Assembly: GCA_937125225.1 (NCBI GenBank)
Contig: CAKZLE010000023.1
Coordinates: 62,001-126,000, forward strand
Length of the DNA stretch: 64,000 nt
Reading direction: 5' to 3'
DNA from: an uncultured Spirochaetia bacterium
GTDB lineage: Bacteria > Spirochaetota > Spirochaetia > CAKZLE01
Numbering within the stretch: position 1 is the first letter of the stretch; every line of letters starts with the position of its first letter. The position numbers were made by a program, and so were the translations under genes. A model generated the notes under the pieces. It saw nothing but the letters and a program-made list of their open reading frames with translations. It made no database searches and was not told the origin of the DNA. Below, piece after piece: positions 1-64,000 of the stretch.

Positions 1-798
1 TTAGGTTTCCACGATTTTGCCGGTTCTACTGTAGTACACTCAGTCGGTGGATGGGCCGCTCTTGCAGGAGCTCTCTTCCTAGGACCTCGAATCGGAAAAT
101 TCGTAAAAGTGAATGGTAAGACCACCTCTAAGGCGATCTTGGGACATAACCTTCCTATAGCAAGTCTGGGTGTATTCATCCTTTGGTTCGGTTGGTACGG
201 ATTCAACGCAGGATCTACCTTGAGTGGAACTGATATGTCAATTGCTACTGTTGCAGTAACTACTACATTGGCTGCAGCGATGGGTTCTATCGCAGCGATG
301 GTAATCTCCTGGATCCATTTCGGAAAACCAGATGTTTCCATGTCACTCAATGGTGCATTGGCAGGACTCGTAGGTATTACCGCTCCAACGGCAGTCGTAA
401 CACCTTTCGGAGCAGTAATCATAGGATTGATCGCAGGAATCCTGGTTGTCTACTCGGTTGAGTTCTTCGACAAGGTCCTACATATAGATGATCCGGTCGG
501 TGCAATATCAGTACATGGAGTCTGTGGTCTTTGGGGAACACTCGCAGTCGGACTCTTCGCTAACACAGAAGATATCAAGGGACTATTCTACGGTGGAGGA
601 TTCGGACAGCTAGGAGTTCAGGCCTTAGGTGCTGCAGCAGTCTTCGCATGGGTCTTCTTTACCGCTTCACTCTTGTTCTTCATCATCAAGAAGACCAATG
701 GCCTACGAGTCACAGAGACTGAGGAATTAGTCGGTCTAGACTTGAGTGAACATGGAACTGAATCATACAGTGGATTCCAGATCTTCACAAACATGTAA
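1..798 (+). CDS. amtB: Ammonium transporter (Amt family), 5' end cut by window edge
   Basis: The frame is open from base 1, giving 265 residues of the C-terminal part of an Amt ammonium channel. The first residues, [20 protein letters not shown], are the highly conserved Amt core, and [20 protein letters not shown] is the second conserved histidine region. The GTG at 109 is internal, not a start. The protein is an inner-membrane channel for ammonium/ammonia. It ends 18 bases before a PII gene, the usual amtB-glnK pair, in which PII plugs the channel under nitrogen excess. The N-terminal helices lie outside the window. Confidence 0.96.
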
Positions 799-816
799 TG
801 AAAAGGAGATACGTAT

Positions 817-1158
817 ATGAAAATGATTATTGCCTACATACAGCCTGACAAACTGAATTCAGTCAAACAGGAGCTATATAAGAAGGAGATCTACAAGATC
901 TCAGTGACGAATGCCATGGGCTGCGGACAGCAGAAAGGTTTCACAGAGACCTATCGTGGTGTAGATAAAGAGGTAAACCTATTAAAGAAACTTCGCATAG
1001 AGATTGCCGTGAACGATCCATTCGTCAAACCTACTATTGATGCAATCATCAGGGGTGCACAGTCAAACACCATTGGTGATGGTAAGATATTCGTGATGCC
1101 TATCGAAGAGTGTATCAGGATCAGAAATAATGATTCTGGAACCAAAGCAATAGGTTAA
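817..1158 (+). CDS. glnK: PII nitrogen regulatory protein (GlnB/GlnK family)
   Basis: This 113-residue protein has the full PII layout: beta-alpha-beta core, T-loop around residues 37-55 (QQKGFTETYRGVDKEV), and the C-terminal signature IGDGKIFVMPIEECIRIR. It senses 2-oxoglutarate and ATP/ADP and, next to amtB, probably gates the ammonium channel. Tyr46 is kept, but Tyr51, the residue uridylylated in proteobacteria, is Lys51. Control by GlnD-type uridylylation is therefore unlikely, and regulation is probably by ligand binding only. The start ATG follows AAAGGAG. It is probably cotranscribed with amtB. Confidence 0.95.
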   Translation: MKMIIAYIQPDKLNSVKQELYKKEIYKISVTNAMGCGQQKGFTETYRGVDKEVNLLKKLRIEIAVNDPFVKPTIDAIIRGAQSNTIGDGKIFVMPIEECIRIRNNDSGTKAIG

Positions 1159-1163
1159 GGGAT

Positions 1164-1227
1164 TCGAAGAACCTACATTTATGTAATACCAGCTATACAT
1201 AAATTACATTTATGTAGGTTCTTTCGA
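1164..1227 (+). promoter_or_regulatory. Long imperfect inverted repeat holding two identical 12-bp palindromic sites
   Basis: Arms at about 1164-1187 and 1204-1227 pair over roughly 20 bp with a TT/TT internal mismatch. Each arm contains TACATTTATGTA (1174-1185 and 1205-1216), offset by 31 bp or about three helical turns. The repeat lies 80-130 bp upstream of the sigma-54 promoter at 1294. This is the normal place for an enhancer bound by a sigma-54 activator. It could also fold as a hairpin ending the amtB-glnK transcript, but no T-run follows. Confidence 0.6.
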
Positions 1228-1293
1228 TAGAACGACGTGATGCAGCAGAATGTAAATACTGCTATCACACTACTGTATATATATTTATTAGAC

Positions 1294-1310
1294 TTGGCAT
1301 GTATTTTGCT
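1294..1310 (+). promoter_or_regulatory. Sigma-54 (RpoN) promoter of glutamine synthetase
   Basis: TTGGCAT-GTATT-TTGCT: GG at 1296-1297 and GC at 1308-1309 with exactly 10 bases between, the sigma-54 -24/-12 geometry. Transcription should begin near 1321, giving a leader of about 35 bases before the AAAGGAG and start codon of the glutamine synthetase gene. Confidence 0.8.
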
Positions 1311-1354
1311 AAATAAAGAGTAATAATAAGAAACCAATATGAAAGGAGTATGTA

Positions 1355-3478
1355 ATGTCAGAGTGTATAGATTTTACTAAAAAAACCCTACCGGAAGTCT
1401 ACGGGGAGAATTGCTTCAGCGATGTAGTGATGCATGAGAGACTTCCTGCAAAAGTCTACCAGGAATTGAAACTCGTCCAGCAGGGAGAGAAAAAACTCTC
1501 AGGTGAAGTCGCAGAAGTAGTAGCGAACGCTATGAAAGACTGGGCCCTTGAAAAGGGAGCGACCCATTACACACACTGGTTCCAGCCACTAACAGGATTG
1601 ACTGCTGAGAAGCATGACTCCTTCATCAACCCGGGACCTGGAGGAACAGTCCTTCTCGAATTCTCAGGAAAAGAGTTGATCCAGGGTGAACCTGATGCAT
1701 CATCCTTCCCTAATGGTGGATTACGTGCGACTTTCGAAGCAAGAGGTTATACTGCATGGGACACCTCCTCTCCAGCTGTGATCAAAGATAATCTAGGGGT
1801 CAAGACTTTGACCATACCTACAGCTTTCATCTCCTATACAGGAGAGGCTTTAGATAAGAAAGTACCATTACTCAGATCGATGGATGCAATAAATAAACAG
1901 GGGCTTCGAGTATTACGAGCTCTTGGTAATGAAAAAAGTAAGAAAATAGTCATCAATGTCGGTCCTGAACAGGAATATTTCTTAGTGGATGAAGAGTTCT
2001 TTGATGAACGACCGGATCTTCGTCTTACCGGAAGAACCGTATTCGGAACTATGAGTGCAAAAGGTCAGGAAATGGATGACCACTACTTCGGAGCGATCAA
2101 AGGTAGAGTCGCAGTATTCATGAATGAACTTAACTATGAACTCTGGAAGCTCGGGATCTCGGCAAAGACCCAGCATAATGAGGTAGCCCCCAACCAGTTC
2201 GAGATTGCTTCAGTCTATGCTTCAGCGAACAACTCGACTGATACCAATCAGCTTACCATGGAAGTCATCAAGAATGTTGCAAAGCGACATGGTCTTGTAG
2301 CCCTACTCCATGAGAAACCTTTTGCAGGAGTGAATGGTTCTGGTAAACATAACAACTGGTCTATTGGTACTGATGATGGCCTTAATCTACTCCAGCCAGG
2401 AAAGAGCCCTGAAGACAATGCTCATTTCCTTCTCTTTCTTACTTCCATCATCAAGGCAGTAGACATCTATGCACCTCTTTTGAGAATGTCTGCTGCATGT
2501 GCAGGAAATGACCACAGACTCGGAGCCAACGAAGCACCTCCTGCGATCATCTCGATGTTCTTAGGGGAGCAACTCAAAGACATCCTCGATTCTATCGTCG
2601 ATGGAAAAGAGCTTATCAAGGTAGATGGACAGAAGGTAAGAGTCGGTTCGACTACTATCCCAAGTTTCCCTAAAGATGCTACAGACCGAAACAGAACTTC
2701 CCCTTTCGCCTTTACCGGTAACAAGTTCGAATTCAGAATGGTTGGTTCGAGCCAGTCTCTATCAGGACCGAACACAGTCCTCAATACGGGAGTCGCTGAG
2801 GTTCTCGAAGGGGTAGCTGACAGACTTGAAGCTTCAGATGATACTATCGCAGAGGTAAATTCGATCATCAATGAATTCTATTCCGAACACAGAAGAGTAG
2901 TCTTCAACGGTAACGGATATTCAGATGAATGGGTCGTTGAGGCAGAGAAGAGAAAGCTTCCTAACCTCAAGAGTACCGTTTCCGCAGTCAAGGTGATCAC
3001 CAATGAAGAATTCATCAAGGTCTTTGAAAAACACAAAGTACTTTCAAAAGCTGAGTTGGAATCACGAGAAGAGATCTATCTTGAGACCTACAGCAAGCAG
3101 ATCAATATCGAAGCTGGTGTCATGGTCGAGATGGCTAAGAGACTCATCGTCCCTGCATCAACAAGATACATGCAGGAGATTATCGAATCAGTCACGAGTC
3201 AGGTTGCATTGGGACTTGATCCTGCAGCTCAGAAAGATATGATTGTTCAGCTGTCACAGAATATCAACGCAACTATCGTTGCAGCTGATAAACTTGCAGA
3301 GGTGATGAACACCGCACATGAACTTGAAGAAGATGTACCTGCTCAAGCAGATAGCTACTACGAGAAGGTCGTTCCAGCAATGGAAGAACTCAGAACATAT
3401 GGAGATGCGCTAGAGAAGATTACCGATAAAGCTTACTGGCCATACCCTTCATATGAGGACATGCTTTTCAGACTCTAG
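1355..3478 (+). CDS. glnN: Glutamine synthetase type III (GSIII)
   Basis: At 707 residues this matches the long GSIII family rather than the ~450-residue GSI. It makes glutamine from glutamate, ammonia and ATP. Visible GSIII blocks are HYTHWFQPLTGLTAEKHDSF (about 76-95), the QGEPDASSFPNGGLRATFEARGYTAWD stretch, NVGPEQEYFLVDEEFF, the AKTQHNEVAPNQFEIA stretch, EKPFAGVNGSGKHNNWS (nucleotide/metal site) and SPFAFTGNKFEFRMVGS. The start ATG has AAAGGAG eight bases upstream. The gene follows amtB-glnK and has its own sigma-54 promoter, so expression probably rises under nitrogen limitation. Confidence 0.98.
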   Translation: MSECIDFTKKTLPEVYGENCFSDVVMHERLPAKVYQELKLVQQGEKKLSGEVAEVVANAMKDWALEKGATHYTHWFQPLTGLTAEKHDSFINPGPGGTVLLEFSGKELIQGEPDASSFPNGGLRATFEARGYTAWDTSSPAVIKDNLGVKTLTIPTAFISYTGEALDKKVPLLRSMDAINKQGLRVLRALGNEKSKKIVINVGPEQEYFLVDEEFFDERPDLRLTGRTVFGTMSAKGQEMDDHYFGAIKGRVAVFMNELNYELWKLGISAKTQHNEVAPNQFEIASVYASANNSTDTNQLTMEVIKNVAKRHGLVALLHEKPFAGVNGSGKHNNWSIGTDDGLNLLQPGKSPEDNAHFLLFLTSIIKAVDIYAPLLRMSAACAGNDHRLGANEAPPAIISMFLGEQLKDILDSIVDGKELIKVDGQKVRVGSTTIPSFPKDATDRNRTSPFAFTGNKFEFRMVGSSQSLSGPNTVLNTGVAEVLEGVADRLEASDDTIAEVNSIINEFYSEHRRVVFNGNGYSDEWVVEAEKRKLPNLKSTVSAVKVITNEEFIKVFEKHKVLSKAELESREEIYLETYSKQINIEAGVMVEMAKRLIVPASTRYMQEIIESVTSQVALGLDPAAQKDMIVQLSQNINATIVAADKLAEVMNTAHELEEDVPAQADSYYEKVVPAMEELRTYGDALEKITDKAYWPYPSYEDMLFRL

Positions 3479-3495
3479 TCTAGAGTTTGACATAT

Positions 3496-3580
3496 ACACA
3501 CTGCGCATTCATATGCATTGCGAGACCGTCAACTTTGGCGGTCTCCTCTTCGTCTATAATCCGCAGTGTGTCTGTTTTTA
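3496..3580 (+). terminator. Nested double-stem terminator after glutamine synthetase
   Basis: The outer stem pairs ACACACTGCG (3496-3505) with CGCAGTGTGT (3562-3571). The inner stem pairs GAGACCG (3522-3528) with CGGTCTC (3539-3545). The sequence TCTGTTTTTA follows the outer stem. It lies between convergent glnN and the GH13 gene and probably stops transcription at least on the plus strand. Confidence 0.65.
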
Positions 3581-3593
3581 CCATCTGGTAAGA

Positions 3594-5192
3594 CTATTTC
3601 AATAATACGATCATAGCCTCATAACCTGCCAACTTCTCGAATGTATCATAATCCATATCACTTCTTTGCAACAAGATTCTATCCCATTGTCCATAGAGGA
3701 CCACATCGGGATCGATCTTTCGTGCAAATCGGTTGAAATTGAGAATACAGAGTATCCTCTGTTCTTCATGTCTGAAAAAACAGAGAATATCCTTTTCTGG
3801 GACGTCAAGAAAGCGTATATCCCCACCATACAGGGTCCGGTACTTTCTTCTGATCGTAAGAATCTCCCTATACCAAGACAGGAGGGACCCAGCCTCATCT
3901 GATTGCCTTGCTACATTATGATCGCTTCCCCACTTCTCATCTACAGGTAACCAGGTTTGCTCATTATCAGAGAATCCAAGATTATGGGAATCATCCCATT
4001 GCATAGGGAGTCGATCAGGGTCTCTCCCCCAATAAAAGGGCCAATACTGGAGACCCGGGGGGTCTACTATATGTTTATGGTCAACGATCTTATGTCGCAT
4101 CCCTATCTCCTCTCCATAGTAGATGAAGGGGGTCCCCCTCTGCATCAGGAGAAATAGGGCCGCTATCTTCGCTCTTTGTTCATGGTTCCCGTATCTCGAA
4201 TAGGCCCTCTTCTGATCATGATTAGACAAGACCCATGCTGGCCACCTATCATCACCGATCGAAGCATACCATTTCATAGCTCGTTTCTTGAATTCCTGAG
4301 CATCCCATACGGTCCAGATGAAGGAGAAGTCGAAGGTCAGGTGCAATTGATCATCACCAAGGTAGGAGGCTGCTATATCTGGCTCACCCGGTTGTTCTAC
4401 ATTGATCTCCCCGACTAGCATCTTTCCCGGATATGAATCGATGAGCCGTCGGAAGTCTCTAATACTATCATGTGAATCCTCTTGGTTACGATCATAGAGG
4501 TGTCTCTGCATGTCATAGGGTCGGACTGAGGCTCCAACTGTGAAAGGATTATTCCTCAACTCTCTATCCTTTATGATATGGTTGATCACATCCAATCTAA
4601 AACCATCGATTCCAAGCTCCAGCCAAAAGGCTACATCTGCGAAGAGTCCCTCTACCACTTTTGGATTACGCCAGTTAAGATCTGGTTGTTGGGCCTTGAA
4701 AGAGTGCATATAGTACTGTCCTGTCTGTTCATCGAACTCCCAGGCATTGCCACCAAAGGCGGCTTTCCAGTTATTGGGTTCACGCCCACCTTTCGGGTCT
4801 TCCCAAATATAATAGTCTCTGTAGGGGGATCTCTTTGAGGACCTGCTCTCGATGAACCATCTATGCTCATTCGAGGTGTGGTTGAGGACCATATCCATGA
4901 TGATCCTGATACTCTTCTCATGAGCTCTTGTGATAAGTTCATTCATATCTTCGAATGTACCGAAGACAGGATCTATCTCGCGGTAATCACTGATATCATA
5001 ACCAAAGTCTACCATAGGCGACTTATAGATAGGAGATATCCAGATGGCATCGATTCCGAGCTCCTCTAGATAATCCAATCTTGAGATGATGCCCTGTATA
5101 TCACCGACACCATCACCATTTGAATCCTGGAAACTCCTAGGATAGATCTGATAGATCACTCCATGTTTCCACCATACCCATTTTTCACTCAT
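3594..5192 (-). CDS. GH13 alpha-glucosidase / oligo-1,6-glucosidase
   Basis: A cytoplasmic GH13 enzyme of 532 residues that hydrolyses alpha-glucosidic bonds in small oligosaccharides. It starts WKHGVIYQIYPRSFQDSNGD and has the four GH13 regions in order: DMVLNHTS, GFRLDVINH (Asp nucleophile), VGEINVEQ (Glu acid/base) and LSNHD. No signal peptide is present. The ATG at 5192 is chosen because the homologous part begins there and AAGGT lies upstream on that strand; the reading frame stays open to 5486, but that part overlaps the divergent ldh gene. The substrate (isomaltose, trehalose-phosphate or maltose type) cannot be decided from sequence. A TATAAT box lies at about 5222-5227 on this strand. 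Confidence 0.9.
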   Translation of the reverse strand: MSEKWVWWKHGVIYQIYPRSFQDSNGDGVGDIQGIISRLDYLEELGIDAIWISPIYKSPMVDFGYDISDYREIDPVFGTFEDMNELITRAHEKSIRIIMDMVLNHTSNEHRWFIESRSSKRSPYRDYYIWEDPKGGREPNNWKAAFGGNAWEFDEQTGQYYMHSFKAQQPDLNWRNPKVVEGLFADVAFWLELGIDGFRLDVINHIIKDRELRNNPFTVGASVRPYDMQRHLYDRNQEDSHDSIRDFRRLIDSYPGKMLVGEINVEQPGEPDIAASYLGDDQLHLTFDFSFIWTVWDAQEFKKRAMKWYASIGDDRWPAWVLSNHDQKRAYSRYGNHEQRAKIAALFLLMQRGTPFIYYGEEIGMRHKIVDHKHIVDPPGLQYWPFYWGRDPDRLPMQWDDSHNLGFSDNEQTWLPVDEKWGSDHNVARQSDEAGSLLSWYREILTIRRKYRTLYGGDIRFLDVPEKDILCFFRHEEQRILCILNFNRFARKIDPDVVLYGQWDRILLQRSDMDYDTFEKLAGYEAMIVLLK

Positions 5193-5303
5193 ACTATTAA
5201 CCTTACTTTTTATATTAACTTCATTATACGCGAAAAAATAGAATAATCTACCTTCTTTTCCATCGATATTTATCTTGTTTCCTTTTGCTGATAGTTTTTG
5301 TAA

Positions 5304-5319
5304 GTTATTCATGAATAAC
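5304..5319. promoter_or_regulatory. Perfect 16-bp palindrome upstream of D-lactate dehydrogenase
   Basis: GTTATTCATGAATAAC is its own reverse complement. It sits 20 bases before the ldh start, just upstream of the ribosome-binding site, in the divergent region between the GH13 and ldh genes. This is a typical place for a repressor operator. It does not match the Rex consensus when aligned on the centre. Confidence 0.5.
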
Positions 5320-5338
5320 AAAGAGACCTGGAGGTCAT

Positions 5339-6385
5339 ATGAAACGAAAGATAGTATTCTTTGATGCAAAGCCCTATGACATTGAGTCATTCGAATCCCA
5401 CCTAGATCCTGAACTATACTCTTTATCATTCGTAAGCGACCGTCTGTCAGAGAATACCGCCTCAATGATGTATGGGGCAGATGCAATCTCCCTGTTCGTT
5501 AATGATAAAGTCACTGAGGAGATCGCAAAGCTGATCGACTCCTATAATATTACATTGATAGCACTCCGGTGTGCAGGTTATAACAATATAGATCTCAAAG
5601 CGGTATATGATCGTCACATTCATGTCGTTAGAGTCCCAGCCTACTCTCCCTATGCCGTTGCCGAACATGCCACAGCACTATTGATGGCCCTCAACCGGAA
5701 GACTCATAAGGCCTATAATAGAACACGAGAGAGTAATTTCAATATCTCGGGTCTTACAGGTTTTGACCTTCACGGGAAGACAGTAGGGGTGATCGGGGCC
5801 GGAAAGATCGGCAGGATCATGGTTTCCATCATGAAGGGATTTGGGACAGAGATCCTTATCCATGATCGATATGAGGACCCTGTACTTGCTGCCGACCCTC
5901 AGATCAGTTTCACCGACTTGGAGACCCTTTATAAAAGATCAGATATCATAACGCTTCATTGTCCCCTTACTGAAGGTACCTATCATCTCATCGATGAGAA
6001 AGCCCTTAACCTCATGAAGGATAAGGTGATACTCATCAACACCAGTAGAGGTCAACTGATCAAGACGAGCGCCCTTGTCGAGGGACTCAAGACAGAGAAG
6101 ATCGGGGGAGCAGGCTTAGATGTCTATGAGGAAGAGAGCCAATACTTCTTTCACGACTATTCCCTATCTCATATCGACGATGATAATCTTGCAAGACTGT
6201 TGTCCTTCAACAATGTGCTTATCACCTCTCACCAGGCTTTCTTGACTAAAGAGGCTCTCACGAACATCGCAATGACGACCTTTGAGAACCTCAAAGCCTT
6301 CTTCGGAGGAGCTCCGCTAGCTAATGAGGTCTGTTATAGATGTGATAAGGAATGTGTGAAAGAGACTAAAGGAAGATGCTTCTAG
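5339..6385 (+). CDS. ldhA: D-lactate dehydrogenase (D-2-hydroxyacid dehydrogenase family)
   Basis: A 348-residue NAD-dependent enzyme that reduces pyruvate to D-lactate in fermentation. Visible features are IALRCAGYNNIDL (substrate Arg), the SPYAVAEHA helix, the Rossmann motif VGVIGAGKIGRIM, NTSRGQLI, GLDVYEEES (catalytic Glu) and TSHQAF (catalytic His). GGAGG precedes the ATG. The C-terminus carries an unusual Cys-rich tail (CYRCDKEC...RCF), which could bind metal or form disulfides. Its stop codon shares the palindromic CTAG with the stop of the convergent thioesterase gene. Confidence 0.93.
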   Translation: MKRKIVFFDAKPYDIESFESHLDPELYSLSFVSDRLSENTASMMYGADAISLFVNDKVTEEIAKLIDSYNITLIALRCAGYNNIDLKAVYDRHIHVVRVPAYSPYAVAEHATALLMALNRKTHKAYNRTRESNFNISGLTGFDLHGKTVGVIGAGKIGRIMVSIMKGFGTEILIHDRYEDPVLAADPQISFTDLETLYKRSDIITLHCPLTEGTYHLIDEKALNLMKDKVILINTSRGQLIKTSALVEGLKTEKIGGAGLDVYEEESQYFFHDYSLSHIDDDNLARLLSFNNVLITSHQAFLTKEALTNIAMTTFENLKAFFGGAPLANEVCYRCDKECVKETKGRCF

Positions 6386-6831
6386 CTCTTTTTGATCATC
6401 AGGAAGAGCTCTCTGACCCGTTCAGGAACAGGAAGAGGTCTGCCAGTCTTTAGATCGACATGACCGACCTTTGTCTCCTGAACCGCAAGAGTCGTATCAC
6501 CTCGAGTGATCCGCTGTTCGATGAGCATGGAAAACCTCCCGCACTTGAGAACCTGAGACTCGATGGTAAGCAGGTCATCGAGAATAGCAGGGATCGCATA
6601 GTCGATCGATAAAGACCTGACCACGAATGCCTGACTAGCCTCTTTGAGAGCCTCTGACTGATCGATGCCCAGTGTCCTGAGCAGCTCAGTCCTCGCATGT
6701 TCGGTGAAATCAAGATATCTACTATGGTAGACGATCCCACCCGCATCAGTATCACTATAATAGACCCTCTGCGAATAGTAACAGATATTATCCGAGATCC
6801 TAGCGATACCTATGCCGGTGTGTTCCATCAT
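6382..6831 (-). CDS. ybgC: Acyl-CoA thioesterase, YbgC/4HBT hotdog family
   Basis: A single hotdog domain of 149 residues. It carries the YbgC signature VYYSDTDAGGIVYHSRYLDF (Asp catalytic) followed by TEHARTELLR. The family hydrolyses short-chain or hydroxybenzoyl CoA thioesters. The start follows GAGGG only 13 bases after the end of lysA, so it is probably the last gene of the dap operon, though its role there is not obvious. Two adjacent ATGs (6831 and 6828) are possible starts. Confidence 0.88.
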   Translation of the reverse strand: MMEHTGIGIARISDNICYYSQRVYYSDTDAGGIVYHSRYLDFTEHARTELLRTLGIDQSEALKEASQAFVVRSLSIDYAIPAILDDLLTIESQVLKCGRFSMLIEQRITRGDTTLAVQETKVGHVDLKTGRPLPVPERVRELFLMIKKS

Positions 6832-6844
6832 TCAGCCCTCATAC

Positions 6845-8095
6845 TTACAGTGTCTTGAACTCAAAATCCAGAGTCGAAAAGAGATCCTCAATAGTCTCAG
6901 CACGTCTGATCAGTTCTACTGACGCATCAGGTTTGAGGAGGAGCTCTGCTGATCTGAGTTTTCCATTATAGTTGAAACCCATGGCATGTCCATGTGCTCC
7001 AGTATCATGAATCACCACGATATCATCCACATCGATCTTAGGAAGTTGTCTATCGATAGCGAATTTATCGTTGTTCTCACATAATGATCCGGTCACATCA
7101 TAGACTTCTGAACACTCAGATCCCTCTTTCCCTAATACTGTTATATGATGGTACGCCCCATACAGAGCAGGTCTCATCAGGTTGGTCATACAGGCATCAA
7201 GCCCTACATAACTCTTATATTTCTCTGTGACATGTCTTACCTTACCGACTAGGTAACCATACGGACCTGTGACCATTCGTCCACATTCGAAGACGATCTT
7301 CAAAGGATCGAGTCCAGCTGGAACGATCATCTGCTCATAGAGATCCTTCATTCCTGCAGACACTGCCTCAAGGTCTACCGGTTTATCATCAAGGCCATAG
7401 GGGATACCGATACCACCACCCATATTGATGAACTCTATACGAACACCTGCCTCTTTCTGGATCCTTATGACAAGAGCGAATAGCATTCGAGCAGTCTCAA
7501 CGAAATAATCACCATTAAGCTCATTCGAAGCGACCATAGTATGGAGCCCGAATCGCGTGGAGCCCTTCTCTTTCATGATACGGTAGGCATCGATGAGCTG
7601 GTCTGTCGTCACCCCATACTTTGCCTCAGTAGGGTGTCCAATGATCACATTCCCAGTCCTTCCCTCACCAGGATTATAACGGAAGCAGATCAATTCAGGT
7701 ATTGAGGCACTCTTTTCGAGAGTCTCTATATGGGAAATATCATCGAGATTGACAATAGCCCCGAGCTCAACTGCTGCCTGAAACTCCTCATCAGGAGTAT
7801 CATTGGAGGTGAACATCACATCCTCTCCGGTCAGGCCGACTCGTTCAGATAGAAGCAGTTCAGGAAGAGAACTGCAGTCTGCACCGAAGCCCTCCTCTTT
7901 GAGTAGGCTCATGATCGTAGGGTTTGGACAGGCTTTCACCGCAAAATAGTTCTTGAACCCTGGGGCCCAAGAGAAAGCTTTTGTGAAGGCTTGAGCATTC
8001 GCCCTGATCGCTGCCTCATCATAGATATGGAAGGGGGTCGGAACGCTCTTTTCCACCCGTTCTATCAATTCTTTTGTAAATGGTACATGTTTCAT
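6845..8095 (-). CDS. lysA: Diaminopimelate decarboxylase
   Basis: This 416-residue PLP-dependent alanine-racemase-fold decarboxylase converts meso-diaminopimelate to lysine. Visible motifs are YFAVKACPNP (PLP Lys at residue 54), GADCSS, the glycine-rich phosphate loop NMGGGIGIPYG, FECGRMVTGPYGYLVGKV, and SLCENNDKF with the dimer-contributed Cys. It belongs to the long, non-E. coli LysA subtype. It follows dapL in the operon. An epimerase (dapF), needed to turn LL-DAP into the meso form, is not in the window. Confidence 0.92.
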   Translation of the reverse strand: MKHVPFTKELIERVEKSVPTPFHIYDEAAIRANAQAFTKAFSWAPGFKNYFAVKACPNPTIMSLLKEEGFGADCSSLPELLLSERVGLTGEDVMFTSNDTPDEEFQAAVELGAIVNLDDISHIETLEKSASIPELICFRYNPGEGRTGNVIIGHPTEAKYGVTTDQLIDAYRIMKEKGSTRFGLHTMVASNELNGDYFVETARMLFALVIRIQKEAGVRIEFINMGGGIGIPYGLDDKPVDLEAVSAGMKDLYEQMIVPAGLDPLKIVFECGRMVTGPYGYLVGKVRHVTEKYKSYVGLDACMTNLMRPALYGAYHHITVLGKEGSECSEVYDVTGSLCENNDKFAIDRQLPKIDVDDIVVIHDTGAHGHAMGFNYNGKLRSAELLLKPDASVELIRRAETIEDLFSTLDFEFKTL

Positions 8096-8114
8096 CTTTA
8101 TCTTACTCTCCCTA

Positions 8115-9350
8115 CTACGCCAGTACGAGGTTCTTCTTGATACTCTCTACTGCTGCGATGATATCTTCTCGATGTCCAAAAGCACTCAATCGAAAATAAC
8201 CCTCTCCTGCCGGACCGAAGCCGACACCAGGGGTACCTACGACCCAGGCCTCATGTAATAGCTTATCGAAGAACTCCCATGAGGAGAGACCTTCAGGTGC
8301 ATGAACCCAGAGGTAGGGGGCATTATCACCACCATAGACGGTAAGCCCGAGAGACTGAAGACCATCACGGATGATCTTTGCATTCTCCATATAGTATGAG
8401 ATCAACTCATAACACTCTTTAAGTCCAGCATCACTCAATACAGCCTTACCACCAGCCTGTACGATATTGGAGGCACCATTGAAGAAGGTACACTGTCTTC
8501 TGTTCCATAATCGGTTGACCACACCAGCCTCAGATCCTTCAACGACTAGATCCTTGGGGACGATACACCAACCAAGTCTAACACCGGTGAATCCGGCAAA
8601 CTTCGAGAAACTGTTTATCTCGATGGCACATTCGGTAGCACCTTCTATCTCGAAGATCGTCTTAGGATAGGAGGGGTCTGAAATATATTCACTGTAGGCC
8701 GCATCGAAGATGATCACAGCTTTATGTTCTCTTGCATAATCCACGAAGCCTTTGAGCTGTTCTTTTGTCGCTACGGCACCTGTGGGGTTGTTCGGAGAGC
8801 AGAGATAGATAAGATCCACATGTTCTTGTGGTATCTCGGGAATGAACCCGTTCTCATCATTACAGGGCATATAGACAAAACCCTTGTATTTACTGCTTGC
8901 CTCATCGAAGCCTTTGGACCTTCCGGCGATGACATTGGAATCGACATATACCGGATATGCAGGATCCTGGACCGCTACGATCGAATCGGTACTGAAGATC
9001 GACTGTATATTACCTGAATCAGGTTTCGCCCCATCACTGATGAAGAACTCATCTGCAGAGAGTTCAACTCCTCTAGTCTTCTTATAGAAAGAGACTAGGT
9101 CCTCTCTTAGATCACTGTTTCCCTGTTCATCACCATAACCACTGTAGGATTCCAGCTTCCCAAGTCTAGCCACACCATCATGAAGTCCTTCAAGGATCGC
9201 AGGGGTCAAAGCTTCAGTCGTATTACCGATACCTAACTTCTTGATCTCTGCCTGTGGGTTATCACTCTGAAATGATCGCATTCTTCTCGCGATCTCAGGA
9301 AAAAGATACCCAGCTGCAAGCATCTGGTAATTCTCGTTGATTCTCGCCAT
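8115..9350 (-). CDS. dapL: LL-diaminopimelate aminotransferase
   Basis: A 411-residue class I/II aminotransferase with the DapL hallmarks: GIGNTTEALTPAI near the N-terminus, YSGYGDEQGNSDLRE, FISDGAKPDSGNIQS, YLCSPNNPTGA, and the PLP-binding stretch INSFSKFAGFTGVRLGW. It makes LL-diaminopimelate from tetrahydrodipicolinate and glutamate in one step, replacing the succinylase or acetylase branch (DapD/C/E). The start has GGAG upstream. It lies between dapA and lysA in one operon. Confidence 0.96.
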   Translation of the reverse strand: MARINENYQMLAAGYLFPEIARRMRSFQSDNPQAEIKKLGIGNTTEALTPAILEGLHDGVARLGKLESYSGYGDEQGNSDLREDLVSFYKKTRGVELSADEFFISDGAKPDSGNIQSIFSTDSIVAVQDPAYPVYVDSNVIAGRSKGFDEASSKYKGFVYMPCNDENGFIPEIPQEHVDLIYLCSPNNPTGAVATKEQLKGFVDYAREHKAVIIFDAAYSEYISDPSYPKTIFEIEGATECAIEINSFSKFAGFTGVRLGWCIVPKDLVVEGSEAGVVNRLWNRRQCTFFNGASNIVQAGGKAVLSDAGLKECYELISYYMENAKIIRDGLQSLGLTVYGGDNAPYLWVHAPEGLSSWEFFDKLLHEAWVVGTPGVGFGPAGEGYFRLSAFGHREDIIAAVESIKKNLVLA

Positions 9351-9377
9351 GTTCGTAAATCTCCTATATCGTTTATC

Positions 9378-10277
9378 TTAAATTCTCTCTAGTCCTAACG
9401 CATTAACCGCGTTCATCAATAACTGTCTGTTCTCATCATTCGACAGAGTGCACATAGGAAGTCTAAAACTCTCCTCACACCAGCCAATATGAGCCATAGC
9501 GGTCTTGATCGGAATCGGGTTCGTCTCGACAAAGCAGGCTTTGAAGAATGGAGTGAGTCTCTTTTCGAGTCTTCTAGCTCCTTCAATATCTCCATCAAGT
9601 GCCGTATGGACCATCTCTACCATCAATTCCGGGATCAGATTAGATGATACAGAAATAACACCATCTCCTCCAGCCTCGATGAGGTCAATCGTCATATTAT
9701 CATCACCGGAGAGTACCACGAACTTATCGTGACGCTGCTCGATAACGGATTTCATCTGATCCAAGTTTCCTGATGCCTCTTTTACCGCCAGGATATTATC
9801 ACACTCAGTCATCAGCCTGACAACAACATCGGTCTCTATATTCACACCGGTCCGTCCCAAGATGTTATAGAGGACACAGGGGATGTTCACCGCATCAGCG
9901 ATAGCCTTGAAATGAAGATAGAGGCCCTTCTGTGTAGGTTTGTTATAATAAGGGTTCACGAGTAACAGAGCATCGACACCTGAAGCCTCAGCGTGCTGTG
10001 AGAGACGAATCGCCTCTGAAGTTGCATTACTACCAGTTCCAGCTATGACAGGGACTCTTCCCGCTGCATACTCGACGGTGAGTTTGATGACTCGGTCATG
10101 TTCCTCATGAGACAGGGTCGGACTCTCACCTGTCGTCCCACAGGGGACGAGACCATCAACACCGGCATCGATCTGATGATTTATCAGCCTCTTCAGGGCC
10201 TCCTCATCTACGGTTCCCTCTTTGGTAAATGGTGTTATCAGTGCGGTAAAAACTCCCTGAAAAATCTTGTCTGCCAT
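9378..10277 (-). CDS. dapA: 4-hydroxy-tetrahydrodipicolinate synthase
   Basis: A 299-residue class I aldolase-fold enzyme that condenses pyruvate with aspartate semialdehyde. It shows GVFTALITPF, GLVPCGTTGESPTLSHEEH, NPYYNKPTQKGLY (active-site Tyr), LYNILGRTGVNIE and the Schiff-base Lys in LAVKEASGNL. The start follows GGGAGGAG, and only two bases separate it from dapB. Confidence 0.97.
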   Translation of the reverse strand: MADKIFQGVFTALITPFTKEGTVDEEALKRLINHQIDAGVDGLVPCGTTGESPTLSHEEHDRVIKLTVEYAAGRVPVIAGTGSNATSEAIRLSQHAEASGVDALLLVNPYYNKPTQKGLYLHFKAIADAVNIPCVLYNILGRTGVNIETDVVVRLMTECDNILAVKEASGNLDQMKSVIEQRHDKFVVLSGDDNMTIDLIEAGGDGVISVSSNLIPELMVEMVHTALDGDIEGARRLEKRLTPFFKACFVETNPIPIKTAMAHIGWCEESFRLPMCTLSNDENRQLLMNAVNALGLERI

Positions 10278-10279
10278 AT

Positions 10280-11035
10280 CTATTCTCCTCCCAACATACT
10301 TTGTAACATATCATCTATGGAGAAGAAACCTCTCTTCCCCCCTATCCACTTTGCAGCCTCTACAGCGCCAGATGCGAAACCTTCTCGATTACGAGCCCTA
10401 TGAGTGAGCTCGATACTATCGACAGGGCTATCGAAGATGACTGTATGAGTTCCCGGTATCGAACCACCACGTGTCGATGAGACATGTAACTCATCAGCTT
10501 CTATCGGTCTATCGAGCATCTGTGGGACGACCTTTGACTTTGCATCGAGCCCCTCGATGAGAATATCTCCAATCATAGCAGCGGTCCCAGAGGGACTATC
10601 TGCCTTCTTATTATGGTGGAACTCATGTACCATACAGTCATATGCAGGGAATGCATTCATTAAACCTGCTGCTTTCTGTATCATATGAAAGAACAGATGG
10701 ACTCCCACCGAGAAGTTCCCTGACCAGATACATCCAATCTTATCTCCAACGATCTGTGATACCTCATCCATCCGGTCATACCACCCTGTGGTACCAATGA
10801 CAACAGAGATTCCACAGGCCGTATATTCTCTAATATTTTTTACTAATACCTGGGGTATCGTGAAGTCGATCACGACATCTGCACTCTGTAATGATTCACG
10901 ACTGATTTCCCTTGCCGTGACGATCCTGTCAGCACTGACAGGATCGATCACAGCAACTACATCATATCCAGCTTCTAAAGCCTTCTCTCTTATCAATTTA
11001 CCCATTCGTCCATAACCGCTGATCGCTATCTTCAT
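10280..11035 (-). CDS. dapB: 4-hydroxy-tetrahydrodipicolinate reductase
   Basis: This 251-residue NAD(P)H-dependent reductase is the first gene of the dap operon. It begins MKIAISGYGRMGKLI (dinucleotide fold) and has VVIGTTGWYD, GNFSVGVHLFF and the active-site block EFHHNKKADSPSGTA. The C-terminus has RNREGFASGAVEAAKWI. AGGAG precedes the start. A promoter overlapped by 19-bp direct repeats lies just upstream. Confidence 0.96.
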   Translation of the reverse strand: MKIAISGYGRMGKLIREKALEAGYDVVAVIDPVSADRIVTAREISRESLQSADVVIDFTIPQVLVKNIREYTACGISVVIGTTGWYDRMDEVSQIVGDKIGCIWSGNFSVGVHLFFHMIQKAAGLMNAFPAYDCMVHEFHHNKKADSPSGTAAMIGDILIEGLDAKSKVVPQMLDRPIEADELHVSSTRGGSIPGTHTVIFDSPVDSIELTHRARNREGFASGAVEAAKWIGGKRGFFSIDDMLQSMLGGE

Positions 11036-11061
11036 CTGGTAGTGCTCCTTATTCGATTTCC

Positions 11062-11118
11062 ATCATAGTATAATAATAACTTTTTGTCTATATAATAACA
11101 TTTTGTTTTTATAATAAC
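11062..11118 (-). promoter_or_regulatory. dap operon promoter overlapped by three 19-bp-spaced direct repeats
   Basis: On the minus strand TAGACA (11090-11085), 17 bases, then TATGAT (11067-11062) form a sigma-70 promoter. On the plus strand ATAATAAC recurs at 11073, 11092 and 11111, a step of exactly 19 bp, covering the spacer, the -35 box and upstream DNA. The helical phasing suggests a protein bound in tandem on one DNA face. Confidence 0.6.
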
Positions 11119-11160
11119 TATATTATATAAAATCACTCATATTTAAGCCGGTAATTGTTT

Positions 11161-11189
11161 TTGACATTTCCATACTATATTGTTATGAT
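11161..11189 (+). promoter_or_regulatory. Sigma-70 promoter of the acyl-CoA synthetase gene
   Basis: TTGACA (11161-11166), a 17-base spacer, then TATGAT (11184-11189): near-consensus. Transcription should start near 11196, about 78 bases before the ATG. Confidence 0.75.
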
Positions 11190-11273
11190 AAATAGTCAAT
11201 CTGGCTAGGACTATTTCCCCTGACAAAACAGAGGATTCTTTCTGGTACATCATACCATGCAGAGGTTTATCAT

Positions 11274-13016
11274 ATGCAGAATTCATGGGACATTTTAGAG
11301 AAATATCGGGGTACTGCCATTGCTGGTGAATGGCCGACCATAACAGAACAGTTTCATATATCAACTACGGAGTATCCTCAGGCAGCATGCTTCACCGCAT
11401 TTGGAAAGGAGAAGGTATCTTACACCTATGAAGAGGTCTCCGCTTATGTTGAGAAGGCAGCCGACCACCTCATTGAGAATGGGGTCAAGCCCGGTGACAA
11501 TATAATCCTGACCGGTAAGAACACCCCTTACTGGGGAATTGCCTATCTTGCTATTCTCGAGGCTGGGGCAGTCATCGTACCTATCGACTATCAACTCGAT
11601 AATGAGACCATAGAAAGACTGATAGACTATGCAGAATCTACAGTCCTCATCGTGGATAAGGAAAAATATGAGGAGCTCTCGATCGGAGAGACTTCACCGA
11701 TAAAGACGAGAATCGCACTCTGTGATGAAAATGATCAGTTCATCCTAGACTTGAAGGCAAAAGCACATAATAAACCTCGTAGAACAGAGAACGACCTTGC
11801 AGCGATCCTCTATACCTCTGGTACGACCGGCAATGAGAAGGGTGTCATGCTCACGCACAAGAACTTCATGTCAGATGTCTATCAAGCCTGTCATGATATG
11901 TTCCTAGGAGCCTCACAGGAGGACGTCTGGTATGCCCTCCTACCACTCCACCACAGTTATTGCATGACAGCAGTCTTTCTAGAGGGAATCAAATTCGGCT
12001 CAGAGATAGTCTTTGCCCAACGGCTCGTGGTCCCTCAGATCATGAAGGATCTCAAGCAAGGAAATATCACCATGTTCATGGCGATCCCCCTCCTCTACAA
12101 CAAGATCCTTCAGGGGATGATGAAACAGGTTCGTGCAAAAGGGCTCGCAGTACATCTCTACATTGGCCTGATGATGAAGATCAGTGGATTGATCAAGAAG
12201 ATCTTCCACAAGAACCCAGGAAAGGTGATCTTCGCCTCACTGTTGAAGAAGGCTAATCTAGACAATCTGAGGATCCTTATCTGTGGTGGTGGCCCTCTAG
12301 CTCCAGAGACATTTAGAAGATACAACCAACTCGGACTCGATTTCGTTCAGGGATATGGGCTCACTGAGACTTCTCCTATCCTCACTTTGAATCCTACAGC
12401 ACATTTCAAGGTAGACTCAGTAGGAAAGGTATTTCCCTTAGTAGAAATGAAGATCATCGACAAGGATGAGCAGGGAACTGGTGAGATAATCGTTAAGGGG
12501 CCAAATGTCACAACCGGCTATTATAACAATACAGAGGCCACTGAGGAGTTGTTCACTGAAGATGGCTACCTGAAAACAGGAGATGTAGGTTATCTAGATA
12601 GTGAGAACTATCTCTATCTGACCGGTAGAAAGAAATCATTGATTGTCACCGAGGGGGGCAAGAATGTCTTCCCTGAAGAGATCGAGGACCACTTCCAACT
12701 CGACGTACAGATCGAACAGATGATGGTACGGGGGTATATAGCGAACAGAGAGACTAAATCAGAAGGTATCGAAGCAGTCATTCTTCCTAATACTGAATAT
12801 TTCAATAGTAAGGGAATCTATAACAAGAAAAAGATCATCGAGGAAATCGTTGAGGTCATCAGAGACCATAACAAAGAACTCCTTCCCTATAAACGAATTG
12901 GTCGACTGAGAGTCATCGAAGAGGCTTTGGAGATGACTACCACTCAGAAGATAAAAAGACCTAAGGTAGATGCTCTTATAGAGAAGACTGATCCAGGAAT
13001 ACTAGAGAAGATCTGA
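11274..13016 (+). CDS. AMP-forming acyl-CoA synthetase (long-chain fatty acid CoA ligase type)
   Basis: A 580-residue ANL-family enzyme that activates a carboxylic acid with ATP and joins it to CoA. Motifs are AAILYTSGTTGNEKGVMLTHKN (phosphate loop), GYGLTETSPIL (A5), LKTGDVGYLDSENYLYLTGRKK (hinge) and the C-terminal TTTQKIKRP with the likely catalytic Lys. GEWPTITEQF near the start and the length suit medium/long-chain substrates, but specificity is not proven. AGAGG precedes the ATG. Its 3' end overlaps the convergent sirtuin gene by 15 bases. Confidence 0.88.
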   Translation: MQNSWDILEKYRGTAIAGEWPTITEQFHISTTEYPQAACFTAFGKEKVSYTYEEVSAYVEKAADHLIENGVKPGDNIILTGKNTPYWGIAYLAILEAGAVIVPIDYQLDNETIERLIDYAESTVLIVDKEKYEELSIGETSPIKTRIALCDENDQFILDLKAKAHNKPRRTENDLAAILYTSGTTGNEKGVMLTHKNFMSDVYQACHDMFLGASQEDVWYALLPLHHSYCMTAVFLEGIKFGSEIVFAQRLVVPQIMKDLKQGNITMFMAIPLLYNKILQGMMKQVRAKGLAVHLYIGLMMKISGLIKKIFHKNPGKVIFASLLKKANLDNLRILICGGGPLAPETFRRYNQLGLDFVQGYGLTETSPILTLNPTAHFKVDSVGKVFPLVEMKIIDKDEQGTGEIIVKGPNVTTGYYNNTEATEELFTEDGYLKTGDVGYLDSENYLYLTGRKKSLIVTEGGKNVFPEEIEDHFQLDVQIEQMMVRGYIANRETKSEGIEAVILPNTEYFNSKGIYNKKKIIEEIVEVIRDHNKELLPYKRIGRLRVIEEALEMTTTQKIKRPKVDALIEKTDPGILEKI

Positions 13017-13751
13017 GTCCAAGGCCTCTTCGAGATAACTGAACAGTTCGAAGAGGTCATCATAGCGAAGGGAGGCATAGCTGTCCAAGGGTGTCTCCCC
13101 TCTATTTGCGATGATGATCTTTCCCCCATTCTGCAGTGTCCTCAACGGTAGCGAAGAGGCAGGACTGACTAACAGCGTAGAACCAAGTATCAACATACAA
13201 TCACTCTTTGAACTCTCAGCGTAGGCCTCTTGGAGAGCTTTCTGAGGGAGTGATTCTCCAAAGAAGGTGATATCGGGTTTGATCAACCCATCACATACCT
13301 CACAAAAAGGGACCTGCCCGAACCTGACGATCGGTACGATCTCATCATAGAGATAGACTCTCCCACAAGAGAGACAATGGTGGGTCCTAGGAGATCCATG
13401 GATCTCAAGGACATCAGTCGATCCCCCTTTCTGATGAAGGAGGTCTATATTCTGAGTGATGACCCGCTTCACATATCCTCTTCTCTGTAGCCTTGCAAGT
13501 ACAGTATGTACTAGAGAGGGTCTTATCTGTTGTGTGTCATAGATCAGATCTAGGGTATGCGAATAGTAGAATCCGGGGTCCTCAAGAAAATAGGGAAGAT
13601 CAAAGATCTTATTGGCATCAACCTCCCTATACAGACCATCTTTACCACGGAAGTCCCGTAGGCCTGAGAGTGTTGAGACCCCGGCACCGGTGAATACCGT
13701 AAGATACTGTGCATCGGTGATAAACTTGAGAATCTCATCAACTTCGTTCAT
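13002..13751 (-). CDS. cobB: NAD-dependent protein deacylase, Sir2 family
   Basis: A 249-residue sirtuin that removes acyl groups from protein lysines using NAD. It contains FTGAGVSTLSGLRDFRG (NAD site), TQNIDLLHQKGG, EIHGSPRTHH (catalytic His), a zinc-binding set of two Cys pairs (CLSCG and CEVCDG), LIKPDITFFGESLP and ILGSTLLVSPASSLP. The start at 13751 (MNEVDE) is chosen because a consensus promoter lies immediately upstream, which rules out the longer frame from 13829. No ribosome-binding site is present, so the mRNA is probably leaderless. It may reverse acylation linked to the neighbouring acyl-CoA synthetase (inference). Confidence 0.92.
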   Translation of the reverse strand: MNEVDEILKFITDAQYLTVFTGAGVSTLSGLRDFRGKDGLYREVDANKIFDLPYFLEDPGFYYSHTLDLIYDTQQIRPSLVHTVLARLQRRGYVKRVITQNIDLLHQKGGSTDVLEIHGSPRTHHCLSCGRVYLYDEIVPIVRFGQVPFCEVCDGLIKPDITFFGESLPQKALQEAYAESSKSDCMLILGSTLLVSPASSLPLRTLQNGGKIIIANRGETPLDSYASLRYDDLFELFSYLEEALDSDLL

Positions 13752-13757
13752 GCCATT

Positions 13758-13786
13758 ATTGTAAAAACTGTACAAATCCATGTCAA
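13758..13786 (-). promoter_or_regulatory. Near-consensus promoter giving a leaderless sirtuin mRNA
   Basis: On the minus strand TTGACA (13786-13781), a 17-base spacer and TACAAT (13763-13758) are followed by six bases and then the ATG at 13751. The predicted first transcribed base is the A of the ATG, and no Shine-Dalgarno sequence is present. Confidence 0.75.
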
Positions 13787-13811
13787 TACAACAATTTAGA
13801 GCTGATAAAAC

Positions 13812-13839
13812 TTGACTTGCCACTTGCATGAGGTATATA
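13812..13839 (+). promoter_or_regulatory. Promoter of the ferredoxin gene
   Basis: TTGACT (13812-13817), a 16-base spacer, TATATA (13834-13839). It is divergent from the sirtuin promoter 26 bases away. Confidence 0.65.
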
Positions 13840-13877
13840 GTCTCAAAAGATAATACTAAGCGATAAGGAGGCCAAAT

Positions 13878-14045
13878 ATGGCTTACAAAATCACTGATGC
13901 TTGCGTTGCTTGTGGTTCATGTCTTCCTGAATGTCCAGTTGAGGCAATCTCTGAAGGCGATATCTACGTAATCGACGCTGACCTTTGTACAGATTGTGGA
14001 TCATGTGCAGACGTTTGTCCTACAGAAGCAATCGTAGCAGAATAA
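13878..14045 (+). CDS. 2[4Fe-4S] ferredoxin
   Basis: A 55-residue clostridial-type ferredoxin. It has two CxxCxxCxxxCP clusters: CVACGSCLPECP and CTDCGSCADVCP, each followed by the usual xEAI. It carries low-potential electrons, for example for pyruvate:ferredoxin oxidoreductase or hydrogenase. AAGGAGG lies eight bases before the ATG. It is a single-gene unit with its own promoter and terminator, consistent with high expression. Confidence 0.97.
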   Translation: MAYKITDACVACGSCLPECPVEAISEGDIYVIDADLCTDCGSCADVCPTEAIVAE

Positions 14046-14065
14046 TCTCCGTACATACGAGAGAG

Positions 14066-14101
14066 GGCTGTCTTACTCATGAAGTAAGTCAGCCTTTTTT
14101 A
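14066..14101 (+). terminator. Rho-independent terminator of the ferredoxin gene
   Basis: GGCTG-T-CTTACT (14066-14077) pairs with AGTAAG-T-CAGCC (14083-14094) around a five-base loop, with one T/T mismatch, and a run of six or more T follows. Confidence 0.88.
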
Positions 14102-14129
14102 TTTTCCAAAGAATAGGAAGGAATATTTC

Positions 14130-14570
14130 ATGAGTGTCATGACCATCATCATCATAGCTTTCATCATTCTAGAGAGTCTCAATGTGCTTCTCCTCTATTT
14201 TGCTCCCGATTCAAAGAGAGGAAATGGTGTCGGGGTCTTCGACGCCTGGGAAGAGTCCAAACAGTATGAGCATATTCATGATCTTATGAGATATCTGGTC
14301 TTCTGGGTTGCCGGAACAAAACTCATATTCATCGTGCTCCTATTAGTTATCCTCATCACAGGGACTAGGATGACACAGATCGCAGCCACTATTGCCATGA
14401 TCGCATCGATCCTCTCCTATTTCTGGAGACTCCATCCGATCATCAGAGACATTGATTCAAAAGGAAAACTCACACCATCAGGTTATTCCAAGACTCTGTC
14501 GAGGATGATCGCTGCCTTCGTCGCTATATACACGATAGGATTGATAATATCCCTGGTATTTGGGATCTAA
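14130..14570 (+). CDS. Four-helix membrane protein of unknown function
   Basis: This 146-residue protein was not recognised. It has four hydrophobic stretches: about residues 4-24, 58-80, 84-104 and 125-145. A hydrophilic loop of about 30 residues (SKRGNGVGVFDAWEESKQYEHIHDL) follows the first. The helices and the loop of some 20 residues before the last helix suggest a small inner-membrane protein with both ends on the same side. AAGGAA precedes the ATG. It is flanked by the ferredoxin terminator and by xseA, which has its own promoter, so it appears to be a single gene. Confidence 0.7.
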   Translation: MSVMTIIIIAFIILESLNVLLLYFAPDSKRGNGVGVFDAWEESKQYEHIHDLMRYLVFWVAGTKLIFIVLLLVILITGTRMTQIAATIAMIASILSYFWRLHPIIRDIDSKGKLTPSGYSKTLSRMIAAFVAIYTIGLIISLVFGI

Positions 14571-14607
14571 AGCTACAAGAACCACTATCTTTTTGTGCTA
14601 AACCACA

Positions 14608-14637
14608 TTGCATGTATCCATGAGTTCTCTGTATACT
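14608..14637 (+). promoter_or_regulatory. Promoter of xseA, giving an almost leaderless mRNA
   Basis: TTGCAT (14608-14613), an 18-base spacer, TATACT (14632-14637). The predicted start of transcription (about 14644) is only about four bases before the ATG at 14648, and no Shine-Dalgarno sequence is visible. Confidence 0.5.
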
Positions 14638-14647
14638 ATCTCTATCT

Positions 14648-15853
14648 ATGATAAACGATCAATTAATCTATACCGTATCAGATATCACACAACTCCTTAA
14701 AGAAATCATCGAAGGTGCATTCTCTCGAATCACGATCGAAGGTGAGATATCGAATTTCAGACCCGCTAGCACAGGACACTGGTATTTCACCCTCAAGGAT
14801 CGAAATGCCGCGATCTCCGCAGTCATGTTCAAGAACAGGATATTCAGACAACAGATAAAGCCCCAAGAGGGTATGAAGGTGAGAATCACCGGATCCCTAT
14901 CGGTATATGCACCACGTGGAAGCTATCAGATCATCTGTGATTCGATCGAGAAGATCGGGACAGGTGACATCCTGCAGAGACTCGAAGAGCGAAAGAGACA
15001 GCTTGCCGCAGAAGGTCTTTTCGACCAGGAGAGAAAGAGAGCGATCCCTCTCATGCCCAAACATGTGGCAGTCATCACTTCGCCAACAGGTGCAGCTCTC
15101 AGAGATATCCTGCAGGTCATGAGAAGAAGGAATGCAGGGATCACGGTATCCATCCTACCTGCAGCAGTACAGGGTGAGGCTGCAGCCTCACATCTTGTCC
15201 ATATGCTACAGACAGCTATCGATAATAGGATCGGCGATGTCATCATCATTGGACGTGGTGGAGGATCGGTCGAGGACCTTCTCCCCTTCTCCGATGAGAT
15301 GGTCGTCAGAATGATCGCTGACTCCCCTATCCCTGTCATCTCAGCAGTGGGCCATGAGATAGACTGGGCCCTCAGTGATTATGCGGCAGACTTGAGAGCA
15401 CCCACTCCCTCGGCAGCGGCAGAACTCGTCACGGCAGAGACAGGAGCCCTCAACGATAGGATCACAGACTTCAAAGGGCAGTTGATCCATGAGATGAGAA
15501 GGAGCATTGATCTGATGAGGCTCAGAATGAGTAACGCCTCCTCTGATACGCTAGTGGAGCGAATCACCCATAAGATCGATGATCATCATATGAGGATCAC
15601 CGATCATCATGATCGCATACAGGAATATATGTTCAATTGCATGAGAGTAAGATCTCATGCAATTGAACTGTCGAAGAGGACTCTAGAGAGTAGCTCTCCA
15701 AAAGCTCTACTCTCAAGGGGTTACTCACTCCTAACAGAACAAAGCAGTGGATTACCTATCACGAGTATCGATGAGATCTCGGAGGGTATGTTACTAGAGA
15801 CACACATAGCTGATGGTGCTATCATTTCAGAAGTCAAAGAGGTGAGAAGATGA
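14648..15853 (+). CDS. xseA: Exodeoxyribonuclease VII large subunit
   Basis: A 401-residue protein with an N-terminal OB fold (ITIEGEISNFRPASTGHWYFTLKD...) and the nuclease core: PKHVAVITSPTGAALRDI, IIGRGGGSVEDLLPFSDE and PVISAVGHEIDWALSDYAADLRAPTPSAAAEL. A long helical region follows, and the protein ends with SPKALLSRGYSLL. With XseB it degrades single-stranded DNA from both ends in repair. Its stop overlaps the xseB start (ATGA). Confidence 0.97.
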   Translation: MINDQLIYTVSDITQLLKEIIEGAFSRITIEGEISNFRPASTGHWYFTLKDRNAAISAVMFKNRIFRQQIKPQEGMKVRITGSLSVYAPRGSYQIICDSIEKIGTGDILQRLEERKRQLAAEGLFDQERKRAIPLMPKHVAVITSPTGAALRDILQVMRRRNAGITVSILPAAVQGEAAASHLVHMLQTAIDNRIGDVIIIGRGGGSVEDLLPFSDEMVVRMIADSPIPVISAVGHEIDWALSDYAADLRAPTPSAAAELVTAETGALNDRITDFKGQLIHEMRRSIDLMRLRMSNASSDTLVERITHKIDDHHMRITDHHDRIQEYMFNCMRVRSHAIELSKRTLESSSPKALLSRGYSLLTEQSSGLPITSIDEISEGMLLETHIADGAIISEVKEVRR

Positions 15854-16077
15854 AGGATTTTGAGCAACGATTAGAAAGGCTTGAGTTTATAAGTACACAG
15901 ATGAAAGAACAGGGGCTCTCCTTAAGTGAGTCACTATCTCTTTTCGAAGAGGGTATGGACCTCTTAAAAGGGCTTGAAAAGGAACTTGAATCAATTGAAC
16001 AAAAGGTCCAAATACTTGTATCATCTTCGGAAGAAGATTCACCAGTCTTTGAACCATTCAACAAGGAAGATGAATAA
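15850..16077 (+). CDS. xseB: Exodeoxyribonuclease VII small subunit
   Basis: A 75-residue, mostly helical protein beginning FEQRLERLEFISTQMKEQGLSLSESLSLFEEGMDLLK, which matches the XseB family pattern of paired helices. Several copies coat the helical arm of XseA. It is translationally coupled to xseA through the four-base ATGA overlap. The C-terminal acidic tail (SSSEEDSPVFEPFNKEDE) is typical. Confidence 0.93.
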   Translation: MKDFEQRLERLEFISTQMKEQGLSLSESLSLFEEGMDLLKGLEKELESIEQKVQILVSSSEEDSPVFEPFNKEDE

Positions 16078-16080
16078 CAG

Positions 16081-16941
16081 ATGAATAAGATCGTTTTTTT
16101 AATCCAGACAAGCGACCAGAAAGGGCTCCTTGCCGATATAACCAGCTACTTCTACACTAAAGGATTCAATATCCTACACTGTCAGCAGCATACTGACTCC
16201 CGAGCTAAGAAATACTATATGAGATTAGAACTCGACATGAAGGACCTCTCCTGTTCGAGAGGAGATCTCAAGAGTGATTTCGCAAAGTTCGCAGAACCGA
16301 GAAAACTCGATTGGTCCTGTAATTTCACCGATAACATACAGAGAGTCGCTATCATGGCATCAAAAACTTCTCATTGTGTCTATGATCTGATCATGAGACA
16401 GAAAGAGGAGGATATTCGATGTGAGATCCCTCTCATGATCAGTAATCATCCTGACCTTGAACATATCGCAGATCAGTTCAAGATCCCCTTCTACTACCTT
16501 CCTGTCACTAAAGAGACGAAAAAACAACAGGAACAGCAGGTTTTGGAGATTCTGCAAAGACACCATATTGATCTTGTGGTCATGGCTCGTTATATGCAGA
16601 TACTCACCTCAGACTTCATAGATCCCTATGCAGGGAGAATCATCAATATCCATCATGCCTTCCTCCCGGCCTTCCAGGGGGCGAATCCCTATCTTAGAGC
16701 CTACCAGAGAGGGGTAAAGATGATTGGGGCTACTGCCCATTATGCTACTGAAGACCTCGATCAGGGTCCGATCATAGAACAGGATGTCTATCGTGTGAAT
16801 CATGAACTGACACCAGTGGGGCTCAAGAAGGTCGGCAAGGATGTAGAGAGGATCGTATTATCCAGGGCGGTTCAGGCTCACCTAGAACATCGAGTCATCA
16901 TCTCAGGAAACAAGACTGTAGTCTTTTCTAACGAACATTGA
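16081..16941 (+). CDS. purU: Formyltetrahydrofolate deformylase
   Basis: A 286-residue protein with an N-terminal ACT domain (about 1-80) and a C-terminal formyl-hydrolase domain. The catalytic block is INIHHAFLPAFQGANPYLRAY, followed by GVKMIGATAHYATEDLDQGPII with the active-site Asp. It cleaves 10-formyl-THF to formate and THF, supplying formate for PurT or balancing one-carbon pools. AAGGAAG precedes the ATG, three bases after xseB, so it is the third gene of the xse operon. Its last 64 bases overlap the convergent DUF192 gene. Confidence 0.95.
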   Translation: MNKIVFLIQTSDQKGLLADITSYFYTKGFNILHCQQHTDSRAKKYYMRLELDMKDLSCSRGDLKSDFAKFAEPRKLDWSCNFTDNIQRVAIMASKTSHCVYDLIMRQKEEDIRCEIPLMISNHPDLEHIADQFKIPFYYLPVTKETKKQQEQQVLEILQRHHIDLVVMARYMQILTSDFIDPYAGRIINIHHAFLPAFQGANPYLRAYQRGVKMIGATAHYATEDLDQGPIIEQDVYRVNHELTPVGLKKVGKDVERIVLSRAVQAHLEHRVIISGNKTVVFSNEH

Positions 16942-17387
16942 TCAATGATGATAGGGTCTAGAATGAGAGCTTCAGATCGCGAGAAAGAGCCCTGTGGGAG
17001 TTCGATAGCGGCTATCACCTTCACAGGGGACGTCACGAGTTCAAGACTCATCGGAACCAGATCCACTACCTCATAGATCCTGCCCTCTTCGTCTATCCAA
17101 GCTAAAGAGAGCTCGAGAATCGTGTCTCTCATCCAGAAACTGACTCTCTGAGCCTCATCGAAGAGGAACAACATCCCCTCATCTATATCTAGTGAAGACC
17201 TTGAAGAGAGCCCCCGCTGGCGCTGCTCATCAGTATGAGCCACCTCAAGCCGGTAGATATCATCTCCAATCTCCACATCGACGATATCCAACTTTTCATG
17301 AGCTACTGGAGCAGTGATGCAGGATCCCAGCAACACCGCGTAGAACATACTACAGATTATCAGGATTGAGAGCTGTGAACGCTTCAT
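16878..17387 (-). CDS. DUF192 family lipoprotein
   Basis: The start at 17387 (MKRSQLS) gives a signal peptide ending LLGSC, a lipobox, so the mature protein should be a lipid-anchored envelope protein. The body has the DUF192 pattern: AHTDEQRQRGLSSRSSL, DEGMLFLFDEAQRVSFWMRDT, LSLAWIDEEGRIYEVVDL and KVIAAIELPQGS. The biochemical role of the family is unknown. The final ~20 residues (after LILDPIII) run into the purU gene and are not part of the conserved domain. The start overlaps the end of the upstream aminopeptidase gene, implying coupling. Confidence 0.8.
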   Translation of the reverse strand: MKRSQLSILIICSMFYAVLLGSCITAPVAHEKLDIVDVEIGDDIYRLEVAHTDEQRQRGLSSRSSLDIDEGMLFLFDEAQRVSFWMRDTILELSLAWIDEEGRIYEVVDLVPMSLELVTSPVKVIAAIELPQGSFSRSEALILDPIIIDQCSLEKTTVLFPEMMTRCSR

Positions 17388-18465
17388 GTACGAATACTCC
17401 ATCTTTTCTGATCAGCTCCCCATCCATCCAGATCTCACCACCACCATATTCAGATGTCTGGATCGATACCAGATCCCAGTGCAGTGCACTGTCATTACCA
17501 TTATAGCAATCATCATAGGCTGCTCCTGGGGTAAAGTGGAAGGAACCTGCTATCTTCTCATCGAAGAGGGTGTTATCCATAGGGAATGTTATCGAAGGAT
17601 TACATCCTAGAGCGAACTCCCCTACATACCTTGCCCCCTCATCTGTGTCCAATACCGCATTCAGTCTTTCAGTATCATTTGCCGTAGCCTTCACAATCTT
17701 ACCGTCTTCGAATTCCAAACAGACATCTCTAAAGGTGAACCCGTTCTTCGTGGAGGGGGTATTATAGGTGATCTTACCATTCACACTCGTCTTGAGCGGA
17801 CAGCTGTAGATCTCGCCATCCGGAATGTTCATCGCACCATCACATTTTATCGCTCCAAGTCCCTTTATCGAGAACTTGAGATCGGTTCCCGGACCAATGA
17901 TATGTACCTTATCTGCTGCCTCCATATAAGAGACCGCCCTATCCATAGCTTTTGACATAGCCTCATAATCGACCTCCGTACAGACTCGGTAATAGTAGTC
18001 TTCGAACTCTACAGTGGACATACCGGCATTATAGGCCATGATGACTGTTGGATACCTTAAGACGACCCATCGTGTATCAGGGACTCTCACATCACTATGG
18101 AGAGGTTTTCCATATCTGAGAGCGGATAGTCTCACCTGGTCCTCAGGGATATCGGCTGTCTCTTTCGTGTTCATAGGTCCCCGTACCCCGATGAAGGTAT
18201 CCATCTTCTTCATACGATAGACCTCACAATCGGCACGCAGGTCTAGACTCTCAGAGGTCGCTCCCTTCAGCAGGGCCCGTTCTAACCGTTCAGAGGTGAT
18301 ATTCACCACAGGTCTTCCTCCAGCTGCATACACAGCGTCTACAAGCTCCTCGACGAGTTCTAGGGGAACATCGACAGCATTGATCAAACAGGACTCCCCC
18401 TTTTTCAACTTTATGGAAAAATTGACCAATAGTTCTGCCAATCTCTTATCTCTTATATCTCTCAT
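17350..18465 (-). CDS. M29 family metallo-aminopeptidase
   Basis: A 371-residue cytoplasmic peptidase of the AmpS/PepS type. Recognisable stretches are INAVDVPLELVEELVDAVYAAGG, the ADKVHIIGPGTDLKFSIKG stretch, the NIPDGEIYSCPLKTSVNG metal region (family Glu), VGEFALGCNPSI, FDEKIAGSFHFTPGAAY, and SALHWDLVSIQ with the conserved H.D. The start is set at 18465: CAGGAG abuts an earlier in-frame ATG (18471) but is correctly spaced for this one. It probably forms a two-gene unit with the DUF192 lipoprotein. Confidence 0.88.
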   Translation of the reverse strand: MRDIRDKRLAELLVNFSIKLKKGESCLINAVDVPLELVEELVDAVYAAGGRPVVNITSERLERALLKGATSESLDLRADCEVYRMKKMDTFIGVRGPMNTKETADIPEDQVRLSALRYGKPLHSDVRVPDTRWVVLRYPTVIMAYNAGMSTVEFEDYYYRVCTEVDYEAMSKAMDRAVSYMEAADKVHIIGPGTDLKFSIKGLGAIKCDGAMNIPDGEIYSCPLKTSVNGKITYNTPSTKNGFTFRDVCLEFEDGKIVKATANDTERLNAVLDTDEGARYVGEFALGCNPSITFPMDNTLFDEKIAGSFHFTPGAAYDDCYNGNDSALHWDLVSIQTSEYGGGEIWMDGELIRKDGVFVHEAFTALNPDNL

Positions 18466-18561
18466 ATGCATCTCCTGATTATTTTTGCGAAGTACTAGTA
18501 TATCATGGTACGGTTTCTCACTCAACATTGATGAAATTCAAGAGTAAAAAGCTCACTCATC

Positions 18562-18589
18562 TTAACAATCATCCCGTAATGTGTATAAT
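18562..18589 (+). promoter_or_regulatory. Promoter giving a leaderless CBS/ATPase mRNA
   Basis: TTAACA (18562-18567), a 16-base spacer and TATAAT (18584-18589) are followed by about seven bases and then an in-frame ATG at 18597. No Shine-Dalgarno sequence precedes that ATG. The longer frame from 18528 would start upstream of the promoter and is unlikely. Confidence 0.65.
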
Positions 18590-18596
18590 CATGAAT

Positions 18597-19505
18597 ATGC
18601 AGAAAATTCCGATAAATACCTATAATTCACCAACGGTGATACTAGAACTGATCTATAGACTCAAAGTAAAAGATGTGATGTGTTCAAACCTGATCACAGT
18701 CAATCGTCGTACGAGTATGCGTGAGATCCAGAAACTGATGCGAAAGGAATCGATCACCGGGATGCCCATAGCAGAGGGCAAGCGTCTTGTGGGGATCGTG
18801 AGTATGGATGATATCATCACGGCACTTGATGAGGGATATATCGAAGAGGAGGCACAAGATCATATGTCCTCCAAACTGATTGTCCTAGAGGATGATATGC
18901 CCGTTTCATTCGCCATCACCTATTTTGATCGCTACCCCTTCCACCGGTTCCCGGTACTCAACAGGAAGAAAGAACTCGTAGGAATCGTAACCTCACGTGA
19001 TATCACGACGAGGCTCCTCATGGAGATCAACAGAGAGATCGACCGGATCGAGAGAGTCACCGGTTATGATAAACAGACTGGTGGAGAGACTCACCAGGTC
19101 AGAACCTTCACTGTCCTCAAGCATGATTTTGAGAACGCGGGAGGGGCCTCCACCGAGATCAAGAAACGTTTAAAGAAGGATAATAGGGATCCAAGACTCA
19201 TACGAAGAGCTGCAATAGCCTCATATGAGTTGGAGATAAATCTTGTCGTCCATGCCAACGGGGGGGAGATCAAAGCGACCTTCGAGACCGATTCTATCAC
19301 CATAGAAGCTAAAGATACCGGTCCGGGTATCCCAAGTGTAGAACAAGCTTTGACTGAGGGTTACTCTACGGCGAACGAATGGATACGATCCCTAGGCTTC
19401 GGAGCCGGGATGGGTCTCCCTAATGTCAGAAGAGTCTCTGATGAGTTCTCCATCGAATCATCATTGGAGACAGGTACGCATGTCATATCAAAGATAAATC
19501 TATAG
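18597..19505 (+). CDS. CBS-pair protein fused to a GHKL ATPase (anti-sigma-factor kinase type)
   Basis: This 302-residue protein has two CBS motifs (about 22-75 and 86-140), which usually bind adenine nucleotides. A C-terminal HATPase domain of the RsbW/RsbT/SpoIIAB type follows, with IASYELEINLVVHANGGE (N box), AKDTGPGIPSV (G1) and GFGAGMGLPNVRR (G2). There is no His phosphorylation domain. It may sense energy charge and phosphorylate or bind a partner. DRTGG and PHP genes follow at 15 and -1 base spacing. The same three domains occur near [FeFe]-hydrogenase genes in Firmicutes and Thermotogae (recalled), but no hydrogenase is here. Confidence 0.85.
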   Translation: MQKIPINTYNSPTVILELIYRLKVKDVMCSNLITVNRRTSMREIQKLMRKESITGMPIAEGKRLVGIVSMDDIITALDEGYIEEEAQDHMSSKLIVLEDDMPVSFAITYFDRYPFHRFPVLNRKKELVGIVTSRDITTRLLMEINREIDRIERVTGYDKQTGGETHQVRTFTVLKHDFENAGGASTEIKKRLKKDNRDPRLIRRAAIASYELEINLVVHANGGEIKATFETDSITIEAKDTGPGIPSVEQALTEGYSTANEWIRSLGFGAGMGLPNVRRVSDEFSIESSLETGTHVISKINL

Positions 19506-19520
19506 AAACGAGGTAAACAT

Positions 19521-19853
19521 ATGAAATTACAGGATATTGAGAAGAAACTTGGTTATACGGTAGTGACACTACCTGATGTGGATGTCGAGATCACTGATGC
19601 TTATACTTCTGATCTGTTAAGTGATGTTATGGGAAATGCCCCAGAGGATTCAGTACTGATCACGATACAAGGACATAAGAACTCCATAGCAGTAGCATCA
19701 CTCATTGGGATGCAGGCCATCATTCTCTGTAACAAACGATCAGCACCTGAAGATATGGTCGATGCAGCCATCTCAGAGAGCATCGCTATCTTTACCACAT
19801 CAGACAGCCAGTTCATCGCTTCTTGTAAGATAGGGACCCTACTAAACTCCTGA
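19521..19853 (+). CDS. Small stand-alone DRTGG domain protein
   Basis: A 110-residue protein with the DRTGG-domain layout: MKLQDIEKKLGYTVV at the start, SVLITIQGHKNSIAVASLIGMQAIILC in the middle, then SISIFTT-like strands near TSDSQFIASCKI. The literal DRTGG string is degenerate, as is common in the stand-alone forms. The domain is thought to bind a small ligand. GAGG precedes the start. It is the middle gene of the CBS/ATPase-DRTGG-PHP cassette. Confidence 0.75.
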   Translation: MKLQDIEKKLGYTVVTLPDVDVEITDAYTSDLLSDVMGNAPEDSVLITIQGHKNSIAVASLIGMQAIILCNKRSAPEDMVDAAISESIAIFTTSDSQFIASCKIGTLLNS

Positions 19854-20563
19854 TGATGAGTAGATTCACCATAGACTTACATAATCATTCCTGTCTCAGC
19901 CCCTGCGGTAGTCTAGAACAGTCACCTTCGGTCATGGCTAGGCGAGCAAAAGAGATGGGGATCGATATGATGGCTCTCACTGACCATAACAATACCGGGA
20001 ATCTTCCGGCCTTCGAGAAATGCTGTAAAACAGAGGGAATCATCCCGGTCTTCGGCCTTGAGGTGACCACCCAGGAAGAGGTCCATGTCGTATGTCTCTT
20101 TTCCACTTTGAACAAGGCGATGGAGTTCGGTCGTTATATAGAGTTCTTACTCCCTGACATCCCAAACATCCCCGAACTCTTCGGAGATCAGGTGATAGTG
20201 GATGCAGATGAGAATATTGAGGGGCTCGTTGAGAAGAACCTCCTCAGCAGTACTGAGATCAGCTTTGAGACACTTATCGAAGAGGTCTTGAGTAATGATG
20301 GTCTAGCAATCCCCGCCCATATCGACCGCCTTGCCTTCAGTGTCACCTCACAACTCGGATTCCTGCCGGATCTGAACTATTCAGCAGTCGAGGTGGTGAA
20401 CTACCCTACAAGACACCAGACCTATGAGAATACGATAATACGCAGTTCAGATGCCCACTATCCCGATGATATCGGAAAGAGAGTCTCCTACATCGAATCA
20501 GAGAGACTTGATTTTTCCGTGTTAAAAGAGGCCTTGGAATACCATAGGATTATGTTATCCTAG
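19853..20563 (+). CDS. PHP domain metal-dependent phosphoesterase
   Basis: A 236-residue PHP protein: IDLHNHSCLSPCGS (first metal motif), MMALTDHNNTGNLPAF (second), FGLEVTTQEEVHVVCLF (Glu and His ligands), IPAHIDR, and SSDAHYPDDIG near the C-terminus (last motif). This is the YciV-like class, hydrolysing small phosphate esters or oligonucleotides; the substrate is unknown. The start codon overlaps the stop of the DRTGG gene by one base, so it is translationally coupled. Its TAG stop shares CTAG with the stop of the convergent histidine kinase. Confidence 0.88.
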   Translation: MMSRFTIDLHNHSCLSPCGSLEQSPSVMARRAKEMGIDMMALTDHNNTGNLPAFEKCCKTEGIIPVFGLEVTTQEEVHVVCLFSTLNKAMEFGRYIEFLLPDIPNIPELFGDQVIVDADENIEGLVEKNLLSSTEISFETLIEEVLSNDGLAIPAHIDRLAFSVTSQLGFLPDLNYSAVEVVNYPTRHQTYENTIIRSSDAHYPDDIGKRVSYIESERLDFSVLKEALEYHRIMLS

Positions 20564-23500
20564 ACTGGTTCGCTAAAATCCTTGAGCATCGTCAATAACT
20601 CTTTTATCGTGAAGGGCTTTTTGATACTCTCTTCGAAACCATAATCAGAGGGGTTTGACATGATTGGATCTTCAGCATAGCCACTAGCCGCAAAGCAGGG
20701 CAGCTCTGGAGAGAATCTCTTAATAAGCTGGACCACATCCTTGCCACTGAGTTTCCCAGGCAATGTCAAATCAAGTATACAGAACCTAAAAGGATCCTCA
20801 GAGTTCTTAGCGTAATCGATCTGCTGTAGAGCATCTTCACCATTATCTACTACCGTAACGGTGAAGCCTACCTCCTGCAACATATTCGAGAATACCTCCT
20901 GCATGAATACCTGATCATCCATGACAAGGACTCTACCCCTCCCTCGATAATGGATAGGGTCATCAACGGTTTCCTTTGATTTCAGATCGCCAAAATGTGC
21001 AGGGATGAATAGGGTGAACGTAGTCCCTCTTCCCAGTTCTGAGTCGACCTCGATCCACCCTTTATGCTTCTCAATAATAGAGAATACCATAGCAAGACCA
21101 AGACCATGTCCAGTCTCTTTTGTTGAGAAGAAGGGGTCGAAGATCTTTTGGATTATCTCTTTGGACATCCCTATTCCCGTATCCACTATCGTGATCTCAA
21201 TATAGTCTTCCGTGGTCAAGACTCCCTGGACCTCATGCTCGATGGAAGAGATATTCCTTGCTGAGATCGACAGTTGTCCTGTTCCAGCCATCGCCTGTTT
21301 GGCATTGATGAGTAGATTATCGATACTCTGCTCAATCTGCTGTCTATCACAAAGGCAGGTCCATAGACCCTCCTGGATATCGATCACTGGGAATATATTC
21401 GATCCGCTGAATACAAAGTTGATACAGGTCTGTAGTATATCGCGAATCGAGTTGATCTCCATTCTTACCGGTGCACTTTTTGAGAAGGTCATGAGCTGCT
21501 TAGCCAGACCCTTCGCCGATTCGAAGACATCCATGGAGTTCTGCAGGTATGAAGTCACCCCGTGATCATCTTTATCCTTCAACATCAAGAGCGATAGTTC
21601 GATATTACCAAATATCCCGGCAAGATAATTATTAAAATCATGTGCGATTCCTCCGGCTAGCACCCCGAGGGACTCTAGCTTCTCTGAGAGGATGAGATGA
21701 TCTCTCATCTGCTCTTTCTCAGTAACATCTTTCAAGATGATCACCACACCGAAATCTTGGTCTTCACTCATACCAATTGGAGCAAGTGAATATTCCAGGA
21801 CTTTTAACTCTTGATCGATCATCACAGATCTTGGATAGGTTGAGTTTATAGGATTCCCGTTAGTCAGAACACTCTGAACTAGGCAATTCCCCCTCTCATC
21901 ACGAAGAATATCACAGATCTCATGAATCAGTTTCCCTCTCTTCTTATCATCCCATCCTAACAGATTCTGAGTCTCTGCATTATAAAAGGAGATTACTCCA
22001 CTCGGATCAGTGACGATGACCGCCTCAGAGATCGAGTCGAGGGTAGTCTCCAATAACTCATTATCGAGTATCAACTGCTTTTCGACGGTTTTTAGATTCG
22101 TGATATCGGTTATGAGGGTTGCAAACTCACCTTTTTGAGGGGAGAAAGCAAATACCATGAAGTGTTTCTTCAGATCCTCTGCGTAGTACTCAAAGGAGGC
22201 AGAGTCGCCAGTCCGTTCGATCTCACTATAGAGATAGATCAACGAATCATCAGTATGAGGGAGGATCTCCTTCATACCTTTCCCTAGGAACTCTTCTCGT
22301 TTCAACCCAAGGATCTTCTCATATGAGGGGTTTGCGATAAGGAACCGATAATCTACAGGCTTTCCCTCTTCATCATAGATGAGTTCATGATGACAGAATC
22401 CCTCATTCATTTGGTCGAATAGTTGTCGATATCTATTCTCCTCGTGTTCTCTTAAGGATATCTGCTGTAATAATTCTGTCTTCGAGGTCATTGTAGAATC
22501 GAGGGTCAATGCCATATGGTTCATCGAAGAAAGGAGGTTACCAAACTCATCCTTAGTCTCTACCGGTATGGTCAGACCGAGGTCTCCCCTCCCCAATCTC
22601 TCAACATAATCGACTGCCGATCTGATAGGTCTTGTGAAGACCTTACTTATGATGATAGCAACCGATCCATTGATGATGATGATCACAAACCCAAGAATGA
22701 GTATTCTAGAGAGGTCCTGATAGAATAAGAGAAGCGCATCTCTTTTCTCGAGGATAGATACGATGACCCAAGGTTCCCCATTGTTGCCTTTCTTATGGTC
22801 GATGGATTCTGAGGAGCCACCGAACACATACCCTTCAGGAAAGTCGAGCAGAGAATATGAGAGGAATCTCTCCTGGGTGTCTTGATAAATCGATCGACTT
22901 ACCATAGAACCCTGAGTTATCCAAGCAACAATATCTTCAGGGAGTTCCATACCATCAGTGAGCTCTGACTTGCTCTGTAGGATCATCCCCCCCATTCTGA
23001 TGATGTAGGTTTCAGGATCGGAACTATCTACGTTTTCTAGAGCACCACCAAGAATAGTATCTACGATATAGTTTATCTTCAACATACCGATGATCTGATC
23101 TTCCTCATAGACGGGGACCACGATGCCTATGACATCACTTCCCACGCTCGTATCAAAGCCTCTATCATCAATATAGACACGGCCTACTCCACCGTCATAG
23201 GCCCCTTTCCACCAATACTTATGGGCATGGTCGAAGGTTGTGAGTTTCTTCGTCGTACTGACCACGACACCAAATCTGTTAGTCAGGAAGATCTCACCAA
23301 TTTCACCAGGAAAGCTTTTTTGTAGATTGGAGAAATAGGTCGCAATCTCATTTGACATGGCCTGAGAGACGATCGAACTGTCAAGATCAGATTGTTGCCA
23401 GAGCTCGCTCGATCTTTTTATCGAATCATTCCTCTCTGTCTCTGACATAACCGAATAGCGATAGTTACTCTCCCTAACAACCTGTTTCAAGGATGTCGTA

Positions 23501-23709
23501 CAGGAGATCGTCTGTGTTCTTTGGGTAAAAGATTTTATCGAAGTCTCTAGGTGATAGGCAAGATCGCTACTATATGAAGTCAGTCTATCGAGGGTTGTAT
23601 CAATCTCTGAATCTCTTTCTATATAAAAGAATAGCGTACTGATGATCAGGATCGTGAAAAATCCAGAGATTAAGATCAGTAGGCTAAATTTCGTAGCTAT
23701 TCTCATCAA
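20560..23709 (-). CDS. Hybrid sensor histidine kinase (periplasmic sensor, HAMP, two PAS, HisKA, HATPase, receiver)
   Basis: At 1049 residues this is a large membrane-bound hybrid kinase. Order: TM1 (about 8-28), a periplasmic Cache-like sensor of about 310 residues, TM2 (about 340-362), HAMP (RPIRSAVDYVERLGRGDL), a PAS domain beginning YRQLFDQMNEGFCHHE, a second PAS beginning LDSISEAVIVTDPSGVISFY, the H box GVLAGGIAHDFNNYL, an HATPase domain (DNLLINAKQAM, DTGIGMSKE, GHGLGLAMVFSI) and a C-terminal receiver (VLVMDDQ, phospho-Asp in CILDLTLPG, Lys in IKKPF). The output is probably passed to a separate protein. AAGGTG precedes the start. No partner gene is adjacent. Confidence 0.93.
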   Translation of the reverse strand: MMRIATKFSLLILISGFFTILIISTLFFYIERDSEIDTTLDRLTSYSSDLAYHLETSIKSFTQRTQTISCTTSLKQVVRESNYRYSVMSETERNDSIKRSSELWQQSDLDSSIVSQAMSNEIATYFSNLQKSFPGEIGEIFLTNRFGVVVSTTKKLTTFDHAHKYWWKGAYDGGVGRVYIDDRGFDTSVGSDVIGIVVPVYEEDQIIGMLKINYIVDTILGGALENVDSSDPETYIIRMGGMILQSKSELTDGMELPEDIVAWITQGSMVSRSIYQDTQERFLSYSLLDFPEGYVFGGSSESIDHKKGNNGEPWVIVSILEKRDALLLFYQDLSRILILGFVIIIINGSVAIIISKVFTRPIRSAVDYVERLGRGDLGLTIPVETKDEFGNLLSSMNHMALTLDSTMTSKTELLQQISLREHEENRYRQLFDQMNEGFCHHELIYDEEGKPVDYRFLIANPSYEKILGLKREEFLGKGMKEILPHTDDSLIYLYSEIERTGDSASFEYYAEDLKKHFMVFAFSPQKGEFATLITDITNLKTVEKQLILDNELLETTLDSISEAVIVTDPSGVISFYNAETQNLLGWDDKKRGKLIHEICDILRDERGNCLVQSVLTNGNPINSTYPRSVMIDQELKVLEYSLAPIGMSEDQDFGVVIILKDVTEKEQMRDHLILSEKLESLGVLAGGIAHDFNNYLAGIFGNIELSLLMLKDKDDHGVTSYLQNSMDVFESAKGLAKQLMTFSKSAPVRMEINSIRDILQTCINFVFSGSNIFPVIDIQEGLWTCLCDRQQIEQSIDNLLINAKQAMAGTGQLSISARNISSIEHEVQGVLTTEDYIEITIVDTGIGMSKEIIQKIFDPFFSTKETGHGLGLAMVFSIIEKHKGWIEVDSELGRGTTFTLFIPAHFGDLKSKETVDDPIHYRGRGRVLVMDDQVFMQEVFSNMLQEVGFTVTVVDNGEDALQQIDYAKNSEDPFRFCILDLTLPGKLSGKDVVQLIKRFSPELPCFAASGYAEDPIMSNPSDYGFEESIKKPFTIKELLTMLKDFSEPV

Positions 23710-23835
23710 TCGGCACCTTGTTTGAGGATGATAGGTATTAGAATTTGTAACTCTTATATTCTATTTAACACCATAATCAGGGGCAAAGCAAGAAAAGAGT
23801 TTTTTATCCTAGTTCTGAGACTCCAATCAACACCA

Positions 23836-24393
23836 TCAGATGAGGGTAAAGAGCAGGATACCAAGGAGTGCCGATATGATCACACAGGTGATCGGATGAA
23901 CCTTGAACTTCTTAGAGAGTAGCAAAATGGTAAAAAAGATCACAACGCCCTGCCAGTAGACAGAAAGATCCCCAGCTCTTAGATCACCTGCGAAGATGGA
24001 CATCGAGGCAAAGAAGAGGACTGCAGAGCCTATCAAGCCTATCGCTGCCGGACGTATCGTAAGAAGTGCCGCCTGCAACAAATGATTCTGTTTGAACTTA
24101 TCGACCATATGAGCGACGATCGTGATGATTACAAGAGAGGGAAGGAGGAGCCCTAAAGTCGCACAGAATCCGCCTAGGATCCCATAGGTCCGGAATCCGA
24201 TGAAGGTTGCGGCATTCACCGCTACCGGTCCTGGTGTCATCTGTGAGACCGCTACGATATCTGCGAACTCAGCAGGAGCGAGCCAATTATGATTGATGAT
24301 CTCGGTCTGGATCAGCGGTATCATGGCATAACCACCTCCGAAGCCGACGAGCCCTATCTTCGCGAAAGTCAGGATTAGATTAATCAAGCCCAT
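23836..24393 (-). CDS. chrA: Chromate transporter family half-protein (second subunit)
   Basis: This 185-residue protein has the ChrA half-domain pattern: LILTFAKIGLVGFGGGYAMIPLI, SQMTPGPVAVNAATFIGF and further hydrophobic helices. With the upstream half (24380-24955) it makes the short-chain type of CHR transporter, in which two half-length proteins work as a pair. ChrA exports chromate or takes up related oxyanions; the real substrate here is unknown. The start at 24393 (MGLINL) follows GAGG and overlaps the previous gene by 14 bases. The frame also allows 24426. Confidence 0.88.
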   Translation of the reverse strand: MGLINLILTFAKIGLVGFGGGYAMIPLIQTEIINHNWLAPAEFADIVAVSQMTPGPVAVNAATFIGFRTYGILGGFCATLGLLLPSLVIITIVAHMVDKFKQNHLLQAALLTIRPAAIGLIGSAVLFFASMSIFAGDLRAGDLSVYWQGVVIFFTILLLSKKFKVHPITCVIISALLGILLFTLI

Positions 24394-24955
24394 GAGACCT
24401 CGCTTCTGTGATCCCATAGACCACAAGACCGACTACTGCCGCAATCACGATGATCAGGGCTGCATGAACCTCGAAGTACCAGACTGCCAGAAAACTCGCA
24501 ACGGCGATGAGAGCCTTGAGCGATGAATCTAGTACCCTCTTCCCCAATTTATAACCGGCAAGTCCGATCAAAGCGGTGACTCCTGCCCTTATCCCCATGA
24601 AAGCCCCCTGAATATAGAGATTATCCTGAACCGAGACATAGAGCATGGCAAAGAGGGTGATGATGATAAGGGAAGGGAACAACATTCCCAGCGCAGCTAT
24701 GAGCGCTCCTGGAAACTTTGCTATCTTATAGCCTATGAACATGGAGGTGTTGAATGCAATGACACCAGGAAGGGATTGGACGATCGCTATGATATCGATC
24801 ATCTCCTCTTCTGAGACCCATTTCCTGTTTGAGACGAACTCCTTCTCCATGATCGGGAGCATCGCATAGCCACCACCGATGGTGAAGAATCCGATACGAA
24901 AGAAGGTACTGAAGAGGATAAGAGATCTTTTGAAGAGTGACAACTCAGAATACAT
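24380..24955 (-). CDS. chrA: Chromate transporter family half-protein (first subunit)
   Basis: A 191-residue half-length CHR protein with FFRIGFFTIGGGYAMLPIMEKE, VQSLPGVIAFNTSMFIGYKI and six or so hydrophobic helices. It pairs with the downstream homologue; the two share the GGGYAM..P and PG...N...FIG motifs and overlap at the DNA level. The upstream GGGGA is a weak ribosome-binding site. Confidence 0.88.
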   Translation of the reverse strand: MYSELSLFKRSLILFSTFFRIGFFTIGGGYAMLPIMEKEFVSNRKWVSEEEMIDIIAIVQSLPGVIAFNTSMFIGYKIAKFPGALIAALGMLFPSLIIITLFAMLYVSVQDNLYIQGAFMGIRAGVTALIGLAGYKLGKRVLDSSLKALIAVASFLAVWYFEVHAALIIVIAAVVGLVVYGITEARSHGLD

Positions 24956-25029
24956 CGTGCAATGGGTCCCCTTAACGAGTGATTTATGCCAGAAGTATAA
25001 CGATTACGAAGGGGTTGTTCAATGAGATG

Positions 25030-25734
25030 CTAGTTTCTCCGTCCGAATATTCGTAGGAGATATAAGAAGATATTGATGAAATCCAGATAGAGTTTCAATG
25101 CACCGAGGATCGAGAGTTTTACATAGGTCTCCTCATCCATAGAGGCTCCATAAGATTCATTCCAGCTTTTGATCTTCTGAGTATCCCAGGCGGTGAGTCC
25201 TAAGAACACGAGTACTGCCGCATAGGAGATCAGATAGTAGGTGGTGGCACTGCCGATGAAGATATTGATCACACTCGCGATGATGATACCCCAAAGCCCC
25301 ATCATCAGATACTGCCCCATCCCATCAAGGGATCGCTTGGTAGTCATACCATACAGACTCATACCCGCGAAGGCCGCTGCAGTGGTGAAGAAGGCATTCG
25401 AGATCGTAAGGCCCGTATAAGCAAGGAATACACTCGAGAGTACTACTCCATTGATCGCCGCATACCCGATGAAAGAGAAGACTGCCGTCTGAGCACTCAT
25501 CTTCTCGAGTCTAGATGATATATAGATGACCAACCCCAGTTCTGCAAAGATCAGAAGGAGGAACACCCCAGGCGTCCCGAATATAGCATTCAAAAGGGTC
25601 GGAGACGATGCCACGAAATAGGCGACCACTCCGGTAAGAGCGAGCCCTCCGGTCATCCAGAGATAGACGTTTCGCAGGAGACTTCGCTCTCGAACGATCG
25701 GATTATGTAGTATCTGTTCACGTGTGTTAGCCAT
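25030..25734 (-). CDS. Bax inhibitor-1 / YccA family membrane protein
   Basis: A 234-residue protein with seven hydrophobic segments. After the N-terminal RNVYLWMTGGLALTGVVAYF it shows GLTAWDTQKIK and the C-terminal LGALKLYLDFINIFLYLLRI, all typical of the UPF0005/BI-1 family (YbhL, YccA). Bacterial members act as pH-sensitive calcium leak channels or regulate membrane proteases such as FtsH. GGAGG lies eight bases before the ATG. It is a single gene between the chromate transporter pair and the GDPD gene. Confidence 0.93.
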   Translation of the reverse strand: MANTREQILHNPIVRERSLLRNVYLWMTGGLALTGVVAYFVASSPTLLNAIFGTPGVFLLLIFAELGLVIYISSRLEKMSAQTAVFSFIGYAAINGVVLSSVFLAYTGLTISNAFFTTAAAFAGMSLYGMTTKRSLDGMGQYLMMGLWGIIIASVINIFIGSATTYYLISYAAVLVFLGLTAWDTQKIKSWNESYGASMDEETYVKLSILGALKLYLDFINIFLYLLRIFGRRN

Positions 25735-25791
25735 GGCTGAACCTCCATATGGGTAATTCTAGTAATAACATCTCTCTAGATGAAGAAAAAA

Positions 25792-27222
25792 TCAATCACT
25801 TTCTGATACTTTCTTGAAATATCCTGGGTGATCAGCCCCATCATGGGAGATTCCGAATATCGTATCTTTGAAATCCCAGAAGAGAATATCGACCCCTAGC
25901 TTCTCTGAGAGCACTACGGCCCTGTCATAGTATTCATGATAATCGGTAGTCAACATGATGTAATCTGGTTCATAGAGCTCAACGACTCGAGTGAGCTCAG
26001 CCTCAAAGAGCGGATAGATGAAACCGGTATAGAGCATGAAAGGAAGAAGTTCGGGTGCATTAAGATAACAGAGCCCCCAACTCTCATTCTCGTTGACCAT
26101 CTCTTTCAGTAGATCGGCTTTATCATAGTAGAGGGTCATATAACTCAGAGGTGTACTATCAGAGAACTCTGCCCGTACCCTTGAGAGGAACCTCTCCATA
26201 GCCTCTGGTCCCTCTCCGATGAGTTTCACCTCAAGCATGACTCCACCTCTATCGGAGAAGTCCTTCACCTCATCAGCGACCTCTTCGAGAGTGAGAACCG
26301 GTTCACCAGCATATTCTCTATTGTAGAACGAGCCCATATCGATCTCTTTTATCTCCTCTAGGGTGAGATCTTTGATCGATTCGAGTCTTCCGGCATATCT
26401 GAGAAAGTTCAGATCATGGACTGCCACATATTCTCCATCGGCTGTGATGTTCATATCAGTCTCGATGAATGAGATTTCATCTCGGCCCAATGCATAGGAG
26501 AATGCTGGGGCGGTATTTTCCGGTGCATGAAGCATACTGCCCCGATGGGCGCCTACATAATCCCAATCCAGATCTGCAGCCTTATCTACCGGGGGATCGT
26601 AATGAGACAACCCGAAGGCCAAAGATATTCTCATATCATCTTCTAGAGAACAACGAAGACTCCATGTCTCCTTGATGCGATAATCCAACGTCACGCTCCA
26701 ATCAAGTAGTTCTCCCTCCTCGATACCATAGACTGTCTCTCCATGCACAGAGACATCCTTCATCGAGTAGCTCAGAGAGTTCTGAAGTCGCATACTGTCC
26801 TCATAGAAACGAAATCCATGGGAGAGGTTATAGAAACGCGATCCGATAGTGATGAACTTATCAATGGAGAGGTCACCGAACAGATCGATCTCAAAACCCA
26901 TGGACCCAGACTGGATAAGAGCCACTTCGCTATAATCATTAAAGAAGCCTACCTGCATATCAGTCCCTAGTCCCAGAAAGAACGGTGTCGGTCGATGCAG
27001 AGGGAGCCCTGTCATTATGGAGAGGGTCCCAGGATGAATATCTATGATGAAGGGAAAATCTCCTGTGAAGATATCATAGTAGAGCTCTCCACTCTGGTTG
27101 CTCCCATCATAAGTAAGACCGGTAAATACATATTTCTCCTGAGATGTCCATCCCAAGTCATAGGAGAACAAGGAAGAAATCGATATAAGGAGGATACTGA
27201 GTATTAGGAAGGACTTTTTCAC
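25792..27222 (-). CDS. Glycerophosphodiester phosphodiesterase with an N-terminal beta-rich domain
   Basis: The GTG at 27222 is chosen as start because GGAG lies seven bases upstream and a signal peptide (KKSFLILSILLISISSLFSYD) begins there. The mature protein has about 195 residues of alternating polar/aromatic strands (WTSQEKYVFTGLTYDG, FFLGLGTDMQVGFF, WSVTLDYRIKETWSLRC), which look like membrane beta-strands. A GDPD domain follows: VGAHRGSMLHAPENTAPAF, FIETDMNITADGEYVAVHD and GGVMLEVKLI. GDPDs hydrolyse glycerophosphodiesters to glycerol-3-phosphate. The combination suggests an envelope or outer-membrane-attached enzyme (inference). Confidence 0.82.
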   Translation of the reverse strand: MKKSFLILSILLISISSLFSYDLGWTSQEKYVFTGLTYDGSNQSGELYYDIFTGDFPFIIDIHPGTLSIMTGLPLHRPTPFFLGLGTDMQVGFFNDYSEVALIQSGSMGFEIDLFGDLSIDKFITIGSRFYNLSHGFRFYEDSMRLQNSLSYSMKDVSVHGETVYGIEEGELLDWSVTLDYRIKETWSLRCSLEDDMRISLAFGLSHYDPPVDKAADLDWDYVGAHRGSMLHAPENTAPAFSYALGRDEISFIETDMNITADGEYVAVHDLNFLRYAGRLESIKDLTLEEIKEIDMGSFYNREYAGEPVLTLEEVADEVKDFSDRGGVMLEVKLIGEGPEAMERFLSRVRAEFSDSTPLSYMTLYYDKADLLKEMVNENESWGLCYLNAPELLPFMLYTGFIYPLFEAELTRVVELYEPDYIMLTTDYHEYYDRAVVLSEKLGVDILFWDFKDTIFGISHDGADHPGYFKKVSESD

Positions 27223-27310
27223 AAGCTGACTCCATGGCAAGGTATATACTATACAATTGATGTCAGGCATTCTTTCAGGTATCAATGTAAATTTCAAGTA
27301 GAGTTGATGC

Positions 27311-27339
27311 TTCTACTTTTCGGATTCATAGACTATAAT
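27311..27339 (+). promoter_or_regulatory. Probable promoter of rarA, leaderless type
   Basis: TATAAT at 27334-27339 is followed by seven bases and the ATG at 27347, with TTCTAC at 27311-27316 as a weak -35 box (17-base spacer). No Shine-Dalgarno sequence precedes the ATG, so transcription should begin at or one base before the start codon. Confidence 0.5.
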
Positions 27340-27346
27340 CAACATT

Positions 27347-29530
27347 ATGGACCTATTCTCATCTTCAACACAGCAGGATCATCAACCCTTAGCCTATCGA
27401 ATGCGCCCAAGACATCTCGATGAATACATGGGTCAAGATCACATAATCGGTACTGGGAGACTCCTCAGACGAGCTATTCAGGCAGATCAACTATCCTCGG
27501 TCATCTTTTATGGCCCCCCTGGGACTGGAAAGACTACTTTAGCTAGGGTCATCGCTAATACGACGAAAAGCCACTTTTCCACTCTGAATGCAGTATTATC
27601 CGGGGTAAAACAGCTCAGAGAAGAGATCGAAGAGGCAAAGAACAGACTCGATTATTACCATAAGAAGACTATTCTCTTTATCGATGAGGTCCACAGATGG
27701 AACAAATCACAGCAGGATGCCCTTCTCCCCTGGGTTGAGAATGGTACGGTAGTCCTTATCGGTGCAACTACTGAGAATCCCTATTTCGAAGTCAATGCAG
27801 CCTTGGTGAGTCGGAGTCGTATCTTCCAACTGACCAGGCTTACTGAATCAGATCTTGCAGATATAGCACAGCAGACTCTAAAAGATACTGAAAGAGGTTA
27901 TGGCTCATATGAAATCAGTTTCAGTGATGGTGCCTTGGAGCATATCATCGATATCGCCAATGGTGATGCCAGATCCCTACTCAATGCACTAGAACTCGCC
28001 GTTGAGACAACTCCATCTGCGTTCCCGCCCCCTGAAGGTGAGAAGATCCTCATCTCCCGAGAGATAGCAGAGGAGAGTATACAGAAGAAGGTAGTCCTCT
28101 ATGATAAAGAGGGTGATTATCATTTTGATGTCATCAGTGCCTTCATCAAGTCAGTTCGAGGGTCAGACCCTGATGCAGTTCTCTACTGGATGGCAAAGAT
28201 GATAAAGGCTGGAGAAGACCCGAAATATATCTTCAGGAGGATGCTCATCTCGGCATCAGAGGATATAGGGCTCGCCGACCCACAGGCTTTGGGGGTCGTC
28301 ACCGCAGCAGCAGATGCCTATGACCGAGTAGGGATGCCAGAGGGACGCTTTCATCTGACACAGGCAGCACTCTACCTCGCCACAGCTCCGAAGTCGAACA
28401 GTGCATTGGGATTCTTCTCAGCACTTAAGCATCTTGAATTAGAGTCTTCTGAAGATGTCCCTAACCACCTGAAAGACAGTTCTCGAGATAAAGAGGGTTT
28501 CGGACACGGAAAAGGTTACCAATATCCGCATGCCTATAAGGACCATTGGGTCGCACAGCAATATCTCCCCAATGGGATTCAGGGATCAGTCTTCTATGAC
28601 CCCTCTGAACAGGGGTATGAACATACGATCAGAGAACTTGTCCAACAGCGCAGAGAGGCTCAACTCGATGCAGCCGTGAAGGAACCATTCCCTGAGATAC
28701 TCACCTTCTCTCCTCCTGATACCCAAAGAGACCATTGGCTGCAGCGACTCATAACCTCGAGAGGTGATACATTTGCCTCCATACGAGGGAGACTCTTCTC
28801 TCCATTAAAACTCGTGCGTCATGATAGAGTCCTCATCTTCGAGCTCGGAAGAGGTATGCTTACTTGGGAGGCCTGCAGACAGACTCCTGAGGGAGGGGTC
28901 ACCGCGGTCACCACTGAGAAAAGGCTTTCTGAAGAACTCGAAGAGTATGCAAAAGGTCTGATCCCCGTAGACAGACCTGAGATCATTCAACTTCCCTCGT
29001 TAAAGGACTTTCGAGCCTCCTCTGTCAAGGGAAGCTTTGAAGCTGTGATTGGTCAGAATATCTTCACTAAGATCGAAGATCAGAAGAAGATGGCTGACCA
29101 ACTGTTTACGATCGCAAAGCACCTTTCCCTGTGTGAGATCATCCCGAGTCGTTGCCAGAGACTTTCTGAACTCTGTGACGATCCTGAGAGAAAGATGCTA
29201 CTCGAAGAGGCAGAACTCACCATCTATGGGGTAAAAGACAGTCCTTTGATGAGGATCACTGAAAAATTTCTCACTGATTTATTGGAGAAGACCGGCTTTG
29301 AGCAGATGAGGAGTGAGACAATCAAACTTTTTGAGAAACGACTTATCACAGAGGCCGATATAACAAAATGGTGTGAGAATACCTATGCGCCTGTGGTCCC
29401 CTTCGAAAAACTCGATATCCTGGAACAGACGAGACAATCCTTAGTTAAATCCTATGCAGATAAGGTCATAGATTGGCGGATCTCTCTTTGCTTTATCACC
29501 GCCGAAAAAAGAATAGATAAGAAAAATTGA
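27347..29530 (+). CDS. rarA: RarA (MgsA) AAA+ ATPase fused to an extra C-terminal domain
   Basis: The 727-residue protein is far longer than ordinary RarA (about 430-450). Residues 1 to ~435 form Rar[23 protein letters not shown], Walker [13 protein letters not shown], Walker [10 protein letters not shown], sensor [12 protein letters not shown] and the C-terminal [18 protein letters not shown]. Residues ~445-727 form an added domain with ...[17 protein letters not shown]... and VIGQNIFT, resembling a degenerate SAM-methyltransferase fold. Similar RarA fusions of about 730 residues are known from cyanobacteria. RarA acts at stalled replication forks; the role of the extra domain is unknown. 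Confidence 0.92.
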
Positions 29531-29558
29531 TTTGGTCACAGATCATTCCCAGAAGGTA

Positions 29559-29587
29559 TTGACAAAAAATGCTTTTTATTACAAAGT
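29559..29587 (+). promoter_or_regulatory. Putative promoter of the tRNA operon
   Basis: TTGACA at 29559-29564 lies 60 bases before tRNA-His. The -10 region at 17 bases is CAAAGT (29582-29587), a weak match. Confidence 0.45.
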
Positions 29588-29624
29588 ACACATCGTTCGC
29601 AAGAACAAATGAATGATGTCACAT

Positions 29625-29697
29625 GGTGGATGTAGTTCAATGGTAGAGCACCAGATTGTGGTTCTGGTTGTTGCGGGTTCAAGTCCCGTCATCCACC
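29625..29697 (+). tRNA. tRNA-His (anticodon GTG)
   Basis: The cloverleaf is complete: acceptor GTGGATG/CATCCAC with the extra 5' G (29625) facing C73, anticodon loop TTGTGGT, T-loop TTCAAGT. CCA is not encoded. First of five tRNA genes. Confidence 0.97.
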
Positions 29698-29747
29698 CTC
29701 CTTTGACATTTATTTATCGATGTGCTAACATCGAAAAACGCTTAAAT

Positions 29748-29821
<74 letters not shown>

Positions 29822-29830
29822 ATGACTTTA

Positions 29831-29903
29831 GGGCCGTTAGCTCAGCTGGGAGAGCAGCAGACTCTTAATCTGCGGGTCGAAGGTTCGATCCCTTCACGGC
29901 TCA
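29831..29903 (+). tRNA. tRNA-Lys (anticodon CTT)
   Basis: The acceptor GGGCCGT pairs with ACGGCTC, the anticodon stem-loop is GCAGA-CTCTTAA-TCTGC, and the T-loop is TTCGATC. CCA is not encoded. Confidence 0.96.
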
Positions 29904-29950
29904 TTAGTTCGATTTTGTTGAAAAACAGTATTGAACTGTGTTATATCACT

Positions 29951-30031
29951 GCGAGAGTGGTGAAATTGGCAGACACGCTAGATTTAGGATCTAGTGCCTA
30001 TGGCGTAAGGGTTCAAGTCCCTTCTCTCGCA
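29951..30031 (+). tRNA. tRNA-Leu (anticodon TAG)
   Basis: A class II tRNA with a variable arm: acceptor GCGAGAG/CTCTCGC, anticodon loop TTTAGGA inside CTAGA/TCTAG, T-loop TTCAAGT. CCA is not encoded. Confidence 0.96.
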
Positions 30032-30081
30032 TGAGGGTCTTCATCCATGAAGAAGTTGATCCTTTGCACCGCGTTTTAAAC

Positions 30082-30153
30082 GCGAGAGTAGCTCAGTGGT
30101 AGAGCTCCACCTTGCCAAGGTGGATGTCGCGGGTTCAAATCCCGTCTCTCGCT
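30082..30153 (+). tRNA. tRNA-Gly (anticodon GCC)
   Basis: The acceptor GCGAGAG pairs with CTCTCGC, the anticodon loop is TTGCCAA in CCACC/GGTGG, and the T-loop is TTCAAAT. CCA is not encoded. Last of the five clustered tRNA genes. Confidence 0.97.
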
Positions 30154-30154
30154 C

Positions 30155-30187
30155 AAAAAGGCGATCCAATTTTGGGTCGCCTTTTTT
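30155..30187 (+). terminator. Rho-independent terminator of the tRNA cluster
   Basis: AAAAAGGCGA-CC pairs with GG-TCGCCTTTTT around an AATTTT loop, ending in a run of six T, immediately after tRNA-Gly. Confidence 0.9.
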
Positions 30188-30299
30188 ATTATGCATTTCG
30201 AACGATTTATACCATGTCGTGTGGTTACTATAGTCGTTGCTTAGTATCTTTAGTATACTAGATAAGAGATAGAGTTTATTTATTGGAAAGAGGTTGAAA

Positions 30300-31640
30300 A
30301 TGGTAGCCGACAAGAAGATTAAAGAGCTGGAAAAATCAGCAGTAGAGATGACTGTGACCATAGCTCAGAAGACTGTTTCAGAAGAGTATGACAAAGTAGT
30401 GAAGAAGTATCAGAAGACTCTTCAAGTCAAGGGATTCAGAAAAGGGAAAGCCCCTATTGCAATCCTCGAGAAGAAATATGGAGAGGCCTTCAAAGAAGAG
30501 TCCATGTACGGTATGATCGAAGGATCTATTGAAGAAGTACTCAAAGATATTGAAGATCAGTACAAACCACTCCCCTACAGCCAGCCAAAACTGGTTGATG
30601 AAGAGAACATCTCATGCACTGTCGATGCAGATTTTTCTTTTGCGGTATCATATGATGTATACCCTAAATTTGAAGTCCCCAACTACACAGGTCACAATAT
30701 TACGATCCCAAGCGTGAGTGTCGATGACGAAGTGGTGGCCGAAGAACTCAAGAAACTTCAGGAACAGAATTCGATGGTCATCGATAAGACTGGTGCAATC
30801 GAGAAAGACGATATCGTCACAATCGATTATTCAGAGCTCGATGAAGAGGGTGCAGTAATCGAAGGTTCACCAAGAGAGGATTTCGTATTCACTGTTGGAA
30901 CCGGATATAACTTCTACAAGCTTGATGATGATATCCTCGGTATGGTCAAAGATGAAGAGAAAGTCATTGAAAAGAGCTTCGGAGAGGATCATGACATCCC
31001 TGAATATGTAGGAAAGACCGTCAAAATAAAAGTATCAGTGAAAGCTGTGAAAGTCCGCGACCTTCCTGAACTCGATGATGAGTTCGCACAGGATGTCAGT
31101 GATGACTATAAGACTCTTGATGATCTCAAGAAGGCAACTAATGAGAAACTCACAGAGACCCTCGACCAGAAACTGAGAAGTATCAAGGCCGAGAGACTCT
31201 ATGATGCTCTTCTAGAAGATTTCACTGTAGAAATCCCAGAATCAATGGTCCAGGCTGAATTGGAGAACTCATGGAGAAACTTTGCTCAACAATCAGGAAT
31301 GGCTGAACAGCAGTTACTCGATATCCTAGCCTACCAGGAAAAAGGAAAGGCTGATCTGCTCGAAGAGTGGAGACCACAGGCTCTGAAGAGTATCCGTGTT
31401 CAGATGATCCTTGAGAAGGCTGGAGAAGAAGAGAAAGTCGAGGTTACCGATGAGGATATCGCTGACTTGATGCCACAGCTCGAGGGAATTGAGAACAAAG
31501 AACAGAGAGAATATTATACCTACCTCATGAAAGAGGAAAAGAAAAGTCAGAAAGTTGTTGACCTCTTGCTGGAAAAGAACGAATTTACAGCTGGAGATGC
31601 AGTGACTTATACTGATCTTATGCAGAATAAATTAGACTAA
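30300..31640 (+). CDS. tig: Trigger factor (ribosome-associated chaperone and PPIase)
   Basis: At 446 residues it shows the family order: a ribosome-binding tail with QVKGFRKGKAPIAILEKKYGEA (signature GFRxGKxP), a PPIase domain with DIVTIDYSELDEEG and FVFTVGTGYNF, and a C-terminal helical chaperone domain. It folds nascent proteins at the ribosome exit. ATG 30300 follows AGAGG. It heads the tig-clpP-clpX-lon protein quality-control cluster. Confidence 0.97.
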   Translation: MVADKKIKELEKSAVEMTVTIAQKTVSEEYDKVVKKYQKTLQVKGFRKGKAPIAILEKKYGEAFKEESMYGMIEGSIEEVLKDIEDQYKPLPYSQPKLVDEENISCTVDADFSFAVSYDVYPKFEVPNYTGHNITIPSVSVDDEVVAEELKKLQEQNSMVIDKTGAIEKDDIVTIDYSELDEEGAVIEGSPREDFVFTVGTGYNFYKLDDDILGMVKDEEKVIEKSFGEDHDIPEYVGKTVKIKVSVKAVKVRDLPELDDEFAQDVSDDYKTLDDLKKATNEKLTETLDQKLRSIKAERLYDALLEDFTVEIPESMVQAELENSWRNFAQQSGMAEQQLLDILAYQEKGKADLLEEWRPQALKSIRVQMILEKAGEEEKVEVTDEDIADLMPQLEGIENKEQREYYTYLMKEEKKSQKVVDLLLEKNEFTAGDAVTYTDLMQNKLD

Positions 31641-31655
31641 CTTCGGAGGAACCGC

Positions 31656-32261
31656 ATGCGATTTGGTATGGAAAAGATGAATACCCTAGTACCCATGGTA
31701 GTTGAGCAGACAGGTATTGGAGAGAGATCCTATGATATCTTTTCACGACTGTTAAAAGAGAGAATCATCTTTTTAGATGGTGAGATCAATGATGCTACGG
31801 CTGATTTAGTTGTTGCTCAACTCCTATTCCTTGAGTCTCAGGACCCAGAAAGGGATATCAGCCTTTATATCAACTCGCCCGGTGGAAGTGTGACAGCAGG
31901 TCTTGCTATGTATGATACCATGCAGTACATCAGATCCGATGTACAGACCATCTGTCTAGGGCAGGCAGCCTCAATGGCAGCATTGATCCTAGCTAGCGGT
32001 CAGGCAGGAAAACGGTTCGCACTTCCCTCTTCAAGAGTCATGATCCATCAGCCTTGGGGTGGCGCTCAAGGTCAGGCTACAGATATTGGGATACATGCAA
32101 AGGAGATCGTCAGACTCAAACAGATGTCGATCGACTATTTTGCTCATCATACGGGTAAGACCAATGATGAGATCGCTAAGGACCTGGAAAGAGACCTGTT
32201 CCTCTCAGCTTCTGAAGCTGTAGATTATGGGTTAGTTGATAGCCTATTATCACGAAATTAG
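31656..32261 (+). CDS. clpP: ATP-dependent Clp protease proteolytic subunit
   Basis: A 201-residue serine protease. Motifs: [20 protein letters not shown] (oxyanion region), [16 protein letters not shown] (catalytic Ser), [17 protein letters not shown] (catalytic His) and an Asp in [16 protein letters not shown] precedes the start, 15 bases after tig. It forms the tetradecameric chamber fed by ClpX. Confidence 0.98.
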
Positions 32262-32282
32262 GTTAGATCATTCTATTGACTG

Positions 32283-32302
32283 AGAGATGCGGAAGCATCT
32301 CT
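32283..32302 (+). terminator. Intercistronic hairpin between clpP and clpX
   Basis: AGAGATGC pairs perfectly with GCATCTCT around a GGAA loop. It is followed by TTGTTCTT rather than a clean T-run, so it may only attenuate transcription or protect the clpP mRNA end. Confidence 0.5.
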
Positions 32303-32324
32303 TGTTCTTATTAAAGAGGTTGTA

Positions 32325-33563
32325 ATGGGAAAAAACAAATCTACACAGAAGACCTGTTCTTTTTGCGGTAAAAGCTCTGAGATGGTCGAAAGACTTATAG
32401 CTGGTCCTGGTGTGTTCATCTGTAACGAATGTGTACAGGTATGTAATACCATCATCAAAGAGGAAGATTCCATCACTGATGAGGAATTCCTCGATGAAGT
32501 ACCAAAACCTAAAGAGATAAAAGCGTACCTGGATAACTATGTTGTCGGTCAGGATCAGGCTAAAAAGACTCTTTCTGTTGCCGTCTATAACCACTATAAA
32601 CGAGTAGTCCATCAGGACCGGGTAGAGGATGATGTAGAGCTCGAGAAATCGAATGTTCTCTTGATCGGACCTACCGGTACCGGTAAGACCCTGCTTGCAA
32701 GAACTCTAGCAAGGAAACTCAAAGTACCCTTTGCTATTGCAGATGCTACGACTTTAACTGAAGCCGGCTATGTCGGTGAAGATGTTGAGAATATCCTATT
32801 GAAACTCATTCAGAATGCAGGAAACAATATCTCTTCAGCTGAGAAGGGAATCATATTCATAGATGAGATCGATAAGATTGCTCGTAAGACTGAGAATGTC
32901 TCTATCACAAGAGATGTATCAGGAGAAGGTGTCCAGCAGGCATTGCTGAAGATCATTGAAGGGACTGTTGCCTCAGTACCACCGCAGGGTGGGCGAAAAC
33001 ATCCGAATCAGGAGATGCTCAAAATAGATACGAGTAATATACTATTCATCTGTGGTGGAGCTTTCGTTGGCCTTGATAAGGTGATCGAATCACGTGTGAG
33101 TAAACACCCCTTGGGCTTCGGCGCTGATATCAAGATGACCTCAGAGAAAGACCTTGCATCTCTCTATTCTAAATTGCATCCGGAAGACTTGATCAAATTC
33201 GGTCTCATACCTGAGTTCATCGGTAGACTTCCCATCCATGTATCACTTGCGCATCTCGAGAGAGAAGATCTGATGAGGATCATCACCGAGCCACGGAACT
33301 CTGTTATTAAGCAGTATCAAGCTTCGATGAAACTTGATGACGTGGCACTCCTCTTCGAAGAGGGAGCAGTCGAAGCGATAGCTGAGAAGGCAATCGAACA
33401 GAAGACTGGTGCTCGAGGTCTACGTTCTATCGTTGAAAATCTCATGACAGATATCATGTTTGAGATTCCATCAATTGAAGGTGACAAAGAGGTGATCATC
33501 ACAAGAAGCGTTGTTGAAGAAGATGAGAAGCCAAAGGTGACACCTAAAAAAATATCCGCATGA
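32325..33563 (+). CDS. clpX: ATP-dependent Clp protease ATPase subunit ClpX
   Basis: This 412-residue protein has an N-terminal zinc domain (CSFCGKSS...CNECVQVC), Walker [37 protein letters not shown] (pore loop YVG), Walker [14 protein letters not shown], and the IGF-type loop region LGFGADI. It unfolds substrates and passes them to ClpP. AGAGG precedes the ATG. Its stop overlaps the lon start (ATGA). Confidence 0.98.
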
Positions 33564-35953
33564 AAACACATGAACAACATACACATATAGACTGTATAGA
33601 GCTCCCTCTTATTTCTTCGAGGGAGCTTATTGTCTTACCCCACTCTATCGTTCCCTATGTAGCATCCACGAGTAGTTCGATCGATGCACTCACTAGAGCG
33701 ATGAAGAATGATAGATTGCTCTTCTTCGCCTATCCGAAAGAGGATATCGATGATGAGTTTCACCCTATCGGTACGGTTGTGAAAGTCCTTCAGATCTTTA
33801 AACTCAAGGATGGAACAACCAGAATGATCGGAGAGGCGCTCTACCGAGCAGAACTCTGCTCCTGCAATGAGTCCTCAACAAGGATACTCTTCGCAAGGAT
33901 CGATCCTGTCATCGACTCAAAACAGGTAGATGCGCAGATCGAACTGCTGATGCAGGCCTTATTGACCTCCTTCGACACCTATATCGCCCTACTCAAAAAG
34001 TTCCCTGAAGAGATCAAAGCGAAGATCTCAGGTGCTGAGTATGGGGATAAACTTGTTGATCTTCTTGCATCTCATGTCCCATTCAAAAAAGAACTTAAAC
34101 GAGATCTTGTTCAGAATCTTGATACAATAGACAGATTACAGCAGACTCTTGTCCTTATGGAGACTGAGATCGAGATGATCAAACTCCAAGGAACGATTCA
34201 ACAGAGAGTGAAAGAGCGTCTTGAAAAGTCTCAGAAAGAGTATTTCCTCCATGAACAGATAAGACAGATCAATAAAGAGTTAGGAAGAGAGCAAGACGAA
34301 GCTGATGAGGCAGATGAACTGCTTGCTAGGATCTCTGCATTGGATCCTCCTGAGGAGGTGATCCTCAAAGCGAAAAAAGAGGCTAACCGCCTGAGAAAGC
34401 TGCAGTCAATGGCACCTGAATCAGGGGTCATCAGAACTTATTTGGAATGGCTTGCCGATATACCCTGGTCATACTCGACCGAGGACAACTATGATATACC
34501 GCGGGCCAAGAAAGTGCTAAACGAGGATCATTACAATATGATCAAGCCAAAAGAGAGGATCCTCGACTATCTTGCAGTACGAAGCATCAAACAGAGTCTG
34601 AAAGGTCCAATACTCTGTCTTGTGGGTCCTCCAGGAACCGGAAAGACCTCTTTGGGAAAATCCATTGCAAAGACCATGGGACGTGAGCTTGTGCGAATAT
34701 CTTTGGGCGGAGTTCGTGATGAGGCTGAGATCAGAGGTCACAGGAAGACCTATGTTGGAGCACTACCGGGAAAGATCATCCAATCGATGAAGAAGGCCGG
34801 AACGAGTAATCCAGTATTCCTCCTCGATGAGATCGATAAGATGAGTTCAGACTTCAGAGGAGATCCCTCCTCTGCGATGCTCGAGGTTCTAGACCCTGAG
34901 CAGAACTATAGTTTCAACGACCACTATCTTGAAGTTCCCTATGATCTATCTCAGGTCCTGTTCATTGCAACCGCAAATTCTCTGCATACCATCCCCTCTC
35001 CCTTGAGAGATAGGATGGAGATCATTGAGATCCCTGGTTATTCAGATATTGAGAAGTTCCATATCGCTACACGCTTCCTCATTCCTAAACAGCTAGAGGA
35101 GAATGGACTCTCAAAAGCTCCAATCAGATTCAGAAGAGATGCGGTAATGAGTCTCATTCATGACTATACGATGGAATCAGGGGTAAGATCACTTGAGAGG
35201 GTCATCGGATCAGTCATTCGAAAGCTTGCACGGATCTATCTTGCAAAAGAGAAAGAGAACATCCCGCTTGAGGAGTTCACTAAGATGATCACGGCAAAGA
35301 GCCTACCTCTGTTATTGGGTAAACCGATTTATTCTGATGAACTCGTTCACAAGACTCCAGCTCCAGGGATCGCCCATGGGTTGGCATGGACAGAGATGGG
35401 AGGACGGATGCTCTCTGTAGAGACAGCCCTATTCCCAGGTTCCGGAAAGCTCATCCTTACCGGTAATCTCGGAGATGTTATGAAAGAGAGTGCAAGAATA
35501 AGTCTCTCCTATATACAGTCTCATGCGGACCTTCTCTCGATTGACCCGGAAATGATCAAGAACCATGATATTCACATCCATGTACCACAGGGTGCGATTC
35601 CTAAAGATGGACCATCAGCTGGTATCACACTTACTATAGCGCTGTATTCTGCACTGATAAAGACCCCACCAAAAGGTAATTACTCCATGACTGGAGAATT
35701 GACCCTGACCGGTAACATTTTAGCTATTGGGGGAGTAAAAGAGAAGATCCTTGCCTCCTACAGGAATGGGATCAAGAACATCCTTCTCCCTGCAAGGAAT
35801 GAGAAGGATGTTTCAGAGGATATTCCTAAGAAGGTCCTCGACGAGATCGACATAACCTATATCACCAACGTACAACAGGCCCTACAGCAACTCTTCCCAG
35901 AGTTCTGTGACGCCCAACGATGTGTTGTCTCAACAGAGGAGAAGAGAACATGA
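33560..35953 (+). CDS. lon: ATP-dependent Lon protease
   Basis: A 797-residue LonA protease with an N-terminal substrate domain ([19 protein letters not shown]...), a coiled-coil region, Walker [17 protein letters not shown], Walker [22 protein letters not shown], and a C-terminal protease domain with [11 protein letters not shown] (catalytic Ser) and [15 protein letters not shown] (catalytic Lys). It degrades misfolded and regulatory proteins in the cytoplasm. It is translationally coupled to clpX. Confidence 0.98.
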
Positions 35954-36936
35954 GAGAAATCAAGCAGGTCCCCCAGAACATCATAGATGCCATAGAGGCA
36001 CATGATCATTTCATCATCATAGGACATATGAATCCGGATAGTGATTCCATCAACTCTCAGTTAGCTCTGGCATCATTACTGCAGTATCTTGGGAAGGAGA
36101 CACTCCTCGCATCCGCAGGCCCCTTCACGAGACAGGAGATAGCCTCTCTTGAATCACAGTTTCATGCCCATATTCCGAGAAAGTATAAGTCACTTGACCC
36201 GCTAGTCCTCGTAGTTGATTGCTCTTCCCCTGATCGTATCGGGTATCTATCAGAAGAGATCGCGGGGCTTACCGTCGGAGTGATCGACCATCATGCCGCG
36301 GGACAGGGTTTCGGTGATATAACCTATATAGACCCTACAGCCTTCTCCGTCACCTATCTGATTCTTCAGATGTATCACGCCTATGCTGCCCCTATCTCTC
36401 AGACAGATGCACACAGAATGCTCTTCGGTCTTGCTACAGATACCGGTTATTTCAGACATGTGGGAGAGTATCGAGGAGAGGTGTTCCTTACAATCTCAGA
36501 ACTCGTAGAAGCCGGTGCTTCACCTCGAGTGATCTATCAGGAGATGTATGGGAAGAGGACATTCGAATCACGAAAACTCATCGGCCTGCTACTAGGCAGG
36601 ATGGAACAATACTTCGATGGGCGTATGCTCGTGACTTGGGAGACTTGTGAAGAGACTCTTCATTATGGGGAAGTCAATAGAGATTCAGAGACTCTTTACG
36701 CACAGATGCTTGGGGTCAATGAATGTGAGGTAATCCTCTTCGTTCGACAGAATGATGATGAGAATACCTGTACAGTCGGTTTCAGAGCTCACGGGGAGAG
36801 TCCGATAAATGTTGGAGCTATCGCTGCCGACTTTGGTGGAGGTGGCCATAAGAAGGCTGCAGGTGCGACAATGGAGGGTGATATCCATGATGTCATCGAT
36901 ACATTGATTGGGCGATTCACCCCCTTTCTTTCATAA
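35950..36936 (+). CDS. DHH/DHHA1 phosphoesterase (NrnA-like nanoRNase)
   Basis: A 328-residue protein with the DHH motif set: GHMNPDSDSINSQLALASLL, VLVVDCSSPDRIG, VGVIDHHAAGQGFGD and GLATDTGYFRH. It ends with the DHHA1 motif GGGGHKKAAGAT. Members degrade very short RNAs, pAp or c-di-nucleotide products. The start at 35950 (MREIKQ) has GAGGAG upstream and overlaps the end of lon by four bases, so it is the last gene of the protease cluster. Confidence 0.92.
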   Translation: MREIKQVPQNIIDAIEAHDHFIIIGHMNPDSDSINSQLALASLLQYLGKETLLASAGPFTRQEIASLESQFHAHIPRKYKSLDPLVLVVDCSSPDRIGYLSEEIAGLTVGVIDHHAAGQGFGDITYIDPTAFSVTYLILQMYHAYAAPISQTDAHRMLFGLATDTGYFRHVGEYRGEVFLTISELVEAGASPRVIYQEMYGKRTFESRKLIGLLLGRMEQYFDGRMLVTWETCEETLHYGEVNRDSETLYAQMLGVNECEVILFVRQNDDENTCTVGFRAHGESPINVGAIAADFGGGGHKKAAGATMEGDIHDVIDTLIGRFTPFLS

Positions 36937-37049
36937 CGAGAGTCATAAATAATTACTTGTTTTTACACCATATGATACCACAACACAACTAACACTATAT
37001 ATATAGGTATAGCTGTATATACATTACCATATATAGTATAATCTCTCTA

Positions 37050-37066
37050 TTGGCACGTATATTGCT
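37050..37066 (+). promoter_or_regulatory. Near-perfect sigma-54 (RpoN) promoter
   Basis: TTGGCAC-GTATA-TTGCT: GG at 37052-37053 and GC at 37064-37065 with exactly 10 bases between. Transcription should begin near 37077, so the coding start must be the ATG at 37100 and not the TTG at 37073. CTGTATATACATT (37013-37025) upstream resembles CTGTATATATATT near the glutamine synthetase promoter. Confidence 0.85.
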
Positions 37067-37099
37067 TTATCCTTGAGACACATCAAGAAAGGAGCATAT

Positions 37100-38005
37100 A
37101 TGAATACGTACTCTGTAACCTCACACATCAATTTAACAAAGTTAGTTCTCTCTTACCAGCAAGGTCAGACAACAAAAGATGAACTCCTTCATCATATGTA
37201 TAGCATCGCCTACTCCTATCCTTTGAAGAAACGTCTACTTCAGGAGGAGGAAGCCGCAGATTTTCTCATTTTCTTCCTACCGACTATCGAGGGGATGATC
37301 AAGAACTTCTCCTATGAGGGGAAGCCCTTCGAGCATTACCTCCATTGTTCTATTCGAAACAAGATACGATCCTACAAGAGCACTCAATACAAGAAGACAG
37401 CAAAGGAGATCATGTCTATCTATGCAATCAGAGAGGAGCATGTCGTAGAGGATTTTCAGGACTATGTATGTGAATCACACTCCCCAGCCTATCAGATCAG
37501 GCAGAATGAGGATAAGAAGCATCAGATCCTCATTAAGGAGAACCACAGCAGACAGAGCATGTCAGTAGATCATGCTCGATTGCTATATCTGCTCCTCATC
37601 TGCTACCGAAACATTCCTACCGGGCAGATGGAAGCTATAGGAGAGCTCTACCTCTCCTATGATATTGATTTCCATGCCCTAGTTCATCGCCTTGATGAGA
37701 CCTGCAGTAAGCAACTCGCATCGATCGAGAGGTTGCAGAATAGGAAGAGCAGACTATTTTCCGAGATCATCCTCCTCGAGACACAGATCATGCATGAACC
37801 AGACCCAGAATTCAAAGTGGCACTAGAGAACAAACTCTCAATTCGTCAAAGCCAGCTTCAACAGCTCTTGAAGCGTTTGAACGGAAGATCTCCACGTCCA
37901 AGCCACCGCCAGATCGCTGAACTGCTCAAGGTCCCAAAAGGAAGTGTAGATTCAGGAGTGTACTACCTGAAGAAGAATCTGAAATTGTTGCTGGACGATG
38001 AATAA
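37100..38005 (+). CDS. Sigma-70-like regulatory protein (region 2 and region 4 resemblance)
   Basis: This 301-residue protein was not matched to a named family, but it resembles a divergent sigma factor. Residues ~50-105 (EEEAADFLIFFLPTIEGMIK, then YEGKPFEHYLHCSIRNKIRSYK) resemble sigma-70 region 2. The last ~30 (PSHRQIAELLKVPKGSVDSG, then VYYLKKNLK) form a region-4-like helix-turn-helix. Between them lies a long helical part with a predicted coiled coil (about 210-262). AAGGAG is five bases before the ATG. It lies directly downstream of a sigma-54 promoter and overlaps the upstream in-frame option of rdgB. It could instead be a DNA-binding regulator without sigma activity. Confidence 0.7.
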   Translation: MNTYSVTSHINLTKLVLSYQQGQTTKDELLHHMYSIAYSYPLKKRLLQEEEAADFLIFFLPTIEGMIKNFSYEGKPFEHYLHCSIRNKIRSYKSTQYKKTAKEIMSIYAIREEHVVEDFQDYVCESHSPAYQIRQNEDKKHQILIKENHSRQSMSVDHARLLYLLLICYRNIPTGQMEAIGELYLSYDIDFHALVHRLDETCSKQLASIERLQNRKSRLFSEIILLETQIMHEPDPEFKVALENKLSIRQSQLQQLLKRLNGRSPRPSHRQIAELLKVPKGSVDSGVYYLKKNLKLLLDDE

Positions 38006-38027
38006 GGAAAATTGGTATTGTATAGGT

Positions 38028-38630
38028 ATGAAAATTCTAGTAGCTACGGGAAACGCACATAAGAAGATCGAACTATCTCAGATATTCAACTCTCATGAAA
38101 TCCTCACTCCAGAGGATATCGGAATCGTTGGCTTTGATTTCGAGGAGACAGAATCGACCTTTCTGGGGAATTCGTTGGGAAAGGCACAAGCTCTATGGGA
38201 ACTTATCCAGGACAGGACAGATGCAAGTGATTACGCCGTCCTCGCTGATGACTCAGGTCTTGCAGTCGCTGCATTGGATGGAGCACCTGGGATCTATTCA
38301 GCACGATATGGCTCAGATGTCTTCGGACGGATGCTCGAATCCCCTGAGAGAAACTCATACCTTCTCAAGAATATGGAGGGGCTTACCGATAGACGGGCCT
38401 TCTTCGTCTGCTGTATGTCCTTGATCCTCGATGAGTATCGAGTCTATACCATCCAAGAACAGTTTGATGGTCAGATCATAGAAGAGGAGATTGGAACCGG
38501 TGGCTTCGGCTATGACCCGATCTTCTATCTACCTGAATACAGGAAGACGGTTGCACAACTTCCCGCTGATCTCAAGAACAGGATCAGCCACAGAGGGAAA
38601 GCAGGTCTTAAACTCGCTACATTACTGTAA
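38028..38630 (+). CDS. rdgB: dITP/XTP pyrophosphatase (RdgB/HAM1 family)
   Basis: A 200-residue nucleotide-pool sanitising enzyme that hydrolyses dITP and XTP to monophosphates. Motifs are MKILVATGNAHKKIEL, VLADDSGLAVAALDGAPGIYSARYG and GTGGFGYDPIFY, with SHRGKA near the end. The start at 38028 is chosen by family alignment, although the frame is open from 37998, where an ATG overlaps the preceding gene. It may be carried by the sigma-54 transcript. Confidence 0.95.
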   Translation: MKILVATGNAHKKIELSQIFNSHEILTPEDIGIVGFDFEETESTFLGNSLGKAQALWELIQDRTDASDYAVLADDSGLAVAALDGAPGIYSARYGSDVFGRMLESPERNSYLLKNMEGLTDRRAFFVCCMSLILDEYRVYTIQEQFDGQIIEEEIGTGGFGYDPIFYLPEYRKTVAQLPADLKNRISHRGKAGLKLATLL

Positions 38631-38656
38631 ACATAATCAAAGGAGCTTCTAACACG

Positions 38657-40471
38657 ATGAGTAACACCTATTCAATACCGACACGAGAAGAGACTGCATC
38701 TCAGGATCAGTGGGATCTTTCAAAACTCTGCACAGATGATGCAGCCTGGGAGAAGGCTTTCAATGAGTTCACCTCCCTGATCCCTCAAGCAGAATCATAT
38801 TCTGGCTCACTGAATGTTTCAGCACAGAATCTTCATGATTGTCTCGATTTCCTCAAGGTTGCGGGTATTCTTTCTGAGAGGATCGGCTATTATGCCTTTC
38901 TCCGATATGCAGAGGATGCAGGGAATAGTGATAACCAGAGTCGCTATGGCCGAGTCATGCAGGCAGAATCACAGTTTGCAGCAGCGACGAGTTTCATAGA
39001 ACCAGAGATCCAGGCGATCGATGATCTTCAGATGGAAGATTTCCTCTCTGACCCCATACTTGATGAGTATAAAATCATGTTGAAGAAGATCCTCCGTTAT
39101 AAACCCTATATCCTCAGTACTGAGGAGGAACGGCTCATTGCAATGGAGAGTGAATCTGCAGCTACAGCTCAGAAGGCCTTCTCTTCATTGACAGATGTCG
39201 ACCTTGAATTCGGAACGATCGAGATCGACGGTGAGAGCAGACCGGTGAGTCAGTCAAGTTACAGCTCATTTATGATCAACAGTGACAGGAATGTCCGAGA
39301 GGCAGCCTTCAAGACCTTCTATAAGGGCTTCGATGCCCATAAGAACACCCTTGCCTCCCTCTATTGTGGATCTGTCCAACATGATGCCTTCATCGCTCGG
39401 GTCCGTAATCATCAGTCTTCGAGATCTTCATCACTATTCCGTGATAATGTAAAACCTGAGGTCTATGACAACCTCATCTCAACGATTCATGACCATCTAC
39501 CTGCTCTCCACAAGTATTACAATCTGAGAAAGAGACTGCTCGGTGTCGAGGAGCTAAGGCATTATGATGTCTATGTTCCCCTGATCGATTCGATCAAATC
39601 ACACCATACCTTTGATGAGGCAATAGAGGTGGTCATCGAATCCTTGGCGCCATTAGGCTCTGAGTATACACAGACACTCCAATCAGGGCTCAAGGGTGGT
39701 TGGGTTGATAAATATGAGAACAAGGGCAAGCGATCAGGAGCCTTTTCAGCAGGCTCTTTCATAGGAGACCCCTATATCCTCATGAACTTCAAAGAGGATG
39801 TACTCCGAGATGTCTTTACCCTCGCTCACGAGGCTGGGCATTCCATGCACAGCTACTACAGTGTGAAGAGTAATCCCTTCCAACACTATAACTATACGAT
39901 CTTCGAAGCAGAGGTAGCCTCTACCTTCAATGAACAGCTATTGGCACACCACCTGCTCAAGAATACCGATGATCCAACGATGAGAGCCTATATCATAGGC
40001 AAACAGATCGATGATATCATCGCTACGATCTATAGACAGACTATGTTCGCAGAATTCGAACATCTTACCCATGAGGCCTATGAGAGCGGCACCCCCCTTA
40101 CGCTTGACTACTTCAGGACAACCTATAGGGCTCTGCTCGAACAGTACTTCGGACCTGATATGGTATTCGAAGAGGAAAGTGATCTTGAAGGATTGAGGAT
40201 TCCCCATTTCTATCGAGCATTCTATGTCTACAAGTATGCAACCGGTCTATCAGCAGCTATCGCCCTCTCGCAGAAGGTCTTAAACGGTAATGAGGATGAT
40301 CTCGGTGATTATCTCTCCTTCCTCTGTTCAGGAGGATCTGAATATCCTCTTGACTCTCTCAAGAAGGCAGGAGTCGATATGAGCACTCCTAAACCGGTAG
40401 AAGACGCTCTAGCCTACTTCTCAGCATTGTTAGAGGAGTTTGAAACTCTCCTCACCCAACAGGAAACCTAG
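38657..40471 (+). CDS. pepF: Oligoendopeptidase F (M3 metallopeptidase)
   Basis: At 604 residues it has the M3B layout: a helical N-terminal lobe beginning TREETASQDQWDLSKL and the zinc motif FTLAHEAGHSMHSYYS (HExxH), with downstream EAEVASTFNEQLLAHHLL supplying the third ligand. It cuts peptides of about 7-17 residues in the cytoplasm. AAAGGAG lies upstream. Its end overlaps the convergent glycosylase gene by 20 bases. Confidence 0.96.
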   Translation: MSNTYSIPTREETASQDQWDLSKLCTDDAAWEKAFNEFTSLIPQAESYSGSLNVSAQNLHDCLDFLKVAGILSERIGYYAFLRYAEDAGNSDNQSRYGRVMQAESQFAAATSFIEPEIQAIDDLQMEDFLSDPILDEYKIMLKKILRYKPYILSTEEERLIAMESESAATAQKAFSSLTDVDLEFGTIEIDGESRPVSQSSYSSFMINSDRNVREAAFKTFYKGFDAHKNTLASLYCGSVQHDAFIARVRNHQSSRSSSLFRDNVKPEVYDNLISTIHDHLPALHKYYNLRKRLLGVEELRHYDVYVPLIDSIKSHHTFDEAIEVVIESLAPLGSEYTQTLQSGLKGGWVDKYENKGKRSGAFSAGSFIGDPYILMNFKEDVLRDVFTLAHEAGHSMHSYYSVKSNPFQHYNYTIFEAEVASTFNEQLLAHHLLKNTDDPTMRAYIIGKQIDDIIATIYRQTMFAEFEHLTHEAYESGTPLTLDYFRTTYRALLEQYFGPDMVFEEESDLEGLRIPHFYRAFYVYKYATGLSAAIALSQKVLNGNEDDLGDYLSFLCSGGSEYPLDSLKKAGVDMSTPKPVEDALAYFSALLEEFETLLTQQET

Positions 40472-40973
40472 AATTCCAGACTACTAGCCTGTCCTCTAGA
40501 TTCCGATAGTTCTTAGAGGGGACAGGACTCGTCGAGGGCATCTTGTAAACATCAATAGTATCAAACAATATGGCATGATCATCTGAGACTTTTCTCAGAT
40601 GATCTTTGGCATATGAGTAGAAGTACTTATAGGAGGCACCACCATTACAGAAGATGGTACTAATACTCTTATAGCCTTCTAGCAGTCCCAGGATGTCATT
40701 GGGATGCTGTTCCTTTATCCGTTGATCTAATGATCCTTCTCTCTTGCAACTCCTCAAAGAATCCCATAAGGCTACTCCGTGATCACATAGCGTGTCCGTA
40801 CGCTGCTCATAACTATCTGACCAGGGATCTCGGTCTACTCGTATTAAGGTATAGAGGATCTGCCAGAAGAAATTCCTAGGATAGGCATAGTACTCCTGTA
40901 ATCGTAATGATTCTGCTCCGGGCATAGAACCAAGAATCAACAAAGTGGCATTATCTGAGATTATGGGAGGCAT
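40452..40973 (-). CDS. Uracil-DNA-glycosylase superfamily, deoxyinosine glycosylase type (family 6)
   Basis: A 173-residue protein with LLILGSMPGAESLRLQEYYA near the N-terminus, YPRNFFWQIL, and the C-terminal MPSTSPVPSKN. These match hypoxanthine-DNA glycosylases of UDG family 6, which remove deaminated bases (hypoxanthine, uracil) in base-excision repair. ATG 40973 is preferred; the frame also allows TTG at 40997, which would have GGAG 14 bases away. No good ribosome-binding site precedes 40973. Confidence 0.88.
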   Translation of the reverse strand: MPPIISDNATLLILGSMPGAESLRLQEYYAYPRNFFWQILYTLIRVDRDPWSDSYEQRTDTLCDHGVALWDSLRSCKREGSLDQRIKEQHPNDILGLLEGYKSISTIFCNGGASYKYFYSYAKDHLRKVSDDHAILFDTIDVYKMPSTSPVPSKNYRNLEDRLVVWNSRFPVG

Positions 40974-41073
40974 AGATGTAAGATATTCTTTTTGCAATGT
41001 AACTACTTCACTCCTGAACTGTACTAATTATAGAGAGGTTGTGACAATTATATCATCATATTTGGAGGGTACC

Positions 41074-41733
41074 ATGAAAAATATCTATAAACTCATCCTT
41101 TTGATTCTTGCATCATTAGTGTTCTTTACAAACTGTGGAACGATCATTTCGATCTCAACAGATTCTGAAGATCCCTATATGACGGTTGGAACACCTGAAT
41201 ATGATCGCTATACCCAAAACCTCCTAGGGACTTGGGAAGTGATCTCCATGGAACAGTTTGGAGAGGACTCACTTGCTAGTCTCTATGATAAGATCACTTT
41301 GACTATAAGCCATAATCCGACAGCTTTCGTCATGGAATTCTATCCTAAACAGAGCATTGTTGATAAGAGAACAAAAGACTGGAAAGCTAAAGACGCCTCT
41401 TTCAAGGTCAATAGCTATAAAAGAGTCATATCTTGGGGTGATTGGGAAGTCGGAGAGAAAGGATTTCTCTATGATGAAGATTTCATCTCATTCGCAGGAG
41501 AGAGTCCTAGTACCAACCTTGTCATCACCGGAGATGGAAAGACCTTTGATGGTTTCGCAGGTTGGGAGATGATGGTCTCATCTATCATCGGATTGAACTA
41601 CTGGCCCGAACGCTATCTAGTTCAACTCATCGGACCTGACACCTTGAGACTCTATAGTTATGAGAAGAAAGGGATCCTTCACTGGAATCGGGATATCGTC
41701 TATACTGACATATACTTGAAGAAGGTACGTTAG
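41074..41733 (+). CDS. Putative lipoprotein of unknown function
   Basis: A 219-residue protein. The N-terminus MKNIYKLILLILASLVFFTNC is a signal peptide ending in a Cys (FTNC), a spirochaete-style lipobox. The body has LLGTWEVISMEQFGEDSLAS, typical of lipocalin-like lipoproteins that begin with LxGTW, followed by alternating beta-strand sequence and a C-terminal DIYLKKVR. GGAGG lies seven bases before the ATG. No function is proposed. Confidence 0.75.
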   Translation: MKNIYKLILLILASLVFFTNCGTIISISTDSEDPYMTVGTPEYDRYTQNLLGTWEVISMEQFGEDSLASLYDKITLTISHNPTAFVMEFYPKQSIVDKRTKDWKAKDASFKVNSYKRVISWGDWEVGEKGFLYDEDFISFAGESPSTNLVITGDGKTFDGFAGWEMMVSSIIGLNYWPERYLVQLIGPDTLRLYSYEKKGILHWNRDIVYTDIYLKKVR

Positions 41734-41761
41734 TACCCATATGATTTTAAAGGATACCCCA

Positions 41762-42430
41762 ATGAAACGAACTATACATGCCGTCCTCTTCGATATGGAC
41801 GGTGTCCTTGTTGATTCTGAGCCCTTCATCTGCAAAGCCGCAGTCATGATGTTCGCCGAACATGGAGTGATTGTTGAAGAGGATGACTTTCTTCCCTTCG
41901 TAGGTGCCGGAGAGAACGCATACCTTGGAGGAGTTGCTAAGAAACACTCCTTCCCTATCGATATCGAACGTGATAAGAAACGGACCTATGAGATCTACTT
42001 AGAGATCATCAAAGGAAATATCGAAGCACTCCCGGGAGTCGAGTCCTGTATCAGGATCTGTAAGCAGAAGGGACTCAAGATCGCTGTCGCTACTAGTGCA
42101 GATAAGGTGAAGATGACTGCCAATCTTTCAGAGATTGGTCTCCCTTTAACCATATTCGATGCAACAGTCAACGGTCTTGATGTCGAAAGAAAGAAGCCCT
42201 TCCCTGATATCTATGAATATGCAGCAAGTCTTATAGAGGCAGACCCAAAGAAGTGTCTGGTCATCGAAGATGCGGTGAACGGTATTGAAGCCGGAAAAGC
42301 AGCCGGTTCTGTCTGTATCGGACTGACTACGAGTTTTGATGCAAAACTGTTGAAAAAGGCAGATTTCATCATCAAAGACCTCTCAGAATTCGATACGGTC
42401 ATCGATCAGTTTGATACTGAAAAAATCTAA
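41762..42430 (+). CDS. HAD-superfamily hydrolase, beta-phosphoglucomutase-like
   Basis: A 222-residue HAD subfamily IA protein: VLFDMDGVLVDSEPF (nucleophile Asp), AVATSADKVKM (motif II Thr/Ser), RKKPFPDIYEYAASL (Lys) and CLVIEDAVNGIEAGKAAG (acidic motif IV). The set fits phosphoglycolate phosphatase or beta-phosphoglucomutase relatives; the substrate cannot be told. ATG 41762 has AAAGGA seven bases upstream and is preferred over 41741. It lies just upstream of the tRNA-Leu promoter. Confidence 0.9.
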   Translation: MKRTIHAVLFDMDGVLVDSEPFICKAAVMMFAEHGVIVEEDDFLPFVGAGENAYLGGVAKKHSFPIDIERDKKRTYEIYLEIIKGNIEALPGVESCIRICKQKGLKIAVATSADKVKMTANLSEIGLPLTIFDATVNGLDVERKKPFPDIYEYAASLIEADPKKCLVIEDAVNGIEAGKAAGSVCIGLTTSFDAKLLKKADFIIKDLSEFDTVIDQFDTEKI

Positions 42431-42440
42431 GTCAACTTTA

Positions 42441-42469
42441 TTGACAGAGAAAGCATTATAGTGTAAATT
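42441..42469 (+). promoter_or_regulatory. Promoter of tRNA-Leu(GAG)
   Basis: TTGACA (42441-42446), a 17-base spacer, TAAATT (42464-42469), with the tRNA gene beginning 24 bases further. Confidence 0.7.
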
Positions 42470-42493
42470 TGCTCTTGTCGATTACCGACATAT

Positions 42494-42578
42494 GCGGTAG
42501 TGGTGGAATTGGTAGACACGCTAGCTTGAGGGGCTAGTGGTTATTGTAACCGTGGAAGTTCAAGTCTTCTCTACCGCA
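42494..42578 (+). tRNA. tRNA-Leu (anticodon GAG)
   Basis: A class II tRNA: acceptor GCGGTAG/CTACCGC, anticodon loop TTGAGGG in CTAGC/GCTAG, long variable arm, T-loop TTCAAGT. CCA is not encoded. Confidence 0.96.
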
Positions 42579-42604
42579 TAGTATAACCTGTTTAAAGTGA
42601 TTTT

Positions 42605-42635
42605 AGAGCAACTACCTCAGTTGCTCTTTTTTTTT
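42605..42635 (+). terminator. Rho-independent terminator of tRNA-Leu
   Basis: AGAGCAACT pairs with AGTTGCTCT around a five-base loop, and nine or so T follow. Confidence 0.92.
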
Positions 42636-42751
42636 GGCTCAATGTAAGACTCTCAAGGATCTACATCCACTTTCAAAGCTCAGAATAAGGAAAAGATGTT
42701 CAAAGACACATGATGCTCCTTCCCTCTACCTATTCATGATCATAGAATCCC

Positions 42752-42773
42752 CTGCAGCAACATGTTACTGCAG
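42752..42773. repeat. 22-bp near-perfect palindrome
   Basis: CTGCAG-C-AACATGTT-A-CTGCAG is a palindrome with a single mismatched pair. It lies in the 250-base gap between the tRNA-Leu terminator and the end of the radical SAM gene. Nothing else was recognised in that gap. Confidence 0.6.
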
Positions 42774-42831
42774 AGTACTATAGGCTATCATCATGGTACA
42801 TTCTATTATTCACTAGGTCGTCCCACTCCTG

Positions 42832-43710
42832 CTATATCGTATGACGAGCAGGAACACTATCAAGATAATCATCATCTAACTCAGAGACTCTTCTGTCGAT
42901 CTCAACTAAAGCTTGTTCTTTATCTCTCGGTAGGACACAGTTGAAGGGGATTGAATTGATGATATGGGCACCATAATATATAAGATCATCTGTTTCGATG
43001 AGTTCGATAGTCTTCTTCATCTCCTCATAGACTTCTCTTTCAGTAGCCAAGATGAAAATCCCATCTTTCACATCTCTTTCTAATGGAGTACCCTCATTTG
43101 CACTCAGGGTAGTCGGTGCGATACCAATGGGTTTTGAGGAATTTATCAGCTTAGCATTCTCGATCGCACTCTCTATGCCCTTACCTTTTCCCGCAGCACC
43201 ATACATGAATCCATAGAAGAAATCCATTCCCGCCTCATTAAGTCTCTTCAATTGAGTATGCGTATCCTCAATATAGGAGCCCTTATTCAGATATTCAAGA
43301 GCCTTTCCATGAGCTGTTTCAACACCGATCCACAATTCATTGATTCTTAATTTTCTCAATTCCAGCAGTTCTTCATCGGTCTTACCCTTCACATTGCTGA
43401 TGGATGCATACATTGTGATGACTTCCACCTCAGGGAAGACTTCGATGATCTTCTCTGCAATTGGCTTGAGCCTTCCTGCACTCAATACGAAGGCATCCCC
43501 ATTCACAAGAAATACTCTCTTAACATTCTTATAGAGTCTCCTTGCCTCCAGAATATCTCTTTCGATCTGTTCAAAAGGATCCATAGAAAATGGGATGTCC
43601 CTATACATGGTACAGAAAGTACATGTGTTATGGGCACAACCCACTGTCACCTGCAGCAGTAAACTGTCTGCCTCCCATGGTGGCCTAAAGACTGGTCCTG
43701 TATAGGTCAT
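42832..43710 (-). CDS. Radical SAM protein with a CX4CX2C cluster motif
   Basis: A 292-residue enzyme: FRPPWEADSLLLQVTVGC, then AHNTCTFCTMYRDIPF. The three cysteines are spaced CX4CX2C, unlike the canonical CX3CX2C. Further stretches are FLVNGDAFVL, ELWIGVETAHGKALEYLNKGS and FMYGAAGKG, following the Elp3-like radical SAM fold. It probably generates a 5'-deoxyadenosyl radical; the substrate is unknown. AGGAG precedes the start, which overlaps the stop of the upstream SDR gene (ATGA), so the two are coupled. The gene occurs in an HxlR-regulated unit. Confidence 0.85.
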   Translation of the reverse strand: MTYTGPVFRPPWEADSLLLQVTVGCAHNTCTFCTMYRDIPFSMDPFEQIERDILEARRLYKNVKRVFLVNGDAFVLSAGRLKPIAEKIIEVFPEVEVITMYASISNVKGKTDEELLELRKLRINELWIGVETAHGKALEYLNKGSYIEDTHTQLKRLNEAGMDFFYGFMYGAAGKGKGIESAIENAKLINSSKPIGIAPTTLSANEGTPLERDVKDGIFILATEREVYEEMKKTIELIETDDLIYYGAHIINSIPFNCVLPRDKEQALVEIDRRVSELDDDYLDSVPARHTI

Positions 43711-44507
43711 TTTTTCACTCCTGTTCTTACTAATATCCTTTCGATCAATCTAACTACTTCTATTACTAACTCATCGTCGAGTGCATCCGGATGAGGCATA
43801 GCAAAAATCCCCCTATCATTATCAAAATACTTACCTGAGGCCTGAGCAAAATCATCAGAGAGTGAAGCACGGCAGAGTATATCAGCTCCGATACGAAGAT
43901 CCCCACCTTTGACACCATAGGCCTCTTTCACCATCTTGCTACCCAACAGTGATGCAGGATTCACCGCAATCACTACCGGGCCATTCTCCCTGAGTTCGTT
44001 CCCCAGATACCTAGACCACATAGTAATAGCTAGTTTGCTCATCGAATAGGCACTGTTGGCTGAGATATTCGCTACATTCCCCATCATAGCCTCAAGATTG
44101 ACTGTTGATTGAGCTGCTGAAGAAAGATTGACTACTCGAGAATCTCTATCCATGATAGGTAAAAGCAAACTTGTAAGAAAGAAAGGTGCAACGGTATTTA
44201 CGGCAAATCTGAGATCCAGTCCATCAGGGGTCATACCTCCAGTGGTAAATACCCCGGCATTATTAATCAAGACATCCACATGATCATGTTTTAATCTGAT
44301 CTCCTCACCAAGCTTTCTTACTTCGTTCATGATCGACAGATCGGCTCTGTATTGTTCTCTTATATTCAACTCTTCAGCAATTCTAGTCAGTTTGATTGAG
44401 TTTCGTCCATGAAGGAGTACATTATGCCCTTGGGATACCAGCATACGGGCTGTTTCCAGACCGATACCATCAGTTGAACCGGTAATAAGAATCGTTTTAT
44501 TTTTCAT
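43707..44507 (-). CDS. Short-chain dehydrogenase/reductase
   Basis: A 266-residue classical SDR with ILITGSTDGIGLETARMLVSQG (TGxxxGIG), VLINNAGVF (NNAG), Ser in VVNLSSAAQS and the catalytic YSMSKLA (YxxxK). It is related to the retinol-dehydrogenase-like SDRs; the substrate is unknown. GAGG precedes the ATG. It is first in a two-gene minus-strand operon with the radical SAM gene, divergent from hxlR. Confidence 0.93.
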   Translation of the reverse strand: MKNKTILITGSTDGIGLETARMLVSQGHNVLLHGRNSIKLTRIAEELNIREQYRADLSIMNEVRKLGEEIRLKHDHVDVLINNAGVFTTGGMTPDGLDLRFAVNTVAPFFLTSLLLPIMDRDSRVVNLSSAAQSTVNLEAMMGNVANISANSAYSMSKLAITMWSRYLGNELRENGPVVIAVNPASLLGSKMVKEAYGVKGGDLRIGADILCRASLSDDFAQASGKYFDNDRGIFAMPHPDALDDELVIEVVRLIERILVRTGVKK

Positions 44508-44527
44508 ATTTGTTGACCTCTTCAGAT

Positions 44528-44564
44528 TTACCTGTAAAATATAAGGTAAGGATCAAAACGTCAA
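44528..44564 (-). promoter_or_regulatory. SDR operon promoter overlapped by an inverted repeat (likely HxlR operator)
   Basis: On the minus strand TTGACG (44564-44559), a 17-base spacer and TATTTT (44541-44536) form a promoter. TTACCT (44528-44533) and AGGTAA (44544-44549), ten bases apart, form an inverted repeat straddling the -10 box. The divergent HxlR gene is the natural candidate to bind it. Confidence 0.6.
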
Positions 44565-44614
44565 GTAGGATCTTTTTTCAGACATAGTATCATAAAGTAT
44601 ACCATTGGAGAAAT

Positions 44615-44944
44615 ATGAAAAGGCATAGCGATTATCAGTGTAATTATGGTTGCCCAGTAGAGGCGACTCTGGATATCATTGGGGGAAAATGGAAAGGAGT
44701 GATCCTCTATCATCTGATGGAAAGGACCTTTCGTTTTGGAGAGTTGAAGAAGACCATGCCCGATATCACTCAGCATATCTTGACAAAACAGTTGCGTGAA
44801 CTCGAGAAAGACGGTCTGGTAAACCGAAAAGTTTATGGTGAGGTCCCCCCAAGAGTTGAGTATTCATTGACTGAAACAGGAGAGAGCCTTAGAGAGATCA
44901 TTATGAATATCCATTCATGGGGATCGAAACGCTTTAACCTGTGA
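44615..44944 (+). CDS. HxlR-family winged-helix transcriptional regulator
   Basis: A 109-residue HxlR protein with CNYGCPVEATLDIIGGKWKG, FRFGELKKTMPDITQHILTKQLRELEKDGL (recognition helix and wing) and VPPRVEYSLTETGESL. Cys9 and Cys13 near the N-terminus match members (HypR, YodB) that sense quinones, aldehydes or hypochlorite by thiol chemistry. GGAG precedes the ATG. It is divergent from the SDR-radical SAM operon it probably controls. Confidence 0.93.
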   Translation: MKRHSDYQCNYGCPVEATLDIIGGKWKGVILYHLMERTFRFGELKKTMPDITQHILTKQLRELEKDGLVNRKVYGEVPPRVEYSLTETGESLREIIMNIHSWGSKRFNL

Positions 44945-45156
44945 TGTCAGTAATAGCATAGATCTACCTACCTCTTTAAGGTCCAGCTCAACTGATCTCA
45001 TGATCTTTAGTGCTCTTAATGATGCTGAAGGTACGAATATATTATGAGAACCTTTAGATAATATCCATAGTTTGCTTGATGCTTTCATAATCTCAAATAT
45101 AATCGTATCATGAATGCATAAATATACAATAAATATTCTTTTTTTTGTATTTTTTG

Positions 45157-45185
45157 TTGACGGGTAAATCACATTGTCTTATCAT
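45157..45185 (+). promoter_or_regulatory. Promoter upstream of the NTF2-like gene and opp operon
   Basis: TTGACG (45157-45162), a 17-base spacer, TATCAT (45180-45185). It would give a leader of about 175 bases before the first gene. Confidence 0.6.
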
Positions 45186-45262
45186 AAGCTAATATTCGTT
45201 CCTAACTGACGTTGAAATCGTAAGATGAACATGATTTGTGAAAAACTGTTTGTCTGGTATTC

Positions 45263-45288
45263 ACTGAAGATTTCAGTTTTATACTGAA
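45263..45288 (+). promoter_or_regulatory. Alternating inverted half-sites (two mutually exclusive hairpins)
   Basis: ACTGAA (45263-45268), GAT, TTCAGT (45272-45277), TTTAT, ACTGAA (45283-45288). The middle block can pair with either neighbour but not both. It sits in the predicted leader of the NTF2/opp transcript. Confidence 0.45.
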
Positions 45289-45368
45289 TAACTCACATTC
45301 ATAACTTTATCCGAAATAATAAAGAACTGATCAGACTAGTATTGATCTTTTCACAAGAGGATTTGATT

Positions 45369-45803
45369 TTGGCAGTTAGTAACCTTCTAAATGAGACCGG
45401 AAACGTTTCCAGTATGTTGGACCTTCTTCATGAATATGCCTCTATACACGATTCAGATCTTTATCTGGGACTCTTTGCAGATGATGCTGTTTTCCTTGGG
45501 ACTGATGCCGCAGAGCGTTGGGATAAAACAGCTATGGCACAATGGGTGATACCATTATTCGCTTCTGGAAGCGGTTGGACCTATGTCTCTAGTAACCGTC
45601 ATATATTCCTGTCTGATGACGGATCTACCGCATGGTTCGATGAACAGTTATTCAATGAGAAGTTCGGAGAATGCCGAGGAAGCGGAGTTCTGAGACAGAT
45701 CGATACCGAATGGAAACTCGCACAATACAATCTGACGATCCCCATACCCAATGAATTAGCACATTCAGTCGTTGATATGATCAAAGAGGGGACCAATTCG
45801 TGA
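45369..45803 (+). CDS. NTF2/SnoaL-like domain protein
   Basis: About 144 residues. The fold pattern is an N-terminal helix pair (LLDLLHEYASIHDSDLY-like), LFADDAVFLGTDAAERW (typical NTF2/SnoaL strand), SSNRHIFLSDDGSTAWFDEQL and SGVLRQIDTEWKLAQYNLTIP. The family includes small isomerases, dehydrases and stress proteins; many members of this SnoaL_3 group have unknown function. No ATG is available. TTG 45369 has GAGG eight bases upstream; TTG 45342 is another option. It precedes oppB by 34 bases. Confidence 0.75.
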   Translation: MAVSNLLNETGNVSSMLDLLHEYASIHDSDLYLGLFADDAVFLGTDAAERWDKTAMAQWVIPLFASGSGWTYVSSNRHIFLSDDGSTAWFDEQLFNEKFGECRGSGVLRQIDTEWKLAQYNLTIPIPNELAHSVVDMIKEGTNS

Positions 45804-45837
45804 TTCCCTATTTCAATAGTCGAGGTGAAGTCGATAG

Positions 45838-46758
45838 ATGTTAAAATATATAATACAACGCCTACTCGCAATGATCGTAACCCTGTTTATGATCGCAACC
45901 ATAACCTTCTTTCTCATGCATGCAGTCCCTGGGGGCCCCTTTGCCTCGGAGCAGAAAGTCCCACCAGAGGTGCAGAAAGCACTTGAAGACAAATATCATC
46001 TCAATGATCCGGTGATCAAGCAGTATTTTGACTATATGTCCGGACTCATACGTTTTGATCTAGGGCCCTCCTTCAAGTTCAAAGGGGTCACCGTAAACTC
46101 TTTGATACAGAGAGGTTTTCCCGTATCCGCGAAACTGGGGATCTTCTCCGTGCTCGCCATACTGGTTCTGGGAATACCTCTGGGAGTCATCGCAGCTCTC
46201 AAACATAACAAATGGCAAGATACCTGTGTGCGTTTCACAGCCACAATAGGAATCACCGTACCCTCCTTTGTCATAGCAACCGTACTCCTGTATATCTTTG
46301 CGTTGAAACTGAGAATACTCCCGAGTTTTGGAATAGAGACCTGGAAAGGATATGTCCTACCAGTAGCAGCTCTCTCAGGCTATTCAGTGTCATTCGTTGC
46401 CCGACTGACTAGATCTAGTCTGCTCGAAGTCTTTAGACAAGACTATATGAGGACAGCACGAGCCAAGGGGCTAGGAGAGAGTAAGATCCTCATAAAGCAT
46501 GGTTTGAAGAACGCTCTCATTCCTATCGTGACAGTCCTCGGTCCATTGATCGCAGGACTACTAACAGGATCATTCGTAATCGAGAGCATCTTTGCGATCC
46601 CAGGGATGGGAGGATATTTCGTGAATGCTATCAGTAATAGAGACTACACCGTCATCATGGGAATCACCGTCTTCTATGCAGCCTTCCTTCTCATCATGAT
46701 CTTCATAGTGGATCTTATCTACGGTCTTCTCGATCCAAGAATCAAGTTAGGGAAATAG
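45838..46758 (+). CDS. oppB: Oligopeptide ABC transporter permease OppB
   Basis: A 306-residue inner-membrane permease with six or so helices: N-terminal YIIQRLLAMIVTLFMIATI, PGGPFASE, and the EAA loop DYMRTARAKGLGESKILIKHGLKNALIP that contacts the ATPases. It ends LIYGLLDPRIKLG. GAGGTGA precedes the start. First transporter gene of the oppBCDFA cluster. Confidence 0.95.
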   Translation: MLKYIIQRLLAMIVTLFMIATITFFLMHAVPGGPFASEQKVPPEVQKALEDKYHLNDPVIKQYFDYMSGLIRFDLGPSFKFKGVTVNSLIQRGFPVSAKLGIFSVLAILVLGIPLGVIAALKHNKWQDTCVRFTATIGITVPSFVIATVLLYIFALKLRILPSFGIETWKGYVLPVAALSGYSVSFVARLTRSSLLEVFRQDYMRTARAKGLGESKILIKHGLKNALIPIVTVLGPLIAGLLTGSFVIESIFAIPGMGGYFVNAISNRDYTVIMGITVFYAAFLLIMIFIVDLIYGLLDPRIKLGK

Positions 46759-46766
46759 GAGTTTTG

Positions 46767-47939
46767 ATGAACGATACTATATCAGATAGAAAGCCTTCCT
46801 TAGATTTCACACCGGTGAGGGCAAGTAGAGAGGAAAGTGAAGCCGTAACTACCCCCTCTCTGACCTATTCACAAGATGTATGGCGCAGGTTCAAGAAGCA
46901 CAAGTCTGCGATGGCCGGATCTATAGTGATCATCTTACTGATCTTCACAGCGGTTCTTGGTCCGATCGTCTCAAGTCACACCTATTATGAACAGGAACTT
47001 GACTATGCCAATATACCACCTCTATTAGAGATCTATAAGATCTCAGAGGATTCCTATATCTATCTTCACAAACATCTCAAAGTGATCAGAGTGACTCCAG
47101 AAGGGAGACTGATCGAACGAGTAAAACCTCTGAAAGATGATTTTCTGAAGAAGACTATGCTCTATGAGATCAACGGAGTCGAGATCATCATCGACTACAA
47201 TGAATTGCCAGTGGTCATGCATGACACACAAGGGCAACAGTTTGAGATGACGAAGAAGATGAACAAGAGTTATCTATTGGGTACTGATGCATTAGGGAGG
47301 GATCTCCTGATCCGTGTGATCTATGGAGCACGTATCTCATTATTGATCGCACTGATAGCGACCCTGGCCAATTTTATCATTGGAGTCATATATGGTGGTA
47401 TTTCTGGGTTTGCAGGTGGAAGAGCAGATATGATCATGATGCGTATCGTTGATATCATCAGTGCCATCCCGCTCACCCTCTATGTCATCCTGATCATGGT
47501 GATCCTAGGAGCCGGTCTACAGAGTATCATCATCGCCTTATCATCAGTCTACTGGGTCGGGATGGCAAGGATAGTCAGAGGACAGGTACTTGCCTTGAAA
47601 GAGCAAGAATTCATCCTGGCGGCTAAGACCATCGGGGTAAGCACGTTCAGGATACTTCTGAAACACCTGCTACCAAATGCATTGGGAGTCATCGTGATCA
47701 CTGCGACCATGTTGATCCCGAGTGCGATCTTCCTGGAAGCCTTCCTCTCCTTCATCGGTCTTGGGGTCTCAGCTCCCATGGCCTCCTGGGGAACACTCTG
47801 CAGTGACTCTCTTGAAGCATTGAGAAGTTTTCCCTACCAGTTGTTCGTACCAGCCATGGCTATCTGTATAACGATGTTCGCCTTTAACTTTCTCGGAGAC
47901 GGTCTACGTGATGTCTTAGACCCTAAATTACGGAAATAG
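46767..47939 (+). CDS. oppC: Oligopeptide ABC transporter permease OppC
   Basis: A 390-residue permease, longer than E. coli OppC (about 300) because an extracytoplasmic insert of about 100 residues follows the first helix (YYEQELDYANIPPLLEIYKI onwards). After the insert come YLLGTDALGRDLLIRVIYGARISL and the EAA loop EFILAAKTIGVSTFRILLKHLLPNALG. The ATG at 46767 has AGGAG upstream; an in-frame TTG lies directly before it. The enlarged insert occurs in other spirochaete and Firmicute OppC proteins (recalled). Confidence 0.94.
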   Translation: MNDTISDRKPSLDFTPVRASREESEAVTTPSLTYSQDVWRRFKKHKSAMAGSIVIILLIFTAVLGPIVSSHTYYEQELDYANIPPLLEIYKISEDSYIYLHKHLKVIRVTPEGRLIERVKPLKDDFLKKTMLYEINGVEIIIDYNELPVVMHDTQGQQFEMTKKMNKSYLLGTDALGRDLLIRVIYGARISLLIALIATLANFIIGVIYGGISGFAGGRADMIMMRIVDIISAIPLTLYVILIMVILGAGLQSIIIALSSVYWVGMARIVRGQVLALKEQEFILAAKTIGVSTFRILLKHLLPNALGVIVITATMLIPSAIFLEAFLSFIGLGVSAPMASWGTLCSDSLEALRSFPYQLFVPAMAICITMFAFNFLGDGLRDVLDPKLRK

Positions 47940-47947
47940 GAAATTCA

Positions 47948-48967
47948 ATGGAAGATAACATATTAGAGATCAAGAACCTTTCTACCTCGTTCTTCACCCA
48001 TCTGGGGGAAGTCAAAGCCGTCAGAGACGTTAGTTTCTCTGTCGAAAAGGGTAAAGTCCTTGGGATAGTAGGAGAATCGGGAAGCGGGAAGAGTGTAACA
48101 GCCCTATCCTGTATGAGGATCCTTCAGGAACCGGGTCGTATCGTAGGAGGAGAGATCCTCTTCAAAGGTGAAGACCTCGGTAAGAAGAGCAACAAGGAAA
48201 TGCGCGCCATCCGTGGTAATGATATCTCAATGATCTTTCAGAACCCAATGTCTAGTATGAATGCGGTCCTGAGAGTCGGAGACCAGCTAACCGAACCTCT
48301 GATGGAGCATACCTCGATCTCAAAGAAAGATGCCATGAAGAGGGCAGCAGAGTTGCTGAGTCTCGTACAGATCCCTGATGCAGAGAAACGACTTAGGGCA
48401 TATCCCCATGAGTTCTCTGGGGGAATGAGGCAAAGAGCGATGATAGCGATGGCCCTAGCCTGCGATCCTGAACTGTTGATCGCCGATGAACCAACAACAG
48501 CGCTTGATGTGACCACTCAATCACAGATCATCAAACTGTTATCTGATATCAGAGAGAAACTCGGCATGTCCATTATCTTGATCACCCATGATCTGGGAGT
48601 GGTTGCAGAGATTTGTGATTCCGTCGTAGTCATGTACGGGTCGATGATCATGGAAGAGGCACCGGTCGATGATATCTTCCACAATGCCTGCCATCCCTAC
48701 ACGCTCGGTCTGCTCAACTCGATACCCGTAGTGACCGGGGACTCGAAGAACACCAGACTCGAACCGATCCCAGGAACCCCTCCGAATCTGTTACAGCCTC
48801 CTCCGGGATGTCCTTTTGCACCACGATGTGCATATGCCATGAAAGTCTGTACAGAAAAGGCCCCACAAAATACCCAAATAAGTGACAACCATCGCTCAAT
48901 GTGCTGGTTGCTCCACGAAGATGCTCCGGATAATTTCTTGAAGAGAGGGAACCCAATTGTCAGATAA
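47948..48967 (+). CDS. oppD: Oligopeptide ABC transporter ATPase OppD
   Basis: This 339-residue ATPase shows Walker A GIVGESGSGKSVTA, the Q-loop IFQNPMSSMNAVL, signature FSGGMRQRAMIAMAL, Walker B LLIADEPTTALD and LITHDLGVVAEI. The C-terminal oligopeptide extension has PGCPFAPRCAYAMKVC, which binds a [4Fe-4S] cluster in DppD homologues. It overlaps the next gene by 11 bases. Confidence 0.97.
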   Translation: MEDNILEIKNLSTSFFTHLGEVKAVRDVSFSVEKGKVLGIVGESGSGKSVTALSCMRILQEPGRIVGGEILFKGEDLGKKSNKEMRAIRGNDISMIFQNPMSSMNAVLRVGDQLTEPLMEHTSISKKDAMKRAAELLSLVQIPDAEKRLRAYPHEFSGGMRQRAMIAMALACDPELLIADEPTTALDVTTQSQIIKLLSDIREKLGMSIILITHDLGVVAEICDSVVVMYGSMIMEEAPVDDIFHNACHPYTLGLLNSIPVVTGDSKNTRLEPIPGTPPNLLQPPPGCPFAPRCAYAMKVCTEKAPQNTQISDNHRSMCWLLHEDAPDNFLKRGNPIVR

Positions 48968-49904
48968 AGATATCGTACTTCAGGTGAAGAACCTCGTGAA
49001 ATATTTTCCGGTAAAGCGGCAGAGTATAAAAGCCGTAGATGATGTCTCTTTCTCTGTGGAGAGAGGGACTACCCTAGGGCTAGTCGGAGAATCAGGCTGT
49101 GGAAAATCTACTACGGCTAGATCGATCATCCGTCTATACAAACCAGACAGTGGAGATATCCTCATCGATGGAGAGGATATCTCAGGACTCTCTAGAAAAC
49201 AGTTACTACCCTATAGGAAGAAGATGCAGATGATCTTTCAAGATCCCTACTCTTCACTCAATGAGAGAATGACCGTATCGGACATTATCAGTGAATCATT
49301 GCTCGTTCATAATATATGTGCTCCCAAAGATAGGAAGGACCATGTCATATCCCTATTGAACAAAGTAGGTCTCAGTGCCGGCCATGCCAATAGATATCCC
49401 CATGAGTTCTCAGGGGGGCAACGTCAGCGAATCGGTATCGCAAGGGCTCTAGCAGTTCAACCTGAGATCATCCTCTGTGATGAACCGATCTCCGCACTCG
49501 ATGTATCGATCCAGGCTCAGGTTATCAATATGCTTGAAGACCTCCAGTCTGAACTGGGACTGACCTATCTGTTCATCGCACATGACCTGAGCATGGTCCG
49601 CCATATCTCGAAGCAGATGGGAGTCATGTACCTCGGCAAGATCATCGAGCTCGTTGATAGTGAAGAACTCTACAAGAACCCATTACACCCCTACTCGAAA
49701 GGGCTTCTAGCAGCAAACCCTACCCAAGACCCCCGAATCACTAAGGGAGATATCTTACTCAAGGGAGATGTCCCTAGTCCATTGGATGTTCCCTCAGGGT
49801 GTCGTTTCAGAACGAGGTGCAATTATGCAAAACCAATCTGCAGCGAGATAGAACCTGAACTTAAGGGCACCGATCATCAGGTAGCCTGCCATTTATATCA
49901 GTAA
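48957..49904 (+). CDS. oppF: Oligopeptide ABC transporter ATPase OppF
   Basis: A 315-residue ATPase: Walker A GLVGESGCGKSTTARSI, QMIFQDPYSSLNERM, signature FSGGQRQRIGIARALAV, Walker B ILCDEPISALDVS and LFIAHDLSMVRHIS. The C-terminal extension has PSGCRFRTRCNYAKPIC. The only upstream start is TTG 48957, inside oppD, so translation is probably coupled to it. Confidence 0.96.
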   Translation: MSDKDIVLQVKNLVKYFPVKRQSIKAVDDVSFSVERGTTLGLVGESGCGKSTTARSIIRLYKPDSGDILIDGEDISGLSRKQLLPYRKKMQMIFQDPYSSLNERMTVSDIISESLLVHNICAPKDRKDHVISLLNKVGLSAGHANRYPHEFSGGQRQRIGIARALAVQPEIILCDEPISALDVSIQAQVINMLEDLQSELGLTYLFIAHDLSMVRHISKQMGVMYLGKIIELVDSEELYKNPLHPYSKGLLAANPTQDPRITKGDILLKGDVPSPLDVPSGCRFRTRCNYAKPICSEIEPELKGTDHQVACHLYQ

Positions 49905-49944
49905 TTTTTCGGCAGATGCCGTTAAAAATAACAAGGAGTATTTT

Positions 49945-51588
49945 ATGAGAAAGAGAGCTACAGTTGCAGTCGTACTGCTTCTCTGTCTGAGTTTCAGTCT
50001 GTTCGCGATGGGAAATCAGGAAGCGTCAGATTCTGCACCAGCAGAAGCCGAAGCAGTCCCCAGTGTAGAGCAGAAGATCACTTTTGTTGTCAATAATGAG
50101 GCAGAGGATATGGATCCTACAACCTCTCAGGAGACCTTCGCACTACCGGTCATCAATAACTGTTTCATGGGGTTGTTCACCACAGATGACGAGGGCGCTC
50201 AGGTTCCTGGATTGGCTGAAAGCTTTGAAGTGAATGCCGATGGTACCATCTATACCTTTAAGATCAGAGAGAACGCTAAATGGTCTGATGGTAAGGATCT
50301 TACCGCAGATGATTTCGTATACTCTTGGTTGAGAGTCATGGATTCTTCAGTAGCTTCCCAGTCCGCAGGAATGATGAAACCTTATATCAAGAATGGTTCA
50401 AAATTCTGGGACGGTGAAGTAACAGCTGAAGAGGTAGGTCTTAAAGCGCTAGATAGCAAGACCTTCGAGGTCACTCTAGAGGCTGCAGCTCCACAGATCA
50501 TGCAGGTCTTCAACATCAGATGTTTCTACCCAGTTCGTCAGGATGTTGTAGAGGCTAACCCAGATGCATGGCATCGTGATCCTGCGACCTATATCTGTAA
50601 TGGCCCTTTCAAGGTAAAAGAGATGAACTTCGGTGAATCTGTTGTTCTGATCCCAAACGAGTATTTCTGGAATGCTGATGAGGTTAAGCTCGAAGAGATC
50701 ACCTTTAGAACTATACCAGAACAGACTACTGCCCTAACAGCTATGGAGACCGGCGACGTTGACGGCATCTATGATGTACCTGGAGCTGAGATCCCAAGAT
50801 TGAGAATCGAGAGTGACGAACTCTATATCCTCCCATCTTGTGGTACTACCTACTACCTGCTGAACAACTACAGTGAAGGACTTGATGATGTCAGAGTCAG
50901 AATGGCCTTATCACTAGCATTGGACAGAACCGAGATCGTAGATGTCATCGCACAGGGAATCGGTGTACCTGCATTAGGACTTATTCCTCCTGGAGTCTAT
51001 CTTGATGGAAAGGACTTCAGAGATGAGACCGATTTTGCAGGAGTCACCGGAGTCGCACAGATCGAGGAGGCCCAGAAGCTACTCGCAGCTGCAGGATATC
51101 CAAATGGTGAAGGCTTCCCTGAATTAAGATTAGGGTATTATACAAACCCCTCAGTCAAGAAACTTGTTGAAGTCATGCAGCAGATGTGGAAGAAGAACCT
51201 CAATATCGATGTTATGATCGAGAATGCCGATTGGCAGGTTTTCTTCGCAGATGTACAGAATCATGACTATGATATAGCAGCAATGGGTAATGGTGCTGAT
51301 TACAGCCACCCTAGCCCCTTCCTAGAGACTTTCGGTGCTGATGACCCAGTTCACTTCGTAACATGGGACAACACAGAATATAATACCTATATGGAGGCAG
51401 CTCTGACTTCAACAGATGAGAAGACCATTGCAGAGAATCTTCATAAGGCAGAGAACCTTCTTCTAGAAGAATCAAGAATGCTCAACCTCTATCACCGTGG
51501 ATTCACCATGATGATGGGAGATCATGTCAAGAACTGGCGTAGAGATGTTCTGAACATGATCTTCTTCCATTATGCCTATGTTGAATAG
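49945..51588 (+). CDS. oppA: Oligopeptide-binding protein OppA (SBP family 5)
   Basis: A 547-residue extracytoplasmic binding protein. The signal peptide ends SLFAMGNQEAS; no lipobox Cys is present, so it is probably periplasmic and soluble. The body carries the family-5 signature FKIRENAKWSDGKDLTADDFVYSWLRVMD (about 108-136), ATYICNGPFKVKEM, and YYLLNNYSEGLDDVRVRMALSLALDR. AAGGAG precedes the ATG. It supplies peptides to the OppBCDF channel; peptide specificity is not visible. Confidence 0.95.
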   Translation: MRKRATVAVVLLLCLSFSLFAMGNQEASDSAPAEAEAVPSVEQKITFVVNNEAEDMDPTTSQETFALPVINNCFMGLFTTDDEGAQVPGLAESFEVNADGTIYTFKIRENAKWSDGKDLTADDFVYSWLRVMDSSVASQSAGMMKPYIKNGSKFWDGEVTAEEVGLKALDSKTFEVTLEAAAPQIMQVFNIRCFYPVRQDVVEANPDAWHRDPATYICNGPFKVKEMNFGESVVLIPNEYFWNADEVKLEEITFRTIPEQTTALTAMETGDVDGIYDVPGAEIPRLRIESDELYILPSCGTTYYLLNNYSEGLDDVRVRMALSLALDRTEIVDVIAQGIGVPALGLIPPGVYLDGKDFRDETDFAGVTGVAQIEEAQKLLAAAGYPNGEGFPELRLGYYTNPSVKKLVEVMQQMWKKNLNIDVMIENADWQVFFADVQNHDYDIAAMGNGADYSHPSPFLETFGADDPVHFVTWDNTEYNTYMEAALTSTDEKTIAENLHKAENLLLEESRMLNLYHRGFTMMMGDHVKNWRRDVLNMIFFHYAYVE

Positions 51589-51632
51589 TAGAGAAAGAGT
51601 GAGTTTATGGTTCGGTAATATACCGTAACTAG

Positions 51633-51668
51633 GTTAGACCGCCGTCTTCACGGCGGTTTAACTGTTTT
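51633..51668 (+). terminator. Rho-independent terminator after oppA
   Basis: GTTAGACCGCCGT (51633-51645) pairs with ACGGCGGTTTAAC (51650-51662) around a CTTC loop. TGTTTT follows. Confidence 0.85.
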
Positions 51669-51685
51669 ATAAAGAGGAATAGCAT

Positions 51686-52213
51686 ATGAAAAAGCACCCA
51701 CTGGTTAAACTGACTATGGAAAACGGTAGTATTATGGAGATAGAACTCTATCCTGAGATCGCTCCGATAACCGTGAACAATTTCATTTCACTGACTAAGA
51801 AGAAATTCTTCGATGGACTGATATTTCACCGGGTCATCTCTGGTTTCGTCATTCAGGGAGGATGTCCCGATGGTGGCGGGTTTGGAACCCCTGGATATGC
51901 GATCAAGGGGGAGTTCTCTGCTAATGGTATTGATAATCCCCTGAAGCATACAGAGGGAGTCATCAGCATGGCAAGAGATGATAATTTTGACAGTGCAGGC
52001 TCACAGTTCTTCATCATGCATGCCTATACTGCTCGCCTTGATGGTAAGTATGCCGCTTTCGGAAAACTCGTGATGGGATTCAATGAAGTAGAGCGTATCG
52101 CGAACGTTGATACCAATGAGAAGGATAGACCTCTCGTTCCAGAGATAATCAAGAGTATCTCCGTTGATTGCTTTGGAGAGACCTATCCTGAACCTGAGAA
52201 GATCATCGATTGA
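51686..52213 (+). CDS. Peptidyl-prolyl cis-trans isomerase, cyclophilin type
   Basis: A 175-residue cytoplasmic cyclophilin with no signal peptide: LYPEIAPITVNNFISL, FHRVISGFVIQGGCPDG (catalytic Arg, Phe, Gln), EGVISMARDDNFDSAGSQFFI and GKYAAFGKLVMG. Catalyses proline isomerisation in folding proteins. AAAGAGG precedes the ATG. It lies between two terminators, so it is probably a single-gene unit or read through from opp. Confidence 0.95.
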   Translation: MKKHPLVKLTMENGSIMEIELYPEIAPITVNNFISLTKKKFFDGLIFHRVISGFVIQGGCPDGGGFGTPGYAIKGEFSANGIDNPLKHTEGVISMARDDNFDSAGSQFFIMHAYTARLDGKYAAFGKLVMGFNEVERIANVDTNEKDRPLVPEIIKSISVDCFGETYPEPEKIID

Positions 52214-52291
52214 ACTTAATCGAATCGGCCCTCTTCAATCTGAAGGTTAAACAGTAAAGCAAGGCCCCCTGATCCTTCTCAACTAAATATA

Positions 52292-52320
52292 AGAGCAGCT
52301 TACACGAGTTGCTCTTTTTT
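52292..52320 (+). terminator. Rho-independent terminator after the cyclophilin gene
   Basis: AGAGCAGCT pairs with AGTTGCTCT (one G-T) around TACACG, with six T following. Confidence 0.85.
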
Positions 52321-52405
52321 CTATTCAACATCCCCTGAGGTTTTGAGCTTATCTAGTACAAATCATGAGGAGCTTCAACACTCATGTACATTCCCCCACT
52401 TCAAT

Positions 52406-52434
52406 TTGACACCTCCTATATTAGATGGTAATAT
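52406..52434 (+). promoter_or_regulatory. Promoter of the M20 peptidase unit
   Basis: TTGACA (52406-52411), a 17-base spacer, TAATAT (52429-52434). Transcription should start near 52441, some 45 bases before the ATG. Confidence 0.75.
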
Positions 52435-52485
52435 ATGCAAGATCTAACACGTCTTAATTTGTCTTTAATTAATTTTGGAGGATAT

Positions 52486-53688
52486 ATGGCTAATCTCGTA
52501 GATGAAGCAAGAGACTTGCAGGAAGAGATCGTAGCGCATAGACGCTACATCCACCAGCATGCAGAACTCAGTATGGACCTACCCATGACAACAGCATATG
52601 TGACTGAACAACTCAAGAAGATGGGATATGAACCTCAATCGATCTGTCAATCAGGTATTGTGGCTACCGCTGGACGAAAGAGACCTGGTAAAGTGATACT
52701 TCTCAGAGCCGATATGGATGCTCTCCCGATCACTGAGGACACAGAGGAACCTTTCAAATCTACTAATGGTGCCATGCACGCCTGTGGCCATGACCTTCAT
52801 ACTGCGATGCTCTTAGGTGCAGCGAAGCTCCTTAAAGAGCATGAACAGGAGATAGAGGGAACCGTCAAACTCATGTTCCAACCAGCGGAGGAGACGCTTC
52901 TCGGAGCAAAGACTATGGTCGAGGCAGGAGTCCTTGAGAATCCTACCGTCGATATGACCATGATGATCCATGTAGCTACCGGGATGCCGATTCCTGCAGG
53001 GCTCATCCTCACACCTGGTTCAGGCTCCTTCTCCGCTACTTCTGACTGGTTCGGTATAAAGATACAGGGAAAGGGAGGACATGGAGCTATGCCTGAGATG
53101 GCCGTCGACCCATTGATTGCCGCATCGAATATTCACCTAGGCCTCCAATCAATATTGAGTAGAGAGATGGCCGCTGCAGATTCTGTGGTCGTGACGATCG
53201 GGAAATATGCAGGAGGACAGACTGCCAATATCATCCCCGACTGCGCTGAGATGGAGGGGACGATCCGTACCTTCGATAATGCCCACCGTGATTTCGTGAA
53301 GAAACGAATGAACGAGATCGTCGAAGGAATCGCGACAGCCTATCGTTGTACTGCCGAGGTAACCTTTGGTAACGGATGCCCCTCGGTGCTCGTTCCCAAA
53401 GAGGGATCAGTGGATTTCGCCCAAATCATGGAAGGACTCTTTGGAGCGAGTTCCCTCGTTTCCATGGAAGATATCATGCCGGGAGGAAAACTCATGGGTA
53501 GTGAAGATTTCGCCTTCATCACCGAAAAGGTCCCAGGTATCATGTCCGTCCTGACAGCAGGTGATGCGAGAGAAGGTTATGTCTATCCTCAGCACCATCC
53601 TAAAGCAATATTCACAGAAGATGTACTGTATCGGGGAGCAGCCGCATATGCCGGTTTTGCCCTTGAATGGTTACAGAAACAGAGCTAA
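52486..53688 (+). CDS. M20 family metallo-amidohydrolase
   Basis: A 400-residue IAA/hippurate-type amidohydrolase (M20D). It has HRRYIHQHAELSMDLPMTTA, ILLRADMDALPI, MHACGHDLHTAMLLGAAKLL (metal ligands), LMFQPAEETLLGAKTMVEAG (catalytic Glu) and MGSEDFAFITEKVPGIM. Such enzymes release amino acids from N-acyl conjugates. ATG 52486 has TGGAGG upstream; a longer in-frame ATG at 52435 lies before the predicted transcript start. It leads a four-gene set with two membrane proteins and a regulator. Confidence 0.93.
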   Translation: MANLVDEARDLQEEIVAHRRYIHQHAELSMDLPMTTAYVTEQLKKMGYEPQSICQSGIVATAGRKRPGKVILLRADMDALPITEDTEEPFKSTNGAMHACGHDLHTAMLLGAAKLLKEHEQEIEGTVKLMFQPAEETLLGAKTMVEAGVLENPTVDMTMMIHVATGMPIPAGLILTPGSGSFSATSDWFGIKIQGKGGHGAMPEMAVDPLIAASNIHLGLQSILSREMAAADSVVVTIGKYAGGQTANIIPDCAEMEGTIRTFDNAHRDFVKKRMNEIVEGIATAYRCTAEVTFGNGCPSVLVPKEGSVDFAQIMEGLFGASSLVSMEDIMPGGKLMGSEDFAFITEKVPGIMSVLTAGDAREGYVYPQHHPKAIFTEDVLYRGAAAYAGFALEWLQKQS

Positions 53689-53703
53689 GAAAAGGAGATA
53701 TAT

Positions 53704-54408
53704 ATGGAATTCATGCAGATAGCCGAAAGCCCTAGCCTCTACATACTCGTAGGAGTCTTTGGAATCGGTGCGGTACTCATCATGGCCGTTGTGTTCTTAA
53801 GAAAGTCTTGGATCCGAGCCAATGAGCTAGGATACACCCACGACCAGTTGAAGGATGTGGTTAAATCATCACTGTCTTTCTCGCTGGTACCATCTATCGC
53901 CATCGTAGTAGGTTTCTTCAGCCTAGCTGCTATGTTAGGTGTCCCCTGGCCCTGGTACCGGTTATCGGTTATCGGTTCGGTCGCCTATGAGATCATGGCA
54001 GCAGATATGGCACTCAGCTCCATTGGTAGGGAGCTTGTCAATGCTTCAGGTACTGACTTCACCCTGATGATGTATGTCATGAGTGTCTCCATTACCGGTG
54101 GGCTCATCACCATTCTCTTCTTGGGAAAGAAACTACAGGAGGGAACCTTGAAACTGAAAGAGAAAGATGCTCATTGGGGAGCTCTGGCTAATAGCTGTTT
54201 CATGTTGACCATCGTTGTGGTGCTTGTCATCCCTATGATCCTTGAAGGTGGGGTATCTCTGTTGACTCTGCTCTCAAGTGCTCTGATTGCCATCATCCTC
54301 AGTCTCCTAGTCAAAGCTGGAGCCAAATGGCTCTCGAGCTTCGTCTTGGCCATCTGCCTTATCGGCGCCATGGCTTCGTCGGTCCTCTGGACCAATCTCT
54401 TAGGTTAG
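53704..54408 (+). CDS. DUF5058-type membrane protein
   Basis: A 234-residue protein with about six or seven hydrophobic helices. SPSLYILVGVFGIGAVLIM opens it, and the sequence LGVPWPWYRLSVIGSVAYEIMAADMAL is the part recalled from the DUF5058 family. The function is not established; members sit next to M20 peptidases and could be part of an uptake or export system. AGGAGA precedes the ATG, 15 bases after the peptidase gene. Confidence 0.7.
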   Translation: MEFMQIAESPSLYILVGVFGIGAVLIMAVVFLRKSWIRANELGYTHDQLKDVVKSSLSFSLVPSIAIVVGFFSLAAMLGVPWPWYRLSVIGSVAYEIMAADMALSSIGRELVNASGTDFTLMMYVMSVSITGGLITILFLGKKLQEGTLKLKEKDAHWGALANSCFMLTIVVVLVIPMILEGGVSLLTLLSSALIAIILSLLVKAGAKWLSSFVLAICLIGAMASSVLWTNLLG

Positions 54409-54417
54409 GAGGAGAAT

Positions 54418-55152
54418 ATGCAGACAACAAAAGAATATTTCCATTCAATACATAGGCTTGGCAGACTCTGTACGGTAGCTGCCCTATTGATCATGCTCGG
54501 GATCCCTACAGTGATAAGTCTTATCTTCGGAACCTTCCCAGGATTTCTGAAGATCATCACCGCCTCCGCAGGACTCCTGGCGATCATGGTACCACTTGCC
54601 ATCGCAGAAGTGATCTCCTATACCCCGATCCTCGGCTCTTCGGTCTACCTCACCTTCATCACCGGTAATATACTGAACCTGAAGCTACCGGTAGTCACCA
54701 ATGCCCAGTCGATAACTAATACCGAAGCAGGAACAGAAGAGGCAGATGTCATCTCGACAATCGCCGTATCAGTCTCCTCGATCTCAACGATCGTATTGAT
54801 CGCCCTCGGGGCACTCCTACTCGTTCCCTTGAAACCTGTCCTGACCTCAGCTTCAGCTCAGACTGCGGCTGCTAATATACTCCCAGCACTCTTCGGGGCT
54901 ATGGGATTAGGATTACTTGGACGAAAAGTCTCAGGAGGAGCCGTGATCAAAGGTCGACTAGTTGCAGCGATCATACCGGCGATTATCGTAGTCGCAGTGA
55001 CTTTCCTGTCTCCGAAGATCGCACACCAGGCATCAGGACTACTGATCCTGATCTGTCTACCCATCACCTATTTCGGTTCTAAGTTGCTTTACAAGAGGGG
55101 AAAGATCAGCGTCAGACTCCCGACTGATACAGTCACCATAGAAGAGGACTGA
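54418..55152 (+). CDS. Membrane protein partner of the DUF5058 protein
   Basis: A 244-residue protein with about six or seven hydrophobic segments. Recognisable stretches are TASAGLLAIMVPLAIAEVIS, SVYLTFITGNILNLKLPV and AANILPALFGAMGLGLLGRK. It was not assigned to a family with known chemistry, but such a protein regularly follows DUF5058 (recalled). The two together may form one heteromeric carrier (inference). GGAGGA precedes the ATG and the stop overlaps the regulator start by one base. Confidence 0.65.
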   Translation: MQTTKEYFHSIHRLGRLCTVAALLIMLGIPTVISLIFGTFPGFLKIITASAGLLAIMVPLAIAEVISYTPILGSSVYLTFITGNILNLKLPVVTNAQSITNTEAGTEEADVISTIAVSVSSISTIVLIALGALLLVPLKPVLTSASAQTAAANILPALFGAMGLGLLGRKVSGGAVIKGRLVAAIIPAIIVVAVTFLSPKIAHQASGLLILICLPITYFGSKLLYKRGKISVRLPTDTVTIEED

Positions 55153-56429
55153 TGAAACCAAGAATAGGATTGATCGCCTCACAACCAATGGCTCAGTTCA
55201 TCAAAGGCCTAGAGAGGGATCTATCAGACCGCTGTGAGATTCTCTATCTCATAGCGGAGTCTTCAGAGGATGTGCTCGAGCTCTATCAGGATAACCTTGA
55301 GAATGTGGATATTTTCCTCTTCTCAGGGAGACTCTTCTATCTGACACTACTCGATCGGGGAGTCTATCCTGAGAAGATATTCTATATCTTCAATGAGTTC
55401 GAAGGTGATATCAAAGGGATACTCCTAGAACAGCTGATCGCTGATAGATCCATAGATCTATCTCGTATATTCATCGATGTAGCATTCGCTGAGAACAATT
55501 ATCTCGGGATCAAAGATCTCCTACCTCCTGAAGAACGGCCTCTTTGCAGTGAGGATGCACGTATCTTCACCAACAGAGATTATGGAAGACATCTATTCGA
55601 TTATCATAAGAGCCTACATGAACAGGACAGGATAGATCTATCGATCACTGGGGTTGGAACACTCGTAAAACATTTTGAGGCTCAGGGTATACCCTACCGC
55701 TATTTCTATCCTACAAGGGAGTATGTACTCAACTTCATCATTCAGATTCTTACATCTAGACCTGCTTCTCAGACAAATATCCCCGCTGCGATCATGATCC
55801 AGCCAGAGATCATGGATGAGGAGAGGATATCACGGTGCGTGAGACAGTTGCGCAAGAGAGCCAAAGAATCAGAGATGGAAGTATCCATCAGACATGAGGC
55901 TACAGGTCTTCTCGTAATGACCAACTTGACGAACCTCCATAAGCTTACCCATGGGTTTAATGATCTTTCCTTTAAAAAGGTCTTAGAAGAGTCTACCGGG
56001 GCCCTCTATATAGGTTTTGGTTCCGGGAAGAACCAATTCCATGCACGGTTGAATGCGTCGACCGCCCTTAGTACAGGAATGAGTCAGCAAGGAAAAGTCT
56101 ACTATGCGACCCTCGATAACGAACTCATAGGACCATTAGGTTCAAGGCATATCGAATCCTACCAGCAACGACCGACGAAACAGATCCTTGAGATGTCAAA
56201 GACCTATCATGTAGATCACCAGAATATTCAGAAACTGTTAAACTACACTGCTATTATCGACTCTGATACCTTCTCTGCAATCGAGCTTTCTCAGTTCATG
56301 GAGATAACGGTCAGAAGTGCCTCTCGACTGATGAACAGGATCATCGAGCATGGAGGGGCTACCTCCTATATGGACAAGACTAAGCGGGGACGAGGTAGAC
56401 CAGTCAAACTCTATAAGCTGATATGGTGA
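55152..56429 (+). CDS. Putative transcriptional regulator of the M20 unit
   Basis: A 425-residue protein, not assigned to a named family. The N-terminal ~110 residues (RIGLIASQPMAQFIKGLERD...) look like a Rossmann-type sensing domain. The middle part has YIGFGSGKNQFHARLNASTAL, as in some nucleotide-sensing regulators. The C-terminal ~55 residues (FSAIELSQFMEITVRSASRL, then RGRGRPVKLYKL) form a winged helix. Translational coupling to the membrane genes suggests that it controls them. A regulator in last position on the same strand implies autoregulation. Confidence 0.65.
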   Translation: MKPRIGLIASQPMAQFIKGLERDLSDRCEILYLIAESSEDVLELYQDNLENVDIFLFSGRLFYLTLLDRGVYPEKIFYIFNEFEGDIKGILLEQLIADRSIDLSRIFIDVAFAENNYLGIKDLLPPEERPLCSEDARIFTNRDYGRHLFDYHKSLHEQDRIDLSITGVGTLVKHFEAQGIPYRYFYPTREYVLNFIIQILTSRPASQTNIPAAIMIQPEIMDEERISRCVRQLRKRAKESEMEVSIRHEATGLLVMTNLTNLHKLTHGFNDLSFKKVLEESTGALYIGFGSGKNQFHARLNASTALSTGMSQQGKVYYATLDNELIGPLGSRHIESYQQRPTKQILEMSKTYHVDHQNIQKLLNYTAIIDSDTFSAIELSQFMEITVRSASRLMNRIIEHGGATSYMDKTKRGRGRPVKLYKLIW

Positions 56430-56468
56430 TTCCCACCCTCCTACCTTCGCCCCTTCAACAGAGAAAGA

Positions 56469-56612
56469 CTATCTTTTCTTAGATTTTTCTAACTTCTCAC
56501 ATGCGGTAAGAGAACCTGTCTGCTTATGATAGGTGCTACAGGCAGCACAATCCCCATGTCGACTGCAATTGTGGGTACAAGGACAATTTGGATTCATAGT
56601 ATTCTGTGACAT
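56469..56612 (-). CDS. Small Cys-rich protein
   Basis: The start at 56612 (MSQNTMN) has AGAGG upstream and gives 47 residues. Seven cysteines occur in PNCPCTHNC, HGDCAACSTYH and LTACEKLE. The pattern CPCxxxCxxHGxCxAC is common in small bacterial proteins of unknown function and probably binds zinc or an iron-sulphur cluster. A possible structured RNA lies 75-155 bases upstream. It lies downstream of the OsmC-like gene on the same strand. Confidence 0.75.
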   Translation of the reverse strand: MSQNTMNPNCPCTHNCSRHGDCAACSTYHKQTGSLTACEKLEKSKKR

Positions 56613-56688
56613 GCGAACGACCTCTTTTCTTCTCAGATGAGTGAATACTACCAAAGAACTCAATAAGAGACAATCAAGGCTGGGATCC

Positions 56689-56767
56689 TCAACGTCAAAG
56701 GGACGCCCATATTCCCTGTCTAGATAGTTCGTATCTCAGACCTTGAATTACCTGGCGTCCCTGTTGA
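56689..56767 (-). ncRNA. Candidate structured RNA element between the OsmC-like and Cys-rich genes
   Basis: An outer 5-bp stem TCAAC/GTTGA (56689-56693 / 56763-56767) encloses a 9-bp stem AGGGACGCC/GGCGTCCCT (56699-56707 / 56754-56762). Inside it on the minus strand, GTCTGAGAT pairs with ATCTAGAC (one bulged G) around a seven-base loop. No T-run follows, so it is not a simple terminator. It matches no riboswitch class that I could recall. Confidence 0.45.
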
Positions 56768-56810
56768 TCATCGATCGCTTCGATGCAATAGTTTCCTGTT
56801 CTAAGCTTCT

Positions 56811-58190
56811 CTAGTTCAGTATATCTCCATTCACATATAATGTGATATCCATATCTGTCGCATTCTTGAGCCCCTCACCTGCAAAACACAAAGATAAGGA
56901 CTTATTATAGAAGGCTTCAAGTCGCTCTTGAGATTCCTCTGACTCGATGAGAATATAAGAATGAACAGTATCTGCGAAACTCTCCATCTGAGGTGTACCT
57001 ATATGCTCCTGTCGATAATCAGTCTGGTTCTCAACACGGTACTCGGTAAACTCCAACCCCATCATCGCACCCACTAAGGTTGTCTGAGAGGTGAGACAGA
57101 GCGCAGTTCCTGCGGTAAAGTACTCGAGAGAGGTAGGTGCTACAGGCATATCATCGTCTCCCATGAATTCATCTGAATAGATCTCCCATGTCTCAGCTGA
57201 AGGTGTTGAAAGAGTGATTCTTTTCAGATAGGGCCGTTCACTACTACCTGCAGACTCAGATATGGCGAATATATCGAATCTCATATTTGACATATCAGGC
57301 AACAGTGGGAACAAGCTTTCATCCTCTTCTTCGACAGTCTGTTCTAGATACTCCGGTACTCTCGGTAGGTCTGTGACAGAACTCAATATCAACTCATCCA
57401 CAACAGATTCATCTGAGGAGGATGAACCAGGTACTGATCGATAGGTGTCCCAATTATCTCCATTCACCACGAGAGCGGGTTCGATGACCGTCTCATTCTT
57501 CAAAGCTTCACCTGCAGCCCAACCGTTCATAGCGATATCGATCATCTCTCCTATTGCCTCTTTAGATGCACTACTCTCTATGATGATATTGATAGTCGAG
57601 ACATCAAGATGTCCTGCACCATCCTCAGAGATCATATCATCCCAACGAAATGCATTAGAGACCTCTACCTTCACATTATCTAATTCAATAGCCGTCACCT
57701 CTGCTGCCTTGATGATCTGTGTATGGAGATTTGCGGCCAATCCGGAGGTATAATAACTCAGTGGTGATGGACCATAAGGGTTCACTCCCTCTGCAGCCCC
57801 TTCATCCGCAAGAAGATGCCAGCCGGTATAATCATCGACCCCTATCGTTTGTACATTGCCCTTCTTCATCATGCTTGAAGTATCATTCTTCACCATCTCT
57901 GTGATGACCGCAATATTCATATTGTCTTCACCCCTACTCGATACCGCAGCAATTGGTTCGAAGGACGTTGGAGCTAGGGGACCCTCATTACGATCGATCA
58001 CCTGATACTCGAGATAACTATCATAGCTCTCTCCACTAGCTACCATGAACCATAGCATATTCCTCTGTTCTTTTGGCATAGAGAACCAATAGATACCAGC
58101 ACCAATGACTATGACTGCAATAACAGATACCGCTGCTATGACTACCCTCTTGATCACTTTCTTCTTCTTATTCGTATGTTGCTTACCCAT
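56811..58190 (-). CDS. Membrane-anchored tandem OsmC-like protein
   Basis: A 459-residue protein with a Lys-rich start and one TM helix (about 14-36), then two related domains. Both have PxSLxYxTxGxAxxL and a GEALKN/GEGLKN motif, typical of the OsmC/Ohr fold. Domain 2 keeps two Cys (365 and 435), 70 residues apart, as in OsmC peroxidases (66). In domain 1 the equivalents are Asn and Trp, so it is probably not catalytic. GGAG precedes the start. The gene follows a MarR regulator on the same strand, so thiol or peroxide stress control is plausible. Confidence 0.72.
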   Translation of the reverse strand: MGKQHTNKKKKVIKRVVIAAVSVIAVIVIGAGIYWFSMPKEQRNMLWFMVASGESYDSYLEYQVIDRNEGPLAPTSFEPIAAVSSRGEDNMNIAVITEMVKNDTSSMMKKGNVQTIGVDDYTGWHLLADEGAAEGVNPYGPSPLSYYTSGLAANLHTQIIKAAEVTAIELDNVKVEVSNAFRWDDMISEDGAGHLDVSTINIIIESSASKEAIGEMIDIAMNGWAAGEALKNETVIEPALVVNGDNWDTYRSVPGSSSSDESVVDELILSSVTDLPRVPEYLEQTVEEEDESLFPLLPDMSNMRFDIFAISESAGSSERPYLKRITLSTPSAETWEIYSDEFMGDDDMPVAPTSLEYFTAGTALCLTSQTTLVGAMMGLEFTEYRVENQTDYRQEHIGTPQMESFADTVHSYILIESEESQERLEAFYNKSLSLCFAGEGLKNATDMDITLYVNGDILN

Positions 58191-58221
58191 GTTAAAACTC
58201 CTTAGTTCATATTCTTATTTT

Positions 58222-58248
58222 ATTTACCCGACTTTCATTTAGCCGACT
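58222..58248. repeat. Two 12-bp direct repeats between marR and the OsmC-like gene
   Basis: ATTTACCCGACT (58222-58233) and ATTTAGCCGACT (58237-58248) differ at one base and are offset by 15 bp, just upstream of the OsmC-like gene. A regulator-binding role is possible. Confidence 0.45.
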
Positions 58249-58267
58249 AAGTTTTATTCGAAAAAAA

Positions 58268-58690
58268 TTACTCACTCAGGTTTTTTAGAACCCGATCCAA
58301 ATAGACCCGCATAGTCTTTTTCTCCTCTTCAGAGAAGCCACAAAAGACCACCTCTTCCATCTCCTTCTGTAGATCTTTCAATTGAGAACTGATAGCTCTC
58401 CCAGCATCGGTAAGATAGACATTTGAGACTCTCTCATCTTTTGCATCCCTCTTTCGTTGAACGAAACCAGCTTTCTCCATTCGTTTTACCATCGTACTAG
58501 CTGTAGCAGCAGTTATTACCATCTCTCGCGCTAAAGTAGATTGGGGTACCCCATTCTCTTTGTAGAGTAACCCTAGCATGATTGGTTGCCCTTTATGCAA
58601 GTTCACTCTATTCAATATCTGGTTGATCTTATTAGCATGAGCTTTCCCTACCTGCCTTAATACGATATCTAGAGTAGTATCATTCTCCAT
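58268..58690 (-). CDS. MarR-family transcriptional regulator
   Basis: A 140-residue winged-helix regulator. It has KGQPIMLGLLYKENGVPQST, LAREMVITAATASTMVKRMEKAGFVQRKRDAKDERVSNVYLTDAG (recognition helix and wing with the family DxRxxxVxLT pattern) and a C-terminal dimerisation helix. The start at 58690 (MENDTT) has GGAG seven bases upstream. A 14-bp perfect palindrome between its promoter and start suggests autorepression. It probably controls the OsmC-like gene downstream, as OhrR controls ohr. Confidence 0.92.
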   Translation of the reverse strand: MENDTTLDIVLRQVGKAHANKINQILNRVNLHKGQPIMLGLLYKENGVPQSTLAREMVITAATASTMVKRMEKAGFVQRKRDAKDERVSNVYLTDAGRAISSQLKDLQKEMEEVVFCGFSEEEKKTMRVYLDRVLKNLSE

Positions 58691-58724
58691 TTGGTAACTC
58701 CTTCTTATTATTTGCCAACTTATC

Positions 58725-58764
58725 TTATGTCGACATAATATATCTGATTCTAATAGTTTGTCAA
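58725..58764 (-). promoter_or_regulatory. marR promoter with a 14-bp perfect palindromic operator
   Basis: On the minus strand TTGACA (58764-58759), a 16-base spacer and TATATT (58742-58737) form a promoter. TTATGTCGACATAA (58725-58738) is a perfect palindrome, extending to 22 bp with one mismatch, and overlaps the start-of-transcription region. This is typical of MarR autorepression. Confidence 0.7.
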
Positions 58765-58871
58765 GTAGAATTATCTTAAAAACATACAATCGTCAATTAC
58801 CCTCTTTTTATTATACATCTATAAGATTCCCTGATAGACTACTAAAAGACTTACTATACGAGAGAGAACCT

Positions 58872-59447
58872 ATGATTAGATGTGACTGGTCCACGAGCGA
58901 TCCCCAATATATTTCCTATCATGATGAAGACTGGGGTGTTCCCATCCATGATGACAGACTGCTTTTTGAGATGCTTATCCTAGAAGGAGCCCAGGCAGGT
59001 CTCAGTTGGATAACCATCCTGAAGAAACGTGAGAACTACAAGGCAGCATTCGATGATTTCGATTGTGAACTGATAGCGAACTATACAGATGATGATGTGA
59101 ATCGCCTTCTTGCAAACTCAGGGATTGTTCGAAACAGACTTAAGATACACTCTGCAATCAAGAATGCGAAAGCGACCTTGAGGCTCAGGGAGGAGTTCGG
59201 AACACTCGATTCCTACCTCTGGAGTTTCGTTGGTGGAAAGCCGATACAGAACTCCTTCTCTTCTATGTCAGAGATACCGGCAACCTCTGAGATATCTGAT
59301 AAGATGAGTAAAGATATGAAAAAGAGAGGCTTCAACTTCGTAGGATCTACGATAATCTATGCTTTCATGCAGTCAACTGGGATGGTCAACGACCATATGA
59401 TCGATTGTTTTAGATATGAAGAGATCAGAGATCTCTCACACCAGTGA
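58872..59447 (+). CDS. tag: 3-methyladenine DNA glycosylase I
   Basis: A 191-residue Tag protein: RCDWSTSDPQYISYHDEDWGVP at the start, LFEMLILEGAQAGLSWITILKKRENYKAAFDDFD, and GFNFVGSTIIYAFMQSTGMVNDHMIDCF at the end, with the His/Cys residues of the Tag zinc site. It excises 3-methyladenine in base-excision repair. ATG 58872 fits the family N-terminus and has GAGAGA upstream. It is coupled to ycaQ, and its promoter is divergent from marR. Confidence 0.95.
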   Translation: MIRCDWSTSDPQYISYHDEDWGVPIHDDRLLFEMLILEGAQAGLSWITILKKRENYKAAFDDFDCELIANYTDDDVNRLLANSGIVRNRLKIHSAIKNAKATLRLREEFGTLDSYLWSFVGGKPIQNSFSSMSEIPATSEISDKMSKDMKKRGFNFVGSTIIYAFMQSTGMVNDHMIDCFRYEEIRDLSHQ

Positions 59448-59449
59448 CC

Positions 59450-60655
59450 ATGACAGAATCATTATCACTCGAACAGGCAAGAAGACTCATTCTCCTCTCA
59501 CAGAGGGTTCCTCCAGGTAAACAGAGGGGTACAGCTGTCTCTGAGACGCTCTCTGTGATCGACCAGCTCAGTTATATTCAGATCGATACGATCTCGGTCG
59601 TACAGAGGGCCCACCACCATACTCTGTGGAACAGGAACCCAAGATATAAGCCATCTCATCTTGATGCTCTTCTCGCAGAGAAACGGATCTTCGAATACTG
59701 GACTCATGCAGCAGCCTATCTTCCCATGAGTGACTACCGCTATAGCCTTCCTCGAAAGCAGGCCTTCAAGTGTGGAGAGCAGAAGCATTGGTTCAAACGG
59801 GATGAGATACTCATGAAACATGTTCTCGATCGAATCTCTTCTGAAGGTCCATTGATGGCAAAGGATTTCAACTATAATGGTGACAAGATAGGAGCATGGG
59901 GCTCAAAACCTGCGAAACAGTCGTTAGAGAACCTGTTTGTACAAGGAGAACTGATGATCGCCTCTCGTAGGAACTTCCATAAGGTATACGATCTTACGCA
60001 CCGGGTCCTACCTGAAGGGCTCGATACATCGATCCCCTCCCCTGAAGAGCATGCTCGATTTCTCATAACCAGGTTCTTAGGGTCACAGGGAATAGGACAG
60101 GTCTCTGAGATCACCTACCTACTCAAGCAGGTAAAACCCCTTGTTACTACCGTCCTACAGGATATGATCAAACAGGGTGAGTTACATCAAGTCCAGGTCG
60201 AGGGTATTCACTACGTGGCTCTACCCCAGTCATTAGAGTTATTGAACCGTCCCTTACCGGGTAAAAGGATGCAATTCCTCTCCCCCTTTGATAACCTGAT
60301 CATTCAAAGAAAAAGGACTAAAGCGCTATTTGGCTTTGATTATATCCTCGAATGCTATTACCCTGCAGCAAAACGTAAGTATGGGTATTTCTCCCTTCCC
60401 ATCCTCTGGGATGGGAGATTCGTTGCAAGGCTGGACTGTAAGGTCGATAGAAAACAGTCGATACTCAATATCAACCAGCTTTCTATAGAGGATAATATAA
60501 CGGTAGATGATGAGTTCATGACCGCTTTTAGCAGAGAACTCGATCATTTTATGGACTTCAATGATTGTCTAGGACTACAGATTCATCAAGTGACCCCAGA
60601 ACTATTCAAGGAACCCCTGAAGGCTCGATTACGAGAAGGTCGAGAGAACACCTAA
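59450..60655 (+). CDS. ycaQ: YcaQ/AlkZ-type winged-helix DNA glycosylase
   Basis: A 401-residue HTH_42 family protein. It has QLSYIQIDTISVVQRAHHHTLWNRNP with the QxD catalytic motif of YcaQ-like interstrand-crosslink glycosylases, WTHAAAYLPMSDY, LFVQGELMIASR and the C-terminal FLSPFDNLIIQRKRTKALFGFDYILECY. AlkZ relatives protect antibiotic producers from their own alkylating agents; YcaQ homologues unhook crosslinked bases. The start overlaps the end of tag, and there is no ribosome-binding site, so it is translated by coupling. Together they form a small alkylation-repair operon. Confidence 0.9.
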   Translation: MTESLSLEQARRLILLSQRVPPGKQRGTAVSETLSVIDQLSYIQIDTISVVQRAHHHTLWNRNPRYKPSHLDALLAEKRIFEYWTHAAAYLPMSDYRYSLPRKQAFKCGEQKHWFKRDEILMKHVLDRISSEGPLMAKDFNYNGDKIGAWGSKPAKQSLENLFVQGELMIASRRNFHKVYDLTHRVLPEGLDTSIPSPEEHARFLITRFLGSQGIGQVSEITYLLKQVKPLVTTVLQDMIKQGELHQVQVEGIHYVALPQSLELLNRPLPGKRMQFLSPFDNLIIQRKRTKALFGFDYILECYYPAAKRKYGYFSLPILWDGRFVARLDCKVDRKQSILNINQLSIEDNITVDDEFMTAFSRELDHFMDFNDCLGLQIHQVTPELFKEPLKARLREGRENT

Positions 60656-60751
60656 TAGATTTTGATAAAGTCTATTCACCGAAATATCTTTTTGGATGAT
60701 TATTCAACTTTTTTAGGCTATACTGATTCTATGAACTACTAAGGGGTACCC

Positions 60752-63700
60752 ATGAGGCTGAGAAGGCAATACCTAAGAATCGCTATCTTCCTATATCTTA
60801 TTCTAGCAACCACCTCAGCAATCGCCACAGACCCCATAGTCTACCCGATACATAAACAGGTACTCATCGTTCATTCAGCTTATCAGGGGTATCCCTGGAC
60901 AGATTCACTGAACCGGGGTATCGATAAGGCCTTCAGCAACTCGTCTCTAACAGCAGAGTTACAGTACGAATACCTTGATACCAAGCGGTATAGAGACCCT
61001 CTCTACTTCGAAGGAGTCATGGACCTCTGGAGAGAGAAATATGGTAATCAGCATCTTGATCTGGTATTTGTCTGTGATAATGAGGCCTATGATTTCGTAT
61101 TACAGGAACGTGAAGGACTCTTTAAAGATATCCCTATAGTCTTTGCAGCCTACATAGGCTATGAAGAGGATATGCTTGTGGACCTGCAGCCAATCACGGG
61201 AGTGGTTCAAGAGACAGATATCATAAAGACCATCGAATTGGCACTTGAACTCCACCCCAAAACTGAGAAAGTCGTATTCCTATCACCAGGTACTCCTCAA
61301 TTCAGGATGAACTGGCTTATTGGCCTAGATGACTATTTCAAAGATTCCGTAGAACTCATCACCCTACCTCAGGAGAGCATCGAAGAGATCGATATAGAAC
61401 TTCAAAGTCTAGGGAATGATATCGTAGTGATTCCGTTAAACAGTATCTTGCTACCAAATGGGACCTATATTCCCTTTGATGAGTTCGTCTCCTATTTTTC
61501 ACAGGATAGAGCATACCCCATGTATGCCCTATGGGATATAGCATTAGGAAACGGTGTGGTCGGAGGGGTGATGGTCACAGGTAGCTCTCAAGGTGAGAAA
61601 GCTGCTGAACTTGCCATCAGTCTATTACAGGGCACTCCGATCACTGACGTACCGGTAATCCTTGAGAGTCCCAATCAATATCTCCTTGATTACACAATTT
61701 TAGAAAAATTCAATATCAACGTATCAAAACTTCCTGAAGACTCGATCATCGTCAACAAGCCAAGCTCCTTTATCGCCGAGAATGCCCTACTTGTAATCAT
61801 GACCTTCATCATCATACTCATATTATTACTACTTATCACATTACTCTCACGTAGTGTCATGAGACTACAAAAAACTCAGGAAGAGCTTTCCCTATTTGCT
61901 AAGGACCTTGAAAGCAGTGAGATGAGATTCAAGAATATGATCATGAAATCCCCTCTTCCGATGATCGTCATCGACCCCGGTCAGAATATCAATTTTTTCA
62001 ATGACAGGTTCACACAACAATTCGGGTATACCATCGACGATATCCATCTCCTTGAAGATTGGTGGCAACAGGTCTATCCAGACCCTACCTATCGTGAGAC
62101 AGTAAAAGATACGTGGAACAAGGCCATAGAGGAATCTAAGCTCCTTGGTTCTGATATGGCAGTACAGCAGTGGACCATAACAACAAAGAACAGATCAATG
62201 AGAATATGTGAATTCTATATGTATCCAGTGCAAGAGATGTCTCTCATCATCATGAAGGATGTGACCGAAGAAAAAGAGATGGAGCAAAAGCTCAGAGACA
62301 GTGAAGAACAATTCAGGGTTTTAGCAGATGAACTCCCAGCGATCTATGCGGAGTGGTTACCCGACAGCTCGCTGCTCTATACAAATAAAGCTTTTGGTGA
62401 GTTATTTGGTGATTTGGTACAGGAAAACACCGCTATAAGGTTATTAGACCTCATTCCAGAGAAAACATTTAATAAGATAAAATCTGAGTACCTATCACTC
62501 ACAGCAGCCAACCCCTTTGGAACCAGTATCATCCCAATTACTATTCATCAAACAGAATACTGGATCGAATGGCGTTACAGGGGTATCTTCGATGAGACCG
62601 AAGAGTTGATCCTGATACATGGGTTAGGTTCTGATGTCACCAAGGGGAAGATCGATCAAGAAGAGCGAGAGAGACTGACCTTTGCTATCGAGCAAGCCGG
62701 TGAGACTATCCTCATCACAAACAAAGATGGAGATATACAGTATTGTAATCCTATCTTCGAGAAGATCACAGGGTATAGTAGAAACGAAGTAATTGGGCAG
62801 AATCCACGGTTTCTCAAAAGTGGTGATAAGGACCTTGCCTTTTATCAAGAGCTCTGGGCGACCATCACCCAAGGGAAGGTTTGGACAGGACAGTTTACTA
62901 ACAAACGGAAGGACGGGGCACTCTTCATTGAGGCTGCTACCATATCACCGATTAAGGACAAAACCGGTGAGATCATAAACTTCGTTGCGGTAAAAAGAGA
63001 TATTACAGAGACGATGAGACTAGAGGCCCAATTTCAGCAATCACAGAAGATGGAATCTGTCGGCAGGCTCGCAGGTGGTGTGGCACATGATTTCAATAAT
63101 ATGTTGAGTGTGATCATCGGTTATACCGAGATAGCTAAAGAGTCGAATCTTGAAAATACACTACTCTCTGATAATCTAGATCAGGTGCTAGATGCTGCGA
63201 ACAGATCAAAAGAGATAACCCAGCAATTGCTTGCCTTCGCACGAAAACAGACGATCAAACCCATTGTGATAGATCTTAATAGCAATATCGCAGATATGTT
63301 GAATATGCTCAAACGTCTGATAGGAGAAGAGATCTCCCTTCGATGGCAACCTGGAGATCTACTTAGTCCTATAAAGATCGATCCTTCACAACTGAATCAG
63401 ATCCTCGTCAACCTCTGTATCAATTCCCGTGATGCTATAGATGAGCAAGGAGAGATCAGGATATGCACCTTCAATCGCATGATAGATGAAGAGTTCTGTA
63501 TCGATAAACCCTATTTCAGACCAGGAGGATATGTGGTCCTCTCTGTAGAGGATAATGGGATAGGAATGGAGAAATCCATGTTAAAGAAGATATTCGAACC
63601 CTTCTTTACTACAAAAGAGCTCTATAAAGGAACAGGCTTAGGTCTATCCTCTGTCTATGGGATCATCAAGCAGAATGATGGTTATATTCATGTTGAGAGT

Positions 63701-64000
63701 GAACCGGGAAATGGATCAGTATTCGAGATCTTCTTCAAACAGATCAAGACTGAATTGGATCTTATCAAATCGGAGGATCATGAGAAGATCCCAATGGGCT
63801 CTGGTGAACTTATCCTCATCGTAGAAGATGAAGGAATCAACATAGAACTCTATCAGACCATGCTCAAACATCTTGGTTATGAAGTATTGATCGCAATGAA
63901 CGGTACAGAGGCAATCAACATCTATAAAGATCATAGGGATAGAATCAGCCTACTCTTAAGTGATGTGATACTTCCGGGAATGAATGGCCGTGAACTCTCA
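60752..64000 (+). CDS. Sensor histidine kinase with ABC-substrate-binding sensor, PAS repeats and receiver (cut by window edge)
   Basis: The frame is open from ATG 60752 to the window end (1083 residues). AAGGGG is a few bases upstream. Order: signal or N-terminal TM segment (about 8-27), an ABC_sub_bind-type periplasmic domain (about 35-320: VLIVHSAYQGYPWTDSLNRG), TM at ~348-372, PAS domains (about 395-510, 520-630 and 640-750), the H box GRLAGGVAHDFNNML (His 779), the HATPase (NLCINSRDAI, DNGIGMEKS, GTGLGLSSVYGI) and the start of a receiver (LILIVEDEG; phospho-Asp in LLLSDVILPGMNG). The ligand is unknown. Confidence 0.93.
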   Translation, partial: MRLRRQYLRIAIFLYLILATTSAIATDPIVYPIHKQVLIVHSAYQGYPWTDSLNRGIDKAFSNSSLTAELQYEYLDTKRYRDPLYFEGVMDLWREKYGNQHLDLVFVCDNEAYDFVLQEREGLFKDIPIVFAAYIGYEEDMLVDLQPITGVVQETDIIKTIELALELHPKTEKVVFLSPGTPQFRMNWLIGLDDYFKDSVELITLPQESIEEIDIELQSLGNDIVVIPLNSILLPNGTYIPFDEFVSYFSQDRAYPMYALWDIALGNGVVGGVMVTGSSQGEKAAELAISLLQGTPITDVPVILESPNQYLLDYTILEKFNINVSKLPEDSIIVNKPSSFIAENALLVIMTFIIILILLLLITLLSRSVMRLQKTQEELSLFAKDLESSEMRFKNMIMKSPLPMIVIDPGQNINFFNDRFTQQFGYTIDDIHLLEDWWQQVYPDPTYRETVKDTWNKAIEESKLLGSDMAVQQWTITTKNRSMRICEFYMYPVQEMSLIIMKDVTEEKEMEQKLRDSEEQFRVLADELPAIYAEWLPDSSLLYTNKAFGELFGDLVQENTAIRLLDLIPEKTFNKIKSEYLSLTAANPFGTSIIPITIHQTEYWIEWRYRGIFDETEELILIHGLGSDVTKGKIDQEERERLTFAIEQAGETILITNKDGDIQYCNPIFEKITGYSRNEVIGQNPRFLKSGDKDLAFYQELWATITQGKVWTGQFTNKRKDGALFIEAATISPIKDKTGEIINFVAVKRDITETMRLEAQFQQSQKMESVGRLAGGVAHDFNNMLSVIIGYTEIAKESNLENTLLSDNLDQVLDAANRSKEITQQLLAFARKQTIKPIVIDLNSNIADMLNMLKRLIGEEISLRWQPGDLLSPIKIDPSQLNQILVNLCINSRDAIDEQGEIRICTFNRMIDEEFCIDKPYFRPGGYVVLSVEDNGIGMEKSMLKKIFEPFFTTKELYKGTGLGLSSVYGIIKQNDGYIHVESEPGNGSVFEIFFKQIKTELDLIKSEDHEKIPMGSGELILIVEDEGINIELYQTMLKHLGYEVLIAMNGTEAINIYKDHRDRISLLLSDVILPGMNGRELS

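Follow-up and report, generated by a model that had tools for sequence, protein, structure and literature searches.

A divergent gene of the sigma-70 family lies behind what is almost certainly a genuine sigma-54 promoter in this uncultured member of the Spirochaetia, and the arrangement recurs across the class. As judged from sequence, the locus is probably the middle step of an old cascade leading from RpoN to a sigma factor. The window, i.e., the whole 64,000-nucleotide stretch of DNA that was analysed, corresponds to G000:C23:62001-126000 in a genome of 3.43 Mb. The features of the locus are as follows:

35920-36936, + strand: nrnA-like DHH/DHHA1 phosphoesterase, outside the sigma-54 transcript (Pfam DHH and DHHA1; synteny)
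37050-37066, + strand: sigma-54 (-24/-12) promoter, TTGGCACGTATATTGCT (exact consensus; site kept upstream of orthologues)
37089-37094, + strand: ribosome-binding site AAGGAG, 5 nt ahead of the ATG at 37100 (sequence)
37100-38005, + strand: divergent ECF-like sigma-70-family gene, 301 aa (ORF; TIGR02937, E 1.1e-6)
38028-38630, + strand: rdgB/HAM1, non-canonical NTP pyrophosphatase (Pfam Ham1, 6e-51; conserved order)
38657-40471, + strand: pepF-like oligoendopeptidase (ORF and conserved neighbour; name by sequence recognition)

Sigma-54 promoters carry GG and GC 10 bp apart, in the consensus YTGGCACG-N4-TTGCW, and transcription starts about 12 nt past the -12 GC. The site at 37050-37066, for which a near-perfect -24/-12 geometry had been claimed in the sequence-only reading, proved to be an exact consensus match and to be conserved in orthologues. 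It reads TTGGCACG-TATA-TTGCT, with the -24 GG at 37052-37053 and the -12 GC at 37064-37065; the position of the latter places the predicted +1 at about 37077, and 33 nt lie between the site and the ATG. No other exact match to TTGGCACG-N4-TTGCW occurs in the window. Genome-wide there are four, all of them intergenic and each upstream of an ORF, while the weaker sites with one mismatch are nearly all intragenic. No clear enhancer site was detected upstream of the promoter in the window genome, where a scan for inverted repeats gave AT-rich palindromes only. A TATAAT-like stretch at about 37037-37042 was considered as part of a sigma-70 promoter, and the scan returned none with a -35 element.

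Since a lone site would be merely suggestive, the promoter assignment was decided by conservation at the orthologous position. Most of the first 30 loci carried a TGGCAY-N5-TTGCW-like site 28-106 nt ahead of the start, and 26 of 76 further loci scored at least 0.9 (versus 0.04% of shuffles), all 26 being within the class. The scoring matrix was our own weighting of the textbook sigma-54 consensus. Among the 83 class loci, which include a few close relatives, 48, 54 and 64 had a site when the minimum score was set to 0.90, 0.85 and 0.80, respectively, as against 0.05%, 0.26% and 2.2% of background windows. At 0.85, the comparison is thus between 54 of 83 class loci and 15 of 5733 background windows, and 23 of the 28 class families have at least one such site. 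In 62 aligned sites, the two positions of the GG were retained in 60 and 62, and those of the -12 TGC in 62, 61 and 61. As a control, the regions upstream of other ECF genes in the same genomes were scored, and none of 20 contained a site of at least 0.85. A recognisable site is absent in about a quarter of the class members; the site-less families are f11, f14, f27, f31 and part of f35, and f33 has a weaker site only (0.82). None of the sampled homologues outside the class (loci L138-L159 and L165) carries a sigma-54 site.

A direct repeat, TGTAAA-N4-TGTAAA (allowing up to two mismatches), was found upstream in 20 of 63 promoter-bearing loci versus 1.3% of shuffles. The excess shows a period of 10. 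In most cases 25-28 or 35-36 nt separate the repeat from the sigma-54 site downstream of it, a spacing which suggests that both occupy the same face of the helix. The repeat is absent upstream of the window gene; its carriers are L005-L009, L013-L017, L019-L024, L030, L032, L102 and L103. Separately, genome G151 was observed to carry an identical variant site, TTAGCACACTTTTTGCT, at both its sigma-like gene and a further sigma gene (L125 and L259).

The start of rdgB is located 22 nt past the end of the sigma-like gene, and an alternative rdgB start at 37998 would overlap it; given this short gap or overlap, the two genes are probably co-transcribed. Many class members share the order nrnA, promoter, sigma-like gene, rdgB and pepF, which was not seen around homologues outside the class. 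This shared order indicates that the class members are orthologues, with which the sigma-54 site has been retained.

The encoded protein is very likely homologous to the sigma-70 family, although its own similarity is weak. The NCBIfam model TIGR02937 (sigma70-ECF) aligns with residues 28-296 at a score of 28.3 bits, below the curated cut-off of 42.9 bits, and no Pfam sigma model matched the window protein even at an E-value of 10. A Pfam match to EAD9 (E 0.005) falls within the coiled coil, below the cut-off of that model, and was rejected. When family members were scanned singly, 24 of 29 matched TIGR02937. Similarity was far stronger in other-class homologues, which are about 270-315 aa long: seven were tested, with E-values of 1e-11 to 1e-33 and scores of 41.8 to 116 bits, and six of them passed the cut-off. 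In profile-profile comparisons, the class family matched the other-class homologues with a probability of 99.8 (E 8e-29, 260 columns), and these in turn matched spirochaete ECF factors with a probability of 97.6 (E 3e-12). Compared directly with ECF factors, the class family aligned in two stretches, with probabilities of 93.6 and 88.7; the control, a reversed alignment, yielded nothing. A profile search for sigma-70 similarity had been named beforehand as a possible refutation, and its outcome, weak for the window protein and strong for the homologues, speaks for the proposed relationship.

Scanning genome contigs with the single protein recovered one relative only, so that whole-genome searches were needed. 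Homologues were then found in 45 of 60 sampled relatives, and a profile search of the phylum detected members in 219 of 295 genomes, spanning 96 of 122 genera. Most members retain the region 2.3-like motif GxxFxxYL, and the region 4.2-like helix-turn-helix (HTH) is among the best-conserved parts of the family. The Q/E pair of ECF region 2.2 was not evident when the alignment of the class family was read, and the mode of core binding could therefore differ.

The domain organization of the protein, as obtained from profiles and AF2 models, comprises three parts:

37124-37435, + strand (residues 9-112): sigma region 2-like domain (AF2 pLDDT 96.6, pTM 0.84; Foldseek; TIGR02937)
37670-37882, + strand (residues 191-261): long helical hairpin or coiled coil (AF2, pLDDT mostly > 95)
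37889-37999, + strand (residues 264-300): C-terminal HTH, sigma region 4.2-like, PSHRQIAELLKVPKGSVDSGVYYLKKNLK (hhalign; PDB profile matches)

All three elements that had been read from the translation, namely a region-2-like segment, a region-4-like HTH and a long coiled coil between them, were thus recovered. For the N-terminal domain, the model predicts the fold of sigma region 2, the part of sigma factors that binds core polymerase and reads the -10 element. TIGR02937 gives a match to this domain alone in 29 of 66 members, and the ten best PDB matches of its model in Foldseek were sigma-factor entries, mostly region 2 structures. Their TM-scores were about 0.5-0.7 and all E-values exceeded 0.1, so the fold match is supportive rather than proof. 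The domain was modelled separately because coiled coils dominated the Foldseek results for the whole-chain model, which gave no significant match. Profile matches of the same domain to designed repeat proteins were sums of low-scoring repeats and were discarded. The helices of the coiled coil are predicted at residues 191-232 and 236-261; including it, the linker that joins the region 2-like part to the region 4.2-like part is about 150 residues long, and hence not a short one. For the C-terminal HTH, hhalign gave a probability of 88.7 against ECF region 4.2, and the best PDB profile matches were the ECF factors SigH and SigR.

The gene for RpoN itself is present in the window genome, as in 290 of the 295 genomes of the phylum, together with seven strong enhancer-binding ATPases. 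One of these (L069, G000:C22:53485) is 54-56% identical over its full length to the sole strong activator of Borrelia-like genomes, which is presumably Rrp2; here and below, Borrelia-like and Treponema-like are labels assigned by inference. The ATPase gene is located about 6 kb from an RpoS-like gene, and about 8 kb separates the matching pair in Borrelia-like genomes. Strong intergenic sigma-54 sites precede a type III glutamine synthetase gene (window 1294-1310), a cytosine/purine permease, a solute-binding protein, the RpoS-like gene and the sigma-like gene of the window, and a further sigma-54 site precedes amtB-glnK just left of the window (G000:C23:61422-61439). An enhancer-binding activator (C23:60318) is encoded just upstream of the glutamine synthetase and amtB-glnK sites. 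Strong intergenic sites also stand before two pspA genes, rlmE/ftsJ and hsp20 (G000:C14:28719, C14:31083, C14:54181 and C24:2055). The pspA genes adjoin that of a PspF-like activator, and genes for heat and envelope stress thus stand behind sigma-54 sites in a spirochaete.

The RpoS-like gene (C22:46722) has a perfect sigma-54 site of its own at C22:47121-47136. A site of at least 0.85 was present in 13 of 13 of the best RpoS-like matches checked, across families of the class, including those of small Borrelia-like genomes (L254-L256) and of a 1.1-Mb Treponema-like genome (L253), and was lacking at two other sigma paralogues (L257 and L258). The RpoS-like set is composed of:

G000:C22:46722-47136 (L213, L064); L180, L189, L192, L193, L241-L244 and L253-L256

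From these sequences, the Rrp2-RpoN-RpoS wiring looks class-wide rather than confined to Borrelia, which would make the sigma-like gene of the window a second output of RpoN. The sequence-only reading had proposed that the downstream factor was a divergent protein in place of RpoS. The first part holds, in that the window gene is distinct from the RpoS-like gene; the second does not, because the same genome possesses both and the sigma-like factor is therefore no stand-in for RpoS. Nor is the lineage as separate from that of Borrelia as had been supposed: kinship labels place both in the same class, the identification of Borrelia here being inferential. RpoN thus appears to have two parallel outputs, each a sigma factor.

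Relays from sigma-54 to a sigma-70-family factor are known from a few systems. In Borrelia burgdorferi, RpoN feeds rpoS, and BosR is needed at TAAATTAAAT direct repeats near the sigma-54 promoter of rpoS (PMC3037356). The window locus resembles this pathway in that a sigma-70-family gene is putatively under RpoN in a bacterium of the same class, whose genome also encodes an Rrp2 orthologue and an RpoS-like factor behind its own sigma-54 site; it differs in that the factor is a divergent ECF-like protein and not RpoS. The TGTAAA-N4-TGTAAA repeat of some relatives of the window gene is likewise different from the BosR repeat TAAATTAAAT. No member of the sigma-like family from the small Borrelia-like genomes (f19) was among the matches of the relative and phylum searches. 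In Pseudomonas syringae and its relatives, HrpRS and RpoN transcribe the ECF gene hrpL (PMC5263251; PMC8103513), which similarly couples sigma-54 and an activator to an ECF sigma gene. The lineage and locus are unrelated, however, and HrpL serves one secretion system, whereas the window gene lies in a housekeeping neighbourhood and its product carries a coiled-coil insertion.

Like ECF factors described by TIGR02937, the protein combines a region 2-like domain with a region 4.2-like HTH, and its other-class homologues pass the cut-off of that model. In contrast to ECF factors of 170-200 aa, it is about 300 aa in length, contains a long coiled coil and is putatively sigma-54-driven, and no adjacent anti-sigma gene was recognised at the window locus. 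A possible counterpart is LIC_10225 of Leptospira interrogans, an unclassified ECF sigma factor of 301 aa that falls outside the ECF groups and has a reported sigma70-ECF region at residues 21-194 (PMC12655853). The two may correspond, as likened by description only, and they share the same length; the sampled homologues outside the class lack the sigma-54 site. In the literature covered, with most subscription journals outside its scope, no description was found of the sigma-like gene or of an RpoN-to-ECF step in spirochaetes, and Borrelia RpoN-RpoS was the sole spirochaete sigma-54-to-sigma-70 relay described in the papers found.

In the proposed mechanism, an enhancer-binding ATPase, for which the Rrp2 orthologue at C22:53485 is the best candidate, would activate sigma-54 RNA polymerase at 37050-37066. 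Starting at about 37077, the transcript would span the sigma-like gene and rdgB, and perhaps pepF as well. The sigma-like protein would then use its region 2-like domain to bind core RNA polymerase, and promoters would be read by the region 2 and C-terminal HTH parts, with the coiled coil providing either a long linker or a surface for regulation. RNA polymerase would thereby be redirected by this protein beside the RpoS-like factor. The sigma-54-to-sigma-70-like cascade put forward in the sequence-only reading gains support from class-wide selection on the promoter and from the sigma-70 similarity; neither a regulon nor a target promoter was found, so that the second step is drawn from homology.

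That the protein is a working sigma factor appears reasonably likely on these sequence grounds. The missing ECF region 2.2 signature and the scores below sigma cut-offs make a sigma-derived regulator a serious rival, i.e., a former sigma factor that now binds RNA polymerase or DNA under sigma-54, as a sigma mimic, an appropriator or a plain HTH protein, and does not itself initiate transcription. Such a history would fit class sequences that lie far below the cut-offs while other-class homologues are still near ECF factors, the loss of the acidic/glutamine pair of region 2.2, and a helical hairpin of about 70 residues that is absent from standard ECFs. We nevertheless consider it unlikely, as most members retain the region 2 fold and the GxxFxxYL motif, and the region 4.2-like HTH is highly conserved; selection acts on each of the two ends expected to contact DNA or polymerase.

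Even less probable is a promoter serving mainly rdgB and pepF, for nucleotide-pool cleaning and peptide turnover in stress, with the sigma-like protein as a local operon regulator. The sigma-54 transcript should indeed run into rdgB, across either the overlap or the 22 nt, and the stress genes pspA, hsp20 and rlmE are among the other sigma-54 targets of the genome; but rdgB and pepF were not detected beside the gene in several loci with good sites (e.g., L008, L014, L032 and L103), which makes this account improbable. A chance resemblance, with the gene expressed from an ordinary promoter or by transcription running on from nrnA, might be argued from the looser pattern (up to one mismatch), which is barely above chance genome-wide (59 matches versus 44 for the reversed pattern), and from the scan of the upstream region, in which no terminator-like site was found past nrnA. 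Coincidence is very hard to reconcile with a site that recurs at the corresponding position in 23 of the 28 class families against the background frequency given above, and with ordinary ECF genes that lack one.

Returning to the cascade, we lean towards a view of RpoN as an ancestral hub of the Spirochaetia that switches on both an RpoS-like factor and a coiled-coil ECF-like factor, the latter having been lost in the smallest host-bound genomes. If so, the Borrelia pathway would be the reduced remainder of a network that once had two arms. The wiring from RpoN to an unnamed sigma-like protein is kept in at least 23 families of the class, and the origin of the Borrelia pathway thereby becomes testable by comparison. 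The locus supplies a gene, a promoter and a neighbourhood for tests in free-living spirochaetes. Should the protein prove to work as proposed, it would represent a new form of sigma factor, in which a coiled coil is set between the two DNA-reading parts.
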